A stretch of DNA of 64,000 nt from Candidatus Caccousia avicola (GTDB lineage: Bacteria > Bacillota > Clostridia > Oscillospirales > Acutalibacteraceae): NCBI GenBank assembly GCA_018712435.1, contig DVGZ01000026.1, forward strand, positions 1-64,000. The letters run 5' to 3'. Under the pieces are notes generated by a model. The model had not been told where the DNA came from and did not search any database. It saw nothing but the letters and a program-made list of their open reading frames with translations. The position numbers were made by a program, and so were the translations under genes. Positions 1 through 64,000 of the stretch are shown piece by piece (position 1 is the stretch's first letter; the number at the start of each line of letters is the position of its first letter).

Positions 1-125
1 AGAGTGTTAACTTTATTGCTCAGGTGGAAGGAACCGGAACGGTTCGTGGAATTTCATTGGAGACGTTATTTAAAATTGCACAGGTTTTAAATGTTGCACC
101 TTCCAAGCTTCTGGAAGATGATTGA
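1..125 (+). CDS. C-terminal fragment of an XRE-type HTH regulator (5' end outside window)
   Basis: Open frame from window edge ...VEGTGTVRGISLETLFKIAQVLNVAPSKLLEDD*, typical end of an XRE HTH domain. Confidence 0.65.
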   Translation, partial: SVNFIAQVEGTGTVRGISLETLFKIAQVLNVAPSKLLEDD

Positions 126-148
126 CTGCAATGAATGTCTGAACGATA

Positions 149-197
149 AAATGGGAGTGCTGTCACCAAATTGAATTTGGTGCGGCACTCCCATTTG
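149..197. terminator. Bidirectional intrinsic terminator
   Basis: Inverted repeat AAATGGGAGTGC..CACCAAATT/GAATTTGGTG..GCACTCCCATTT with T-rich flank, between convergent genes. Confidence 0.75.
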
Positions 198-205
198 TTA
201 GTTTT

Positions 206-1534
206 TTACTTGGACACATCAAGCGCCTGCTGAATGACATCCTGCATGACGCTTTTCGAGACAGCGCCGGGAATATAGCCCAGAACGCCGCCCTCCTTGT
301 CAATCAAAAATGTGGTGGGGAAGGAATTGATATAGAAGTACTCGAATAACTCGCCGGTTTCGTCCATCAGAACGGGATAGGTATACCCGTTTTCCTGGAG
401 GAAGGCTGCAATTTCTTCTGCTTTTTGGCTGTCCTGGCTGTAGGAAGCCTTGTCGGAAGCGGGATTGGCAACACCGAGAATCACAACCTCCTCTTCGTTC
501 AAACCGTATTCCTGATACAGCGCTTCAATATCCGGCATTTCCTGTTTGCAGTAGCCGCACCAGGTCGTCCAGAAGTTGAGGAAAACCACTTTTCCCTTGT
601 AGTCGCGCAGGTTGTGCGTGTTTCCATATTGATCCACAACGCTGACGTCGGGAACAGGCACAGTTTCGGTATTTTCTTCGTTCTGTGAACTGCTTTCTGA
701 GGATGCGCTGCTTTCCGTTTGCGAAGCGGTTTCGTCCGTCGAGACTGTACTTTCTGTGCTCGAAACGGCGGAGGAAGTGGTGCTGGTACCGCCTCCGGCG
801 GCTCCGCCGAAGCTGGACAGATAGCCGGTCAAGCTGTTCATCCAGCCGGTAATCATCATGATACCCATAAAGATCATGAGCACACCGCCGATTTTCGCGG
901 TGTAAGCCACAGCTTTACGGTGCTTGCGGAAGAAATCCAGCAAGCTTCCCGTGAACAGGCCCACCGCAAGAAACGGGATAACAAAGCCCAGCGTATACAC
1001 GCCGATCAGCAGAAATCCAGCGGCGGAGGAAGTGGCCGAAGAAGCCATGATCAGCACAGAAGCCAAAGCTGGCCCCACGCAGGGAGTCCAGGCGAAGCTA
1101 AACGTAAAGCCGAGCAAAAGGGCGGTGAGGGGATTCATCGCCAGCTTGCTGAGGTTAAACGGAAGCCGCTGCTCCTGGCTGAGCGTTTTGGACTGAAACA
1201 CGCCGAGCTGGAGCAGGCCGAACAAAATTACAATCACGCCGCCGATGATGGCGAACAGCCGCTGATTTCCGCTGAAAAAGCGGCCGACAGCGGTGAAGCC
1301 GAGTCCAAGAAGGAAAAAAGTGAAGCTGATTCCCAGCACAAAAAACAGCGTATTCAGAAAAACGGTTTTTCGCCGGTAACGCACAGTGCCTGTCTCGTCG
1401 ACCGTGCGGGTACCTCCTGCCAGATAGCTGATATACAGCGGGACAAGCGGGAGGACACAGGGGGAAAAGAAGCTCAAAATGCCCTGTAAAAAAACGGTGA
1501 GTGCGGGAACGCCGACAGTAACGTCAAAACCCAT
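206..1534 (-). CDS. CcdA/DsbD-like transmembrane thiol transporter fused to a TlpA-like thioredoxin domain
   Basis: N-terminal FFSPCVLPLVPLYISYL CcdA motif, multiple TM segments, Ser/Thr/Glu linker, C-terminal FLNFWTTWCGYCKQEMP thioredoxin motif. Confidence 0.88.
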   Translation of the reverse strand: MGFDVTVGVPALTVFLQGILSFFSPCVLPLVPLYISYLAGGTRTVDETGTVRYRRKTVFLNTLFFVLGISFTFFLLGLGFTAVGRFFSGNQRLFAIIGGVIVILFGLLQLGVFQSKTLSQEQRLPFNLSKLAMNPLTALLLGFTFSFAWTPCVGPALASVLIMASSATSSAAGFLLIGVYTLGFVIPFLAVGLFTGSLLDFFRKHRKAVAYTAKIGGVLMIFMGIMMITGWMNSLTGYLSSFGGAAGGGTSTTSSAVSSTESTVSTDETASQTESSASSESSSQNEENTETVPVPDVSVVDQYGNTHNLRDYKGKVVFLNFWTTWCGYCKQEMPDIEALYQEYGLNEEEVVILGVANPASDKASYSQDSQKAEEIAAFLQENGYTYPVLMDETGELFEYFYINSFPTTFLIDKEGGVLGYIPGAVSKSVMQDVIQQALDVSK

Positions 1535-1638
1535 AAGCGGTATTTCCTTTCCATCGTTTTTTGAAACGGAACCCTTCCGTTCCTTTTTTGTACGCTTTAT
1601 CCTACCCTATTTTCACCCAAAAGTAAAGTGACCAGCTC

Positions 1639-1781
1639 ACCAGGCTGAGCCTGGACGCAGATCGCGCAATCGGCCTTCGGCCTCCCGGCGTGGCGGAAAA
1701 AAGCGCGGTCTTTGCTTTCGGCTTCGCCCCGCAAAGCCCGCTTGCCCGGTGTCCCGCGCTGTTTCCATGGAGAGTATAGGG
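1639..1781 (+). repeat. Copy 1 of ~143-bp intergenic direct repeat containing CCAGGCTGAGCCTGG palindrome
   Basis: Nearly identical to 1825-1967 (a handful of mismatches). Confidence 0.9.
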
Positions 1782-1824
1782 AGCTTGGCTATCGTTTTGG
1801 CTGAGCCTGGACACAAGTCGCGCA

Positions 1825-1967
1825 ACCAGGCTGAGCCTGGACGCAGATCGCGCAATCGGCCTTCGGCCTCCCGGCATGGCGGAAAAAAGCGCAGTCTTTG
1901 CTTTCGGCTTCGCCCCGCAAAGCCCGCTTGCCCGGTGTCCCGCGCTGTTTCCACGGAGAGCATGGGA
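1825..1967 (+). repeat. Copy 2 of ~143-bp intergenic direct repeat
   Basis: Nearly identical to 1639-1781; a partial unit start (GGCTGAGCCTGGAC) lies at about 1799. Confidence 0.9.
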
Positions 1968-1981
1968 CGCGTTGCAGAAAT

Positions 1982-2019
1982 AGCCCCTTTCCGGCAGGAA
2001 TGACCTGCGGAAAGGGGCT
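1982..2019 (-). terminator. Intrinsic terminator downstream of clpB
   Basis: AGCCCCTTTCCGgCAGG-AATGA-CCTGcGGAAAGGGGCT hairpin. Confidence 0.65.
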
Positions 2020-2031
2020 GTTTCTTATTTT

Positions 2032-4662
2032 TTATTTTGTATTGACCATCTCAGCGGGGAGGACGGTGTGGAGAGTGAGTTCACCGTTTTCAGCATCCAC
2101 CACGATATGCGTGCGGGGCATCGGATCGTCGCGAATGATCAGCTTTGCGATCAGCGTTTCGACGTGGCTTTGCAGATACCGTTTGAGCGGACGCGCGCCG
2201 TATACGGGATCGAAGCCTTGCTCCACAATCAGATCCTTCGCGGCCTCGGTGAGTTCCACCGTCAGCTGCTTTTCTTCCAGACGGCGCTGCAAGTCGCGGA
2301 TCATCAGGTCGACAATGGAGAAGATTTCCTCGCGGCGCAGCGGTTTGTAGAATACAATCTCGTCAAGACGGTTCAGGAACTCAGGACGGAACTGCTGTTT
2401 GAGCAGAGCCTGTACATGTTCCCGTGCCTCAGGATTGATTTCGCCGTTGTCGCCAATGCCGTCCAGAATAATCTGGGAGCCAAGGTTCGACGTGAGAATG
2501 ATGATTGTATTCTTGAAGTCGACGGTGCGGCCCTGGCTGTCGGTGATGCGTCCGTCGTCCAGAACCTGAAGCAGGACGTTGAACACATCGGGATGCGCCT
2601 TTTCCACTTCGTCAAACAGAACCACACAGTACGGATGACGGCGCACAGCCTCGGTCAGCTGGCCGCCCTCCTCGTAGCCCACATATCCGGGAGGCGCTCC
2701 GATCAGGCGGGACACGGAGTATTTCTCCATGTACTCCGTCATGTCGATGCGCACCATGTTCTTTTCGTCGTCAAACAGCGCCTGTGCCAAAGCTTTGGCC
2801 AGCTCCGTCTTGCCAACGCCGGTAGGGCCAAGGAAAAGGAAGGAACCGATCGGGCGATCGGGATCCTGGATGCCCGCGCGCGAACGCAGGATGGCGTCCG
2901 CCACGCGATCTACCGCTTCATCCTGCCCGATCACGCGCTCATGCAGAATATCCGGCAGACGCAGCAGCTTTTCGCGCTCGCCCTCCATCAAACGGCTGAC
3001 GGGGATTCCCGTCCAGCGGCCGATGATTCGGGCAATTTCTTCTTCCGTCACACGGTCACGCAGCAGGGAGCCGGACTTCTGGCCCTCCTCCGCGATCCGC
3101 TCCTCCTCCTGCAATTCTTTCGTCAAAGCAGGGAGCTTGCCGTATTTCAATTCGGCGGCCTTGTTCAGATCGTAGGTGCGCTCTGCTTTTTCGATTTCGG
3201 CATTTGTCGCCTCGATCTCACTGCGCAGCTTCTGCACCTTGCCGATCGCGTCCTTCTCGTTTTCCCATTTGGCCTTCATCTCGTTGAATTGCGAACGAAG
3301 CTCTGCCATTTCCTTCTGGATTTCGGCCAGATGCTCCTGAGAAAGGTGGTCCGTCTCTTTTTTCAGAGCGGCTTCCTCAATCTCATACTGCATAATCCGG
3401 CGGGAAATTTCATCCAGCTCGGTCGGCATGGAATCGATCTCGGTCCGCACCATGGCGCACGCTTCATCCACCAGGTCGATGGCTTTATCCGGCAGGAAAC
3501 GGTCGGTAATATACCGGTTAGACAGGGTGGCCGCCGCGATCAATGCCTGATCCTGGATTTTGACGCCGTGAAAGACCTCATAGCGCTCTTTCAGGCCGCG
3601 CAGGATGGAAATGGTATCGGCTACAGTCGGCTCGTCCACCATGACAGGCTGGAAGCGGCGTTCCAGAGCAGCGTCCTTTTCGATATACTTGTGATACTCG
3701 TCAAGCGTGGTAGCGCCGATGCAGTGCAGCTCGCCGCGTGCCAGCATCGGTTTGAGGAGGTTGCCCGCGTCCATGCTGCCTTCGGTTTTGCCCGCGCCGA
3801 CGATCGTGTGCAACTCGTCGATAAAGAGGATGATCTGTCCCTCGGACTTTTTTACCTCGTTGAGAACGGCTTTCAGACGCTCCTCGAATTCGCCGCGGAA
3901 TTTTGCGCCCGCGATCAGAGCGCCCATATCAAGCGAAAACAGCTTGCGATTTTTGAGGTTGTTCGGCACGTCTCCGCGCACAATGCGAAGTGCGAGCCCC
4001 TCCGCGATAGCCGTTTTGCCGACGCCGGGTTCGCCGATCAGCACGGGGTTATTTTTCGTTTTGCGGGAAAGAATCCGAATGACGTTGCGGATCTCCGAGT
4101 CACGCCCAATCACCGGGTCGAGCTTCTGGTTGCGGGCAAGCTGCACCAGATCCTGCGCGTATTTCGTCAGTGCGTCATACGTCTCCTCCGGCGTGTCGCT
4201 CGTCACACGCGTGTTGCCGCGGACGGCGGAGAGAGCGGAGAGGAATTTGTTTTTGTCGATACCAAAGGTACGGAACACCTCGCGCAGCCCCTGGTTGGCA
4301 TGTTCAAGCAGAGACAGGAAAATGTGCTCCACGCTGACATACTCGTCTTTCATCCGGTCGGCCTGCTGTTCGGCTTCGGAAAGGGCGCGGTCCACATCGC
4401 CGGACACATAGATTTTTCCCGGCTCACGGCCCGGACCGGTTACGCCGGGCATTTTGTCAATCCGGTTTTCCAGCTCACGCTGGAGAGCGGCGGGATCAAC
4501 CTCCATTTTCTTCATCAGCTGAGGGATCAGGCCGTTTTCCTGTTCCAGCAGGGCGGCAAGCAGATGTTCCTGCTCGATCTGCATGCTGTTGTGCCGCAGC
4601 GCCAGGTTCTGCACCTCCTGGATGGCTTCCAGGGATTTCTGTGTAAACTTTTGAGCGTTCAT
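2032..4662 (-). CDS. clpB: ATP-dependent chaperone ClpB
   Basis: 876 aa; Clp N domain, two AAA+ modules ([30 protein letters not shown]), coiled-coil middle domain. Confidence 0.97.
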
Positions 4663-4714
4663 CGAATCACTCCTTGCATAAAAAGTCGATATAATCGGGC
4701 TTTTGTCATCGTTT

Positions 4715-4741
4715 TTAGCACTCGTTATCTTTAAGTGCTAA
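4715..4741. promoter_or_regulatory. CIRCE element (HrcA operator)
   Basis: TTAGCACTC-N9-AAGTGCTAA; one mismatch to consensus TTAGCACTC-N9-GAGTGCTAA; directly upstream of clpB. Confidence 0.9.
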
Positions 4742-4919
4742 AACTAGAATAGAGGATATTTATGTCGGAATTATGAACGCTGCGTGAATCGTGTGAAAAC
4801 TTTCGAAAAAAGAAAGGCGTTGTCGTGATAAAAAAGAACCGGTCTCCTGTAAGCGTGAGCAGCTTTCAGAAAGACCGGTTGTTTTCGGATACAGAAAGAG
4901 ATGTTTTCTTGTGTGCCTG

Positions 4920-5882
4920 TTATGGGCGGGACCGCAGATAACCGGTGGAGCGATCCACCAGATTGGTTGGGGTGCCGCCAAGCGCGAAAATCCGCACATT
5001 TTCCAGACAGATAGAGAAAATGCGCTGGCGGGTAATGGCGAAATGCCGTCCGCCTGAAATGTGCGGGGTAATGATGCAGTTTGGTTCCTTCCACAGCGGG
5101 TGGTCGGGCGGGAGCGGCTCCGGGGCCGTCACATCAAGCCCGGCTCCTCCCAGATGACCGGAACGCAGAGCGTCCAGCAGATCGTCCGTTACCACGGCGG
5201 AACCGCGTCCGGCGTTGAGCAGGATGCTGCCCGGCTTCATCAGGGAAAGACGGCGGGCGTCCATCAGACCGGCGGTTTGCGGCGTTTCCGGAAGGGAGAG
5301 GGCGACAACGTCGGCCAGAGGGAGAAGCTCGTCCAGCTGTTCAAAGCGATAAAGCTCTTTCACAAATTCGGGTTTTCTCCGCGCGGTGCGGCATACGCCG
5401 ATCACTGTGCCGCCGAGCGCGTAAAAGCGCCGGGCATATTCGCCGCCGATGTCTCCCATGCCGACCGAGAGGGCTACCGAGCCCGCAACGCTGCGCACAG
5501 GCCCTTCATCCCGCCAAAGCCTCTGCTTCTGATTGTCATGGTAGGCCGGAAGCCGAAGAAACAAAGACATGGTGTAGGCGATCAGATACTCCGCGATCCC
5601 CGGTCCATAGCTGCCGGTGGCACACGCAAGCTGAGCGCCCGCCGGAAGCACACCGGGAGCGGCATATTGATTTGCACCGGAGCTTTCCAGCTGCAACAGG
5701 CGCAGACGGCCCGCGCGCCGCAGCAGAGCGGGGGGAGGATTTCCCACAATCATGTCGGCTTCCCCGATCCGGTTTTCCAGCTCCTCCGGAGAGGGAAAGG
5801 AAACACGGCAAAGCGGCGCCGCCGCGCAGAGTTTTTGCTTTTCTTCCTCTGAAAAAGGAGCGATGACGAAGATTTGTTCCAT
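4920..5882 (-). CDS. D-isomer-specific 2-hydroxyacid dehydrogenase
   Basis: GMGDIGGEYARRFYALGGTVIGVCR NAD-binding motif; NAGRGSAVVTDDLLDAL signature. Confidence 0.85.
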   Translation of the reverse strand: MEQIFVIAPFSEEEKQKLCAAAPLCRVSFPSPEELENRIGEADMIVGNPPPALLRRAGRLRLLQLESSGANQYAAPGVLPAGAQLACATGSYGPGIAEYLIAYTMSLFLRLPAYHDNQKQRLWRDEGPVRSVAGSVALSVGMGDIGGEYARRFYALGGTVIGVCRTARRKPEFVKELYRFEQLDELLPLADVVALSLPETPQTAGLMDARRLSLMKPGSILLNAGRGSAVVTDDLLDALRSGHLGGAGLDVTAPEPLPPDHPLWKEPNCIITPHISGGRHFAITRQRIFSICLENVRIFALGGTPTNLVDRSTGYLRSRP

Positions 5883-5899
5883 CGAATCCGCCTCCCCAA

Positions 5900-6751
5900 T
5901 TAGCGTTGAAATCCTTTTCCGATAATCTCGCTGGTATTGGTGATGAGAATGAACGCGCCCGGCTCATTTTCACGGATAAACCGGCGCAGAGCCACGGCTT
6001 GATAGGGTTTGAGCACCGTGAGAACCACATAATTGTGGTTATGGCTGAACGCGCCGTGGGCTTCAAACACGGTAGCGCTGCGGTGCAGCGTCTCCGTGAT
6101 AAAGGTGCAGATCCGGTCGGGACTGCTGCACACGACGTTGAAGGATTTGCACAGGTTGATGCTTTCGATCACATTGTCAACGACCAGAGACTTTGAGATC
6201 AGGCCGAGCAGAGAGAAGAGCGCTGTTTTCATATCAAATACAAAGAAGGCGGTCAGTGTGATCAAGAGATCGCTCAGCAGCAAAGCACGTCCGATATCGA
6301 CGCTTGTGTATTTGCGCAGGATCATCGCCACAATGTCTGTGCCGCCGCTTGACGCTCCGATGTTGAACAGCACGGCGGAACCAAATCCCGGAAGAAGGAC
6401 GGCGAAAATCAGTTCCAGCAAAGGCTCGTCCGTCAAGGGAGCGGACAGGGGCGCAATCTGGTCGAGCAGGGAAAGGGATACGGAAAGCAGCGTGCTGGAA
6501 TAGACCGTCCGTATGCCGAATCCGCGTCCCAGGAAAAGGAAGCCCAGGATCAAAAGCAGGGCGTTGATGATAAAGTTGATTGCGGAGGGGGAGAGAGGGA
6601 TGAAGGGGCTGAGCACAACGGAGAGACCGCTGACGCCGCCGAACGTGAAATTGTTTGGGAATTTGAAGTAGTAAATGCCGATTGCCATGCAAAGGGTGCT
6701 GATGGTGATCAGGAAATACTCAAACAAAACTTTTTTCCATGTGTTTTTCAT
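5900..6751 (-). CDS. YitT family membrane protein (DUF161 + DUF2179)
   Basis: Family-typical GIYYFKFPNNFTFGGVSGLSVVL start, multiple TM, soluble C-terminal domain. Confidence 0.88.
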   Translation of the reverse strand: MKNTWKKVLFEYFLITISTLCMAIGIYYFKFPNNFTFGGVSGLSVVLSPFIPLSPSAINFIINALLLILGFLFLGRGFGIRTVYSSTLLSVSLSLLDQIAPLSAPLTDEPLLELIFAVLLPGFGSAVLFNIGASSGGTDIVAMILRKYTSVDIGRALLLSDLLITLTAFFVFDMKTALFSLLGLISKSLVVDNVIESINLCKSFNVVCSSPDRICTFITETLHRSATVFEAHGAFSHNHNYVVLTVLKPYQAVALRRFIRENEPGAFILITNTSEIIGKGFQR

Positions 6752-6978
6752 TGCCGCACACTCCCAGCTCCCTGCGGCCTGCGGTCCGGTTCCGGCTGGC
6801 CCGTGCCGTTCCGCGGCCGAAAGGAATTTCTGCTTTCATTGTACCCAAAAAAACATGGAAAGGCAAGTGTGATTGCATTCCCCTGCGCTTTGTGATATAA
6901 AAAGAAAAAGAACAGCGTTCGGCGGAAGACGAGCGAAGGGGGAATGTTTCCCCGCGGAAAGGAACGGTTGGAAAGGCA

Positions 6979-7812
6979 ATGAAAAAGATTTATTCCAAAA
7001 ATGCCCAGTATCAAAAATTTGAAGTGCTTCAGACCAACCGCAACAAGCGGTATAAATATGGGGAATTTCTGGTGGAGGGTGTGCGGAATCTCAACGAAGC
7101 GGTGAGAAGCGGATGGGAAATTTCCTCGCTTCTCTACACCGACGAGGTTCCGCTTTCCCAGTGGGCCAGGGATTTTCTGGCGCAGGTCAAAACAGAGGAA
7201 AACTATGTGCTGACCCGGGAGCTGATGCAGGAGCTCAGCCGCAAGGAGGACACCTCCGAGCTGATGGCGGTGGTCAAGATGCGCGACGACAGCTTTGCAT
7301 CTCTGCGGCTGCGCGAAAATCCTCTCCTGGTGGTGTTTGACCGTCCCTCCAACCGGGGAAATCTCGGCACGCTGATCCGCTCCTGCGACGCTTTGGGGGC
7401 GGATGCCCTGCTGGTGACGGGCCATGCCGTGGATCTGTACGATCCCGAAGTGATTACTTCGGGAATGGGTTCCTTTTTCCGTCTCCCGTCCATCCGGCTG
7501 ACGGATAACGCACAGATGCAGGAGGTCATTGCCTCCCTGCGCGCGCGGTATCCCGGTTTTCATGTCATTGCCACCACGGCGCATAAGAAAACGCCGGTGT
7601 ATGAGGAAAAACTGGACGGGCCCTGCATGATACTGGTGGGAAATGAGACGGAAGGACTCTGCAAAAGCTTTTATGAAATGGCGGATACGATGGTTTCGAT
7701 TCCAATGGCTCCCAGCTCCTCCGCTTCTTCTTTCAATGTGGCCTGCGCGGCTACCGTGATTCTGTATGAGGTGATCCGGCAGAGAGGGCTGGCGGGGAAT
7801 TCCGGCTGGTAA
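6979..7812 (+). CDS. TrmH/SpoU family RNA 2'-O-methyltransferase
   Basis: DRPSNRGNLGTLIRSCDALG and LVGNETEGL / IPMAPSSSASSFNVACAATVILYE motifs. Confidence 0.92.
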   Translation: MKKIYSKNAQYQKFEVLQTNRNKRYKYGEFLVEGVRNLNEAVRSGWEISSLLYTDEVPLSQWARDFLAQVKTEENYVLTRELMQELSRKEDTSELMAVVKMRDDSFASLRLRENPLLVVFDRPSNRGNLGTLIRSCDALGADALLVTGHAVDLYDPEVITSGMGSFFRLPSIRLTDNAQMQEVIASLRARYPGFHVIATTAHKKTPVYEEKLDGPCMILVGNETEGLCKSFYEMADTMVSIPMAPSSSASSFNVACAATVILYEVIRQRGLAGNSGW

Positions 7813-7823
7813 ATTTTCGGGAT

Positions 7824-7856
7824 GGGTAAACCTTTCGGGTTTAGCCTTGTTTTTGT
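7824..7856 (+). terminator. Intrinsic terminator
   Basis: GGGTAAACC-TTTC-GGGTTTAGCC followed by TTGTTTTTG. Confidence 0.6.
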
Positions 7857-7936
7857 TGGTTAAGACAGAATTTTTGGTCTTATTTTATAACTTGTATCAG
7901 AAAAATAGGGAGATTCTGTAAACTTTAGAATTCTAC

Positions 7937-7965
7937 TTGCGGTTTTTCCTTGGAAATGTTATACT
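7937..7965 (+). promoter_or_regulatory. Sigma70-type promoter of lacI-family gene
   Basis: TTGCGG-17 nt-TATACT. Confidence 0.65.
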
Positions 7966-7980
7966 GAGATCAGTAATTTG

Positions 7981-7994
7981 TTTATCGTTAAACC
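7981..7994. promoter_or_regulatory. Candidate LacI-family operator
   Basis: TTTATCGTTAAACC; exact reverse complement recurs at 9343-9356 at the next promoter. Confidence 0.65.
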
Positions 7995-8030
7995 TTCCTT
8001 TATTTTCAAACGAGGGATGGTGGAAGCCAA

Positions 8031-9086
8031 ATGGTGACGCTAAAGGAGATTGCGCGGGAATGCAATGTTTCCGCGACAACGGTGTCCAACATTTTAAATG
8101 GAAAACCCAAGGTGAGCGAAGCGACCCGGCAAAAAGTCATGCAGGTGGTGAAAAAGCGCGGGTACCAGCCGAACTATGTCGCCCAGGGCCTGCGCAATCA
8201 GCGCACAAGGACGATCGCCGTGATTGCGGAGGATATCGGACAGTTCACCACGCCGGGGATTATTGAAAGTGTGATGGCCCGGTTTGAGTCGGAGGGGTAT
8301 CACACCATTTTGTGGAACCTGCGTCTGTATGCCAGATGGAGCGCATCCTGGTATAACAATGAGCAGGCGTACCGCTCGATTTTGAACCCTGTTTTGCAGG
8401 AGCTGCGCTCCATCAAGGTGGAGGGTGTGATTTACGTCGCGGGTCACGCGCGCCTGATTCACTGCACCACACAGGATTATGAGGTGCCGATGATCATGGC
8501 CTACGCATATCCGGATTTGCCGGGGATCCCAAGCGTCACCATTGATGAGGAAAAGAGCGGATACGATATGGTGAAGTATCTGCTTTCCATGGGGCACCAG
8601 CGGATAGGCTTTATCGGTGGTCGTGCCAACAACATTCATACCCAGAAGCGTTTGTATGGAGCGCAGAGGGCGATGTTTGAAAGCCATGTTCCGTATAACC
8701 CGGAATGGGTACGGTATGGCGACTGGTTCCGTCATTCCGGCTACGAGGAAGCAGGCCCTTTGGTGCAGGCCGGTGTCACGGCGATTTTCTGCATGGCCGA
8801 TCGCATGGCGGGCGGCGTTTATGATTATCTGGAGGAAAAAGGGCTGCGTGCGGGGGAGGATATCTCCGTCACCGGGTTTGACAATCAGGATTTGTCGGAA
8901 TATTGCCGTCCGGCCCTCACCACGATGGATTTGCCGCTGACGGAGATAGGAAACCGTGCATCGCTTTTGCTGCTGGAACGGCTCAAGGAACGGGAAACCG
9001 GGACGGAGCCGCAGAAAGCGGCGGAAAATATCTCAATCCCGTGTACCTTGGTGGAAAGAAAGTCGGTAAAACGATTGACCATATAA
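8031..9086 (+). CDS. LacI-family transcriptional regulator
   Basis: MVTLKEIARECNVSATTVSNILNGKPKVSEATRQKV HTH plus periplasmic-binding-like domain. Confidence 0.95.
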   Translation: MVTLKEIARECNVSATTVSNILNGKPKVSEATRQKVMQVVKKRGYQPNYVAQGLRNQRTRTIAVIAEDIGQFTTPGIIESVMARFESEGYHTILWNLRLYARWSASWYNNEQAYRSILNPVLQELRSIKVEGVIYVAGHARLIHCTTQDYEVPMIMAYAYPDLPGIPSVTIDEEKSGYDMVKYLLSMGHQRIGFIGGRANNIHTQKRLYGAQRAMFESHVPYNPEWVRYGDWFRHSGYEEAGPLVQAGVTAIFCMADRMAGGVYDYLEEKGLRAGEDISVTGFDNQDLSEYCRPALTTMDLPLTEIGNRASLLLLERLKERETGTEPQKAAENISIPCTLVERKSVKRLTI

Positions 9087-9110
9087 TTTTGTGAGTTGTA
9101 GCTTTTAACG

Positions 9111-9139
9111 GCCGCAGGCGATTTTCCTGCGGCTTTTTT
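9111..9139 (+). terminator. Intrinsic terminator downstream of lacI-family gene
   Basis: GCCGCAGG-cgatttt-CCTGCGGC followed by T6. Confidence 0.85.
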
Positions 9140-9191
9140 ATTTCTTTTTTCGCCTTTTTCTTTTGCTGGTTTTTCAAAGTAAATCAGAATA

Positions 9192-9205
9192 GTTAAACGT
9201 TGAAC
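9192..9205. promoter_or_regulatory. Candidate upstream LacI-family operator
   Basis: GTTAAACGTTGAAC, near-palindrome with central CG. Confidence 0.45.
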
Positions 9206-9299
9206 GGATTAAAAACAGAGAAAAAAGAGGTTTTTTATAGGAAAAATGCTAGGCTTAAAGTAAAAATCCAATAAAATATAATTATTTTTTAAAAAATTA

Positions 9300-9328
9300 T
9301 TGACAAATTATAAAATGGGGATTATAAT
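9300..9328 (+). promoter_or_regulatory. Consensus sigma70-type promoter of the xylan locus
   Basis: TTGACA-17 nt-TATAAT, perfect consensus. Confidence 0.85.
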
Positions 9329-9342
9329 GCGATCAAAAGTTA

Positions 9343-9356
9343 GGTTTAACGATAAA
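9343..9356. promoter_or_regulatory. Candidate LacI-family operator just downstream of the promoter
   Basis: GGTTTAACGATAAA, reverse complement of 7981-7994. Confidence 0.65.
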
Positions 9357-9410
9357 TAAAAACCTGACGCACCGGTTTTTCATAGCCTTATTCAGAAAGG
9401 GAGTCGTGAG

Positions 9411-9491
9411 ATGAAAGCCATTCAGAAAAACAAAAAGAAATGGGATTCCTTCAAGCTGTTTCTTTACATCTTGCCTTTTCTCATTATGGAG
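9411..9491 (+). pseudogene. Truncated ABC sugar permease (LplB-like), N-terminal 27 codons only
   Basis: MKAIQKNKKKWDSFKLFLYILPFLI then reading runs into opposite-strand solute-binding-protein sequence. Confidence 0.7.
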
Positions 9492-10498
9492 GAAGCCCAC
9501 AGGGACGGATCGTAGCACTCGTTGGTCAGCGGGTTGGTCGCGGCGCTGCCGACGATCCACTGGTTGATCTGGTTGTTGCCGTCGCTCCAGGAGCCTCCGC
9601 CGTACTCTTCGGGAACCTGGATGGTCGCGGTGAAGCGGTCCTGGCCTTCCTTGGTCAGCGTGTAGGTGCCGTCCTCGTTTACGGTGTAGATGAAGCCCTC
9701 CAGGCTGACATGCTGATAGTCAAGGCCTTCGGGAGAAGCAAGCCAATCGAGGAATTCCATGATTCTCAGCTTCTTCTCGTCGTCCACGGAGGAGCCGACG
9801 CCCCAGACGCGGCCATCGCCATAGTAGGAGTCAGCCTGCTGATAGTACTCAAGCTCTTCCACCGGGACATACATGTAGTTCTCGCGGCTCTCGCCGTGCG
9901 CCGGGGTGTTCCAGAAGCCGTTCTGCCAGTTGTACCAGAACAGGTATACTCTCTTCTGCTTCATCTTGCTGTCGCAGACCGTCGTCCAGTCCTGCGTGGC
10001 GGAGTCGGGATCCATCAGGCCCATCTGGTTGGCCTTGAAGAGGAACTGCAACGCCTTGTAGTAGCCGCCCTCGGTATCGGTGAGAGGTGTAATGGTGTTG
10101 TCGTAGCTGAGAAGAACGGAATCCTTCACCTGCTGGCCGAACCAATAGGTCAGCAGAGCCGCATTCTCGCTGTAATTGGTATCCCAGTCCTTCCACATGG
10201 AGATGGCGTAAGCCTTGTCGCCCGCCTCGTTGGTCGGATGAGCCTCCATCATATCGGAGAGCATGTTCAGCAGATCGTCGGTAGTCTTAAGCTCCGGGCA
10301 GCCCAGCTCGGAATAGTAATCCCACGGCACGCGCGGCGCGCTGAACGCGGTTTCCGCGACATAACCGGACGGACCGTTGTTGTTCATGTTGCAGGGAATC
10401 GCATAGATAGAGCCGCCTTCCACGCCGCTCATGCTCTGATTGAACTGATCGATCTGCTCCTGATATTCTTTGAGATTCTCATAGTTATAGATGACATC
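9492..10498 (-). pseudogene. Central part of an ABC extracellular sugar-binding protein, inverted relative to its C-terminus
   Basis: Minus-strand translation DVIYNYENLKEYQEQIDQFNQSMSGVEGGSIYAIPCNMNN...NQWIVGSAATNPLTNECYDPSLWAS. Confidence 0.8.
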
Positions 10499-10841
10499 TG
10501 AGATGAACATGACGGCCACCACCAACGAGTGGATTGAGCAGTTTGGTGCGCAGAACGAGGTTGAGTACCTGGAAGGCACCGATCAGCTGAAGATGGTCGC
10601 CAACATCAACATCCCGCTCGCCAGCGATTCCACCGATATCGCCCTGATCCGCAGCCAGTGCGGCACGTTGGTCAAGGACACCTCCTGGCAGATGGTCTTT
10701 GCGAAGGACGAGGCGGAGTTCAATTCCCTGTGGGAGAATATGTGCACGCAGCTCGAAGGCCTTGGCTGGAGCACGCTGACCGAGTACGATACCGAGAAGT
10801 ATCAGGCTATCGTTGACGCGAGAATCGCGGCTGCTGAATAA
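10499..10841 (+). pseudogene. C-terminal part of the same ABC sugar-binding protein, forward orientation
   Basis: EMNMTATTNEWIEQFGAQNEVEYLEGTDQLKMVANINIPLASDSTDIALIRSQCGTLVKDTSWQMVFAKDEAEFNSLW...AAAE*. Confidence 0.8.
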
Positions 10842-10885
10842 GGCAAACAGAATCCAAAAGACAAAGGCATGTCCTTTGCATGATA

Positions 10886-10918
10886 GGGGGCCGGCCATGT
10901 GCCGGTCCCCTTTTCTTT
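10886..10918 (+). terminator. Intrinsic terminator between binding-protein remnant and GH10 gene
   Basis: GGGGNCCGGC-CATGT-GCCGGTCCCC-TTTTCTTT. Confidence 0.8.
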
Positions 10919-10989
10919 CAACCGGCCCCGCGGCGGAAGGATCGTCCTTCCAGGGGAGCGGGGCGCGTCATTTTGAAACAGGAGTGTAT

Positions 10990-13900
10990 GTGAAAATGGG
11001 ACTCAATGAAGTATACCGGCCTTATTTCCCGATCGGCGCGGCCGTACCGGCCAACGCGTTTGATCATCCCGCCGCTCTGCGGGCGATCGCATCCCAGTAC
11101 GGATCCATGACCTGCGAGAACGACATGAAACCGGAAGCGCTGCTTGACAGGGAGGAGAACCAGAGAAATCCCGCCGCGCACGATCGCAGCCCGGCGGTGT
11201 GCTTTGACGGCGTGAGGAAATATCTTGACTTTGCGAAGGAGCACGGGATCGGCATGCGCGGTCACACGCTGGTGTGGCACAACCAGACGCCGCGGTGGTT
11301 TTTTGCCAAGGATTACCGGGCGGAGGAGGATGCTCCGCTGGCGGATCGGGAGACGATGCTGGCCCGTCTGGATTCCTATATCCAGAGTGTGATGACCTTT
11401 GCGCAGACAGAATATCCCGGCGTGATTTATGCCTGGGATGTTGTCAACGAAGCGATTGACGGCGGGGCCCTTCGCTCCTCCCTCTGGACGCAGACGGTGG
11501 GAGAGGATTTCGTTTTGCAGGCATTTCGCATGGCCGCGCGCTGGAAAGCTCCGGGCGTGAGCCTGTTCTACAACGACTACGATACCTTCCTTCCCGAAAA
11601 GAGGGAAGCCATCTGTGAAATCATCCTTGCCCCGCTGCTGGCGGAGGGCTTGATCGACGGCATGGGAATGCAGTCGCATGTGCAGCTGGAAACGCCGTCG
11701 CTGGAGGAGTATCGGGAAGCGGTGCGGCGCTATGGCGCACTGGGCCTTCAGGTTCAGATCACCGAGCTGGACGTCTTTTCCCCGGATACCTCCGAAGCCG
11801 CCATGCGCCGTCTGGCCGAGCGGTACCGCGATCTCTTCACCGTTCTGCTGGAAGCCAAGCGGGAAGGAGCCGCCAACGTGACGGGCGTGACCTTCTGGGG
11901 ACTTCAGGATGAGGAGAGCTGGCTGACCGGCTTCCGCCGTCAGAGCTGCCGCCCGCTGCTCTTTGAGCGCGGCTACCGGCCGAAGGAAGCCTATCAGGCA
12001 GTGTGCAGCGTGCCGGGGCGTGTGGAGGGCGATCTGGAGGATCGTCTGCCCGGCGGACAGCGGTTTGCGTTCTGGGAGAAAGAGCAGACATATACCAAGG
12101 AATACCACGTCAATCCCGCACATCCCAATGCGTCTGACGAAAATGACGGCAGCGCCGATCATCCTCTGCGGACGATCCAGGCTGCGGCGGATCGTGTTGG
12201 CCCGGGAGAACGAGTCTGGATTCACGGCGGCGTATACCGCGAATGTGTTCGCCCCCGGCGCGGCGGCGAGGGACCGGACCGCATGGTCTGCTATGAAGCG
12301 TTTGGAGACGGGGACGCTGTGATCAAGGCTTCTGTAGAGGCAAAGGAATTCCGTCCGAGCGTGGGATGGGAACGGACGCCGCACGGCGCGCCGCCTGCCC
12401 CGGACAGCGTGCGGATTTGGGAGACCAGGCTGAACCCCGAGGAATTCAAGGGTTACAATCCCTTCTGCGCGGTCAATATCCTGCACGATCGCCTGTTCAT
12501 TGAATACGACAAAACGGATATGACGCCGTATCTGAATCGTCGCGGCATGGTCTTCTGTGACGGCAAGCCTTTGCGTCAGGTGGCTCTTTACAACCAGATG
12601 ACGCAAACCCCCGGTTCCTACTGGGTGGAAGCCAACGGGCAAACGGTGCATTTCCGTCTTGCGGACGACGGGGATCCGCAGTATCATGTGATTGAGCTGA
12701 CCTGCCGGGAACAGTGCTTTGCGCCGGAAACGCCTTTCCTCTCCTACATCAAGGTGAAAGGGCTTGTCTGCGCCCATGCGGCCACCGGTGCGCCTGTGCC
12801 GCAGCGCGGCAGTATTTCCTGCTTCCGCGGCCATCACTGGGTGATCGAAAACTGTGTGATCGACTGGTCCAACGCGGTGGGAATCGACGTCGGCAACGAG
12901 TGCTGGCATCACACCATCGAGGAAAACCAGATCATCGGCCATACGGTTGTGCGCGGCTGTGAGATCCGGGACGCGGGCGTCTGCGGCATTGCCGGGTTAT
13001 TTGCCACCCACATGCTGATTGAGGATAACCGCATTACGGGAACCGGCTGGCAGGGGATGGAGCTTTCCTGGGAAGCGGGCGGTATCAAAGTGCACAACAG
13101 TGTGAACAGCCTGATCCGTCGCAATGTCTTTGCGGAAACGTTCCGCGCCGATCATCTGTGGATGGATGTTGGCAACGAGAACAACCGCATTACCCGCAAT
13201 CTGTTCCTGGATGGCCGCGAGCAGCGGGAAGCAATCTTCATTGAGTGCTCGCGCGACGGGATCAATCTCATTGACAACAATATTTTCTGGAATGTGGAGG
13301 GACGCTTCCGTCCGGAGGATGTCCCGAAGGAGCCGGGTTCGACCGGCTGGTACAAGATGGAGGAGCACGGCGTCGTGAACGGATATGCCGTCTACGGCGA
13401 GGGAACGGATCGGCTGCATGTGGAACACAATCTGATCGGCCGCTGCCGCAGCGCCGGTTACTACGTCAAACCCGTGGCGTTCCGGATTTCCGGTCCCGGA
13501 AGCCGGGGCGGCACCGGGCGCGAAGCGCGCATCCGCAACAATCTGTTCTATGACTGCGGAGAGGCCGCCATTAAGTTCCCGACCCGCGACAACGACGCGC
13601 AGGGCAACGCGTACATCCAGATGCCCGGAGGCTATCTGCGCGTTCTGTATCCCGCGCCGGAAACCTGCCTGCATCTCGACGCCTGGCAGGAGTTCTACGG
13701 CTTTGACCGCGAGGGCCAGGAGGGATGGTTCACGATCTGTGTGGATACCGAACGGCTGACGCTGGAGATGAAAAAGCCGGAGCAGCCCCCGCGCGTCGAT
13801 CGGCTGCATCCTGATCGCATGCCGTATGTGACGGATCCGGAGCAGCTCCAAGCGGTGCAGTCGTCGCTGGAAACACCGGAGGATTTTTACGGCGCGGCGC

Positions 13901-13992
13901 TGGAGGATCGCCGGATGCCCGGCCCCTTCGCTTCTCTGAAGGCGGGCTGTGTCTATTCCATCGATCCCAGACGGAAAGAATGCAAGAAATGA
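10990..13992 (+). CDS. GH10 endo-beta-1,4-xylanase fused to a GH120-like parallel beta-helix beta-xylosidase domain; no signal peptide
   Basis: GH10 motifs HTLVWHNQTPRWFF, YAWDVVNEAID (acid/base) and VQITELDVF (nucleophile); C-terminal half EYHVNPAHPNASDENDGS..TIQAAADRV..GVYREC with beta-helix repeats and LWMD...IFIEC. GTG start at 10990 (or ATG 10996) behind AGGAG. Confidence 0.88.
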   Translation: MKMGLNEVYRPYFPIGAAVPANAFDHPAALRAIASQYGSMTCENDMKPEALLDREENQRNPAAHDRSPAVCFDGVRKYLDFAKEHGIGMRGHTLVWHNQTPRWFFAKDYRAEEDAPLADRETMLARLDSYIQSVMTFAQTEYPGVIYAWDVVNEAIDGGALRSSLWTQTVGEDFVLQAFRMAARWKAPGVSLFYNDYDTFLPEKREAICEIILAPLLAEGLIDGMGMQSHVQLETPSLEEYREAVRRYGALGLQVQITELDVFSPDTSEAAMRRLAERYRDLFTVLLEAKREGAANVTGVTFWGLQDEESWLTGFRRQSCRPLLFERGYRPKEAYQAVCSVPGRVEGDLEDRLPGGQRFAFWEKEQTYTKEYHVNPAHPNASDENDGSADHPLRTIQAAADRVGPGERVWIHGGVYRECVRPRRGGEGPDRMVCYEAFGDGDAVIKASVEAKEFRPSVGWERTPHGAPPAPDSVRIWETRLNPEEFKGYNPFCAVNILHDRLFIEYDKTDMTPYLNRRGMVFCDGKPLRQVALYNQMTQTPGSYWVEANGQTVHFRLADDGDPQYHVIELTCREQCFAPETPFLSYIKVKGLVCAHAATGAPVPQRGSISCFRGHHWVIENCVIDWSNAVGIDVGNECWHHTIEENQIIGHTVVRGCEIRDAGVCGIAGLFATHMLIEDNRITGTGWQGMELSWEAGGIKVHNSVNSLIRRNVFAETFRADHLWMDVGNENNRITRNLFLDGREQREAIFIECSRDGINLIDNNIFWNVEGRFRPEDVPKEPGSTGWYKMEEHGVVNGYAVYGEGTDRLHVEHNLIGRCRSAGYYVKPVAFRISGPGSRGGTGREARIRNNLFYDCGEAAIKFPTRDNDAQGNAYIQMPGGYLRVLYPAPETCLHLDAWQEFYGFDREGQEGWFTICVDTERLTLEMKKPEQPPRVDRLHPDRMPYVTDPEQLQAVQSSLETPEDFYGAALEDRRMPGPFASLKAGCVYSIDPRRKECKK

Positions 13993-14007
13993 AAAGGAGA
14001 GCGTGAC

Positions 14008-15828
14008 ATGGAAGAAATGTATCAAAGACCGCAAGGCTTTCTGATGGCTTATACGCGTACCCCGGAGCCGGGAGTGTATCCGTCCGGCCTGGCCGGATCC
14101 GTCCATTTTGCCGTGAGCCGGGACGGAAAAAGCTTCGAGGCGCTTCAGCACAATTACGGCGTTCTGTTTGCCCAGGCTGACGTGACGAAGGAGAATACCC
14201 TGAACACCAAGAGTCTGAAAAGCCCCTGCGTATTTCCGCTTGCGGACGGAGGATGGGGGATCGCCGCCGTCCGTGTGACGGAGGAGGGAAAGACGGATCC
14301 CGACAGCCGGGGAAAGCTCCTGGTGTGGAGAACCGCCGATTTCATGGAGTTTACTTTTCTCGGTCTCCTGCCGCTGTGTGGGGCGGGAAATCTGGAACAT
14401 ATCCGGATTCGCTACGACCGGAGTCTGGGGCAGTATGCCGCCGTCTGGACGGATGAGGCGGGCTGCTGGAAATCCCACAGCACGGATTTGCAGGGCTGGT
14501 GCTTTTCGGAGCCGGAACCGGCCGTGTGGGACGAAGAAGCGGTTACGTTCCCCTCTTTGCCGCATGGGGCTGTCCTGGGCGACGTTACCGTGATCCCCGG
14601 GGAGCTGTGTGACCGTCTGCGCGTGTATTGGGGACGTTTGTTCCATATGGACACCATTCTGCCGGAGGAGATGCGGGCCGCGTCCCCGGAGCAGGTGAAG
14701 GCGGTGCGCGCCGTGGCGGTGTATTCCGACGGTTCCACCGCTCCCAAGACGGTGGACTGGGACACGAGCGCGGTGGATTTCAGCCGTCCCGGTGTGTATG
14801 AGGTGAAGGGAACGCTGCGCGGCAATCCGTATCATTTTCCGCTGACGCAGGGAACCGGCGATCCGGTCATTGTGCCGTGGGAGGGGAAATATTACTATCT
14901 TTCCACCAGCGATACCACGGGCGACATTGGCCTGTATGTGCGCGAAGCCGATCGCCCCGAGGATTTGTTCCTTCCCGACACCAAGCTGCATTTGATTCTG
15001 GATCTGGACGAAGAAAAAGGCTTCTTGCAGACCTTCTGGGCCCCGGAATTCCATATCGTGGGCGGCGAGCCGTACATATTCTTTGCGGTGAGCGGGAAGG
15101 TGTGGGGACCCCAGTGCCATGTCATGCACCTCAAGCCCGGCGGGCATTTCACCGATCCCGACGCTTGGGAAACGCCGCGCCGTGTGCAGAAGCAGGACGG
15201 CAGCTTCCTGACGGAGGACGGCATCACGCTGGATATGACGTGCATCAAGGCGGGGGGACGCACCTACGCGGCGTGGTCGTACCGCTTTGGCATGGGAACG
15301 CCGCTGGACACCGGCTCCATGCTGTACATTGCTCCTCTCAACGAGGAAAAGCCCTGGCAGCTGGCGGGCGAACCGGCGCTGCTGTCCCGTCCTCTGCTGA
15401 GCTGGGAGAACCTGGAAACCACCATCAACAACGAAGGCCCCTATGTGTTCCAGACAAAGGATCGGGTGTATCTGGCTTACTCCGCGGGTTCCGCAAACAG
15501 CTATACCTATGCGGCGGGTCTGCTGACCGCCGATCCGAACAGCGATCTTGCGAACCCGGCCAACTGGAAAAAAGGGCTTACCCCGGTGCTCACCTATTAT
15601 TCGGTGGACGGGGAATACGGTCCCGGGCATAACTCCTTCTTCGGCGATAAGGAGGGCAATCTGTGGATTGCGTATCACGGGGAGACGGATCCGACCAGCC
15701 GCGTGCGCTGCGCGGGCATCCGGCGCGTCCATTTCGATTTGCAGGGACGTCCCCGCTTTGATCTGTCTGCCGAGCGCGACGTAAACCCGGCCCTGAGCCA
15801 TGTGACTATGCGTGTCAGGGTTGGCTGA
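14008..15828 (+). CDS. Glycoside hydrolase family 43-type protein with N-terminal beta-propeller-like region and an intervening Ig-like segment
   Basis: C-terminal DPVIVPWEGKYYYLSTSD...FWAPEFHIVGGEPYIFFA...NNEGPYV GH43 pattern; middle AVAVYSDGSTAPKTVDWDTSAVDFSRPGVYEVKGTL Ig-like. Confidence 0.8.
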   Translation: MEEMYQRPQGFLMAYTRTPEPGVYPSGLAGSVHFAVSRDGKSFEALQHNYGVLFAQADVTKENTLNTKSLKSPCVFPLADGGWGIAAVRVTEEGKTDPDSRGKLLVWRTADFMEFTFLGLLPLCGAGNLEHIRIRYDRSLGQYAAVWTDEAGCWKSHSTDLQGWCFSEPEPAVWDEEAVTFPSLPHGAVLGDVTVIPGELCDRLRVYWGRLFHMDTILPEEMRAASPEQVKAVRAVAVYSDGSTAPKTVDWDTSAVDFSRPGVYEVKGTLRGNPYHFPLTQGTGDPVIVPWEGKYYYLSTSDTTGDIGLYVREADRPEDLFLPDTKLHLILDLDEEKGFLQTFWAPEFHIVGGEPYIFFAVSGKVWGPQCHVMHLKPGGHFTDPDAWETPRRVQKQDGSFLTEDGITLDMTCIKAGGRTYAAWSYRFGMGTPLDTGSMLYIAPLNEEKPWQLAGEPALLSRPLLSWENLETTINNEGPYVFQTKDRVYLAYSAGSANSYTYAAGLLTADPNSDLANPANWKKGLTPVLTYYSVDGEYGPGHNSFFGDKEGNLWIAYHGETDPTSRVRCAGIRRVHFDLQGRPRFDLSAERDVNPALSHVTMRVRVG

Positions 15829-15857
15829 TAAAATAAAGAAAAGGAGGAAGCGGAATC

Positions 15858-17357
15858 ATGCTCAGAATTGCCAAAACAGAAAACGGGCTGGTACGCGGAA
15901 TGGCGGCGGCCGATCCCCGCATTACCGCCTTCCGGGGAGTTCCCTTTGCGGCTCCTCCGGTCGGGGACCTGCGCTGGCGCGCGCCGCAGCCCGCGGAAAA
16001 TTGGGAGGGAGTGCGCGACTGCCTGGAATTCGCTCCCATTTCGATGCAGTATGTTCCCGGTGCGAATCCCGAGGATTTCTATGCGCGCGAATGGCATGTG
16101 GATCCCGAGATTCCGATGAGCGAGGACTGCCTGTATCTGAATATCTGGACCCCCGCCGTCACGGGAAACGAGAAGCTCCCGGTCTATGTCTGGTATTTCG
16201 GCGGCGCGTTCCAGTGCGGCTACACCGCGGAGATGGAATTTGACGGCGAGCGTCTGGCCCGGCGCGGCATTGTCGTGGTGACGGTGAACTACCGCGTCAA
16301 CGTGTTCGGTTTTCTGGCGCATCCGGAGCTGACGGCGGAAAACCCGGACGCACCGGCCAATTTCGGTTGTCTGGATCAGCAGGCGGGCCTGCTCTGGGTG
16401 AAACGGAACATCGCGGCCTTTGGCGGCGATCCCGACCGGATCACCATTGGCGGACAGTCGGCGGGCGGCGCGAGCGTGATGGCGCAGCTGAACAACCCGG
16501 TGAGCGCCGCCTGTGTTTCGCATGCGGTGGTCGAGAGCGGCATTTTCTGCCTGCCTTATGAGAAGCCGCGCCTTTCCACGCTGGCGGAGCTGGAAAAGCA
16601 GGGAGAGGAGTTTTTCCGCTTCCTCGGGATTCATTCCCTCGCCGAGGCTCGCGCCCTTCCCGCCGTGTTCCTGCGCGATAAGATGGAGGAATTCGGCCTG
16701 TTCTGGAGTGTGGTGGCGGACGGAAAATTCCAGCAGCGCACCAGCTGGCAGACCGCTCTGCGCGGCGAGCTGCCGGATATCCCGATGCTGATAGGAGACA
16801 CTGACAATGAGTTCTTTGCCGTCCCGCAAGCCAAGACGGAAGAGGAGCTGCGTGAGATGGCGCAAAAATACCTCGGTGGGGACGCGGATCAATTCCTCGC
16901 GCTGATTCACGCGGATCAGGGTTTGGAGAAAGCCGTGAAGAACGCCACCGTCGGCGAGATCGAGATGGCGATCCGCGCGCTGTGCCGCTGCCGGGAAAAA
17001 GCGGGAGCAAAGAGCCCCTGCTATATCTATACGTTCGGGCCGGAGATTCCGGGCTGGGATCATCCGGGCGCGTTCCATTCCAGCGATCTGTGGTTCTTCT
17101 TTGAGACGCTGGCCAAATGCTGGCGGCCCTTTACCGGCAAGCATTACGATCTGGCGCGTCAGATGTGCAACTATCTCGCGGCCTTCGTCAAGACCGGCGA
17201 TCCGAACTGCCAGGACGCGGACGGAAGCGAGCAGGCGCGCTGGATTCCGTGGAGCGACGCGGCGCCGAGCCGCATGACCTTCCACGAAACGCCGGAGCAG
17301 AAGGCGTGTCCCGCCGGGGAAGTGATGGAATTCCTGGTCAGTCGTGAGATCTCGTAA
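15858..17357 (+). CDS. Type-B carboxylesterase
   Basis: FRGVPFAAPPVGDLRW, EDCLYLNIWTP, GGQSAGGASV nucleophile elbow. Confidence 0.92.
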   Translation: MLRIAKTENGLVRGMAAADPRITAFRGVPFAAPPVGDLRWRAPQPAENWEGVRDCLEFAPISMQYVPGANPEDFYAREWHVDPEIPMSEDCLYLNIWTPAVTGNEKLPVYVWYFGGAFQCGYTAEMEFDGERLARRGIVVVTVNYRVNVFGFLAHPELTAENPDAPANFGCLDQQAGLLWVKRNIAAFGGDPDRITIGGQSAGGASVMAQLNNPVSAACVSHAVVESGIFCLPYEKPRLSTLAELEKQGEEFFRFLGIHSLAEARALPAVFLRDKMEEFGLFWSVVADGKFQQRTSWQTALRGELPDIPMLIGDTDNEFFAVPQAKTEEELREMAQKYLGGDADQFLALIHADQGLEKAVKNATVGEIEMAIRALCRCREKAGAKSPCYIYTFGPEIPGWDHPGAFHSSDLWFFFETLAKCWRPFTGKHYDLARQMCNYLAAFVKTGDPNCQDADGSEQARWIPWSDAAPSRMTFHETPEQKACPAGEVMEFLVSREIS

Positions 17358-17371
17358 AGGAGGGGCGGAGC

Positions 17372-18205
17372 ATGGCGATCTTTGAGGGAAGCTATTTTTC
17401 CGACGCGCTGCGGCGCGGCGCATCATTCTCCGTTTATCTGCCGAACGATATCGGACCGGAGGGACACACCAAGTATTTTGACCGCCCCACGAAGGTTTTG
17501 TTTTTGCTGCACGGCTACACCGGAACCAGAGCGGACTGGATCAAGGATACCTCCATTCTTTCGTTGGCCGCCCGCTATAATCTGGCGCTGGTCTGCCCGT
17601 CCGGCGAAAACAGCTTTTACCTCGACGGGGAGGAGACGGGGCGGCAGTACCAGACATACGTCGGCCAGGAGCTGGTGGAGTATGTGCGAAAGACCTTCGG
17701 CCTTTCCAGCCGCCGGGAGGATACCTTCATCGGGGGAATTTCCATGGGCGGCTTCGGCGCGGTTCATACAGGGCTGGCATATCCGGAGACGTTTTCCAAA
17801 ATCGTTTCCCTATCCGCCGCGCTGATCGTCCACAAGGTAGCCGCCATGAAGCCGGACGATCTCAATCTGGACGGCATCGCCAACTATGCGTATTACCGCC
17901 TGATGTTCGGGGAGCCGGAAAAACTCCTCGAAAGCCGGAACAACCCGGAGGTGCTGGTGCGGGAGCTGATGGAAAAGGGAAGCCCGCTTCCCGCGCTGTA
18001 TCTCGCAATCGGCACGGAGGATTTTCTGTATGAGGACAATCAGATTTTCCGCCGGTTCCTGGAAGCGCAGAACTTCCCGTTCACCTATCGGGAGGGGCCG
18101 GGCGTGCATGACTACAATTTCTGGAATCCGCAGATCGATTCTTCCCTCCGTTGGCTGATGGACGAGGAAGATGGAAAGCAGGGAACCGATATAGGGGACA
18201 TTTGA
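17372..18205 (+). CDS. Alpha/beta-hydrolase esterase (CE1/EstA-like, candidate acetyl-xylan or feruloyl esterase)
   Basis: LFLLHGYTGTRADW, GISMGGFGAV, HDYNFWNPQI motifs. Confidence 0.82.
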   Translation: MAIFEGSYFSDALRRGASFSVYLPNDIGPEGHTKYFDRPTKVLFLLHGYTGTRADWIKDTSILSLAARYNLALVCPSGENSFYLDGEETGRQYQTYVGQELVEYVRKTFGLSSRREDTFIGGISMGGFGAVHTGLAYPETFSKIVSLSAALIVHKVAAMKPDDLNLDGIANYAYYRLMFGEPEKLLESRNNPEVLVRELMEKGSPLPALYLAIGTEDFLYEDNQIFRRFLEAQNFPFTYREGPGVHDYNFWNPQIDSSLRWLMDEEDGKQGTDIGDI

Positions 18206-18250
18206 AACAGGGCGTTACCGGAATTTGATGAGGAGAAAGCAAGGAGGAGC

Positions 18251-19753
18251 ATGATGACAGAGACACAATACAGCCTTTGCCCGGAGAAGGTGCAGAGCTT
18301 TGCGAACCACGCGGATTACTGCGTTGGCACAGGCCGCATGGGTCTTGCCCTGCACCGGGAATATTTGGAGCAGCTCAGGCTGGTGCAGAAGGAAATCGGA
18401 TTTTCCTATATTCGCGGCCACGGCCTGTTCTGTGACGACATGGCCATTTACCAGGAATACAAAAACGAAAAGGGCGAAATCTGCCCGGAATACAATTTCA
18501 CCTATCTGGATCGCGTGATGGACAGCTATCTTGAGGTGGGGATCCGCCCCTTCCTGGAGCTGGGCTTCATGCCGGAAAAGATGGCGTCGGGCGATCAGAC
18601 GGTCTTTTATTGGAAAGGAAACGTCACGCCGCCCAAAACCTACGAAGCGTGGCGCGCGCTGGTGCAGGCTCTTCTGCGCCATCTGCTCGAGCGCTACGGG
18701 GAGGACGTTCTCTCCTGGCCGATTGAGGTCTGGAACGAGCCGAATCTTCCCGGCTTCTGGAAGGACGCGGATAAGCAGGAGTATTTCCGCCTGTTCGCGG
18801 AGACTCTCGCCGCCGTGAAAGAGGTGGATTCTCGTTTCCGCGTGGGCGGCCCCGCCATCTGCGGCGTGCAGGACGTCGAGTGGATGCAGGATTTCATGGA
18901 ATACTGCCATCAGAACGCTCTCCCGCTCGATTTCGTGACCCGCCATTTCTACACGTTTGACACACCGGACGAGGACGGGCATTACAGCTACGGCGCGCTG
19001 CGCGATCCCGACGAAAGCCTGATGGAGCTGGATCGCTCCCGCGCGATCATCGACAGCTTTCCGGAATACCGGGGCCTGCCGATGCACATCACCGAGTTCA
19101 ATACCTCCTACCGCCCGGACAGCCCCGTACACGACACGACCCGCAACGCGGCTTACGTCGCGCGGCTTCTGGCCAGGCTGGGAGAGGTAAACGATTCCTA
19201 TTCCTACTGGACGTTTGGAGATGTGTTCGAGGAGATGGGGGTTCCCTTCACCCCGTTCCACGGCGGCTTCGGCCTGGTGGCGAACGGCGGGATTCCCAAG
19301 CCGACGTTCTGGACGTTCGCGTTCTTCAAGAAATTGCAGGGCGATTGCCTCCTGCGCTCGAAGGAAACGGTCGCGGTGCGCCGGAAGGATGGCTCCTTTG
19401 CCGGTGCGGCGTGGAATCTCGGCCAGGAGACAGGCGGGGAAACCATGCTGCGTTTTACCCTGCCCGCGCAGGGAGAATGGTGCCTGCTGACCCGCACGGT
19501 GGACGAGAACCACGCCAACCCGCTCAAGGTTTGGCACGACATGGGAGAGCCCGCTCAGCTTTCCGCGGAGCAGACCAAGCTTTTGCAGGAAAGCGCCGTC
19601 CCGCTGGTGCACACGGAACGTCTCTGCGCGGCGAATGGGGAGCTTTGCTTCTCCCTGATGCTCCAGAAGGATTCCGTCGTTTCGTTTGAGCTGGTTCCCG
19701 TCAGCGGGCGCAGCGATCGCGGCTATTCCTATGAGCGGGCCGTGCGGGGATAA
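18251..19753 (+). CDS. GH39 beta-xylosidase
   Basis: IGFSYIRGHGLFCDDM, IEVWNEPNLPGFW acid/base, MHITEFNTSY nucleophile. Confidence 0.92.
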   Translation: MMTETQYSLCPEKVQSFANHADYCVGTGRMGLALHREYLEQLRLVQKEIGFSYIRGHGLFCDDMAIYQEYKNEKGEICPEYNFTYLDRVMDSYLEVGIRPFLELGFMPEKMASGDQTVFYWKGNVTPPKTYEAWRALVQALLRHLLERYGEDVLSWPIEVWNEPNLPGFWKDADKQEYFRLFAETLAAVKEVDSRFRVGGPAICGVQDVEWMQDFMEYCHQNALPLDFVTRHFYTFDTPDEDGHYSYGALRDPDESLMELDRSRAIIDSFPEYRGLPMHITEFNTSYRPDSPVHDTTRNAAYVARLLARLGEVNDSYSYWTFGDVFEEMGVPFTPFHGGFGLVANGGIPKPTFWTFAFFKKLQGDCLLRSKETVAVRRKDGSFAGAAWNLGQETGGETMLRFTLPAQGEWCLLTRTVDENHANPLKVWHDMGEPAQLSAEQTKLLQESAVPLVHTERLCAANGELCFSLMLQKDSVVSFELVPVSGRSDRGYSYERAVRG

Positions 19754-19774
19754 CAGAAAAGGAGAGGTGCTTTC

Positions 19775-21196
19775 ATGAAAAAGCAGGCGTTCAACCCCTA
19801 TCTGCCGTCCTGGGAATACATCCCCGACGGCGAGCCGTATGTGTTTGACGGCCGGGTGTATGTATACGGTTCCCACGACTTTTTCCGTGGAAACGCGTAC
19901 TGTCTGGGAGACTATGTGTGCTGGTCCGCCCCGGAGACGGATTTGGGAAACTGGCGGTGCGAGGGGACGATCTATCGGAAAACGCAGGATCCCGCGAACC
20001 CGGACGGCAGCATGTGCCTGTATGCGCCGGACGTAACCCGTGGGCCGGATGGCCGGTATTACCTGTACTATGTGCTCGATAAGCTTCCTGTTGTCTCGGT
20101 GGCGGTCTGCGACCGGCCGTCGGGGCAGTATGAGTTTTACGGGTATGTGCATTATCCCGACGGGACGCGTCTGGGAGAGCGCGAGGGGGACGAGCCGCAG
20201 TTTGATCCCGGCGTGATGACGGAGGGAGAAAAAACCTATCTCTACACCGGTTTCTGCGCGGTGGGGGATGTATCCCGCACAGGACCGCACGGCGTGGTGC
20301 TTGGCCCCGACATGCTGACCATCGAGGAGGGACCGGTGCGGATCGCTCCCAGCCAGCCGTTCAGCGCGGGCAGTGGATTCGAGGGACATGAATTCTTCGA
20401 GGCTCCTTCCATTCGCAAGCGTGGGGATCTGTATTACTTCGTTTACTCCTCCGTTGTGATGTATGAGCTGTGCTATGCGGTCAGCCGTTCGCCCATGAGC
20501 GGGTTTACCTACGGCGGCGTCATTGTGGCCAACAACGATCTGCATATTGACAGCTATAAACCGGCGGAAAAACCCATGTTTTACGGCGGAAATAACCACG
20601 GAAGTATTGTGGAAATCGACGGAAAGTGGTATATTTTTTATCACCGGCATACGGATGGAACGAATTTCAGCCGCCAGGGCTGTGTGGAACCGATCGAGTT
20701 CCGGGAGGACGGATCCATTGTGCAGGCGGAAATGACCTCCTGCGGCGGCAACGGCGGCCCTCTGGAGGGGAAAGGGACGTATCCCGCTTACATTGCCTGC
20801 CAGCTTTTCACGGCGGGAGGGGAGGATCCGCTGACGACGGGAGCGCCCGGCGAATGGATGGACTGCCGCTTCCCGAAAATCACGCAGGATGGCCGCGATG
20901 GGGACGAGACTCCCGGCTATGTGGCAAATCTGCGCGCGGGGGCGAGTGCGGGCTTCCGGTATTTTGACTGCCGCGGCGTGCGCCGTGTGACCGTGCGGGT
21001 GCGCGGTTACTGCAAGGGCGCGTTCTGCGTGCGGACAGCCTGGAACGGCCCCGCGCTGGGCATGATCCCGGTGGACTTCTCCAATGTCTGGAAGGACTAC
21101 ACGGCGGAAATCGCGATCCCGGACGGCGTACAATCGCTCTATTTTACCTATGAAGGCCAGGGAGCGGCGAATCTCGCTTCCTTTACGCTGGAATAA
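19775..21196 (+). CDS. GH43 beta-xylosidase/alpha-L-arabinofuranosidase with C-terminal accessory domain
   Basis: GRVYVYGSHD, CLYAPDVTRGPDGRYYLYY, HEFFEAPSIRKRGDLYYFVYS. Confidence 0.88.
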   Translation: MKKQAFNPYLPSWEYIPDGEPYVFDGRVYVYGSHDFFRGNAYCLGDYVCWSAPETDLGNWRCEGTIYRKTQDPANPDGSMCLYAPDVTRGPDGRYYLYYVLDKLPVVSVAVCDRPSGQYEFYGYVHYPDGTRLGEREGDEPQFDPGVMTEGEKTYLYTGFCAVGDVSRTGPHGVVLGPDMLTIEEGPVRIAPSQPFSAGSGFEGHEFFEAPSIRKRGDLYYFVYSSVVMYELCYAVSRSPMSGFTYGGVIVANNDLHIDSYKPAEKPMFYGGNNHGSIVEIDGKWYIFYHRHTDGTNFSRQGCVEPIEFREDGSIVQAEMTSCGGNGGPLEGKGTYPAYIACQLFTAGGEDPLTTGAPGEWMDCRFPKITQDGRDGDETPGYVANLRAGASAGFRYFDCRGVRRVTVRVRGYCKGAFCVRTAWNGPALGMIPVDFSNVWKDYTAEIAIPDGVQSLYFTYEGQGAANLASFTLE

Positions 21197-21227
21197 CAAT
21201 CATAAGGCCGGTGACAGGAGGATAACA

Positions 21228-23342
21228 ATGATGAAAAGGGAAACGGCTCGAAGACTGGCAAAAGAGCTGGTCGCAAAGATGACGATTGAAGAGAAAGCGT
21301 CTCAGCTTCGCTTTCAGGCCCCTGCCATTCCAAGGCTGAACGTCCCCGCCTATAACTGGTGGAACGAAGCGCTTCACGGCGTGGCGCGTGCGGGTACGGC
21401 CACCGTGTTCCCGCAGGCGATCGGAATGGCCGCCATGTTTGACGAGGACTTTTTGAAGCAGATTGCCGAAGTCATCGCCACGGAGGCGCGCGCGAAATAC
21501 AATATGCAGTCGGAGCAGGAGGACCGCGATATCTACAAGGGATTGACGCTCTGGTCTCCGAACGTGAACATCTTCCGCGATCCCAGATGGGGACGCGGCC
21601 ATGAGACGTACGGCGAGGATCCGTATCTAACCTCCCGTCTCGGCGTTGCTTTCATCAAGGGGCTGCAGGGAGACGGGGAATACCTCAAAACGGCGGCCTG
21701 CGCCAAGCACTTTGCCGTGCACTCCGGACCGGAGGGCAAGCGCCATGAGTTTGATGCCCGCGTCGGCCAGAAGGATCTCTGGGAGACGTATCTGCCCGCT
21801 TTTGAGGCGGCGGTGAAGGAGGGCGGCGTGGAAGCCGTGATGGGCGCGTACAACCGCACCAACGGCGAGCCGTGCTGCGGCAGCAAAACGCTGCTCAAAG
21901 ACATCCTGCGCGACAAGTGGGGCTTTGAGGGACATGTGGTTTCCGACTGCTGGGCGATCTGCGATTTCCATCAAACACACCATGTGACCAGTACGCCCGC
22001 CGAGTCCGCGGCTCTGGCGTTGAAGAACGGCTGTGACGTGAACTGCGGCTCCATGTATGCGCATCTGCTTCAGGCGCTGCAGGAGGGCTTCATCACGGAG
22101 GAGCAGATCACCGAGGCGGCGGAGCGCCTGTTCACAACGCGGTACCTGCTCGGCATGTTTGACGATCAGTGCGAATACAACACGATCCCATATGAGGAGG
22201 CCGATTCTCCGGCTCACAACGAGGTGGCGCTGGAAGCGGCCCGCCGTTCGCTGGTGCTGCTCAAAAACGACGGCATTCTCCCGCTGTGCAAAGAGAAGCT
22301 GACCAAGGTGGCCGTCATCGGCCCGAACGCCGACAGCCGCCTGTCCCTGATTGGCAATTATTATGGAACGGCTTCCCAGCATGTGACCGTTCTGGAGGGC
22401 GTGCGTAAGGAGTTCGGCGACGGCGTGCGGATTCTTTACAGCGAGGGCAGCCATTTGTATAAGGACAAGGTGGAGGGCCTGGCTTTCGCGGATGACCGTC
22501 TGGCGGAGGCGAAGGCGTGCGCTGCCCACAGCGACGTGACCATTCTCTGCCTGGGACTGGATGAGACGCTGGAAGGCGAGCAGGGCGATACAGGAAATCT
22601 GAGTGCGTCCGGCGACAAGCTGGGGCTTGATCTTCCGCCGTGCCAGCAGAGACTGCTGGAGACCGTTGTTTCCGCCGGCAAGCCGGTGATTGTTGTGGTG
22701 CTGGCGGGCAGCGCGCTGGATCTGACCTACGCGCATGAGCACTGCGCTGCCGTGGTGCAGGCCTGGTATCCCGGCGCGCTGGGCGGTCTTGCGGTGGCGG
22801 AGCTGCTTCTCGGCAAGTTCAGCCCCTCCGGCCGTCTGCCTGTGACGTTCTACTCTCCGAAAAATCCGCTGCCTGACTTTGAGGATTACAGCATGAAGAA
22901 CCGTACCTACCGGTATCTGCATGAGGAGCCGCTGTATCCCTTTGGTTACGGCCTGTCCTATACGAAGTTTGCCTATGAGAGCATTCAGATGCCGGAGAAA
23001 ATCACGGCGGGCGAGAGCATGGATGTGACGGTTCGCCTGAAAAACGAGGGCGACCGCGAGGGCGCGGAGGTTGTGCAGCTCTATCTCTCCGGACGTCCGG
23101 GAGAAAACCAGCCGATCCGCAGCCTGTGCGGCTTTGCCCGCGTGGAGCTTGCCCCCGGCGAGGAGCGCGAAATCACCATCCATGTTCCCGATACCGCCAT
23201 GCTGACGGTGGCGGAGGATGGTTCCCGCGCGGTGCTGCCCGGCCATTACTGCGTGACGGCGGGCGGATCGCAGCTGGACAGCCGCAGCCTGGAGCTGACA
23301 AAGCGCGACGGCGTGTGTGCCTTCTTTGACGTGCAGGCCTGA
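21228..23342 (+). CDS. GH3 beta-glucosidase/beta-xylosidase
   Basis: YNWWNEALHGVARAG, NVNIFRDPRWGRGHETYGEDPYL, VVSDCWAI nucleophile, C-terminal FnIII-like. ATG 21228 behind AGGAGG. Confidence 0.95.
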   Translation: MMKRETARRLAKELVAKMTIEEKASQLRFQAPAIPRLNVPAYNWWNEALHGVARAGTATVFPQAIGMAAMFDEDFLKQIAEVIATEARAKYNMQSEQEDRDIYKGLTLWSPNVNIFRDPRWGRGHETYGEDPYLTSRLGVAFIKGLQGDGEYLKTAACAKHFAVHSGPEGKRHEFDARVGQKDLWETYLPAFEAAVKEGGVEAVMGAYNRTNGEPCCGSKTLLKDILRDKWGFEGHVVSDCWAICDFHQTHHVTSTPAESAALALKNGCDVNCGSMYAHLLQALQEGFITEEQITEAAERLFTTRYLLGMFDDQCEYNTIPYEEADSPAHNEVALEAARRSLVLLKNDGILPLCKEKLTKVAVIGPNADSRLSLIGNYYGTASQHVTVLEGVRKEFGDGVRILYSEGSHLYKDKVEGLAFADDRLAEAKACAAHSDVTILCLGLDETLEGEQGDTGNLSASGDKLGLDLPPCQQRLLETVVSAGKPVIVVVLAGSALDLTYAHEHCAAVVQAWYPGALGGLAVAELLLGKFSPSGRLPVTFYSPKNPLPDFEDYSMKNRTYRYLHEEPLYPFGYGLSYTKFAYESIQMPEKITAGESMDVTVRLKNEGDREGAEVVQLYLSGRPGENQPIRSLCGFARVELAPGEEREITIHVPDTAMLTVAEDGSRAVLPGHYCVTAGGSQLDSRSLELTKRDGVCAFFDVQA

Positions 23343-23347
23343 GAAGG

Positions 23348-23460
23348 GCTCAGCCTGGTGAATGGCGGCAACAGAATAGATACCGCCCTAATCGCGAGCG
23401 GTGAGGCAAAAGAAAAGGCCGGGCACAGGATGCGAAATGCGTCCAGGCTCAGCCTGGTGA
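23348..23460 (-). repeat. Intergenic element bounded by copies of the CCAGGCT(S)AGCCTGG palindrome
   Basis: GGCTCAGCCTGGTG at 23347-23360 and TGCGTCCAGGCTCAGCCTGGTGA at 23438-23460, the latter matching 1638-1660 in inverse orientation. Confidence 0.75.
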
Positions 23461-23481
23461 TAGACAGAAAGGAAAATAATC

Positions 23482-24960
<1,479 letters not shown>

Positions 24961-24975
24961 GCTTTCCTGTCATAC

Positions 24976-25022
24976 AAAAAGGATCGGCGAGGAGATTTTT
25001 ATTCTCCGCGCCGATCCTTTTT
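24976..25022. terminator. Bidirectional intrinsic terminator at end of xylan locus
   Basis: AAAAAGGATCGGCGaGGAGA..TTCTCCGCGCCGATCCTTTTT. Confidence 0.9.
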
Positions 25023-25059
25023 ATGTTGACGGAAACCGCATGCACGCGGCGTATCGTCT

Positions 25060-25788
25060 TTATTTTGCCTGCTGTAAGGCCGCGCCCACATCGGAGCGGA
25101 ATGCGTCCCAGGCGTCCGGATGGTCGACAAAGTAGAGCGGACACTCCTTCCCGGTCACGTCGTAATGACGGATCAGGTGGGTTTCATCGAGATCCAGCGT
25201 TTCGCAGAGCCAGGCGCACAGCTTGACAAGGGATTGGTAGGATGCGTCGGTGAATTGCCCCGTTTCGTCCGGGTGGCAGACCTCAATGGAAATGGTGTCG
25301 CGGTTGCGCTCGTTGGTCGCGGCCGATTTCTCATCGAGCGGGACGCACTGGATGATTTCCCCGTCCAGCCCGATCAGAAAATGAGCGTTGACCTCCGTGG
25401 CGGGATCGTTGAAATAATTCCGGTTTCCCTCCGCGCTGGTACCGGGGTTTCCCACATAATGAACGGCGATGTCGTTGACATGCTCCAGCGCCTGGCCGCT
25501 GCGGCTTCCGCCGAGATCCAGAAGCTCCTGGTCAATCCATTCCGGGATTTCGATGGAGGAAAGGTCCTGTGATTTCGTTGTGGGCAGCATCGGAAGGCGG
25601 GGAGTTTCGGTGCCGCCGGAGGTTAGCCAGGGGATCACGAGGGAAAGCACCGCGACCAGAAACAGCAGCGTGATTCCCATACTGGCGAGAATGATCAAAC
25701 GGTTTCGCCGTCTGCGCCGCCGCAGCTCCAGACGGCTTGGCCGTGGCTCCCATTCTTCCTGTGACAGATGACGATATGGAACTGACAT
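25060..25788 (-). CDS. Membrane-anchored N-acetylmuramoyl-L-alanine amidase (amidase_2/PGRP type)
   Basis: N-terminal TM; NDIAVHYVGNPGTSAEGNRNYF, NERNRDTISIEVCHPDETGQF, HLIRHYDVTGKECPLYF. Confidence 0.87.
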   Translation of the reverse strand: MSVPYRHLSQEEWEPRPSRLELRRRRRRNRLIILASMGITLLFLVAVLSLVIPWLTSGGTETPRLPMLPTTKSQDLSSIEIPEWIDQELLDLGGSRSGQALEHVNDIAVHYVGNPGTSAEGNRNYFNDPATEVNAHFLIGLDGEIIQCVPLDEKSAATNERNRDTISIEVCHPDETGQFTDASYQSLVKLCAWLCETLDLDETHLIRHYDVTGKECPLYFVDHPDAWDAFRSDVGAALQQAK

Positions 25789-26005
25789 GGTGAATTCCTC
25801 CCAGACGCCGCCCTGAGACTTGTTTGAGTCCTTGGACAAACGTTTCTCTTCTCTTACTATAGAACGGTTCTTCGGATGAAAAGGTTGCATTCTGTCGAAA
25901 AAAACGGATCGTCTTGTCTTTCGTTGACAAACCGCCGCCATACTCGTATAATCAAAACAGATTGATTATGGAGTGCGCCGGTCGGCGCGGAAAGGCGTGA
26001 AGGAA

Positions 26006-26851
26006 ATGAGTGCAGGATGCAGCCACGATTGTGAGCATTGCAGCGAAAATTGCGGGGAGCGTAAAATGAACCCCGAGGACTTTTTGGAAAAGCCCCATGA
26101 GATGAGCAGCATCAAAAAGGTGATCGGTGTGGTCAGCGGCAAGGGCGGCGTCGGCAAGAGCCTGGTGACGTCCCTGATGGCGGTGGAGATGAACCGCCGC
26201 GGCGCGCATTCGGCCATTCTGGACGCGGATGTGACGGGCCCCTCCATCCCAAAGGCGTTCGGCCTGCACCAGCGGGCGATGGGCAGCGAGCTGGGACTTC
26301 TGCCGGTCAAGACGAAATCCGGGATCGACGTGATGTCCGTGAACCTGCTGCTGGACGACGAGTGCGCGCCGGTGGTATGGCGCGGCCCGATCATTGCCAA
26401 TACGGTCAAGCAGTTCTGGACGGATGTCATCTGGAACGATGTGGATTACATGTTTGTGGACATGCCTCCCGGAACGGGCGACGTGCCGCTTACCGTGTTC
26501 CAAAGCATCCCGCTCGACGGTATTCTCATTGTGACCTCGCCGCAGGAGCTGGTTGCGATGATCGTTTCCAAGGCTGTGACCATGGCGCAGATGATGAACG
26601 TGCCGATCCTTGGCATTGTGGAAAATATGAGCTATGTCAAGTGCCCCGACTGCGGACGCGAGATCCGCGTGTTCGGCGAAAGCCATGTGGAGGAGATTGC
26701 CGCACGCTATGGCTTGAAGCTGCTCAGCCGTCTGCCGATGGATCCCGAGGTCGCGAAGAACTGCGATGCGGGTCTTGTGGAGCTTTGCCACACAGACGCT
26801 TTGAGCCAGGCCGCCGACGCTGTGGAGGCCCTGCCGGTCAAAGAGAAATAA
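26006..26851 (+). CDS. Mrp/NBP35-family P-loop ATPase (Fe-S carrier)
   Basis: N-terminal Cys cluster CSHDCEHCSENC; VVSGKGGVGKSLVTSLMA; MPPGTGDVPLTVFQ; YVKCPDCG. Confidence 0.93.
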   Translation: MSAGCSHDCEHCSENCGERKMNPEDFLEKPHEMSSIKKVIGVVSGKGGVGKSLVTSLMAVEMNRRGAHSAILDADVTGPSIPKAFGLHQRAMGSELGLLPVKTKSGIDVMSVNLLLDDECAPVVWRGPIIANTVKQFWTDVIWNDVDYMFVDMPPGTGDVPLTVFQSIPLDGILIVTSPQELVAMIVSKAVTMAQMMNVPILGIVENMSYVKCPDCGREIRVFGESHVEEIAARYGLKLLSRLPMDPEVAKNCDAGLVELCHTDALSQAADAVEALPVKEK

Positions 26852-26861
26852 AAATGCGCTG

Positions 26862-26903
26862 AAAGCCGCCGGATCCCGTCTGGGAAACCGGCGGCTTTTT
26901 TGT
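26862..26903. terminator. Intrinsic terminator
   Basis: AAAGCCGCCGG...CCGGCGGCTTTTTT. Confidence 0.85.
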
Positions 26904-26936
26904 ATGCTGCGCCATCTGAAAGGATGTGGTGTTGCC

Positions 26937-29012
26937 TTAGGGAAGGATACAGCGCCCCAAGCGGGAGCCCAGCCGGGAAAACAGTTCGTTTGTGATGGTT
27001 CCGCAGCGTCCGGCCAGCTCCTCCGCTGAGATGCGTTCTTCACCGTCACGCCCGATGAGCGTCACAATCTCGCCGCCGTGCGTTTCTCCCGCGTCCGTCG
27101 CGTCGATCAAAAGCTGGTCCATGCAGAGCCGCCCCACGACGGGGACGCGCTTTCCGTGCAGAAGAACCTCCCCGCCCCGCGCCGCCAGATTGCGCGGAAG
27201 GCCGTCCGCGTAGCCGATGGAGACGGTGGCCAAAACGGTGGGGCGCATGGCTTCGAACGCCAGGCCGTACCCGGCGCGTTCCCCTGTTTCCAGGCGGCGA
27301 ACGGAGACAATCCGGGCGCGCAAAGAGAGCACGGGGCGAAGCCCGCAGCTTTCGTCCCGCTCCTCCTGCGTTTCCCATGCCCCGAACAGCGCCAGTCCCG
27401 CGCGCACATGAGAGCAGGGCTGAGGAGAAAAGCGAAGGATTCCCGCGCTGGCCAGCAGATGCGTGTCCCCCACGGGACAGCCGCAGGAACGCAGAATGGA
27501 TACCAGCTGCAAGAAAGCGTTTGTCTGCATCTGTGCAAAGCTTTTTTCCTCCGGAGAGCGTCCGTTTGCGGTGCAAAGGTGGGAGAAAATGCCTGTAAAG
27601 CGCAGGTAGGGCAGGCGGTAAATGCGCCGGAACGCGGCAACCTCCTCCACGGGAATGCCAATCCGGTGCATTCCCGTGTCAACCGCCACATGAACGGCTA
27701 CGCGCCTGCCCTGTGCGGCGAGCTGGCGGGCATAGGGTTCATCCATCACCGCCTGCGTCAGACGCCAACGGACGAGCAGATCCGCCTCCTCGGGCGGGGT
27801 GAAGCCGAGAATCAGGATGGTTCCCCGGACAGCGGCACGCCGCAGGGCGATGCCCTCCTCCAGCGTGGCGACGGCAAACGCTCGCACGCCGCAGCGGCGC
27901 AGAGTGCGGGCGCAGGGGATGGCTCCGTGTCCGTAAGCGTCCGCCTTGATCACTGCCATCAGAGAACTGTGTGCTCCCGCTTTTCGCTGGAGCAGGAAGG
28001 TGTTGGAGCGCAGAGCGCGCAGATCGATTTCACACCACGCGCGGCCGGTTTCCGAGGGGCGGCGGGGCAGGAAAAGAACGGCGCTCAGCGAGATCGCCGC
28101 ACTGAGCAGCAGCACGGCAAGAAAATGTCCCAGACTGTTCCTCACCAGAACGGCTTCCAGACCCAGCACTTCCGCGGCTCCGCGCACCAGTACAATGCAC
28201 CAGGGGTGCACCACATAAAACACGGCGGAGAAACGGCGGGCGTCCCGATTTTGTCCGCTGTTCCGGCTGAGAAGCAGCGAGAAAAGGAACAGGGAACAGA
28301 ATGGCAAAAGCAGATACATGCTGTCATGGCGCTGCGCTTTGGCTGCATGCAGCAAAAAGGCTTCCGCGCTCATCGCCGCGAAGGAAAGCAGGAATCCCAC
28401 GAGACAGAGACGAGGATTCCGGCGCTTTGCGTAGGCTCCCAGCAGCAGAAAAAGAGGAGCGAAAAAGACGCCATTTCGGGTGTAGGCGGAAACGGAAAAC
28501 AGAATATCATAGCAGGCTTTCCCGAAGGGCAGGGAGGAGATAAGGCCATAATAGCTGTCTCCCCCCAGGCCGATCAGATAGAGGAGCCCCGCCGCCGTCA
28601 GTGCAAAGCGCGGGCCCCTGCGGCTCAGCAAAAAAGCCAGAAGGGAACCGAGCAGAACGGCGGGAAAGTACCAGAGATGATAAAAAGTGCCGTCAAACAG
28701 GATTCCCCGCACCATATTCTCCCAGCCGTTCAGATTGCGGGAATAGAGGTTCAGCGGCAGATAGAGCAGCATGGCAGCCAGATACAGCAGACCCGTTTTT
28801 TTGAGGAAATGCGGCAGGCTGCTCCATTCCGAGCGGGCAAGGAAATAGCCTGTCACCAGGAAAAAGAAGGGGACAGCCAGGCGGGCCAGTACGCGCGTGA
28901 GAAAGAAGTCGCCGTCCGCCGTGTACGTTGCCAGCGGGGAGGTATGAATCGCGGCCACCAGCACAGCGGCCACGATCCGGAACCGGTCCAGAGCGGGAGA
29001 TTTTGATCTCAT
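26937..29012 (-). CDS. vanT: VanT-type membrane serine/alanine racemase (acyltransferase-3-like membrane domain + PLP racemase domain)
   Basis: N-terminal RFRIVAAVLVAAIHTSPL and multi-TM; C-terminal WCEIDLRALRSN...VIKADAYGHG PLP lysine motif and SIGYADGLPRN. Confidence 0.92.
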   Translation of the reverse strand: MRSKSPALDRFRIVAAVLVAAIHTSPLATYTADGDFFLTRVLARLAVPFFFLVTGYFLARSEWSSLPHFLKKTGLLYLAAMLLYLPLNLYSRNLNGWENMVRGILFDGTFYHLWYFPAVLLGSLLAFLLSRRGPRFALTAAGLLYLIGLGGDSYYGLISSLPFGKACYDILFSVSAYTRNGVFFAPLFLLLGAYAKRRNPRLCLVGFLLSFAAMSAEAFLLHAAKAQRHDSMYLLLPFCSLFLFSLLLSRNSGQNRDARRFSAVFYVVHPWCIVLVRGAAEVLGLEAVLVRNSLGHFLAVLLLSAAISLSAVLFLPRRPSETGRAWCEIDLRALRSNTFLLQRKAGAHSSLMAVIKADAYGHGAIPCARTLRRCGVRAFAVATLEEGIALRRAAVRGTILILGFTPPEEADLLVRWRLTQAVMDEPYARQLAAQGRRVAVHVAVDTGMHRIGIPVEEVAAFRRIYRLPYLRFTGIFSHLCTANGRSPEEKSFAQMQTNAFLQLVSILRSCGCPVGDTHLLASAGILRFSPQPCSHVRAGLALFGAWETQEERDESCGLRPVLSLRARIVSVRRLETGERAGYGLAFEAMRPTVLATVSIGYADGLPRNLAARGGEVLLHGKRVPVVGRLCMDQLLIDATDAGETHGGEIVTLIGRDGEERISAEELAGRCGTITNELFSRLGSRLGRCILP

Positions 29013-29749
29013 GCGATCTCCTCCCGCACAGTGACCAGAAAGCCGCCGTCATTGTCCCCGGAGATGGAGAAACGCACGGCAAGGGGGAGCGTGACACCCT
29101 GTGCGCCGCAGACAATCCGGAAAATGCGGACGAAGCCGCCGCGATACGGAAAACGCAGGCCGTTTTCCCGGCGCAGAAGCTCCAGATATTCCTCCAGACA
29201 CAGACCGCGCTCCGTCATAATCTGTGCGTGCGGCGCGCCGACATAGCGGAAATGCCACGGTTCGCAGGCAATGCCGGTGACGCTCTCCTTTCCGGCCGGA
29301 TAGCGTTCGATCCAGCCAAAGAGGGGAGCCAGGCGGCGAAATTCTCCGCATATTCCGTCGCGCGGAAAGTGGGGGCGGATGAAATCGATCGCCGGCGCGG
29401 CAGCCGCCAGATCAATCGCAAGCCCCGTCTCGTGCTCGCTGCATCCGGGCAGAGCGACATAGCTCCGCGTAAAGACTTCACCGTTTTCCCGCAGGGAGTC
29501 GTCCCAGATCTGCGTCTGCTCTTCGCGGCTCCTCCACCCGGAAACAGCGGTGATGCTCCCCATCGCTCCCGCCGCCCGCACACAGGCGGTCAGCATTCTG
29601 GCGGCGTGCCGCTCCAAAAGAACGTCCTCGCAGCCGGGCAGGGCGGGGACAAGGCGCGGCGCTGTGCCGGCGGGGAGAGGGTGGGACGCGTTGACAAGGA
29701 TCAAAGGCCCGTGTGCGGAATCCTCCCGCGTATATACCTGCGCCCTCAT
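29009..29749 (-). CDS. vanXY: VanY/VanXY-family D,D-peptidase
   Basis: SGWRSREEQTQIWDDSL, SEHETGLAIDL, ACEPWHFRYVG metallopeptidase motifs; 4-bp overlaps with both neighbours. Confidence 0.88.
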   Translation of the reverse strand: MRAQVYTREDSAHGPLILVNASHPLPAGTAPRLVPALPGCEDVLLERHAARMLTACVRAAGAMGSITAVSGWRSREEQTQIWDDSLRENGEVFTRSYVALPGCSEHETGLAIDLAAAAPAIDFIRPHFPRDGICGEFRRLAPLFGWIERYPAGKESVTGIACEPWHFRYVGAPHAQIMTERGLCLEEYLELLRRENGLRFPYRGGFVRIFRIVCGAQGVTLPLAVRFSISGDNDGGFLVTVREEIA

Positions 29750-30792
29750 GCTTCCACCCCCAGCTCGATCAGGCGGTTGACCAGGCGGTCAAAGGGAATG
29801 CCGATGGCTTTCATCATCGTCGGAAAACGGCTGTGGGAGGTAAATCCCGGAATCGTGTTGATCTCATTGAACAGGATGCGGCCATCCGGCGTCAGAAAGA
29901 GATCCACACGGGCGAAGCCGCGGCAGCCGAGCTCGCGGTAAACTTTTTTGGCCGCATGAGCTGCTTCCTCCTCCTTTTCGGGGGAGATACGGGCGGGACA
30001 GTGGATTTTGGAGGTTTTGAGCGTATACTTTTCCTCAAAATTGAAGAAGCCCTCCGAGAGTTCAATTTCATCCACGCGCCCGGTGACAAGCGTTTCGTTG
30101 CCGATGACGGCACAGCCGATTTCAAAGCCCGGCACGGCTTCTTCGAGCAGAATTTCCGAATCGTGGGAAAACGCTTCCTGTACAGCTTCGGCAAGCTGTT
30201 CCGGTTTTGTCACCAGGCTGACGCCAAAGGAAGAGCCGGAGCGGATTGGTTTGACAAACAGCGGCCAGCCGAGCGCGTGCGCGGCCCGCTCGATTTCCAT
30301 GGGATCGCTGCCGCGCCGGAAAACCGTTCCTCTCGGCCCGGGTACTCCTGCAAGCGCGGCAAGCCGGTGCGCCTTGTCCTTGTCCATCCCAAGCGCGCTG
30401 GCCAGTGTGCCGCATCCCACAACGGGGATTCCGGACAGCTCCAGCAATCCCTGTATCGTCCCGTCCTCGCCGTTCTTTCCGTGGAGAACGGGAAAGCCCG
30501 CAGCGATAGGAATACGGCGCGTCTCCGGCCCCGGCAGCAGAAGCCCCGGACAGGTGCGGTCGGGAGAGAGCAGGCAGGGAACACAGGAGGGATCCCGCTC
30601 CCAGCTGCCGTCTGCCAGCCGATCCAAGTTGCCGGAAAACAGCCGCCATTCGCCTTTTTTGGTGATGCCGACGGCAAGCGGGAGATACCGCTCCCGGTCG
30701 ATTGCGTTCAAAACAGCCTGCGCGGATTGCAGGGAAACCTCATGCTCAGTGGAACAGCCGCCGAAAAAAACGGCTATTGTTTTTGAATTCAT
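29746..30792 (-). CDS. vanG: VanG-type D-alanine--D-serine ligase
   Basis: FFGGCSTEHEVSLQSA, LHGKNGEDGTIQGLLELSGIPVVGC, FVKPIRSGSSFGVS, EKYTLKTSKIHCPARI, FNEINTIPGFTSHSRFP. Confidence 0.92.
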   Translation of the reverse strand: MNSKTIAVFFGGCSTEHEVSLQSAQAVLNAIDRERYLPLAVGITKKGEWRLFSGNLDRLADGSWERDPSCVPCLLSPDRTCPGLLLPGPETRRIPIAAGFPVLHGKNGEDGTIQGLLELSGIPVVGCGTLASALGMDKDKAHRLAALAGVPGPRGTVFRRGSDPMEIERAAHALGWPLFVKPIRSGSSFGVSLVTKPEQLAEAVQEAFSHDSEILLEEAVPGFEIGCAVIGNETLVTGRVDEIELSEGFFNFEEKYTLKTSKIHCPARISPEKEEEAAHAAKKVYRELGCRGFARVDLFLTPDGRILFNEINTIPGFTSHSRFPTMMKAIGIPFDRLVNRLIELGVEA

Positions 30793-30828
30793 TTTTTCTT
30801 CCTCCTTGGGAACAGCGCGCCCGAAAAG

Positions 30829-30878
30829 AAAGCCGCTGTTTTCTGTACCGGTTTTATGGTATCAGAAAGCAGCGGCTT
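30829..30878. terminator. Hairpin between vanS and vanG (terminator/attenuator candidate)
   Basis: AAGCCGCTG(n)TTTCTG..../CAGAAA(n)CAGCGGCTT inverted repeat with T-rich flanks. Confidence 0.65.
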
Positions 30879-30921
30879 GTTTTTTTCTCTTTTCTCAAGG
30901 AGATCTTATGATTTTCGTGAC

Positions 30922-30943
30922 AAAATCCTACGAATTTCTTACA
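30922..30943 (-). promoter_or_regulatory. Candidate tandem VanR binding boxes upstream of vanG
   Basis: Minus strand TGTAAGAAATT-CGTAGGATTTT, two 11-bp-spaced matches to remembered VanR half-site TCGTANGAAATT. Confidence 0.5.
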
Positions 30944-32076
30944 GGGGGATAGGTGGTGGAAGGCTGCGGAGTGGTTTGCGCCTGCGGCAGCGTGACGGTG
31001 AACAGAATGTGGTTGTCCGCGCTTGCCGCCCAGATGGCGCCGCCGTGCAGGCGGACAATTTCTTTCGCGATTGCCAGCCCAAGACCGGCTCCGCCGTTTG
31101 CGGTTGAGCGGGAGGAATCCAGGCGGAAGAATTGCTCGAAAATGCGGTCCAGCTTTTCTTTTGGGATGGTTCTTCCGCTGTTTTCAAAGCGCAGCGTGAT
31201 CAACCCCTGGTTGACCTGGCCGCTGATGTGAATGACGGTATCGGGAAAGCTGTAGAAATTCGCGTTGCGCAGAAGATTGTCAAAGACGCGGGCCAGCTTG
31301 TCGGGATCGCATTCGCAAGGAAGCTGCGGGGGAAGATTGAGGGAGCAGCGCAGGCCTTTTTCCGCAAAGGCAGGCTCAAATTCGCTGCATGTTTGTTCCA
31401 GCATCCGGGTCAGATCAATGTTGGAGAGCTCCAGCGTCAGGTGGGTGAGATTGAAGCGGGTGATTTCAAAGAATTCGTTGATCAGCTCCTCCAGGCGCTC
31501 GGCCTTGTCCAGCGCGATGCCGGTATAGCGGGCGCGCAGTTCGGGAGAAATCTGCGGCTCATCGCGCAGAAGGGTCAGATAGCCGATCACACTGGTGAGC
31601 GGTGTTTTAAGATCGTGCGCGAGATAGACAATGAGATCATTTTTCCGCTGTTCCGCTTCCCGCGCCGCCGCCGCGCTGCGAAGGGATTCCTGCCGCACCG
31701 CGTTGAGCCGATCCGTCACGGGGGCGAGGAGATCCGGAAGCTCGATTGGCCGCTCCGGATTCTGCGCCAGCTGCTGGGACGCTCCCACCAGAGCGTCCAT
31801 GTAGCGCAAAGGCTTGCGGATAAAATAGATTGTGATGACGAACAGGCCAAAGATCAGTGCCAATACAAACAATACCCCAAAATAATTCCTTGCCCAGTCA
31901 AGAAACGGGTAGATCGGTTCCGACCCATACCAGGTGCGGGAAGAGACAATCAGCACCGCAAGGAAGGTGACGAGAGGAAGTCCGGCACAGTAGGCCAGCA
32001 GGCTGAGAATATACTGGAAAAGAATCTGACGTGATAATGCGCTGTGCAGTTCTTTGGCATGGTTTGGATTATTCAA
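30928..32076 (-). CDS. vanS: VanS-type sensor histidine kinase
   Basis: NDLIVYLAHDLKTPLTSVIGYLTLLRDEP H-box, N/G boxes. TTG start at 32076 overlapping end of vanR is likely; the listed ORF extends further upstream. Confidence 0.92.
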   Translation of the reverse strand: MNNPNHAKELHSALSRQILFQYILSLLAYCAGLPLVTFLAVLIVSSRTWYGSEPIYPFLDWARNYFGVLFVLALIFGLFVITIYFIRKPLRYMDALVGASQQLAQNPERPIELPDLLAPVTDRLNAVRQESLRSAAAAREAEQRKNDLIVYLAHDLKTPLTSVIGYLTLLRDEPQISPELRARYTGIALDKAERLEELINEFFEITRFNLTHLTLELSNIDLTRMLEQTCSEFEPAFAEKGLRCSLNLPPQLPCECDPDKLARVFDNLLRNANFYSFPDTVIHISGQVNQGLITLRFENSGRTIPKEKLDRIFEQFFRLDSSRSTANGGAGLGLAIAKEIVRLHGGAIWAASADNHILFTVTLPQAQTTPQPSTTYPPVRNS

Positions 32077-32767
32077 TGGTGTAGCCCACCCCCCAGACAG
32101 TTTTGACAAATTTCGGCTTTCGGCTTGGCTCGTGCATCTTTTCCCGCAGGCGCGCAATGTGTGTCATGACCGTGTTGTTGCTGTCCATAAACTTTTCTCC
32201 CCACACGGCCTCAAACAATTCCTCGCTGGAAACGACAGAGCCGCGCCGCTCGCACAGGTACCACAGGATAGAGAATTCAATCGGCGTCAGACTCAGCTCT
32301 TCTCCGTACAGTGTGCATTTATGATTGCCTTTTGTGATGCAAAGGCCGCGAAAATCAAATTCCTCCAGCTGCTCCGGCGTCTTGTCCGATCCGTTGTTGT
32401 AGCGCGTGCAGCGGCGAAGCTGCGTTTTCACGCGGGCGACAAGCTCCAGCGGGTTGAAGGGCTTTGTGATATAATCGTCCGCCCCCAGCGTGAGCCCGGT
32501 GATTTTATCCATATCCTCCACCTTTGCCGTCAGCATCAGAATGGGGAAGTAATATTGCGTGCGGATTTCCTTGCAGAGGGTAAAGCCGTCGAGGTCGGGC
32601 AGCATGACGTCAAGAATCGCGAGATCCGGCGGCGCGCTATGGATTTGGGTGAGCGCATCCCGGCCGTTGCCGCACTTCAGCACCCGGTATCCTTCGTTTT
32701 TCAAATACACCTCGACCAGATCCGCAATGGATGCTTCATCGTCCACTACCAGAATGGTTTCGTTCAT
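32069..32767 (-). CDS. vanR: VanR-type OmpR-family response regulator
   Basis: ILVVDDEASIADLVEVYLKNEGY, LDVMLPDLDGF, winged-helix LSLTPIEFSILWYLCERRGSVVSSEELFEAVW. Confidence 0.93.
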   Translation of the reverse strand: MNETILVVDDEASIADLVEVYLKNEGYRVLKCGNGRDALTQIHSAPPDLAILDVMLPDLDGFTLCKEIRTQYYFPILMLTAKVEDMDKITGLTLGADDYITKPFNPLELVARVKTQLRRCTRYNNGSDKTPEQLEEFDFRGLCITKGNHKCTLYGEELSLTPIEFSILWYLCERRGSVVSSEELFEAVWGEKFMDSNNTVMTHIARLREKMHEPSRKPKFVKTVWGVGYTIE

Positions 32768-32900
32768 GGTCCAGCCTCCCGAAATTAAAATCACTCTTTT
32801 GATTGTAACACAGAATTTTCAGGATGCAAAAGGTTTTTCGTATAATAGAAAGCTTACTGTTTAGTTAAGATTCAAATGTTTTAGGCTTTGCAATAAAGGT

Positions 32901-33025
32901 CCGAAAAAAATCGCTGCGCTCTTTTTTCTAGCTTTTCTGTGGCTTCGCAAAGTTTTATGGGGCTCTGCCCCAAACCCCGCCGCCTTTTGAAAAAGGCGGG
33001 CGAAAACTTCACACTTGCATTTTTT
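32901..33025 (-). repeat. Dispersed intergenic repeat B, copy 1
   Basis: Reverse complement GTGAAGTTTTCGCCCGCCTTTTTCAAAAGGCGGCGGGGTTTGGGGCAGAGCCCCATAAAAC...GCGAAGCCACAGAAAAGCTAGAAAAAAGAGCG matches 41946-42125. Confidence 0.9.
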
Positions 33026-33038
33026 AGCTTTATTAACA

Positions 33039-33072
33039 AATTGAGGCCCACGCAATGTGCGCGGGCCTCAAT
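33039..33072 (-). terminator. Intrinsic terminator of galM
   Basis: ATTGAGGCCCaCGC-AATGT-GCGcGGGCCTCAAT. Confidence 0.75.
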
Positions 33073-33088
33073 AGCAAAAGCAGATCGC

Positions 33089-34138
33089 TTATCTTGTCAG
33101 GAACCGGTATGTGGTGACGCTGTCAAAGGATTCTCCCGGCTTCAGGAAACGGAAGGGGAATTCCGGATGGTTCGGGGAATCCGGGAAGAACTGGGTTTCC
33201 AGGCAAAGCGCGCCGTGGTTGACGAACGAAACGCCGCCGTGTCCCTTGCCGCTCAGGCTGTTCGCCGTGTAGAGCTGCATGCCGGGCAGATCGGTGTAGA
33301 CCTCCATTACGCGGCCGCTTTCCGGCTCATAGACTTCCGCCGCCTTGCGCAGGCCCTCGCCGTTGATCACGAAGTTGTGATCGTAGCCGCCGCACTTTTT
33401 CAGCATCGCGTCATCCGCGCCCATATCGCGTCCGATTGTCTTGGGCGTATTGAAATCATACGGCGTTCCCGCGACGGCGATATACTCGCCGGTCGGGATC
33501 AGATCCTCGCGCACCGCGGTAATCTTGTCCGCATGGATTTGCAGCTCATGGGAAAGAATAGGACGGGACGCATCGCCGGTCAGATTGAAGAACGCATGGT
33601 TCGTGAGATTGACGGGTGTTGTGGCGTCTGTCACGGCATGGTACGCAATGCGCAGAGCATTGTCCTTCGTCACGGTGTAGGTGACCTCCGCCGTCAGCGT
33701 ACCGGGGAAGCCCTCCTCGCCGTCCACACTGGTGTAGGAGAAGGTGATGCTCGGGCCGTCCGGCGTATCTCCGGATTCCTTTACCGTCCAGACACGGTGG
33801 GCAAAGCCCGTCGGGCCGCCGTGCAGAGAATTTTCTCCGTCGTTTTTCGCCAGAGAATAGGTCTTTCCGTCGATGGAGAAGCTGGCTCCTCCGATGCGGT
33901 TGGCATACCGGCCCACGGCGGTACCCTGATAGTCGCGGTTTTCCACATATTCGGCAAGCGTGTCATAACCCAGAACCACGTTGACGCATTTGCCCTCCCG
34001 GTCAGGAGCGGACAGACGTACAATCCGGCAGCCCAGCGCGATGACCTCGGCGCTCAGGCCGTTTTCACCGGAGAGCACATACAGGTCTACCGGCGTTCCG
34101 TCAGGCATAGTTCCAAACAAAGATTTTGTGATGCTCAT
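33089..34138 (-). CDS. galM: Aldose 1-epimerase
   Basis: GRYANRIGGASFSIDGKTY, NDGENSLHGG, NLTNHAFFNL, GYDHNFVI. Confidence 0.95.
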   Translation of the reverse strand: MSITKSLFGTMPDGTPVDLYVLSGENGLSAEVIALGCRIVRLSAPDREGKCVNVVLGYDTLAEYVENRDYQGTAVGRYANRIGGASFSIDGKTYSLAKNDGENSLHGGPTGFAHRVWTVKESGDTPDGPSITFSYTSVDGEEGFPGTLTAEVTYTVTKDNALRIAYHAVTDATTPVNLTNHAFFNLTGDASRPILSHELQIHADKITAVREDLIPTGEYIAVAGTPYDFNTPKTIGRDMGADDAMLKKCGGYDHNFVINGEGLRKAAEVYEPESGRVMEVYTDLPGMQLYTANSLSGKGHGGVSFVNHGALCLETQFFPDSPNHPEFPFRFLKPGESFDSVTTYRFLTR

Positions 34139-34166
34139 TTCACAGTTTCCTCCCCAGATCCAGAGA

Positions 34167-35120
34167 TTATTCGCCCAGCAGCGCCGCGCCGATGATGCCG
34201 GCGTCGTTGCCGAGTTCCGCACGGCAGATTTGTGTCTGCTTGCTGCCGTTGGTATTGTAGGTTTCCTTTTTCACCAGCTCGCGCAGCGGAGCGAGAAGGT
34301 TCTCTCCCTCGTTGCTGATGCCGCCGCCGATGCAGAGGGTGTCCGGCTGGAATACGTTGATGCAGTTGGCAACGCCGCAGGCCAGATAGGAGATATACTT
34401 GTCCACAACCTCTTTGCCCAGCGGATCGCCCTTGCGCATGGCGTCAAACGCCGTGCGGCCGTCAACCGTATCGAAGCTGCCGCCCGTGATCTCCCAGATC
34501 GGGGTGTCCTTTTTGTCCGCGTGCGCGGCCATAGCCTCGCGGGTCATGCGGATCAGAGCGGTGGCGGAGGAATAAGCCTCCCAGCAGCCCTTGCGCCCGC
34601 AGGTGCAGCTTGCGCCGCCGCAGACAATGACGGAATGGCCAAGCTCGCCGCCCGCGAAGTTGGAGCCGGAATATACCTGGCCGTGAATGATGATACCGCC
34701 GCCCACGCCCGTGCCGAGCGTGATGGCGATCGCGTTGTCAGAGCCCTTGAGAGCGCCGGCCTTATATTCGCCGTAAGCGGCCGCGTTCGCGTCGTTTTCA
34801 ATGATAACCGGACGGCCCAGCTTTTCCTGAAGCAGGTCGCGCAGGTGGAAATCATTCAGATAGAGATTGTTTGCGTATTCCACAACACCGGTGGAACGGT
34901 TGACGGTTCCCGGGCAGCCCACGCCGACCCACGGCACGTCGTCCATGGAGATACCGGCGTTTTCCACAGCTTCCCGCGCAGCGGCGGCCAGATCGTCGAT
35001 CAGGCCCTCGTCGCAGGGAATTCTGGTTTTCCGTTTGGCGCGCGCGATAATCTGATAAGATTCATCCACCACGCCGACTGCGATATTGGTTCCGCCGAGG
35101 TCGATTCCAAGGTAATACAT
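34167..35120 (-). CDS. ROK-family sugar kinase (glucokinase)
   Basis: MYYLGIDLGGTNIAVGVVDE; ELGHSVIVCGGASCTCGRKGCWEAYSS zinc motif. Confidence 0.94.
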   Translation of the reverse strand: MYYLGIDLGGTNIAVGVVDESYQIIARAKRKTRIPCDEGLIDDLAAAAREAVENAGISMDDVPWVGVGCPGTVNRSTGVVEYANNLYLNDFHLRDLLQEKLGRPVIIENDANAAAYGEYKAGALKGSDNAIAITLGTGVGGGIIIHGQVYSGSNFAGGELGHSVIVCGGASCTCGRKGCWEAYSSATALIRMTREAMAAHADKKDTPIWEITGGSFDTVDGRTAFDAMRKGDPLGKEVVDKYISYLACGVANCINVFQPDTLCIGGGISNEGENLLAPLRELVKKETYNTNGSKQTQICRAELGNDAGIIGAALLGE

Positions 35121-35322
35121 AAAAATCCTCCTCATGCTTTTTTCAAAATATTTGTGTGGAGAGCTTCTCTCTTTGTTTAGTATAGAGGATACGGGCAAAA
35201 ATGTAAAGTCAGGAAAAAAAGATTTGTCCCATGCGGCCCCATATGCTATAATGGCGGTGAATCTTTCTGTCAAAATGCGGCGAAAGGCCGTTATGATTTC
35301 TGGAAGAGGGAGTTTGTGCCGA

Positions 35323-36000
35323 ATGACCTTTGAAGAATTGCCGAAGGAGATGCAGAATCCCGAGACACGAGCCTGGCAGGAAAAGCTCCATGCCAGACGG
35401 GCGGCCCTTGCCGGGAAGCGCGTGTTTGACGTGGCTGCTTCTCTTCTGATTTTGCTTGTGACCTCCCCGTTTTTCCTGCTTCTGGCTCTTGCCATCAAGC
35501 TGGATTCCCGGGGTCCGGTGTTTTACCGTCAGGTGCGGGTAGGGCGCTACAATCAGGATTTCCGTATTTTTAAATTCCGCACGATGGTGCAGAACGCCGA
35601 CAAAATCGGCCTGTCGCTGACGGTGGGAGACGATCCGCGCATTACCCGCGTGGGCCGCTTTATTCGCAAGTGCCGTTTGGATGAGTTTTCCCAGCTTCTC
35701 AACGTCCTGTCCGGCTCCATGAGCCTGGTCGGCCCGCGTCCGGAGGTGCGCCGCTATGTGGATGCGTATACGCCGGAATATATGGCCACGCTGCTGGTGC
35801 GTCCGGGAATCACCGCGCCGTCGAGCATTGCGTTCAAGGACGAGGACAAGCTTCTGGAAAACAGCAGCGATCCGGAAAAAACGTATATTGAAGAAGTGCT
35901 TCCGCCGAAAATGAAGCTGAATCTGGAATATCTGGAGCACATTTCGGTGTGGGGCGATATTAAAATCCTCTTTCAAACGGTCGCGGCCGTTCTTCGGTAA
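35323..36000 (+). CDS. Bacterial sugar transferase (undecaprenyl-phosphate phosphosugar transferase family)
   Basis: [55 protein letters not shown]. Confidence 0.93.
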
Positions 36001-36015
36001 AAGGGAGGAAAGGCT

Positions 36016-36756
36016 TTGCTGAATGAATTTTCCCGTTCCCAGCTTCTGCTGGGGGCGGCTGCAATGGAACGTCTGGCGGGGGCGAAGGTGGCGGTGTTCG
36101 GCCTTGGCGGCGTGGGCGGCCATGCGGCGGACGCTCTGGCGCGCACGGGAATTGGTTCCTTTGTGCTGGTGGACGCGGATCGGGTCAGCCTGACAAATCT
36201 CAACCGCCAAATTATCGCGGATCACACGACCATCGGCCGGCTCAAAACGGAGGTGATGCGGGAGCACATCCTGCGGATCAACCCCCGCGCACAGGTGGAG
36301 GAGCATCCGATCTTCTTCCTGCCCGACACCCCGGCTGCATTCCTGTCCGGCTGCGATTATCTCGTCGACGCCATCGACACCGTCTCGGCCAAGCTTCGGC
36401 TGGCGGAGCTGGGGCAGGAATTATCCATTCCGGTAATCAGCGCCATGGGGGCGGGTAACAAGCTCGATCCCACGCGCTTTGAGGTGGCGGATATCTATGA
36501 AACCTCCGTGTGTCCCCTGTGCCGCGTGATGCGCCGGGAGCTGAAAAAGCGCGGAGTGGCCCATCTGAAAACCGTGTATTCCCGTGAGGAGCCCGCCCAG
36601 CGGGAGGAGGTTCCGGGAACGCAGGAGGACAGCTCGAAACGGGAAACGCCCGGAAGCCTGGCCTTTGTGCCGTCGGTAGCCGGGCTGATTCTGGCGTCGG
36701 AGGTGGTTCGCGATCTGACGCGCGGGCTTCTTCCCGGCGATCGTGGAAAGAAATGA
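36016..36756 (+). CDS. tcdA: tRNA threonylcarbamoyladenosine dehydratase (ThiF/TcdA family)
   Basis: VAVFGLGGVGGHAADALARTGIG, LTNLNRQI, DAIDTVSAK, ATP-binding/E1-like. Confidence 0.88.
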   Translation: MLNEFSRSQLLLGAAAMERLAGAKVAVFGLGGVGGHAADALARTGIGSFVLVDADRVSLTNLNRQIIADHTTIGRLKTEVMREHILRINPRAQVEEHPIFFLPDTPAAFLSGCDYLVDAIDTVSAKLRLAELGQELSIPVISAMGAGNKLDPTRFEVADIYETSVCPLCRVMRRELKKRGVAHLKTVYSREEPAQREEVPGTQEDSSKRETPGSLAFVPSVAGLILASEVVRDLTRGLLPGDRGKK

Positions 36757-38033
36757 CGAAGGAAGGGAACGCTTTGGGCAACTGTCTGGTTTTGCTGACG
36801 AAAACATATCCATACGGAAAAGGGGAGGAGTTCATCGAGGACGAAATCCCCTGCCTTGCCAAGCATTTTGAGAAAATTATCATTTTGGCCACCAGCACGG
36901 AGGACGGCGCGGTGCAGACGCGCAGCACACCGGAAAACGTGACGGTTCACGCCATCACGGCGCGCACGGTGAAAAAATCGCTTGCCGGAAACGGCCTTTC
37001 TTTGTTTCCGTTTACCTCCTGCGGCGGTCTGGTGGACGACGCGGAGCACAATAAAATCCGCGGCAATCTCAAACGCCGGGCATATCTGTTGTATTTTATC
37101 GCCAAGGCGAAGGGCGTTTACCGGGAATGCGCCCGCCTTCTGCGCAAATACGATCTCACCGCCTTTGATGGTGTGACATTCTATAGCTTCTGGCTTTATG
37201 ATGTGGCGCTCGCCGCGCTGTGGCTGAGCGAGGACTGCAAAAATCCCGTGAAAAAGACAATCAGCCGTGCGCACCGGTACGATCTGTATCCGGAGGCGGG
37301 TTCCGCTCATTATCTTCCTCTGCGCCGTTATCTGCTGGAGCATCTCGACGCGGTATATCCCTGCTCCCAGAACGGAACGGACTATCTTTCGGAGCACTAT
37401 CCGCCGTATGCCCGCAAGGTGCACACCGCGTATCTCGGCACACAGGATTTTGGAATGGGGCCGGAGAACAAGGGCGATACCGTGGAGATCGTGAGCTGCT
37501 GCCACATTGCGCCTGTCAAGCGGGTGGAGCTGCTGGCACAGTCGCTCGCGCTTCTGTCCGAGGAGAAGAAAAAGCTTCACTGGACTCATTTCGGCGGCGG
37601 CGACAGTCTGGACGATCTCAAAGCCTATGCCGCGGAGCATTTGCAGTTTATGAAAACGGATTTCCCCGGCACCGTCAAAAATGAGGACCTGCTTGCGTAT
37701 TACCGCACGCATCCGGTGGATTGGTTCGTGAACACCAGCAGCTCCGAGGGACTGCCGGTCAGTATTATGGAGGCCTGCTCCTTCGGAATCCCCATTGTCG
37801 CGACCGATGTGGGAGGGACCTCCGAGCTTGTACGGGAGGACGAAACGGGCCATCTGCTCAAAGCAGATTTTACGCCGGAGGAGTTGGCGGAACTGTTCCG
37901 GCAGTTGTTCCGGCAGAAAAAGGAAAAGCATGATATTTTGCGCCAGAATTGCCGCAGAGTGTGGCAGGAGGAGTTCTGCGCCGAGGTGAATTTCGACCGT
38001 TTCGCGGAAGCGATCCGCCCGCAGGCGGAATAA
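36753..38033 (+). CDS. GT4-type glycosyltransferase
   Basis: SSSEGLPVSIMEACSFGIPIVATDVGGTSELV. Confidence 0.87.
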   Translation: MTKEGNALGNCLVLLTKTYPYGKGEEFIEDEIPCLAKHFEKIIILATSTEDGAVQTRSTPENVTVHAITARTVKKSLAGNGLSLFPFTSCGGLVDDAEHNKIRGNLKRRAYLLYFIAKAKGVYRECARLLRKYDLTAFDGVTFYSFWLYDVALAALWLSEDCKNPVKKTISRAHRYDLYPEAGSAHYLPLRRYLLEHLDAVYPCSQNGTDYLSEHYPPYARKVHTAYLGTQDFGMGPENKGDTVEIVSCCHIAPVKRVELLAQSLALLSEEKKKLHWTHFGGGDSLDDLKAYAAEHLQFMKTDFPGTVKNEDLLAYYRTHPVDWFVNTSSSEGLPVSIMEACSFGIPIVATDVGGTSELVREDETGHLLKADFTPEELAELFRQLFRQKKEKHDILRQNCRRVWQEEFCAEVNFDRFAEAIRPQAE

Positions 38034-38070
38034 GCGGTGTGAGATAAAATTGATCTTCAGGAGGAACCAT

Positions 38071-38916
38071 ATGAATTTTTTGAAAAACCTGATCTGTGGG
38101 GCCTGCATCGGCATTGCGGAGGCAATCCCCGGCGTTTCAGGCGGTACGGTGGCGGTGCTGCTCAAGATTTACGATGATCTGATCGGCTCCATCAGCAAGC
38201 TGAAGCAGCAATTCAAAAAGAGTATTCTCTATTTGATTCCGATTGTGCTCGGTATGGGGCTCGGCTTGTTTGGATTCAGCCATGTCATCACATATCTTTT
38301 GGAACACTTCCCTATGGCGGTCAACTTCTTCTTTGTCGGCCTGATTATCGGGTTGGTACCGATGCTTCTGCGCCGTTCGCTGGACGGCGGCTTCCGCGTG
38401 AGTGTGTTCTGGCCTTTTGTGCTCATGCTTGGCATCATGGCGGCGCTGGCCTTTCTTCCGGGAGACGCGGGGGAGAGCGCGGGGCTTGTCACCGAGATGG
38501 ATCTGCCCACCGGCATCCGGTTTTTCTTCTGCGGAATCATTGCGGCGGTCTGCATGATTCTGCCTGGTATCAGCGGTTCGATGATGATGGTTATTTTCGG
38601 CGTGTATGATTCCGTTATCACAGCGGTGAGCACGCTGAACATCCCGGTTTTGATTCCCGTGGGACTGGGAGCGGCTATCGGGATTCTGTTCGGCGCGAAG
38701 CTGGTGGATTACTTCCTGCGCCGTTTTCCGCAGGCCACTTATTTTGCGATTCTTGGGCTTGTGCTCGGCTCTCTGTTTTCCCTGTTCCAGAAAGCTGCCT
38801 TTGCGTTTCCCACGCCGGAGGGTTTTGCCGCTCTCGTCACACTGGCGGTTGGCGTGGTGATTTCTCTCTTTTTCACGAAAGAGTCCAAGGAAGAAAAGGC
38901 GCAGCTGAAGGCATAA
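38071..38916 (+). CDS. DUF368 family membrane protein
   Basis: GACIGIAEAIPGVSGGTVAVLLKIYDDLI signature plus multi-TM. Confidence 0.92.
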   Translation: MNFLKNLICGACIGIAEAIPGVSGGTVAVLLKIYDDLIGSISKLKQQFKKSILYLIPIVLGMGLGLFGFSHVITYLLEHFPMAVNFFFVGLIIGLVPMLLRRSLDGGFRVSVFWPFVLMLGIMAALAFLPGDAGESAGLVTEMDLPTGIRFFFCGIIAAVCMILPGISGSMMMVIFGVYDSVITAVSTLNIPVLIPVGLGAAIGILFGAKLVDYFLRRFPQATYFAILGLVLGSLFSLFQKAAFAFPTPEGFAALVTLAVGVVISLFFTKESKEEKAQLKA

Positions 38917-38964
38917 AAACGGAGCCGCAGCGCGGCCCCACACAATCACATAGGTTTTCCTTGC

Positions 38965-38997
38965 AGAAACGGCGTAGCTTTGACTATGCCGTTTCTA
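38965..38997 (+). terminator. Intrinsic terminator
   Basis: AGAAACGGCgTAG..CTAtGCCGTTTCT-ATATTTTTG. Confidence 0.75.
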
Positions 38998-39014
38998 TAT
39001 TTTTGAATGACTTC

Positions 39015-39677
39015 TCATTCCATCAGATACCCTTTTTCCACGCTCTCCCGAAGCATGGAATCGATCAGCGGCCAGACGGCGGGCATCGCGTCCTGCACCA
39101 CGGAAAGCCGTTCCCGCACCTGGGCGCTGGTCACATGGCCTTCCTTCCAGGTGTGGCCTTCTGTCAGGCAATTGTTCAGAAAAGGCTGAATCCGATCGAC
39201 CGCGCAGGCAAAACGGGCGTCGGGCGTTTCCTTGGCGTCAAATTCCTCCCAGAGCGCCCGCAGCTCCTGCTCCTGATCGGCGGGAAGGAGGGAAAAGAGC
39301 TTATCGGCAGCCTGCGCTTCCCGCTCATGCTGCGTCTTTTTTCCTTCGCTGTCATAGGCAAAGGTATCCCCGGCGTACAGCTCCACAAGATCGTGCACAA
39401 GCGCCATGCGGATCACGCGGTTTGGATCCACGTCCTTTCCCGCGTATTCCGAGAGAAGCATCGCCATCAGAGCGACGTGCCAGGAGTGCTCCGCATCCGT
39501 TTCCCGCCGGGAGCGATCCGTCAGCAGCGTGTGCCGGTAAATGCTTTTCATGCGGTCCACTTCCGTGAGAAAAGCCATCTGACGTGCAAGCCTTGTCTGT
39601 TCCACACAAAATCCCTGCTTTCGCTTTTGTCTCCATTTTACCATTTTCCGTTCTCTCCCGCAAGAAAGCCCGTTCAA
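39015..39677 (-). CDS. HD-domain phosphohydrolase (YfbR-like)
   Basis: DAEHSWHVALMAMLL, RMALVHDLVELYAGDTF HD motif. Confidence 0.88.
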   Translation of the reverse strand: MNGLSCGRERKMVKWRQKRKQGFCVEQTRLARQMAFLTEVDRMKSIYRHTLLTDRSRRETDAEHSWHVALMAMLLSEYAGKDVDPNRVIRMALVHDLVELYAGDTFAYDSEGKKTQHEREAQAADKLFSLLPADQEQELRALWEEFDAKETPDARFACAVDRIQPFLNNCLTEGHTWKEGHVTSAQVRERLSVVQDAMPAVWPLIDSMLRESVEKGYLME

Positions 39678-39760
39678 CTTGCCCCATATCCAAACGGGAA
39701 CGCTCCATGCTATAATAGACGGGAATCATTTCATCCTGACAGATAAGAGAGGGTTTTTAT

Positions 39761-41362
39761 ATGATTACGGTTTCTGATTTGAGTCTGAGCTTCAGCGGCC
39801 AGGCTTTGTTTTCCCATGTGGATCTTTTGTTTACCGAAGGCAACTGCTACGGCGTGATCGGCGCGAACGGAGCGGGAAAATCGACGTTTCTCCGCATCCT
39901 GTCCGGTGAACTGGAGCCGTCGAGCGGTACGGTCAGCATCGATCCCAAGCTGCGTATGTCTGTACTTAAGCAGGACCACCATGCCTATGACGACTATACC
40001 GTTTTTGAAACCATTCTGATGGGAAACCCGCGTCTGTACGAGGTTCTCAAGGAGAAGGACGCGCTTTATGCCAAGGAGGACTTTTCCGACGAGGACGGCG
40101 ATCGCGCCGCCGAGCTGGAAGCGGAGTTCGCGGAGCTCAACGGCTGGGAGGCCGAGACAGAGGCGGGCCGCCTTTTGCAGGGGCTTGGCATGGACAATAT
40201 GACGCTGTATTCGGTCATGTCGTCCCTCACCGGCGCGGAGAAGGTGAAGGTGCTGCTGGCGCGCGCTTTGTTCGGCCAGCCTGATATCATTCTTCTCGAC
40301 GAGCCGACGAACGATCTGGACGTGCGTTCCATCAGCTGGCTGGAGGATTGGCTTGCCGATTTCCCCGGTACGGTCATTGTGGTTTCCCATGACCGTCACT
40401 TCCTCAACAATGTCTGTACGCATATCGTCGATATCGATTACAATAAGATCAAGCTTTACGTCGGCAACTATGATTTCTGGTATGAGTCCAGCCAGCTGAT
40501 CCAGAGGATGCTGCGCGACCAGAACCGCAAGGCGGAGGAGAAGATCAAGGAGCTGCAAAACTTCATCCAGCGCTTTTCCGCGAACCGAAGCAAATCCAAG
40601 CAGGCCACGTCCCGCAAACGGCTGCTGGATAAAATCACGGTGGAGGAGATGCCCGCTTCCAGCCGCCGCTATCCGTATGTCGGCTTCACCATGGATCGCG
40701 AGCCGGGCAAGGAAATCCTCACGGTGGAAAATCTCTCCAAAACGGTCGACGGTGTGAAGGTTTTGAATCATGTCAGCTTCCGGGTGAACCGGGGAGATAA
40801 GATTGCCTTTGTCGGAAACGAGCTGGCAAACACCACGCTGTTTAAAATTCTGGCGGAGGAGCTGGAACCGGACGAGGGGACATTCCGCTGGGGCGTATCC
40901 ACGTCGCGTTCCTATTTTCCGCAGGACAATTCCCCGTATTTCAACGACTGCGATCTGAGCATCCTGCAATGGCTCGAACAGTATTCCTCGAAGGATACGA
41001 CAGAAACGTATCTGCGCGGCTTCCTCGGAAAAATGCTGTTCAGCGGCGATGAAGTCTATAAGCCCGTCAAGGTGCTGTCCGGCGGAGAGAAGGTGCGCTG
41101 CATGCTGTCGCGGATGATGCTGTTCGGCTCGAATGTTCTGATTTTCGATCAGCCGACGAACCATCTGGACTTGGAATCCATCACCGCTGTGAACAACGGC
41201 GTGTCTGATTTCAAGGGAATCGTGCTCTTTGCGTCGCACGACCATCAGTTTGTGCAGACCATCGCCAACCGGGTGATTGATATTCAGGAGGAAGGCTGCG
41301 TGGATCGCGCCTGCACCTACGACGAGTATCTGGAACTGACGGGAGCGGTCGCACAGGGATAA
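39761..41362 (+). CDS. ABC-F family ATPase (YkpA/YbiT-like)
   Basis: Two NBDs; IGANGAGKSTFLRIL; LLDEPTNDLD; second Walker A GNELANTTLFKIL degenerate as in YkpA-like proteins. Confidence 0.93.
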   Translation: MITVSDLSLSFSGQALFSHVDLLFTEGNCYGVIGANGAGKSTFLRILSGELEPSSGTVSIDPKLRMSVLKQDHHAYDDYTVFETILMGNPRLYEVLKEKDALYAKEDFSDEDGDRAAELEAEFAELNGWEAETEAGRLLQGLGMDNMTLYSVMSSLTGAEKVKVLLARALFGQPDIILLDEPTNDLDVRSISWLEDWLADFPGTVIVVSHDRHFLNNVCTHIVDIDYNKIKLYVGNYDFWYESSQLIQRMLRDQNRKAEEKIKELQNFIQRFSANRSKSKQATSRKRLLDKITVEEMPASSRRYPYVGFTMDREPGKEILTVENLSKTVDGVKVLNHVSFRVNRGDKIAFVGNELANTTLFKILAEELEPDEGTFRWGVSTSRSYFPQDNSPYFNDCDLSILQWLEQYSSKDTTETYLRGFLGKMLFSGDEVYKPVKVLSGGEKVRCMLSRMMLFGSNVLIFDQPTNHLDLESITAVNNGVSDFKGIVLFASHDHQFVQTIANRVIDIQEEGCVDRACTYDEYLELTGAVAQG

Positions 41363-41384
41363 CCCATCTTTCAAAAGCTTTGCA

Positions 41385-41430
41385 AAAAACGCCTGTGGAT
41401 GCAGAGATTCTCTGTATCCACAGGCGTTTT
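41385..41430. terminator. Bidirectional intrinsic terminator
   Basis: AAAACGCCTGTGGATgCAGAGA-TTC-TCTGtATCCACAGGCGTTTT. Confidence 0.9.
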
Positions 41431-41435
41431 GTTGA

Positions 41436-41843
41436 TCAGGCCGTTTCCGCCTGCTCGGCAGAGGAGGAGCGCTGCAGGCGCTGTTCGGCGGGGACGATGC
41501 TTTTTTCGTAATTTTGTATTTTATAGTTCAGACGATCCAGCGATTTCTGCATGTTTTCCATCCGCTGGATCAGCTGTTCCCGCTGTTCCACCAGCAAAGC
41601 CTTGCGGGCCGCGATCGTGGAGTCTCCCTGCTGAAACAAGGCGACATATTCAATCAGGGCTTCAATCTGCACACCCGCATGACGCATGCATTTCATCAGT
41701 TCAATCCAGCTGCACGATTCCTCCCCATAGTCCCGGATACCGCTTTTGTTGCGGGGAACGGGAGGGATCAAGCCGATCCGCTCGTAGTAGCGCAGCGTAT
41801 CGGGCGAAATATCATATCGTTTGCTGACTTCCGCGATCGTCAT
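41436..41843 (-). CDS. MerR-family transcriptional regulator
   Basis: MTIAEVSKRYDISPDTLRYYERIGLIPP. Confidence 0.94.
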   Translation of the reverse strand: MTIAEVSKRYDISPDTLRYYERIGLIPPVPRNKSGIRDYGEESCSWIELMKCMRHAGVQIEALIEYVALFQQGDSTIAARKALLVEQREQLIQRMENMQKSLDRLNYKIQNYEKSIVPAEQRLQRSSSAEQAETA

Positions 41844-41945
41844 GGTATGTCAGACTCCTTTTCCAGCGTATTCTGCTTGTAGTATACTCCAGGTTTCCGG
41901 AAAATGAAAGCTTTTTCTCTAAACGGTGAAAGATTATGCAATGCT

Positions 41946-42125
41946 GAAAAAGTGCAAACGTGAAGTTTTCGCCAGCCTTTTTCAAAAGGCTGCGGGGTTT
42001 GGGGGCGCGGTGCGCCGGTGGCGCACGGATTAGCGCCGACCGAGCCGGCAGGCGAGACCCAGAGCCCCATAAGATCCCGCGAAGCCGCAGAAAAGCTAGG
42101 AAAAAGAGCGAAGCGATTTTTTCCG
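41946..42125 (+). repeat. Dispersed intergenic repeat B, copy 2 with a ~50-bp GC-rich internal insertion
   Basis: GTGAAGTTTTCGCCAGCCTTTTTCAAAAGGCTGCGGGGTTTGGGG...CAGAGCCCCATAAGA..GCGAAGCCGCAGAAAAGCTAGGAAAAAGAGCG. Confidence 0.88.
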
Positions 42126-42158
42126 GATTTTATCATCCAGGCAAAAAAATCGAAACAG

Positions 42159-42192
42159 AAAGGCTGCCGCATCGTCGTGCGGCAGCCTTTCT
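42159..42192 (-). terminator. Intrinsic terminator of glgP/malQ operon
   Basis: AGAAAGGCTGCCGCA-tcgtcg-TGCGGCAGCCTTTCT. Confidence 0.85.
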
Positions 42193-42215
42193 GCATCTGA
42201 AAACCAATATTCTGT

Positions 42216-44558
42216 TTATTCCGCCTTGATGTGCCAGATTTCGTCGGCGTATTGGCGGATGGTTCTGTCGCTGGAGAACTCTCCCGCGTTTGCAATGTTC
42301 ATCAGGCACTTGCGGGCAAAGGCGTCGCGATCCGCATAGTCGCGGTTGGCGCGCAGACGCGCTTCGCAGTAGGGGAGGAAGTCGAGCAGCAGGAAATAGT
42401 GGTCGGGCTGATGCCAGCTCGCACCTTTGAGGAGAGCGTCGTACAGCTCGCGGAACATGCCGGTGCCGCCGTCGTCCAGGGTGCCGTCCACCAGCGTGTC
42501 AACCACGCGGCGAATGCGAGGCTCGCTCTCATACAGCTTGCGCGGGTTGTAGGAAGCTTTCTTCTCGTTGATCTCCTCCACCGTCGCGCCGAAAATATAG
42601 TTGTTTTCGCGGCCCGCGCGGTCCACAATCTCGATGTTCGCGCCGTCGAGCGTGCCGAGGGTGACAGCGCCGTTGAGCATGAATTTCATGTTGGAGGTAC
42701 CGCTGGCTTCCGTGCCCGCGGTGGAAATCTGCTCGGAGATGTCCGCGGCGGGGATGAGCTTCTCCGCGTAGGAAACGTTATAATCCTGCACAAAGAGCAC
42801 CTGCATCTTGCGGTTCACTTCGTCGTCGTAATTGACCAGCTTCGCCACCTCATTGATAAACTTGATGATTCCCTTCGCACGATAGTAGCCGGGAGCGGCC
42901 TTTGCGCCGAACAGGAAGGTGGTGGGCTGGAAGTCCTTGATGCTGCCGTCCTTAATCCCGAAATAGATATCCAGGATGGAGAAGGCGTTCAGCAGCTGAC
43001 GTTTGTACTCGTGCAGACGCTTGACCTGAATATCAAAAATAAAGTCGGTGTTCAGAGCAAAATGATCATGCTTCCAGACGTAGGCGGCCAGCTGGTTTTT
43101 CTTTTCCTTCTTGATGGCCTGAAGCTGGCGCAGGGAATTGACGTCGTTCGCGTATTTTTCCAGACCCTTGAGATCCGTCAGCTCTTTGAGCCAGCCTTTG
43201 CCCACACGGTCGGAAGCGAAAGCGGCCAGCTCACGGTTGCACAGAGCCAGCCAGCGGCGCTGCGTGATGCCGTTTGTCTTGTTATTGAAGCGCTCCGGAT
43301 ACAGGCGGTACCACTCCGGCAGAGCGTCGTTTTTGATGATCTCCGTGTGAATTTTCGCCACGCCGTTTGTGGAGTGGGAAGCGTAGATGGCCAGGCGCGC
43401 CATATGGATGCGCCCGTCGGAGATGATGTTGTAAATGCCCTGATCGTTCCCCTGAATCCCCTTGGAGTCCAGCTCGCGGCGCAGGTGGTTCTGCACCATG
43501 ACGACATAGGGATAGACCTCCGGAATGACGGAGAGGAAGAGACGCACATCCCACTTTTCGAGGGCTTCCGCCATGATGGTGTGGTTGGTGTAGGCAAAGG
43601 TGTCGCAGGCAATGGCAAAGGCGTTCTCGAAGGACAGACCGTGCACGCCGCACAGAAGGCGAAGCAGCTCGGGGATCGCGACCACCGGATGCGTGTCGTT
43701 GAGCTGAACGGCATATTCCGCCGCAAAGTGCGAGAAGTCGTTGCCGTGACGCTCGACGTAACGGGAAACCAGCGTCTGCATGGTGGCGCTGGAGAAGAAA
43801 TACTGCTGCTTCAGGCGCAGGCGCTTGCCCTCGTCCGTGTCGTCGTTCGGGTACAGCACGGCGGTGATCATTTCCGCCCGATCGCGCTCGCGCACGGCCT
43901 CCTCGTATTTCTGGCTGTTGAACGCGTCGAAGTCAAAGCCCTTGACCGGCTCAGCCTGCCACAGGCGCAGCGTGTTCACGCATTCCCCGCCGTAGCCAAT
44001 CACCGGCATGTCATAGGGAACGGCCATCACGTCCTGATCCGCGAAGGAAACCTTGACGGATTCCGACTCGCGGCGGATGCTCCACGGATCCCCGAAGCGC
44101 GTCCAGTCATCCGGGCGTTCACGCTGGAAGCCGTTGTCAAAATACTGCTGGAACAGGCCGTAGCGGTAGCGCAGGCCGAATCCGTCGAGCGGGAGGCTGT
44201 GCGTGGCGGCGGAGTCCAGGAAGCAAGCGGCCAGACGGCCCAGACCGCCGTTGCCGAGAGCGTCGTCCTCGATCTGCTCGAAAACGGTGGCGTCGATGCC
44301 GTTCTGCTGCAAATACTGGTTGCATTCATCCAAAAGGCCGAGATTCAGCAGGTTGCTGTAAATCAGACGGCCCACCAGGAATTCCGCGGAGAGGTAGCAG
44401 GCGCGCTTTGCCTTCTTGGGAGCGGCCCATTTTGCGGCCAGCTCGGACATGGCGGCATACGATACGGCTTCATACAGCTCCTTGGCGGAAGCGGCGGCCG
44501 GGGAGGAAATTCCCTGATCCTGAAGTTTGCGGGAAATGCTTTCGGAAAAACGACTCAT
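42216..44558 (-). CDS. glgP: Glycogen/maltodextrin phosphorylase
   Basis: ACYLSAEFLVGR, GNGGLGRLAACFLDS, EASGTSNMKFMLNGAVTLGTLDGAN PLP region. Confidence 0.97.
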   Translation of the reverse strand: MSRFSESISRKLQDQGISSPAAASAKELYEAVSYAAMSELAAKWAAPKKAKRACYLSAEFLVGRLIYSNLLNLGLLDECNQYLQQNGIDATVFEQIEDDALGNGGLGRLAACFLDSAATHSLPLDGFGLRYRYGLFQQYFDNGFQRERPDDWTRFGDPWSIRRESESVKVSFADQDVMAVPYDMPVIGYGGECVNTLRLWQAEPVKGFDFDAFNSQKYEEAVRERDRAEMITAVLYPNDDTDEGKRLRLKQQYFFSSATMQTLVSRYVERHGNDFSHFAAEYAVQLNDTHPVVAIPELLRLLCGVHGLSFENAFAIACDTFAYTNHTIMAEALEKWDVRLFLSVIPEVYPYVVMVQNHLRRELDSKGIQGNDQGIYNIISDGRIHMARLAIYASHSTNGVAKIHTEIIKNDALPEWYRLYPERFNNKTNGITQRRWLALCNRELAAFASDRVGKGWLKELTDLKGLEKYANDVNSLRQLQAIKKEKKNQLAAYVWKHDHFALNTDFIFDIQVKRLHEYKRQLLNAFSILDIYFGIKDGSIKDFQPTTFLFGAKAAPGYYRAKGIIKFINEVAKLVNYDDEVNRKMQVLFVQDYNVSYAEKLIPAADISEQISTAGTEASGTSNMKFMLNGAVTLGTLDGANIEIVDRAGRENNYIFGATVEEINEKKASYNPRKLYESEPRIRRVVDTLVDGTLDDGGTGMFRELYDALLKGASWHQPDHYFLLLDFLPYCEARLRANRDYADRDAFARKCLMNIANAGEFSSDRTIRQYADEIWHIKAE

Positions 44559-44591
44559 GGTAAAAACCTCCTGTCTTTCTATTCTTTATTC

Positions 44592-46133
44592 TCAATCCGG
44601 TTTTTTGGAACCGGCTTTTTTCTGCTTCGGGGGCTGCGGCATACGTCCGTACAGGGCTGTGAAGTCGCGGATTTCCTCGGCGAGCTCCGGCGTGCACGCG
44701 CCGGGAGAAACACGCCAGCGCCAGTTCATTCCAAGGGTGGAGGGCGTGTTGATGCGGGCCTCGCTTCCAAGCCCCAGGAAATCCTGGAGCGGGATCACGG
44801 CCAGAGCCGAAACGCTCAGATAGGCTGCGCGGATGTATTCCCAGCTTGCCTTGGCGGCGCGGCGGATGTTCAGATATTTGCGGGAGAAGCGCACGTCGGC
44901 CTTCGGGGCGGTGTGCATCCAGCCCACCATGGTGTCGTTGTCGTGCGTCCCGGTGTAAACCACACAGTTCGCATCGTAGTTGTGCGGCAGATAATCGCTT
45001 TCCTCGCGGGAATCAAAGGCAAATTGCAGCACCTTCATGCCGGGCGCGCCGACCTGATGGCGCAGACGGTGCACGTCCGGGGTCAGGTAGCCGAGATCCT
45101 CCAGGATCCACTGCGTGCTGCCCAGGCTGGACTGGACCGCTTCGAAAAAGGCCAGGCCCGGTCCCTTGCGCCATTCGCCGTTCTCCGCGGTCGCGTCTCC
45201 GGCCGGGATGGCGTAATAGCCCACGAGGCCCCGGAAGTGGTCGATTCGCACAATGTCATACAACCGGGCGGTGGCGGCCAGACGGCGTTTCCACCAGGCA
45301 AAGCCGGTCTTTTCCTGATAGTCCCAGCGGTACAGCGGGTTGCCCCAGAGCTGGCCCGTGGCGGAGAAGGCGTCCGGCGGGCAGCCCGCCACGTCGATCG
45401 GGCGGCAGTCCTCATCAAGGTAAAAGACCTCCGGCTCAGCCCAAGTGTCCGCGCTGTCCATGGCGGCGTAAATCGGGATATCGCCGATGATGCCGATCCC
45501 CTGCTTGTGCGCATACTCGCGCAGGCGGGTCCACTGCTCAAAGAATTTGAACTGGCAGAATTTCCAGAACGCGGTTTCCTCCGTCAACCCGGCAAGAGCT
45601 TCCTCCAGAGCCTTCGGATCCCGGCGGCGGAGCGGCTCCGGCCATTCCAGCCAGCTTTTGCCGCCGAAATGCATTTTCAGCGCCATATACTGGGCGTAGC
45701 TGTCCAGCCATTCCTGGTTTTCCTCGCAGAAGCTGCGGTAAGCGTCGGAGTCCGCATGGCTGCTGCGGGAAAACGCCAGTTTAAGCACGGGAAAGCGTTT
45801 TTCATACAGCCCGGCGTAGTCGATGTCGTTTTCATCCTCCTGCCACACCACCGCGTCAAGCTCGCTCTGTTCCAGAAGCCCTTCTTCCCGCAGAAAGTCC
45901 AGATCAATGAAATACGGGTTCCCCGCGAACGCGGAAAAGCTTTGATACGGGCTGTCGCCGTAGCTGGTGGGGCCGAGGGGGAGCACCTGCCAGTAGGTCT
46001 GGCCGGACTCCTTCAAGAAGTCAACGAACTCGTAGGCCGCTTTGCCGAAGGTGCCGATGCCGTAAGGGGAGGGAAGGCTGAACACGGGCATCAGCACGCC
46101 GGCGCTGCGGGGGAATACCTTTTGCTTTTTCAT
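44592..46133 (-). CDS. malQ: 4-alpha-glucanotransferase
   Basis: RSAGVLMPVFSLPSPYGIGTFG, QVLPLGPTSYGDSPYQSFSAFAGNPYFIDLD, RIDHFRGLVGYYAIPAG. Confidence 0.96.
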   Translation of the reverse strand: MKKQKVFPRSAGVLMPVFSLPSPYGIGTFGKAAYEFVDFLKESGQTYWQVLPLGPTSYGDSPYQSFSAFAGNPYFIDLDFLREEGLLEQSELDAVVWQEDENDIDYAGLYEKRFPVLKLAFSRSSHADSDAYRSFCEENQEWLDSYAQYMALKMHFGGKSWLEWPEPLRRRDPKALEEALAGLTEETAFWKFCQFKFFEQWTRLREYAHKQGIGIIGDIPIYAAMDSADTWAEPEVFYLDEDCRPIDVAGCPPDAFSATGQLWGNPLYRWDYQEKTGFAWWKRRLAATARLYDIVRIDHFRGLVGYYAIPAGDATAENGEWRKGPGLAFFEAVQSSLGSTQWILEDLGYLTPDVHRLRHQVGAPGMKVLQFAFDSREESDYLPHNYDANCVVYTGTHDNDTMVGWMHTAPKADVRFSRKYLNIRRAAKASWEYIRAAYLSVSALAVIPLQDFLGLGSEARINTPSTLGMNWRWRVSPGACTPELAEEIRDFTALYGRMPQPPKQKKAGSKKPD

Positions 46134-46171
46134 GGCTGTTTCTCCTTTTATCCGTATGATTGCGTTCGGAT

Positions 46172-47272
46172 TTACTGTAGGGACTGGACGCTTTCTCCCT
46201 GCAAAATGGAAAACGGGATGGTCTCGTGGGCGGCGTTTGGCCGTCCGTTGATGGCTTCGAGCAGCAGCGCCATGCCGCGCGCGGCAAGCTGTTCGGTGTT
46301 CTGACGCACGGTTGTCAGGCGCGGCACGCAGAATTGGGAAAGCGCAATGCCGTCGAAGCCGACGACGGAAATATCGTTCGGTGAGCGCAGGCCGCGGTCA
46401 AAGACGGCGCGCAGCGCGCCGATTGCCATCAGGTCGCTCATGCAGAACACTGCCGTCATGCCCGGAAACTGATCCAGCAAGCGTTCCATGGCGCGGTGGG
46501 AGCTTTCCAGAGAGAAACGGGCCGTTTCATACCGTCCCTGCTCCTCAAAGGAAAGCCCGTGGCGTTCCATCGCCCGGCGGCATCCGGCAAAGCGTTCCCG
46601 GCTGGCGTCGGACTGGGAAAGACTGCCGCCGATCACGGCGATGCGCCGGTGCCCATGCCGCAGAAGATATTCCATCATGGCCCCGGCCGCCGCCGCGTCG
46701 TCCACGCAGACGCTGGACAGGTTGGGGAAGGGAAGGCCTTCGGCGGAGGTGGTCAGCAGGATCGCGGGCACGGAGATTTCCGAAAAACGCTGCAAAAACG
46801 CTTCCCGGTTGGAGCCGAGGAAGAACAGGCCGCAGGGATGCGCTTCCCGGCAGAATTGCAGAGCGGCCTGGAGCTCGTCGCCCTCCTCGTCCAGATAGAC
46901 AAGCGCCGCGGTCAGGGAAGCTTTCTCAATGCGCGTTTGCAGCTCTTCGATCAGGCTTGCAAACAGCGCGTTGCTGGTTCCCTTGACCACAATTCCGACG
47001 GTGCGGGATTCCTGCTGTTTGAGCCGCTGGGCGTTATTGTTGGGGGAAAACCGGTGCAGGCGGATCAGCTCCTGCACACGCTCCCGTGTGGCGGGGCTGA
47101 CGTCCGGGTGACCGCTCAGAACACGGGAAACCGTGCTGACCGAGCAGCCAGCCTCGCGTGCAATGTCTTTGATGGTGATGGAAAGCCCTCCCTTCGGAAA
47201 GAGGCTGGAAACGGTTCCGGTAACGTTTCCAGAATGTACTGTCAGTCTATCACGGCTGAGAGAAAAAATCAA
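46172..47272 (-). CDS. LacI-family regulator of the glgP/malQ region (true start near 47179 uncertain)
   Basis: ITIKDIAREAGCSVSTVSRVLSGHPDVSPATRERV HTH; ligand-binding domain. Confidence 0.93.
   Translation of the reverse strand: MIFSLSRDRLTVHSGNVTGTVSSLFPKGGLSITIKDIAREAGCSVSTVSRVLSGHPDVSPATRERVQELIRLHRFSPNNNAQRLKQQESRTVGIVVKGTSNALFASLIEELQTRIEKASLTAALVYLDEEGDELQAALQFCREAHPCGLFFLGSNREAFLQRFSEISVPAILLTTSAEGLPFPNLSSVCVDDAAAAGAMMEYLLRHGHRRIAVIGGSLSQSDASRERFAGCRRAMERHGLSFEEQGRYETARFSLESSHRAMERLLDQFPGMTAVFCMSDLMAIGALRAVFDRGLRSPNDISVVGFDGIALSQFCVPRLTTVRQNTEQLAARGMALLLEAINGRPNAAHETIPFSILQGESVQSLQ
47205..47232. promoter_or_regulatory. Candidate LacI-family autoregulatory operator
   Basis: CTGGAAACG-N10-CGTTTCCAG perfect 9-bp arms upstream of the lacI-type HTH. 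Confidence 0.65.
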
Positions 47273-47324
47273 TGGGTTTTACGAAAAAAAGCGAAACTTT
47301 TTGTGAGAAGGAATGGGCAATGGA

Positions 47325-47374
47325 AAAACGGGCGGCCGGGAGGAATTTTGATCCCTCCCGAACCGCCCGTTTTG
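47325..47374. terminator. Intrinsic terminator
   Basis: AAACGGGCGGcCGGGAGG...CCCTCCCGaACCGCCCGTTT. Confidence 0.85.
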
Positions 47375-47391
47375 GGGAAACGTTCCTTGTG

Positions 47392-47760
47392 TTATTTTGC
47401 TCCGTGCTCCGCCGGATATTTCATGGCATTTTTTCTCATTTTCTCGCGGATGCACTCCGCCACATCCACGTCATAGAAGTTTGCCATACTGATGCAGTAG
47501 ATCAAAACGTCCGCCAGTTCCTCCCGGAAATGCTCCCGTTCCGTGACGCGCGCCTTTTCGTCCGCTTCCTGCGGGTCGCACCACTGGAAAATTTCCAGCA
47601 GCTCCGAGGCTTCGATATTGATGCTCATAGCCAGGTTTACAGCGTTCAGTCCGGTCCAGCCGCGATCTCCGTTGAACTGCGCCACGGCTTCCCGGAGCGC
47701 CTGCACCGTGACAGCGTCGTCCCGCGCTCCCTCGGGAATCCGGTATTCTGCGTGTCCCAT
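47392..47760 (-). CDS. MazG-like nucleotide pyrophosphohydrolase
   Basis: NLAMSINIEASELLEIFQW and EELADVLIYCISMANFYDVD. Confidence 0.92.
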   Translation of the reverse strand: MGHAEYRIPEGARDDAVTVQALREAVAQFNGDRGWTGLNAVNLAMSINIEASELLEIFQWCDPQEADEKARVTEREHFREELADVLIYCISMANFYDVDVAECIREKMRKNAMKYPAEHGAK

Positions 47761-47774
47761 TCTTTTCTTCCCTT

Positions 47775-48227
47775 CTATGTTCTCTTTCTCTCTCCGCAGA
47801 GACGGCGAAACAGTCCCTGCGGCAGTTCAAACACGAGCAGAATGCTCAGCACAATGGCAACCGCCACTTTCAGTGTCAGAAAGCCGCGCTGTCCCGCCTG
47901 CTCCAAATCGTTCATCACAATATAATAGGCTGTCCAGTAGATCCCCGCGCCCGGCACCAGCGGGAAAATCCCGGCGATCAGAAAGACGGTCACCGGACAG
48001 CGCTGTTTTACCGCGCACAGACGCGAGAGGAATACCACCGCGACATTGGCGAAAAAGGTGGCGATGGGGGAGGAGAGCCACAAAAGCAGCACCTCATAGC
48101 AGACCCAGCCGCAGCCGCCGATCAGCCCGCACAGCAGATAATAGCGCTTCGGCACATGAAAGAGCAGCGCGAAGGCGATGGTTCCCACGCAAGCTGCCAG
48201 AAATTCCCACGCAATTCGTTCCGTCAC
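47775..48227 (-). CDS. Threonine/serine exporter family protein, small subunit (DUF3815)
   Basis: GTG start VTERIAWEFLAACVGTIAFALLFHVPKRYYLLCGLIGGCGWVCYEVLLLW, IFPLVPGAGIYWTAYYIV. Confidence 0.87.
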   Translation of the reverse strand: MTERIAWEFLAACVGTIAFALLFHVPKRYYLLCGLIGGCGWVCYEVLLLWLSSPIATFFANVAVVFLSRLCAVKQRCPVTVFLIAGIFPLVPGAGIYWTAYYIVMNDLEQAGQRGFLTLKVAVAIVLSILLVFELPQGLFRRLCGERKRT

Positions 48228-49003
48228 AGCACAGGCCCTCCCAAATGATGCCACGCCATCATGACAAGCCCCACGCCCATGGCGATGCAGAAAGTCACAA
48301 GCAGCGCGTCCAGCATCCGCACCGCCCCGGCAATATAATCCTCGTCCGCGATATCGCGGATGGCCGTGGTGAAGGCCACGCCGGGCACCAGGGGGATGAT
48401 GGAGCCGATGATCATCTCGCCCAGATGGTGCCCGATCCCGCACTGATACAGGAGGATGGAGAACAGCGTCACCAGCGCTCCGCCGGAGATATTCGAGGCG
48501 ATTTTGGACAGCCTTCCCCGCACCAGAAGAAGCAGATACAGGTACAATACAATTCCCGCCGCAAATGCCACCAGGCTGTCCACGGGATCTCCTCCGAACA
48601 GAAAGCAGAAACACCCGCTGCCGATCCCGGAGGCCAGAATCTGATGCGGTTTCGGTTTGGGAGGCATGTTCTGAATTTCCAGCAGCCGTTCCCGGGCCTG
48701 CGCGGGGGTGTGCTGTCCCTCCACGATTTCCCGGGAAAGCTGGTTGACGGCTGTCACCCGATCCAGGCGGGCGGCGCTCAGCGGGATATGCCGGACGCTG
48801 GCAAAGTCCTTTTCCGTTTCGCTTCCGGCTGTCAGGAAAATGCCGCTGCTGAGCACAAAGGCGTCGCTGGATTCCACCCCGTACGCCTTCGCGATCCGGA
48901 AAATGGTTTCCTCCACGCGGAAAATTTCAGCGCCGCTTGCGAGAAGGATATCCCCGGCCAGGGAAGCGACGTCGAGGGCTTCCCGTTTGTCTTGCTTTTC
49001 CAC
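48224..49003 (-). CDS. Threonine/serine exporter family protein, large subunit (DUF1212)
   Basis: ALDVASLAGDILLASGAEIFRVEETIFRI; multi-TM; 4-bp overlap with next gene. Confidence 0.9.
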   Translation of the reverse strand: MEKQDKREALDVASLAGDILLASGAEIFRVEETIFRIAKAYGVESSDAFVLSSGIFLTAGSETEKDFASVRHIPLSAARLDRVTAVNQLSREIVEGQHTPAQARERLLEIQNMPPKPKPHQILASGIGSGCFCFLFGGDPVDSLVAFAAGIVLYLYLLLLVRGRLSKIASNISGGALVTLFSILLYQCGIGHHLGEMIIGSIIPLVPGVAFTTAIRDIADEDYIAGAVRMLDALLVTFCIAMGVGLVMMAWHHLGGPVL

Positions 49004-49021
49004 GATCCCGTCATCCTGCCT

Positions 49022-49528
49022 TTATGTTGGATTCTTTTGTTCTTCCGTTTGGGCTGCCGGAAGAGAAAACGGATTCCCGTTGAGAGAAGCGCTCACGAGC
49101 GTGTCTCCACGGTAGGTCAGCTTGAGCGAGAAAAAGGGAGCGTCCTGCTCCAGAAGGCGCAGGAAAATGCGATCTCCCTCCCACATGGGCAGAGAAAACA
49201 GATCCTCTTTTGGGATCCACGCCAGATCCCCTTCGTCGCACGCGATTTCCTTCCCGCAGAATTGATCGGAGGTGAACAGGTGCATGTACTCCGTTCCCCA
49301 TTCATCCGAGACAAAGGTGACAATCCCACGGTAGCGGGAGGAGAGAAGCGTGTAGCCCGTTTCCTCCCGGACCTCGCGCGCCGCGCCTTCCTCGGGGCTT
49401 TCCCCTTCTTCCAGCTTGCCGCCGACGCCGATCCATTTGCCCTTGTTTTCGTCCGTCTCCTTTTTGGTCCGGTGCAGCATCAGCAGACAGCCGCCGCGTG
49501 CGAGATAACAGAGGGTTGTATTTCTCAT
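49022..49528 (-). CDS. NUDIX hydrolase (8-oxo-dGTP diphosphatase-like)
   Basis: GGKLEEGESPEEGAAREVREETGY Nudix box. Confidence 0.94.
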   Translation of the reverse strand: MRNTTLCYLARGGCLLMLHRTKKETDENKGKWIGVGGKLEEGESPEEGAAREVREETGYTLLSSRYRGIVTFVSDEWGTEYMHLFTSDQFCGKEIACDEGDLAWIPKEDLFSLPMWEGDRIFLRLLEQDAPFFSLKLTYRGDTLVSASLNGNPFSLPAAQTEEQKNPT

Positions 49529-50319
49529 ATCTGCCCCTTCTGTACGGCTTCCTTCGCTGCCTGCAAAATCAGCTCATACGCCGCGCCCGATCCGGCCAGG
49601 ACAGGCGTCTTGTGCTGGAAATCCAGCGAATACGGCGCAACGGAGGAAACGACTCCGCCCGCCTCCTCCACGATCAGAGACGCCGCGGCGTAATCCCAGG
49701 GGGAAAGCTTTGCCTCAAAGAAAGCGTCCGCGCGTCCCGCCGCCACACTGCACAGATCGAGGGCGGCCGACCCGCTGCGCCGCAGATCGCCGCAGGAGCG
49801 GTAAAGCGTGCGGAGAACGGAGAGGGAGCCTTCCGCAACGGAGCGGTAGTAGGGCGAGGTGCCGAAGAAAATAATGGATTCCTCTACGGGAACGCTGGCG
49901 GTGTGAAGAGGAACGCCGTTGAGATAAGCGCCTTGCCCCCGCACGGCGGAGAACAACTCGTTAGAGTAAAAGTTATACACCACGCCCAGCACGCACTGTC
50001 CGTGGTCCGTGAGAGCGACGGAGATAGACGAATACCGCAGGCCGCGCATGAAATTGGTGGTCCCGTCGATCGGATCGATCAGCCAGTTGTAACCGGGGGC
50101 GAGCACATTGTCCTCCTGCTCCTCGGCGAAGAAATGGGCTTCCGGGAGGAGAAGGGCCAGCTGGTCCATCAAAAAGGCCTGGGACGCGAGGTCGGCGCTG
50201 GTCACAAAATTCGCGTGGCCTTCCTTGGTGAAAACCTGCGGCTGCCGCATGGCCAGGATTCGCTCCCCGTCCTCCCGTACAATTTCGCATACCTGATCCA
50301 AAAGCTGGGAAAAATTCAT
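49525..50319 (-). CDS. Inositol monophosphatase family protein
   Basis: FAEEQEDN, NWLIDPIDGTTNFMRGL, SPWDYAAASLIVEEAGG. Confidence 0.94.
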   Translation of the reverse strand: MNFSQLLDQVCEIVREDGERILAMRQPQVFTKEGHANFVTSADLASQAFLMDQLALLLPEAHFFAEEQEDNVLAPGYNWLIDPIDGTTNFMRGLRYSSISVALTDHGQCVLGVVYNFYSNELFSAVRGQGAYLNGVPLHTASVPVEESIIFFGTSPYYRSVAEGSLSVLRTLYRSCGDLRRSGSAALDLCSVAAGRADAFFEAKLSPWDYAAASLIVEEAGGVVSSVAPYSLDFQHKTPVLAGSGAAYELILQAAKEAVQKGQI

Positions 50320-50543
50320 CTTGACAGGACTCCTTTCACAAAAAAGGCCTGTCCGCAAGCGGGACAAGCCTGTTACGCACGGCTTCTACATGGTAAGACT
50401 ACCATAGAAAGGGGGAAAATACAAGAAAGGCTTTCGATTTTCGTAAAATCTGATTGATCTTCGACCGCTTACCGCCTATACTGAAAAGAAGAAGCACCGT
50501 CCGCCGGTGGGGGGACGGGCAGAGGAAAGGCAGGGTGTTTGCA

Positions 50544-51185
50544 TTGAAAAAATTTGTGATCACGATTGCGCGTGAATACGGAAGCGGCGGAAAGAGCATC
50601 GGAAAGCTGTTGGCCAAGGAGCTGGGGGTTTCCTTCTACAGCCGTGAAATTCTCCGTCTGGCCTCGGAAAAGAGCGGTATCAACGAAAGCCTGTTTGCCA
50701 ACGCGGATGAGAAGCTGAAAAGCACCCTCCTGTTCCGCACCGCCCGGGGTGCGTACAAAGGGGAGCTGATTCCGCCGGACAGCGACGACTATGTTTCCAA
50801 CATCAATCTGTTCAATTTTCAGGCGCGCGTGATTCAGGAGCTGGCGGAAAAGGAGTCGTGCGTGATTGTCGGACGCTGCGCCGACTATATTTTAAAGGAT
50901 GTGGAAAATGTTCTGCGCATTTATGTCCACGCGCCGTTTGACTATTGCGTGGCGCGCGCGCAGGAGGTACACCCCGCGCTGAGCGAGGATGAGGTGAAAA
51001 AACTGATCCGCAAAACGGATAAGCACCGGGCGGATTATTACCAATATTTCACCGGGCGGAACTGGAAGGACGCCGACAACTATGATCTGTGTCTGAACAG
51101 CAGCCAGTTCGGCTGGAACAACAGCACCGGCTGGGAAAAGTGCGTCGCGCTGGTGAAGGCGTATCTCGATATTATGCTGAGCTGA
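50544..51185 (+). CDS. Cytidylate-kinase-like family protein
   Basis: FVITIAREYGSGGKSIGKLLAKELGVSFYSREIL; probable TTG start. Confidence 0.88.
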   Translation: MKKFVITIAREYGSGGKSIGKLLAKELGVSFYSREILRLASEKSGINESLFANADEKLKSTLLFRTARGAYKGELIPPDSDDYVSNINLFNFQARVIQELAEKESCVIVGRCADYILKDVENVLRIYVHAPFDYCVARAQEVHPALSEDEVKKLIRKTDKHRADYYQYFTGRNWKDADNYDLCLNSSQFGWNNSTGWEKCVALVKAYLDIMLS

Positions 51186-51886
51186 TGGAAAACAAAGGGA
51201 AAGGGGGAGAGACAACGTATCGGATTCTGATTGTGGAGGACGATCCCGGGATTGCGGGGGCAATCGTCCGGCAGGCGGCGCTGTGGGAGCTGGAAGCGCG
51301 CTGTGTGCAGGACTTTCGCGCGGTGCTGGAGGAGTTTCAGGCGTATGCCCCGCATCTCGTCGTGATGGATATTTCGCTCCCCTTTTTCAACGGTTATCAC
51401 TGGTGCACGGAGATCCGCCGGACCTCCCGTGTGCCGATTCTGTTTCTCTCCTCCGCTTCCGACAATATGAATATCGTCATGGCCATGAATCTCGGCGCGG
51501 ATGATTTTATCGCAAAGCCCTTTGATTCCAACGTTCTCATGGCAAAGCTTCAGGCCCTTCTGCGCCGGGCTTATGATTTTTCCCAGGCGGCCCCGGTGCT
51601 CGAATGCCGCGGCGCGGTGCTCGATACAGGCAGCCAGACGCTGACGTTTGACGGGCAGGCGGTCACGCTCACGAAAAATGAATACCGCGTGCTCCTGACG
51701 CTGATGGAAAACCGGGGAAAGGTGGTCAGCCGGGAGCGTCTGATGGAACGCCTGTGGGAGACGGACAGCTTTGTGGACGACAACACGCTGACGGTCAACG
51801 TCAACCGGCTGCGAAAAAAGCTGGACGCCGCCGGGCTTTCCGATTTCATTTCCACCAAGTTCGGCGTGGGGTATCTCATTTCGTAA
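51185..51886 (+). CDS. OmpR-family response regulator (BceR-like)
   Basis: ILIVEDDPGIAGAIVRQ, MDISLPFFNGYHWC, winged helix C-terminus. Confidence 0.92.
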   Translation: MENKGKGGETTYRILIVEDDPGIAGAIVRQAALWELEARCVQDFRAVLEEFQAYAPHLVVMDISLPFFNGYHWCTEIRRTSRVPILFLSSASDNMNIVMAMNLGADDFIAKPFDSNVLMAKLQALLRRAYDFSQAAPVLECRGAVLDTGSQTLTFDGQAVTLTKNEYRVLLTLMENRGKVVSRERLMERLWETDSFVDDNTLTVNVNRLRKKLDAAGLSDFISTKFGVGYLIS

Positions 51887-51898
51887 ACGGAGGCTTTC

Positions 51899-52891
51899 AT
51901 GAGGATCGTATGCTCCTATCTGTACCGCAGACGCAGGGAAATTGTGCTGTTTCTGTTTTTCGCGTTTGTCTTTGCCGGCGCTTTTCTGCTCTACCGGCTT
52001 CCGGTGGAGGCGGTGATGTATCCCACGCTGATCTGCGCCGTGGTGGGCTTGCTGGCGCTGGTTCCGGGATTTCTGCGCGCAAGGCGCAAGCACCGGCTCT
52101 TGATCGAGCTGGCCGCCCTTCCCGCCGCTCTGATGGAGCGTTTTCCGGAGCCGCGCACACAGGACGACGAGGATTACCAGCAGATCATCGGGGCGCTGCG
52201 GGAGGAAGAACGCCGCCTGAAAAGCGCGATGGAGCTGCGGTATGCCGATATGATCGATTATTATACGGTGTGGGCGCACCAGATCAAAACGCCGATTGCC
52301 TCCATGCGCCTGACGCTGCAGGAGGAGGACAGCGAGCTGTCCCGCGCGGTGTCCGAGGACTTGCTGCGCATCGAACAGTACGTTGAGATGGTGCTGTGCT
52401 ATCTCCGGCTGGATTCGGAGTCGACGGACTATATGTTCCGCGAGCAGGAGCTGGATCCCATTGTGCGGCAAGCGGTGAAGCGTCTTTCCGGGCAGTTTAT
52501 CCGCCGCCGGATCCGCCTTTGCTATGAGCCGCTCTGCGCACAGGTGCTGACGGATGAAAAATGGCTCTTGTTTGTGGTGGAGCAGGTGCTGACCAACGCG
52601 CTCAAATATACGATGCCGGGCGGAACCATCACCGTTTTTCTGGAGGAGCCGCTGACGCTGTGCATTCAGGATACCGGGATCGGCATCGCACCGGAGGATC
52701 TGCCCCGCGTCTTTGAAAAGGGCTATACAGGAGTCAATGGGCGCGCGGACAAGAAGGCCAGCGGGCTGGGACTGTATCTGTGCCGCCGGATTTGTACGGC
52801 GCTGGGCCACACCATCACGGCGAATTCCTCACCGGACAGCGGAACGGTGATCCGCATCCGTCTGGCGCGGCGGGAGCTGCGTCCGGAATGA
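51899..52891 (+). CDS. Intramembrane-sensing histidine kinase (BceS-like)
   Basis: Two N-terminal TM helices, VWAHQIKTPIASMRL H-box, FEKGYTGVNGRADKKASGLGLYL. Confidence 0.9.
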   Translation: MRIVCSYLYRRRREIVLFLFFAFVFAGAFLLYRLPVEAVMYPTLICAVVGLLALVPGFLRARRKHRLLIELAALPAALMERFPEPRTQDDEDYQQIIGALREEERRLKSAMELRYADMIDYYTVWAHQIKTPIASMRLTLQEEDSELSRAVSEDLLRIEQYVEMVLCYLRLDSESTDYMFREQELDPIVRQAVKRLSGQFIRRRIRLCYEPLCAQVLTDEKWLLFVVEQVLTNALKYTMPGGTITVFLEEPLTLCIQDTGIGIAPEDLPRVFEKGYTGVNGRADKKASGLGLYLCRRICTALGHTITANSSPDSGTVIRIRLARRELRPE

Positions 52892-53021
52892 TCCGACGGA
52901 ATTTTACGATTTCTTTACAGCTTTGGTCTTGCTTCGCCGTGCACGGTTCCGATATGCTGTTCAGTAGGCTTGTAAAAAAGAAGCCGTTCGTGCTGCAAAC
53001 CGGGAGGAGGAAACAACCATC

Positions 53022-53681
53022 TTGATTACCAAAGAAACCATCCGAAAACAGGAACAGATCACCACCTATATTCGAAAAGCGGACGAAGCGCTCGAAGCGC
53101 TTGGCTATACGGAGCACAGCTTTGCCCATGTGACGCGGGCGGCTTCCTTTGCGGAAAATCTGCTGCTGGATCTGGGCTATCCCGCGCGTCTCGCGGAGCT
53201 GGCGTGGATCGCGGGCTATCTGCACGATATCGGCAATGTCATCAACCGGATTGACCATGCCCAGAGCGGAGCTGTCATGGCCTTTCGTATTCTGGACAAA
53301 ATGGGAGCGGACGCGGAGGAGCTTTCGACCGTGATCAGCGCCATCGGCAACCACGACGAGAGCACGGCCTTTCCGGTCAACGAGGTGGCCGCGGCGCTGA
53401 TTCTCGCGGACAAAACGGACGTGCGCCGCAGCCGTGTGCGGAATACGGATTTCGCGTCCTTCGACATCCACGACCGCGTCAACTATGCCGTCGTGGAAAC
53501 CCGCACCTATCTCACGCCGGAAAAGACGGCGCTGGTGCAGGAAATGACCATTGACACGGAAATTTCCCCTGTCATGGACTATTTTGAGATTTTTCTGGAC
53601 CGCATGATGCTTTGCCGCAAGGCGGCGGAACGGCTGGGGCTGAAATTCCGCCTTCGCATCAACGGCCAGAACGTTCTCTGA
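53022..53681 (+). CDS. HD-domain phosphohydrolase
   Basis: EHSFAHVTRAASFAENLL, IAGYLHDIGNVINRIDHAQSGAVMAF. Confidence 0.88.
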   Translation: MITKETIRKQEQITTYIRKADEALEALGYTEHSFAHVTRAASFAENLLLDLGYPARLAELAWIAGYLHDIGNVINRIDHAQSGAVMAFRILDKMGADAEELSTVISAIGNHDESTAFPVNEVAAALILADKTDVRRSRVRNTDFASFDIHDRVNYAVVETRTYLTPEKTALVQEMTIDTEISPVMDYFEIFLDRMMLCRKAAERLGLKFRLRINGQNVL

Positions 53682-53728
53682 CGGCGGGCGAAAGGCCGCG
53701 GGGAAAGCAAAGAGAGAAAAGTGGAGGA

Positions 53729-54610
53729 ATGTGCAAAGTGAATCAACTGTCAGATATTGCCGTGATCCGGGATGTGCTGGGAAGGCATGGGTTTCATTTT
53801 TCCAAGAGTCTGGGCCAGAATTTTCTGGTGAATCCCGGCGTTTGCCCGCGGATGGCGGAGGAGTGCGGAGCGGGGCCGGAAAGCGGCGTGCTGGAAATCG
53901 GCCCCGGCATCGGGGTGCTCACGGCGGAGCTTGCGCGGCGCGCGGGCCGTGTGGTGAGCATCGAGCTGGATCAGCGGCTGCTTCCCGTGCTGGACGAGAC
54001 GCTGGCGGAATTCTCCAATGTGAAAATTGTGAACGGCGATGTGATGAAGGTCGATTTGCATGCGCTTCTGCGGGAGGAGTTTCCCGGTATGCAGGTGGCG
54101 GTGTGCGCCAATCTGCCGTACTATATTACGTCTCCCGTGATTATGCGGCTGCTGGAGGAAAAGCTTCCTGTCACCTCCCTGACGGTGATGGTGCAGAAGG
54201 AGGCCGCCGAACGTCTCTGCGCGGCTCCCGGAACGCGTCAGTGCGGCGCGGTGAGCGCGGCAGTGCGCTATTATGCCGAGCCGAAGCTGCTGTTCGGCGT
54301 GGGCCGGGGCAGCTTTCTGCCGCAGCCGAATGTCGATTCCGCCGTCATCCGTTTTGATATTCTGGATCATCCGCCGGTCGAGGTGGACAGCGAAAAGGGC
54401 TTTTTCGCTCTGGTGAAAGCCGCGTTCGGGCAGAGGAGAAAGACGGTGGCTAACTCCGTTTCCGCTTTGCTGGGCCTTTCCAAGGATCGGGTCCAGCGCG
54501 CCTGTGAACGCGCGGGCGTGTCGCCCACGGCGCGGGCGGAGCAGCTGACCATGGAGGAGCTTGCCGCGCTCTCGCGTGCGATCGGACAGGAAAAGGAGGA
54601 GGAAGCATGA
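53729..54610 (+). CDS. rsmA: 16S rRNA dimethyladenosine transferase
   Basis: FSKSLGQNFLVNP, VLEIGPGIGVLTAELA, CANLPYYITSPVIM. Confidence 0.95.
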   Translation: MCKVNQLSDIAVIRDVLGRHGFHFSKSLGQNFLVNPGVCPRMAEECGAGPESGVLEIGPGIGVLTAELARRAGRVVSIELDQRLLPVLDETLAEFSNVKIVNGDVMKVDLHALLREEFPGMQVAVCANLPYYITSPVIMRLLEEKLPVTSLTVMVQKEAAERLCAAPGTRQCGAVSAAVRYYAEPKLLFGVGRGSFLPQPNVDSAVIRFDILDHPPVEVDSEKGFFALVKAAFGQRRKTVANSVSALLGLSKDRVQRACERAGVSPTARAEQLTMEELAALSRAIGQEKEEEA

Positions 54611-54813
54611 GCGACGGAAAGATGGCCGTCATCTTTTTTGAGATTGCTCTGGTGCTGACGCTCGTGTCGTGTGTGCTGGGACCGTTTGGGATCAGCGGCT
54701 GGGCGATTGCCTGTGCGGTGACCGCGTGCTTTTTGGCCTGTGTGGCATTGTTTCTGGCTGTTTCAAGCTGGAAGGAAACGGACGATCCGTCGGAGGAGGA
54801 GAAACGCAAATGA
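54607..54813 (+). CDS. Small two-TM membrane protein of unknown function
   Basis: 68 aa ORF overlapping both neighbours by 4 bp. Confidence 0.6.
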   Translation: MSDGKMAVIFFEIALVLTLVSCVLGPFGISGWAIACAVTACFLACVALFLAVSSWKETDDPSEEEKRK

Positions 54814-55550
54814 CAAAGAAACGAATTTCCCTGAATTGGACGAAAATTCTCTGGTGGTTCATCTTTCTGAGCATGGCGGTATCGGTCGTATTTATTTCGA
54901 TTGCCATGATCATTGCGCCGGCGGAGCCGGATCCGACGATGCCGTACCGCCGCGTCAAGGGCGACTATGTGCTGATGCTGCTCCAATGCATTGTAGGCGT
55001 TGCGGCGATGCTGCTGCCGAGCCTTCTGCGCCATAAGTGGCAATTGATCATTCCCTCCAAAATGATGGTGCTGTTCGCCGTGTTCCTCTACTGTGCTATC
55101 TTTCTGGGAGAGGTGCGGTCGTTCTATTACAATGTGCCGCACTGGGATACGATTCTGCACACCTTCAGCGGGGCGGTGCTGGGAGCGCTGGGCTTTTCCG
55201 TAATCAATTTCCTCAACCGGACGGATCGCGTGCCCATGAACCTCAGCCCGGTGTTTGTCGCCTTTTTCACATTATGCTTCGCCGTGTTCCTCGGCGTGGT
55301 GTGGGAATTTTATGAGTTCACGGCGGACGGAATTCTGCATACCAACATGCAAAAATTCGCGCTGGAAAGCGGCGAGCCGCTGGTGGGCCGCGCCGCTTTG
55401 ATGGATACCATGAAGGATCTGATTGTCGACACGATCGGCGCGCTGGTGATGGCGGTAATCGGCTACATTTCGATTCGTTATCAGAAGGGCTGGGTGGAAA
55501 AGTTCCAGCTCAGAAGAGAGAAAAAACGGACAAAAAACATCCCCAACTGA
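54810..55550 (+). CDS. Multi-TM membrane protein of unknown function
   Basis: HWDTILHTFSGAVLGALGF, GVVWEFYEFTADGIL, IVDTIGALVMAVIGY. Confidence 0.7.
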   Translation: MTKKRISLNWTKILWWFIFLSMAVSVVFISIAMIIAPAEPDPTMPYRRVKGDYVLMLLQCIVGVAAMLLPSLLRHKWQLIIPSKMMVLFAVFLYCAIFLGEVRSFYYNVPHWDTILHTFSGAVLGALGFSVINFLNRTDRVPMNLSPVFVAFFTLCFAVFLGVVWEFYEFTADGILHTNMQKFALESGEPLVGRAALMDTMKDLIVDTIGALVMAVIGYISIRYQKGWVEKFQLRREKKRTKNIPN

Positions 55551-55601
55551 CGTTTTGCGGGACGATTGTGTAAAATCTCTGTCAACTCGCGCGCAAAGCG
55601 G

Positions 55602-55629
55602 TTGACAATAGCGGGCGGTATGATATAAT
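55602..55629 (+). promoter_or_regulatory. Consensus sigma70-type promoter
   Basis: TTGACA-16 nt-TATAAT. Confidence 0.85.
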
Positions 55630-55635
55630 TACAAT

Positions 55636-56018
55636 CGACATGTGATATGAGTGGCTACAGAGTATCCATGCAAATCTTTCTTCGACCACCTGGGATTTTT
55701 CTCAGGTCAAGGCCATACGGACAGCCGGGTCAACTGCCGAAGGGCGGCGTCAGCCGCCGTTATTGATTGAACCGAAGCACTCGACAATAGAAAGCGGAAG
55801 GTTCAATTTTATGAGTTGGTTCCTTTATAACCGGTGCGCATAGCGTACATCAACTTGTAAAAGGTCAATAAGAGTAGTAAAAGTAAGTATTTGCTATATA
55901 GACTCTGTATCGAACCATCACAGGCGGCTTTCTGCCCGCGGGGTTTTATATCCCTGCGGATGGGGATTGATTTTGACGAACGACAGGCGATGTGCACGGC
56001 GCACATCGCCTGTTTTTT
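55636..56018 (+). ncRNA. Candidate structured non-coding RNA, ~385 nt, class not identified
   Basis: Own promoter and terminator; 8-bp long-range helix TACAGAGT (55656-55663)/ACTCTGTA (55902-55909) plus nested hairpins; no convincing ORF. Confidence 0.7.
55984..56018 (+). terminator. Strong intrinsic terminator
   Basis: CAGGCGATGTGC-ACG-GCGCACATCGCCTG-TTTTTTGTTTTTT. Confidence 0.92.
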
Positions 56019-56094
56019 GTTTTTTCGGGGAGTCCCCGATCATCACCGCAGCGAACCGCCGGAGGGCGGCGCAGAGGAAGAGGAGAGCTTCGGC

Positions 56095-56853
56095 ATGGGA
56101 GAAAAGATGAAATTATACGGCTTCAATAACCTGACCAAGGCGCTGAGCTTTAATATATATGACGTCTGCTACGCGAAAACGGCGCGGGAGCAGCAGGATT
56201 ATATTTCTTATATTGACGAACAGTACAATTCGCAGCGTCTGACCAATATCCTGACGACTCTCACGGAGATGATCGGCGCGAAGGTGCTCAATATCGCCCA
56301 GCAGGACTACGAGCCGCAGGGAGCGTCCGTTACCCTCCTGATCGCGGAGGGGTCGATGGTTCCCGCCGGGCAAACCCAGCTGGCCCATCTCGATAAAAGC
56401 CATGTGACGGTGCACACCTACCCGGAGTATCATCCGGAAACGTTTCTGGCCACCTTCCGCGTGGACATTGACGTGGCGACCTGCGGGGAAATCACGCCGC
56501 TCTCCACGCTCGACTATCTGATCGGCTCGTTTGACTCCGATATCATCACGATGGATTACCGTGTGCGCGGCTTTACCCGCGATGTGAACGGCAAAAAGCT
56601 GTTCCTCGATCACCGCATCACGTCCATTCAGGATTATATTTCCGACGAGATTCTTCGCCGCTATGATACCGTGGACATCAACGTGTACGAGGCGAACCTG
56701 TTCCACACGAAGATGATGCTCAAAGAAATCGATCTCCAGAATTACCTGTTTAAAACGGACGTTTACGAGCTGCCGCCGCGCACGCGGCTGAATATCATGG
56801 ATAACCTGCGCCGCGAGATGATCGAAATTTTCAGCGGCCGGAACATTTACTGA
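56095..56853 (+). CDS. speD: S-adenosylmethionine decarboxylase proenzyme (E. coli SpeD type)
   Basis: [18 protein letters not shown] pyruvoyl cleavage region; [14 protein letters not shown]; start ATG 56095 or 56107. Confidence 0.92.
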
Positions 56854-56866
56854 GGAGGGGAACAAT

Positions 56867-58324
56867 TTGGAGCTTCACAATCAGGAGCGCGCGCCGATTT
56901 ATGAGGCGCTCGAACGATTCCGCCAGATGCGCGTCGTTCCCTTCGATGTGCCCGGCCACAAGCGCGGACGCGGCAACCCGGAGCTGACGCAGCTTCTCGG
57001 GGAACAGTGCGTTTCCATGGACGTCAACTCGATGAAGCCGCTGGACAACCTCTGCCACCCCGTTTCCGTGATCCGGGAGGCGGAGCAGCTGGCCGCGGAG
57101 GCCTTCGGGGCGGCAAACGCCTTTCTCATGGTGGGAGGCACAACCTCGGCGGTGCAGAGTATGGTGCTTTCCGTCGCCAAGCGGGGAGAAAAGATCATCC
57201 TTCCCCGCAACGTGCACCGCAGCGTGATGGGCGCGATGGTGTTGTGCGGCGCGATTCCTGTCTATGTCAACCCGGAATGCGATAACCGTCTCGGTATCCC
57301 GCTGGGAATGAGCGTTTCCGCGGTGGAGAAGGCGATCCGGGAAAATCCGGACGCGAAGGCTGTGCTGGTCAATAACCCGACTTATTACGGCATCTGTTCG
57401 GATCTGCGCGCGATTGTGCGTCTGGCGCATGAGCATGGGATGCTCTGTCTGGCCGACGAAGCGCACGGAACCCATTTCTATTTCGGGGAGGGACTTCCCG
57501 TCTCCGCGATGGCCGCGGGGGCCGATATGGCCGCCGTCTCCATGCACAAATCCGGCGGCAGCCTGACGCAAAGCTCGCTGCTTCTGACCGGCCCGGCCAT
57601 GCAGGAGGGCCATGTGCGGCAGATCATCAATCTGACGCAGACGACGAGCGGGTCGTATCTCCTGCTTTCCAGTCTCGATATTTCGCGGCGCAACCTTGCC
57701 CTGCGCGGAAAAACGGATTTTGAGCGCGTGATCCGGCTGGCGGAATACGCCCGTGAGGAGATCAACGCGATCGGCGGCTATTACGCCTTCTCACGCGAGC
57801 TGGTCAACGGCGACAGCGTCTACGATTTCGACGTGACGAAGCTTTCCGTCAATACGCTCGACGTGGGGCTGGCCGGGATTGAGGTCTATGATCTGCTCCG
57901 CGACGAATATGACATTCAGATTGAGTTCGGCGATCTCGGCAACATCCTGGCCTACATCTCCGTGGGCGACCGTCCCCGGGAGATTGAGCGGCTGGTGAGC
58001 GCGCTTTCCGAGGTGCGCCGCCGCTTCGGGCGCAGCAAGGCGGATCTCATGACGCAGGAGTACATCGACCCGCAGGTTGCCGTTTCGCCCCAGGACGCGT
58101 TCTATGCGCCCAAGGAGTCGCTTCCCCTGCGGGAGACGGCAGGGCGCGTGTGCAGCGAATTTGTCATGTGCTATCCGCCGGGGATCCCGATCCTCGCGCC
58201 GGGCGAGCGCATCACCGATCAGATTCTGGATTATATTGAGTACGCCAAGGAGAAGGGCTGTTCGATGACGGGGCCGGAAAACCCCGAGATCGAACGGTTG
58301 AATGTGCTCAGGGAGGGAGAATAA
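56867..58324 (+). CDS. speA: Orn/Lys/Arg decarboxylase family (arginine decarboxylase)
   Basis: FDVPGHKRGRGNPEL, VNNPTYYGICSDL, AAVSMHKSGGSLTQSS PLP lysine; followed by agmatinase. Confidence 0.88.
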   Translation: MELHNQERAPIYEALERFRQMRVVPFDVPGHKRGRGNPELTQLLGEQCVSMDVNSMKPLDNLCHPVSVIREAEQLAAEAFGAANAFLMVGGTTSAVQSMVLSVAKRGEKIILPRNVHRSVMGAMVLCGAIPVYVNPECDNRLGIPLGMSVSAVEKAIRENPDAKAVLVNNPTYYGICSDLRAIVRLAHEHGMLCLADEAHGTHFYFGEGLPVSAMAAGADMAAVSMHKSGGSLTQSSLLLTGPAMQEGHVRQIINLTQTTSGSYLLLSSLDISRRNLALRGKTDFERVIRLAEYAREEINAIGGYYAFSRELVNGDSVYDFDVTKLSVNTLDVGLAGIEVYDLLRDEYDIQIEFGDLGNILAYISVGDRPREIERLVSALSEVRRRFGRSKADLMTQEYIDPQVAVSPQDAFYAPKESLPLRETAGRVCSEFVMCYPPGIPILAPGERITDQILDYIEYAKEKGCSMTGPENPEIERLNVLREGE

Positions 58325-58325
58325 A

Positions 58326-59186
58326 TTGGATTTTTGGTTTTCCGAAGCCCAGACGCCGAACGTCAAGCTGTCTATCCGCGTGGATCAGCAGCTGTATTCC
58401 GGCAAGAGCGAGTTTCAGCGCATCGACGTGTTTGATTCGCCGGAGTTCGGCCGCTTTCTCACGCTCGACGGCTATATGATGCTCACCGAGAAGGATGAAT
58501 TCATTTATCATGAAATGATCACCCATGTTCCCATGGCGGTGCATCCCAAGGTGAGGGACGTGCTCGTTATTGGCGCGGGAGACGGCGGCGTGATCCGCGA
58601 GCTGACGCGCTATCCCGAGATTGAGCACATTGATATGGCGGAGATCGATCCGCTGGTGGTGGAGGTCTGCAAGAAATATCTGCCGCAGACGGCCTGCCGC
58701 CTCGACGACCCGCGTTTGAGCATTCACTACGAGGACGGTGTGCGGTTTGTCCGCTCCAAGGAGAACTGCTATGACCTGATTATCGTCGATTCGACCGACC
58801 CGTTCGGGCCGGGAGAGGGGCTGTTTACCCGGGAATTTTACGGGAGCTGCTTCAAGGCGCTGCGCGAGGACGGTATCATGGTGAACCAGCATGAAAGTCC
58901 GTTCTATCAGGCGGACGCTGCGGCCTGCCAGCGGGCGCACAAGCGGATTGTGGAATCGTTCCACATCAGCCGCGTCTATCAGGCGCATATTCCGACGTAC
59001 CCGTCCGGCCACTGGCTGTTCGGCTTTGCATCCAAGAAATACCATCCGCTGCACGACCTCAAGGAAACGCAGTGGAATCTGCGCGGCCTGAAATGCCGCT
59101 ACTATACAACAACACTGCACAAGGGCGCGTTTTACCTGCCCGCGTATGTGGAGGAGCTGCTGAAAGATGTTGAACAGGAATATTGA
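58326..59186 (+). CDS. speE: Spermidine synthase
   Basis: DFWFSEAQTPNVKLSIRVDQQLYSGKSEFQ, GAGDGGVIRELTRY, DSTDPFGPGEGLF; TTG start. Confidence 0.95.
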   Translation: MDFWFSEAQTPNVKLSIRVDQQLYSGKSEFQRIDVFDSPEFGRFLTLDGYMMLTEKDEFIYHEMITHVPMAVHPKVRDVLVIGAGDGGVIRELTRYPEIEHIDMAEIDPLVVEVCKKYLPQTACRLDDPRLSIHYEDGVRFVRSKENCYDLIIVDSTDPFGPGEGLFTREFYGSCFKALREDGIMVNQHESPFYQADAAACQRAHKRIVESFHISRVYQAHIPTYPSGHWLFGFASKKYHPLHDLKETQWNLRGLKCRYYTTTLHKGAFYLPAYVEELLKDVEQEY

Positions 59187-60018
59187 AGTTTTTATGTGCT
59201 GTGACAAGGAAGCCGACGAAGCCGCTACCGTGCTGTTCGGCGCTCCCTTTGACTGCACCACGTCTTACCGCCCCGGAACGCGCTTCGGCAGCGGAGCCAT
59301 CCGCCGGGAATCGTTCGGGATCGAGAGCTACAGTCCGTATCAGGACAGAGATTTGCAGGATATCGCGGTGATGGATCTGGGGGATCTCGAGCTTTGTTTG
59401 GGGGACGCGTCCACAGCGCTTTCTCAGATTGAGGAAGCCGCGGAGGAAATTCTGACGGCGGGCAAGCGCCCCTTCCTGCTCGGCGGTGAGCATCTGGTCA
59501 CGCTGGGAGCGTTCCGCGCGGCGGCCCGTCATTTCCCGGAGCTGCATGTGATTCATTTTGACGCGCACGCCGATCTGCGCGACGACTATCTCGGCGCGAA
59601 GCTGTCCCATGCCTGTGTTCTGCGCCGCTGCTGGGAGCTGGTGGGAGATGGAAAAATCTTTCAGTTCGGCATCCGCTCCGGCGACCGCGAGGAATTCCGC
59701 TGGGGCGCGGAGCACGTCACGACCCGGCGCTTCGATTTTGAGGGCCTGGAAGAAACGCTGGACCGTCTGGCGGGAAAGCCCGTCTATTTCACGGTGGATC
59801 TCGATGTGTTGGATCCCTCCGTGTTTCCGGGAACGGGAACGCCGGAGCCGGGCGGCGTGTCCTTTGACGCGCTGCGCCGCGCGGTGACGCTTGTGTGCAG
59901 CCGCGCCAACGTGGTCGCGTGCGACGTCAATGAGCTCAGCCCGCCCTACGATCCCAGCGGGATCTCCACGGCGGCGGCCTGTAAAACCGTGCGCGAGATG
60001 CTGCTGGCTTTGCATTAA
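59167..60018 (+). CDS. speB: Agmatinase
   Basis: GGEHLVTLGAF, VIHFDAHADLRDDY, FTVDLDVLDPSVFPGTGTPEPGG. Confidence 0.95.
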   Translation: MLNRNIEVFMCCDKEADEAATVLFGAPFDCTTSYRPGTRFGSGAIRRESFGIESYSPYQDRDLQDIAVMDLGDLELCLGDASTALSQIEEAAEEILTAGKRPFLLGGEHLVTLGAFRAAARHFPELHVIHFDAHADLRDDYLGAKLSHACVLRRCWELVGDGKIFQFGIRSGDREEFRWGAEHVTTRRFDFEGLEETLDRLAGKPVYFTVDLDVLDPSVFPGTGTPEPGGVSFDALRRAVTLVCSRANVVACDVNELSPPYDPSGISTAAACKTVREMLLALH

Positions 60019-60045
60019 GATAACATTTAAATGGAGGAATAGAAA

Positions 60046-61305
60046 ATGGCAAGAGTTTTGATTATCGGCTGCGGCGGTGTTGCGTCCGTCGCGATTCACA
60101 AGTGCTGCCAGAACAGCGAGGTGTTTTCGGAGATCTGCATCGCAAGCCGCACGAAGTCGAAGTGCGACGCTCTCAAAGAGAAGCTGGAGGGAACGACCAA
60201 AACGAAGATCACCACCGCACAGGTGGACGCCGACCACGTCGATCAGGTAGTTGCGCTGATTCGGGATTATCAGCCCGATCTGGTGATGAACATTGCTCTG
60301 CCGTATCAGGATCTGACGATCATGGATGCCTGCCTGGAGTGCGGCGTGAATTATCTGGATACCGCTAACTACGAGCCGGAGGATCTCTCCGATCCCGCAT
60401 GGCGCGCGCAGTATGAGAAGCGCTGCAAGGAGGAGGGCTTCTCCGCCTACTTCGATTATTCCTACCAGTGGGCTTACAAGGAGAAATTTGAAAAGGCCGG
60501 TCTCACCGCTCTGCTGGGCACGGGCTTTGATCCCGGCGTGACGCAGGCGTACTGCGCTTACGCCCAGAAGCACCTGTTCGACGAGATCGACACCATCGAC
60601 ATTCTCGACTGCAACGGCGGCGATCATGGCTATCCCTTCGCCACCAACTTCAACCCGGAGGTTAACCTGCGTGAGGTGTCCGCTCCCGGCTCCTATTGGG
60701 AGAACGGCCATTGGGTGGAGATCCCCGCCATGAGTATCAAGCGCGAGTACAACTTCAAGGAAGTCGGGGAGAAGGACATGTATCTGCTGCACCACGAGGA
60801 GATCGAGTCCCTCGCCAAGAATATCCCCGGTGTGAAGCGCATCCGTTTCTTCATGACCTTCGGTCAGAGCTATCTCACTCATATGAAGTGTCTCGAAAAC
60901 GTCGGTATGCTCTCCACCGAGCCGGTGGAGTTTGAGGGCCACAAGATTGTTCCGATCCAGTTCCTCAAAGCGCTGCTGCCGGATCCGGCTTCCCTTGGAC
61001 CGCGCACGGTCGGCAAGACGAACATCGGCTGCATCTTCACCGGCCGGAAGGACGGCGTGGAACAGAAAGCCTACATTTACAACGTCTGCGATCATCAGGA
61101 GTGCTACAAGGAGGTCGGCTCGCAGGCCATCTCCTACACCACCGGCGTGCCCGCCATGGTGGGCGCTATGATGCTGCTCACCGGCAAGTGGTCGAAGCCC
61201 GGCGTTTACACGGTCGAGGAGTTTGACCCCGATCCGTACATGGAAGCGCTCAATGAGTGGGGCCTGCCGTGGCAGGTGGACCGCGATCCGGTCCTGGTGG
61301 ATTGA
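60046..61305 (+). CDS. Carboxynorspermidine/carboxyspermidine dehydrogenase (saccharopine dehydrogenase family)
   Basis: ARVLIIGCGGVASVAIHKCCQ, ALPYQDLTIMDACLECGVNYLDTANYE; adjacent to nspC. Confidence 0.92.
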   Translation: MARVLIIGCGGVASVAIHKCCQNSEVFSEICIASRTKSKCDALKEKLEGTTKTKITTAQVDADHVDQVVALIRDYQPDLVMNIALPYQDLTIMDACLECGVNYLDTANYEPEDLSDPAWRAQYEKRCKEEGFSAYFDYSYQWAYKEKFEKAGLTALLGTGFDPGVTQAYCAYAQKHLFDEIDTIDILDCNGGDHGYPFATNFNPEVNLREVSAPGSYWENGHWVEIPAMSIKREYNFKEVGEKDMYLLHHEEIESLAKNIPGVKRIRFFMTFGQSYLTHMKCLENVGMLSTEPVEFEGHKIVPIQFLKALLPDPASLGPRTVGKTNIGCIFTGRKDGVEQKAYIYNVCDHQECYKEVGSQAISYTTGVPAMVGAMMLLTGKWSKPGVYTVEEFDPDPYMEALNEWGLPWQVDRDPVLVD

Positions 61306-62438
61306 TGCAGCCGATCACAGGGGAGATGCGCACGCCGTATTTCCTGGTGGATGAAACGCGGCTCACGCACAATCTGGAAATTCTGCGGGACGTTCAGGAG
61401 CGCGCGGGCTGCAAAATCCTGCTGGCACAAAAGGCGTTCTCGATGTTTGCCGTCTATCCGCTTTTGCGGCAGTATCTCGCGGGCAGCACGGCCAGCGGCC
61501 TGTATGAAGCCCGTCTCGGCCATGAGGAATTCGGAGGGGAAACGCATGTATTTTCCCCGGCTTACCGCGAGGACGAATGGGACGAGCTGCTGCAATACGC
61601 GGATGATATCGTGTTCAATTCCCCGGCTCAGGTGCGCCGCTTTGCGCCGCGCGCCCGCGTTGCCGGGAAATCCTGCGGCCTGCGGCTGAATCCGGAGCAC
61701 TCCACACAGGAGGGGCATGCGATCTACGATCCGTGTTCGCCCGGCTCCCGTCTGGGGACGACGCTTGCCCAGTTTGATGAATCGATCCTTCCGCTGCTCG
61801 ACGGCCTGCATTTCCACACGCTCTGCGAGCAGAATTCCGACGCGCTGGAGGAGACGGTTGCGGCGGTGGAGAAAAAATTCGGCCGCTGGCTTCCTCAGAT
61901 GAAGTGGCTGAATCTCGGCGGCGGCCACCATATCACCCGCGACGATTACGACGTGGAGCGGCTGATCCGTGTGGTGCGCCATTTGAAGGAAACCTACCAT
62001 GTGGAGGTGTACCTGGAACCGGGGGAGGCCGTGGTGCTCAACGCCGGATTTCTGGTGACCAGCGTGCTGGAAACGCTCCAAAACGGCATGGATATCGCGA
62101 TTCTCGATACCTCCGCGGCCTGCCATATGCCGGACGTGCTGGAAATGCCCTACCGTCCGCCGCTGCAGGACGCGGGCCAGCCGGGAGAGAAAGCGCACAC
62201 CTTCCGTCTCGGCGGACCGACGTGTCTGGCCGGGGACGTCATCGGCGACTATTCCTTCGACGCGCCGCTCCGTGAGGGCGACCGCCTTGTGTTTGAGGAT
62301 ATGGCTCTGTATACGATGGTCAAGACCAATACGTTCAACGGCATGGCGCTTCCCTCCATTGTTTGGAGGGACAAGAACGGCAATTGCTTTCTGGTGCGCC
62401 GGTTTGGCTATGAGGATTTTAAGGAACGGCTTTCCTGA
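61305..62438 (+). CDS. nspC: Carboxynorspermidine/carboxyspermidine decarboxylase
   Basis: TPYFLVDETRLTHNLEIL, LLAQKAFSMF PLP lysine, LHFHTLCEQ, TSAACHMPDVLEMPYRP; TGATG overlap with upstream gene. Confidence 0.94.
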   Translation: MQPITGEMRTPYFLVDETRLTHNLEILRDVQERAGCKILLAQKAFSMFAVYPLLRQYLAGSTASGLYEARLGHEEFGGETHVFSPAYREDEWDELLQYADDIVFNSPAQVRRFAPRARVAGKSCGLRLNPEHSTQEGHAIYDPCSPGSRLGTTLAQFDESILPLLDGLHFHTLCEQNSDALEETVAAVEKKFGRWLPQMKWLNLGGGHHITRDDYDVERLIRVVRHLKETYHVEVYLEPGEAVVLNAGFLVTSVLETLQNGMDIAILDTSAACHMPDVLEMPYRPPLQDAGQPGEKAHTFRLGGPTCLAGDVIGDYSFDAPLREGDRLVFEDMALYTMVKTNTFNGMALPSIVWRDKNGNCFLVRRFGYEDFKERLS

Positions 62439-62444
62439 TGCAGA

Positions 62445-62489
62445 AGCCGGACAGCCAGGGGAAACCCTGAGCTGTCCGGCTCTTTTTTA
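62445..62489 (+). terminator. Intrinsic terminator of polyamine operon
   Basis: AGCCGGACAGCcaggg-GAAA-ccctgAGCTGTCCGGCT-CTTTTTT. Confidence 0.93.
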
Positions 62490-62492
62490 TTG

Positions 62493-64000
<1,508 letters not shown>

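Follow-up and report, generated by a model that had tools for sequence, protein, structure and literature searches.

Among the closest described systems is the spermidine riboswitch, a SAM-I variant (Salvail et al. 2023) with a four-stem architecture, 13 representatives and a narrow distribution (PMC10853860), located upstream of ldcC, speB, speD and speE. Polyamine biosynthesis is also controlled by a leader RNA in the speF motif with its speFL leader, known in proteobacteria and acting by ribosome stalling on a leader peptide, and in Borrelia burgdorferi premature 3' ends of a transcript for polyamine transport become more frequent with spermidine, the potB 5' RNA there being an ORF-internal fragment. 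The raiA motif RNA is a large structured RNA of the Bacillota that is trans-acting (PMC11477304) and not fixed to polyamine genes. Rfam family RF02440 (SpF59_sRNA, ldcC RNA) is a 54-nt model that Rfam classes among the sRNA genes of Streptococcus. In S. pneumoniae the F59 RNA (SN20, srn235, Spd-sr49) has a lung-fitness entry and is located between SP0915 and SP0916, with a length of 327 nt (869478–869804). Agmatine is produced by SP_0916, an arginine decarboxylase, and the paper describing the enzyme (PMC7531197) contains no mention of an sRNA or a riboswitch.

The RNA described here lies in a 64,000-nt stretch of DNA from Candidatus Caccousia avicola, which was analysed as a whole and is referred to as the window. 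Like the SAM-I variant it is associated with polyamine biosynthesis genes and has a terminator, but it has about eleven helices instead of four stems and is present at more than 140 loci. No match to the SAM clan was obtained in positions 55400–56200 even at E<=10, and none in 15 homologous loci at the gathering threshold. As judged by comparison of the homologous leaders, the RNA, which occurs widely among Gram-positive bacteria, is probably an OFF riboswitch that senses polyamine and terminates transcription in the 5' leader of a speD-ldc/adc-speE-speB-carboxynorspermidine synthase-nspC operon.

The leader RNA and its polyamine genes

All features are on the plus strand. The promoter TTGACA-16-TATAAT at 55602–55629 matches the consensus at 12/12 positions and has a TG ahead of the -10 box, and a promoter with at least 9/12 matches is found about 49 nt 5' of helix P2 in 108/123 homologous leaders, compared with 28.3 expected. 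The RNA extends from approximately 55637, as judged from the -10 box, to the U-tract of an intrinsic terminator at 55982–56018 (stem 55982–56014), the 5' arm of which contains CAGG (55984–55987) and GATGTGC (55989–55995). The predicted minimum free energy of 55637–56018 is -142.7 kcal/mol, and that of shuffled sequences -108.7 +/- 5.9 (z = -5.8). The sequence-only reading had described a large structured RNA of ~385 nt with its own consensus promoter and strong terminator, distinct from the housekeeping RNAs; this description holds, all pairings that it quoted are present in the sequence, and neither tmRNA, RNase P, SRP nor 6S RNA gave an Rfam match above threshold in the window. It had also called the RNA free-standing, which is rejected, as the RNA is a cis-acting 5' leader with a polyamine gene downstream in all testable loci, and the terminator is its expression platform.

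The first gene of the operon is speD (56095–56853), encoding S-adenosylmethionine decarboxylase (TIGR03331, 399 bits), and its ATG is preceded by a Shine-Dalgarno-like sequence, AGGAAGAGGAG, at 56075–56085. The speD frame is open upstream through the terminator, giving an ORF of 320 aa from a TTG at 55891 (55891–56853, +), and translation probably begins at the ATG at 56095 and not at this TTG. An Orn/Lys/Arg decarboxylase (PF01276), for which several substrates are possible, follows at 56867–58324, and 58302–62438 contains speE, agmatinase (speB), carboxynorspermidine synthase and nspC; the NCBIfam matches to speE, agmatinase and nspC are above cut-off, and carboxynorspermidine synthase is the best match for its gene but below the curated cut-off.

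The strand downstream of the oriented core was searched in 148 loci, of which eight end within 265 nt and 140 could be tested. In 140/140 a polyamine-related gene, in the same orientation as the RNA, is the first one recognised, so the connection to polyamines that had been raised from the single operon was right. The first genes are of four types, namely potA (43), ldc/adc (42), speD (38) and carboxynorspermidine synthase (17), the last being followed by nspC, and the start codons have medians of 320–400 nt from the core. In the sampled potA loci PotA is supported by NCBIfam, and relatives of PotB, PotC and PotD are found downstream. One RNA serving two routes of synthesis as well as uptake is a classic sign of a metabolite-sensing leader, and since only polyamines are the common product of these genes, the sensed metabolite would be a polyamine. 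In one locus (L107) a gene for a P-II-like nitrogen regulator (1557–1952, minus strand) lies between the RNA and potA, which is second there, suggesting that this lineage couples polyamine uptake to its nitrogen status.

The riboswitch could respond to a different compound of the pathway, i.e. SAM, decarboxylated SAM, MTA, agmatine, putrescine, arginine, lysine or carboxyspermidine, in line with the use of SAM by speD and of arginine or lysine by ldc/adc. This alternative is nevertheless quite unlikely, because leaders with only potABCD or with carboxynorspermidine synthase-nspC share no SAM, lysine or arginine step with the others, and the four operon types have no metabolites in common but polyamines.

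Relation to RF02440 and distribution

It had been stated from the window alone that no known family fits, and since RF02440 is the only Rfam match in the window this needs correcting. The Rfam covariance-model search places RF02440 at 55683–55740 (58 nt; 66.5 bits, E 9.5e-10, gathering score 37.2), in the 5' domain of the leader, and the same family matches 15/15 sampled homologues and occurs in 41/391 genomes of the class of the source organism, with one copy in each. The suggested likeness to the raiA motif is not borne out, as the window has no Rfam match to raiA and the linkage to polyamine genes is constantly in cis, and a stand-alone ncRNA was rejected on the same grounds. The RF02440 model takes in the domain of P2, P3 and P4 and the beginning of the conserved segment that follows, which amounts to about one quarter of the conserved fold, and the 327 nt of pneumococcal F59 are about the length of the aptamer plus terminator of the leader RNA. 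F59 is presumably the same RNA as that of the window over its full length.

That the RNA is a trans-acting sRNA gene, as annotated for SpF59, with an incidental position beside the polyamine genes, is in line with the Rfam type ('Gene; sRNA') and with the detection of F59/srn235 as an RNA linked to lung fitness in S. pneumoniae. We find this very improbable, given the same-strand linkage to four polyamine gene types in all 140 loci, the covariation of the terminator arm with the aptamer, and the location of F59 directly upstream of SP_0916, the arginine decarboxylase gene. The lung-fitness record is compatible with a riboswitch but does not need one. Instead of a stand-alone sRNA gene, the RNA is in every case a same-strand leader of polyamine genes, and its antiterminator extends into the aptamer; RF02440 would probably be better rebuilt as a Cis-reg family. 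In the literature searched on F59 and RF02440 no description was found of its aptamer, antiterminator, linkage to polyamine genes or wider distribution.

Most loci were supplied by an exact-match search with the core pattern, and conservation of the core is therefore partly a result of how the loci were selected, which does not apply to the features lying beyond the core, namely helices, terminators, gene neighbours and antiterminator pairing. The core pattern is found in more than 118 stretches among the matches listed for named genomes, and the carriers listed are Oscillospiraceae, Lachnospiraceae, Faecalibacterium, Blautia, Acidaminococcus, Phascolarctobacterium, Paenibacillus, Bacillus, Neobacillus and one spirochaete MAG. 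A full-length covariance model of the RNA (R1, 196 positions) matches 39/147 genomes of the order and 26/398 of the phylum, one match per genome, and also recovers divergent copies with a core that the exact pattern would miss. The polyamine neighbours recur at most loci that R1 detects, also among the weak matches. Six loci with low R1 scores (L196–L201, 23–45 bits) include one upstream of speD (L199, 31.8 bits) and one near ldc (L200), hinting at divergent variants of the aptamer. In the spirochaete MAG (CALXOJ010000004), which is outside Bacillota, the RNA precedes speD, and this copy (L088) may be due to horizontal transfer or mis-binning. One copy is located on the Paenibacillus cellulosilyticus plasmid NZ_CP054613 (2204050–2204232), a non-mobilizable replicon of 2.7 Mb, and the core-pattern search found none in viral contigs or phages; an RNA of phages or mobile elements was rejected.

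The conserved fold

The conserved part of the leader is, by comparison of homologues, an aptamer-like fold of ~225 nt with about eleven helices, extending beyond the 5' domain covered by Rfam. In an alignment of 58 diverse homologous leaders 94.0% of the cells at 56 pairs are paired, the structure having been written after inspection of the same alignment on which the pairs were counted. Covariation among homologues, named in the sequence-only reading as a check, is present, with two-sided changes at 29/56 pairs and at 11.7 +/- 2.0 in shuffles. None of 500 shuffles reaches any of five structure measures, and slid registers are 31–50% paired.

P1 closes the fold at long range and is variable, with the 5' strands TGTGAT (55641–55646) and TACAGAGT (55656–55663) paired to ATCACA (55917–55922) and ACTCTGTA (55902–55909) respectively. 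In 124 homologues the pairing of the 5' flank to its own 3' flank is better than to permuted partners (z = -10.2), confirming the long-range closing helix noticed in the window. The P1 strand ACTCT has a second conserved, local partner, GAGT at 55872–55875, which competes with the long-range helix, and the hairpin P12 (GAGTAGTAAA...TTTGCTA...CTC) is located at 55872–55905. P2 (55683–55731) is formed by GACC/GGTC (55684–55687/55728–55731), contains the invariant core GGCCATACGGACAGCCGGGTC, and encloses P3 (55688–55693/55702–55707) and P4 (GGC/GCC, 55711–55713/55724–55726). Its consensus is nGACC/GGGTCn, where the first pair is U-A 20, G-C 17 and C-G 15 times in the 58 leaders.

The hairpin P6 (GGCGGC/GCCGCC, 55743–55758) has two-sided changes at all six pairs. 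It is followed by the long-range helix P7, TTATTGA/TCAATAA (55760–55766/55865–55871), which closes the P8–P11 domain and is 97.8% paired; RNAalifold on 136 leaders missed P7, which was placed manually on the basis of its conserved complementary strands before its pairs were counted. P8 (TTGAACC/GGTTCAA, 55767–55806) shows compensatory changes at 5/6 aligned pairs. P9, TTTTATGAG/CTTGTAAAA (55807–55815/55854–55862), has the consensus TTTTATAAG/CTTGTGAAA across leaders, is 98.6% paired and encloses both P10 (55818–55821/55829–55832), which has two-sided changes, and P11 (55834–55838/55844–55848), which varies in length and was left out of the pair count, the pairs in the window being checked. P7 and P9 are nearly invariant and are thus supported by complementarity rather than by covariation. 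The nested hairpins GGCGGC-GTCA-GCCGCC and ATTGAACC/GGTTCAAT that had been pointed out in the window are conserved helices with compensatory changes, and the hairpin CCGCGGGG/CCCTGCGG does pair in the sequence but is outside the conserved aptamer. Leaders of the potA type (L035, L056, L064, L099 and others) often have an additional hairpin, located between P2 and P6, and none was seen in the speD and ldc leaders inspected.

The size of ~225 nt is large for an aptamer, which counts against reading the RNA as a riboswitch. The leader could also be a cis-acting attenuator in which the same switch responds to a protein or another macromolecule, such as an RNA-binding polyamine sensor or an antiterminator protein, and not directly to a ligand; the computed evidence is for the fold and the switch, the invariant nucleotides could bind a protein, and the P-II-like regulator gene stands between RNA and potA in one locus. 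This is unlikely, because no regulator gene is seen travelling with the RNA, downstream of which enzymes or transporters of polyamines are encoded, because the RNA spans Bacilli, Clostridia, Negativicutes and a spirochaete MAG, and because the fold has about 30–40 invariant columns, in our judgement typical of aptamers.

Terminator, antiterminator and the proposed switch

An intrinsic terminator is found 3' of the aptamer in 125/128 leaders, and it is located ahead of the start codon in 124/124. Three leaders of the speD type (L080, L102 and L119) have the aptamer but no recognisable terminator, and regulation may there be translational instead. The 5' arm of the terminator carries the complement of the aptamer strand GCACAUC-AA-CUUG, with CAAG or CAGG present in 104/120 arms. 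In the window this strand, GTACATCAACTTG at 55845–55857, is part of P11 and P9, and its alternative partner is the 5' arm, with CAGG (55984–55987) pairing to 55854–55857 and GATGTGC (55989–55995) to 55845–55851. The 5' arm pairs with the aptamer strand of its own leader at -12.64 kcal/mol, compared with -10.52 for arms permuted among species (z = -11.1, 0/20000), a permutation that removes shared ancestry only in part, and the same test on the 3' arm shows no effect. When the leader is scanned in windows of 16 nt, z is -12.2 at the antiterminator strand and -5.0 in an overlapping window, with no window below -2.0 elsewhere along the leader. Within classes z is -5.0 for speD, -6.1 for ldc and -6.3 for potA, and -0.6 for the lys1 group of 17 closely related sequences; the effect in the speD, ldc and potA groups separately indicates more than a difference between groups.

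Since P11 and P9 both use the antiterminator strand, the aptamer and the antiterminator are mutually exclusive, and the pairing of the terminator arm to the aptamer strand has, from the compared leaders, the character of an antiterminator/terminator switch. Folds of the window leader enforced in the OFF and ON states have energies of -127.8 and -123.8 kcal/mol, which are close together but above the unconstrained minimum of -142.7, and are thus by themselves no proof of switching. Attenuation of the operon by translation of a leader peptide, as in proteobacterial speF, has a precedent in that such control of polyamine genes exists elsewhere (PMC10319736), but is extremely improbable here and was rejected by a uORF scan, since an SD-led ORF of at least five codons before the end of the aptamer is present in only 6/128 leaders, and it is the RNA helices that are conserved and not codons.

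The leader combines a conserved, covarying aptamer-like fold, an expression platform that excludes the aptamer, and genes sharing one metabolite, all of them features of riboswitches. According to the riboswitch reading, RNA polymerase would start just after 55629 and transcribe the aptamer (55641–55922). When polyamine is scarce, GUACAUC-AA-CUUG (55845–55857) would leave P11 and P9 and pair with the 5' arm of the terminator, leading to read-through into speD, and when polyamine is abundant the aptamer would be stabilised with the strand kept in P9 and P11, so that the terminator forms, giving the ~385-nt RNA with the operon off. We infer direct binding of the ligand, and the OFF direction would follow from the architecture and from genes that make or import the molecule. 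The ligand is most likely a polyamine. Spermidine is favoured because the SpeD/SpeE and carboxyspermidine routes both end in it and because it is among the substrates of PotABCD, with putrescine or norspermidine as possible alternatives.

The RNA would fairly likely constitute a second class of polyamine (spermidine) riboswitch, structurally unrelated to the first and far wider in distribution, serving synthesis and import across Bacillota including the pneumococcus, where it is catalogued only as a small RNA. Neither such a second class nor a description of this RNA as a riboswitch was found in the open-access literature searched, and one may exist elsewhere. The conserved fold is not described for the potB RNA of Borrelia burgdorferi, and the lack of a uORF sets the leader apart from speF.

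Polyamine riboswitches have long been claimed without convincing proof. The authors of the rare validated spermidine class stated that there are surely more classes to discover (PMC10853860). If the present reading is true, a common polyamine riboswitch with a complete switch mechanism would be at hand, an Rfam sRNA would be re-filed as a cis-regulator, and the balance between making and importing polyamines would be explained in many gut Clostridia, in Paenibacilli and probably in pneumococci.
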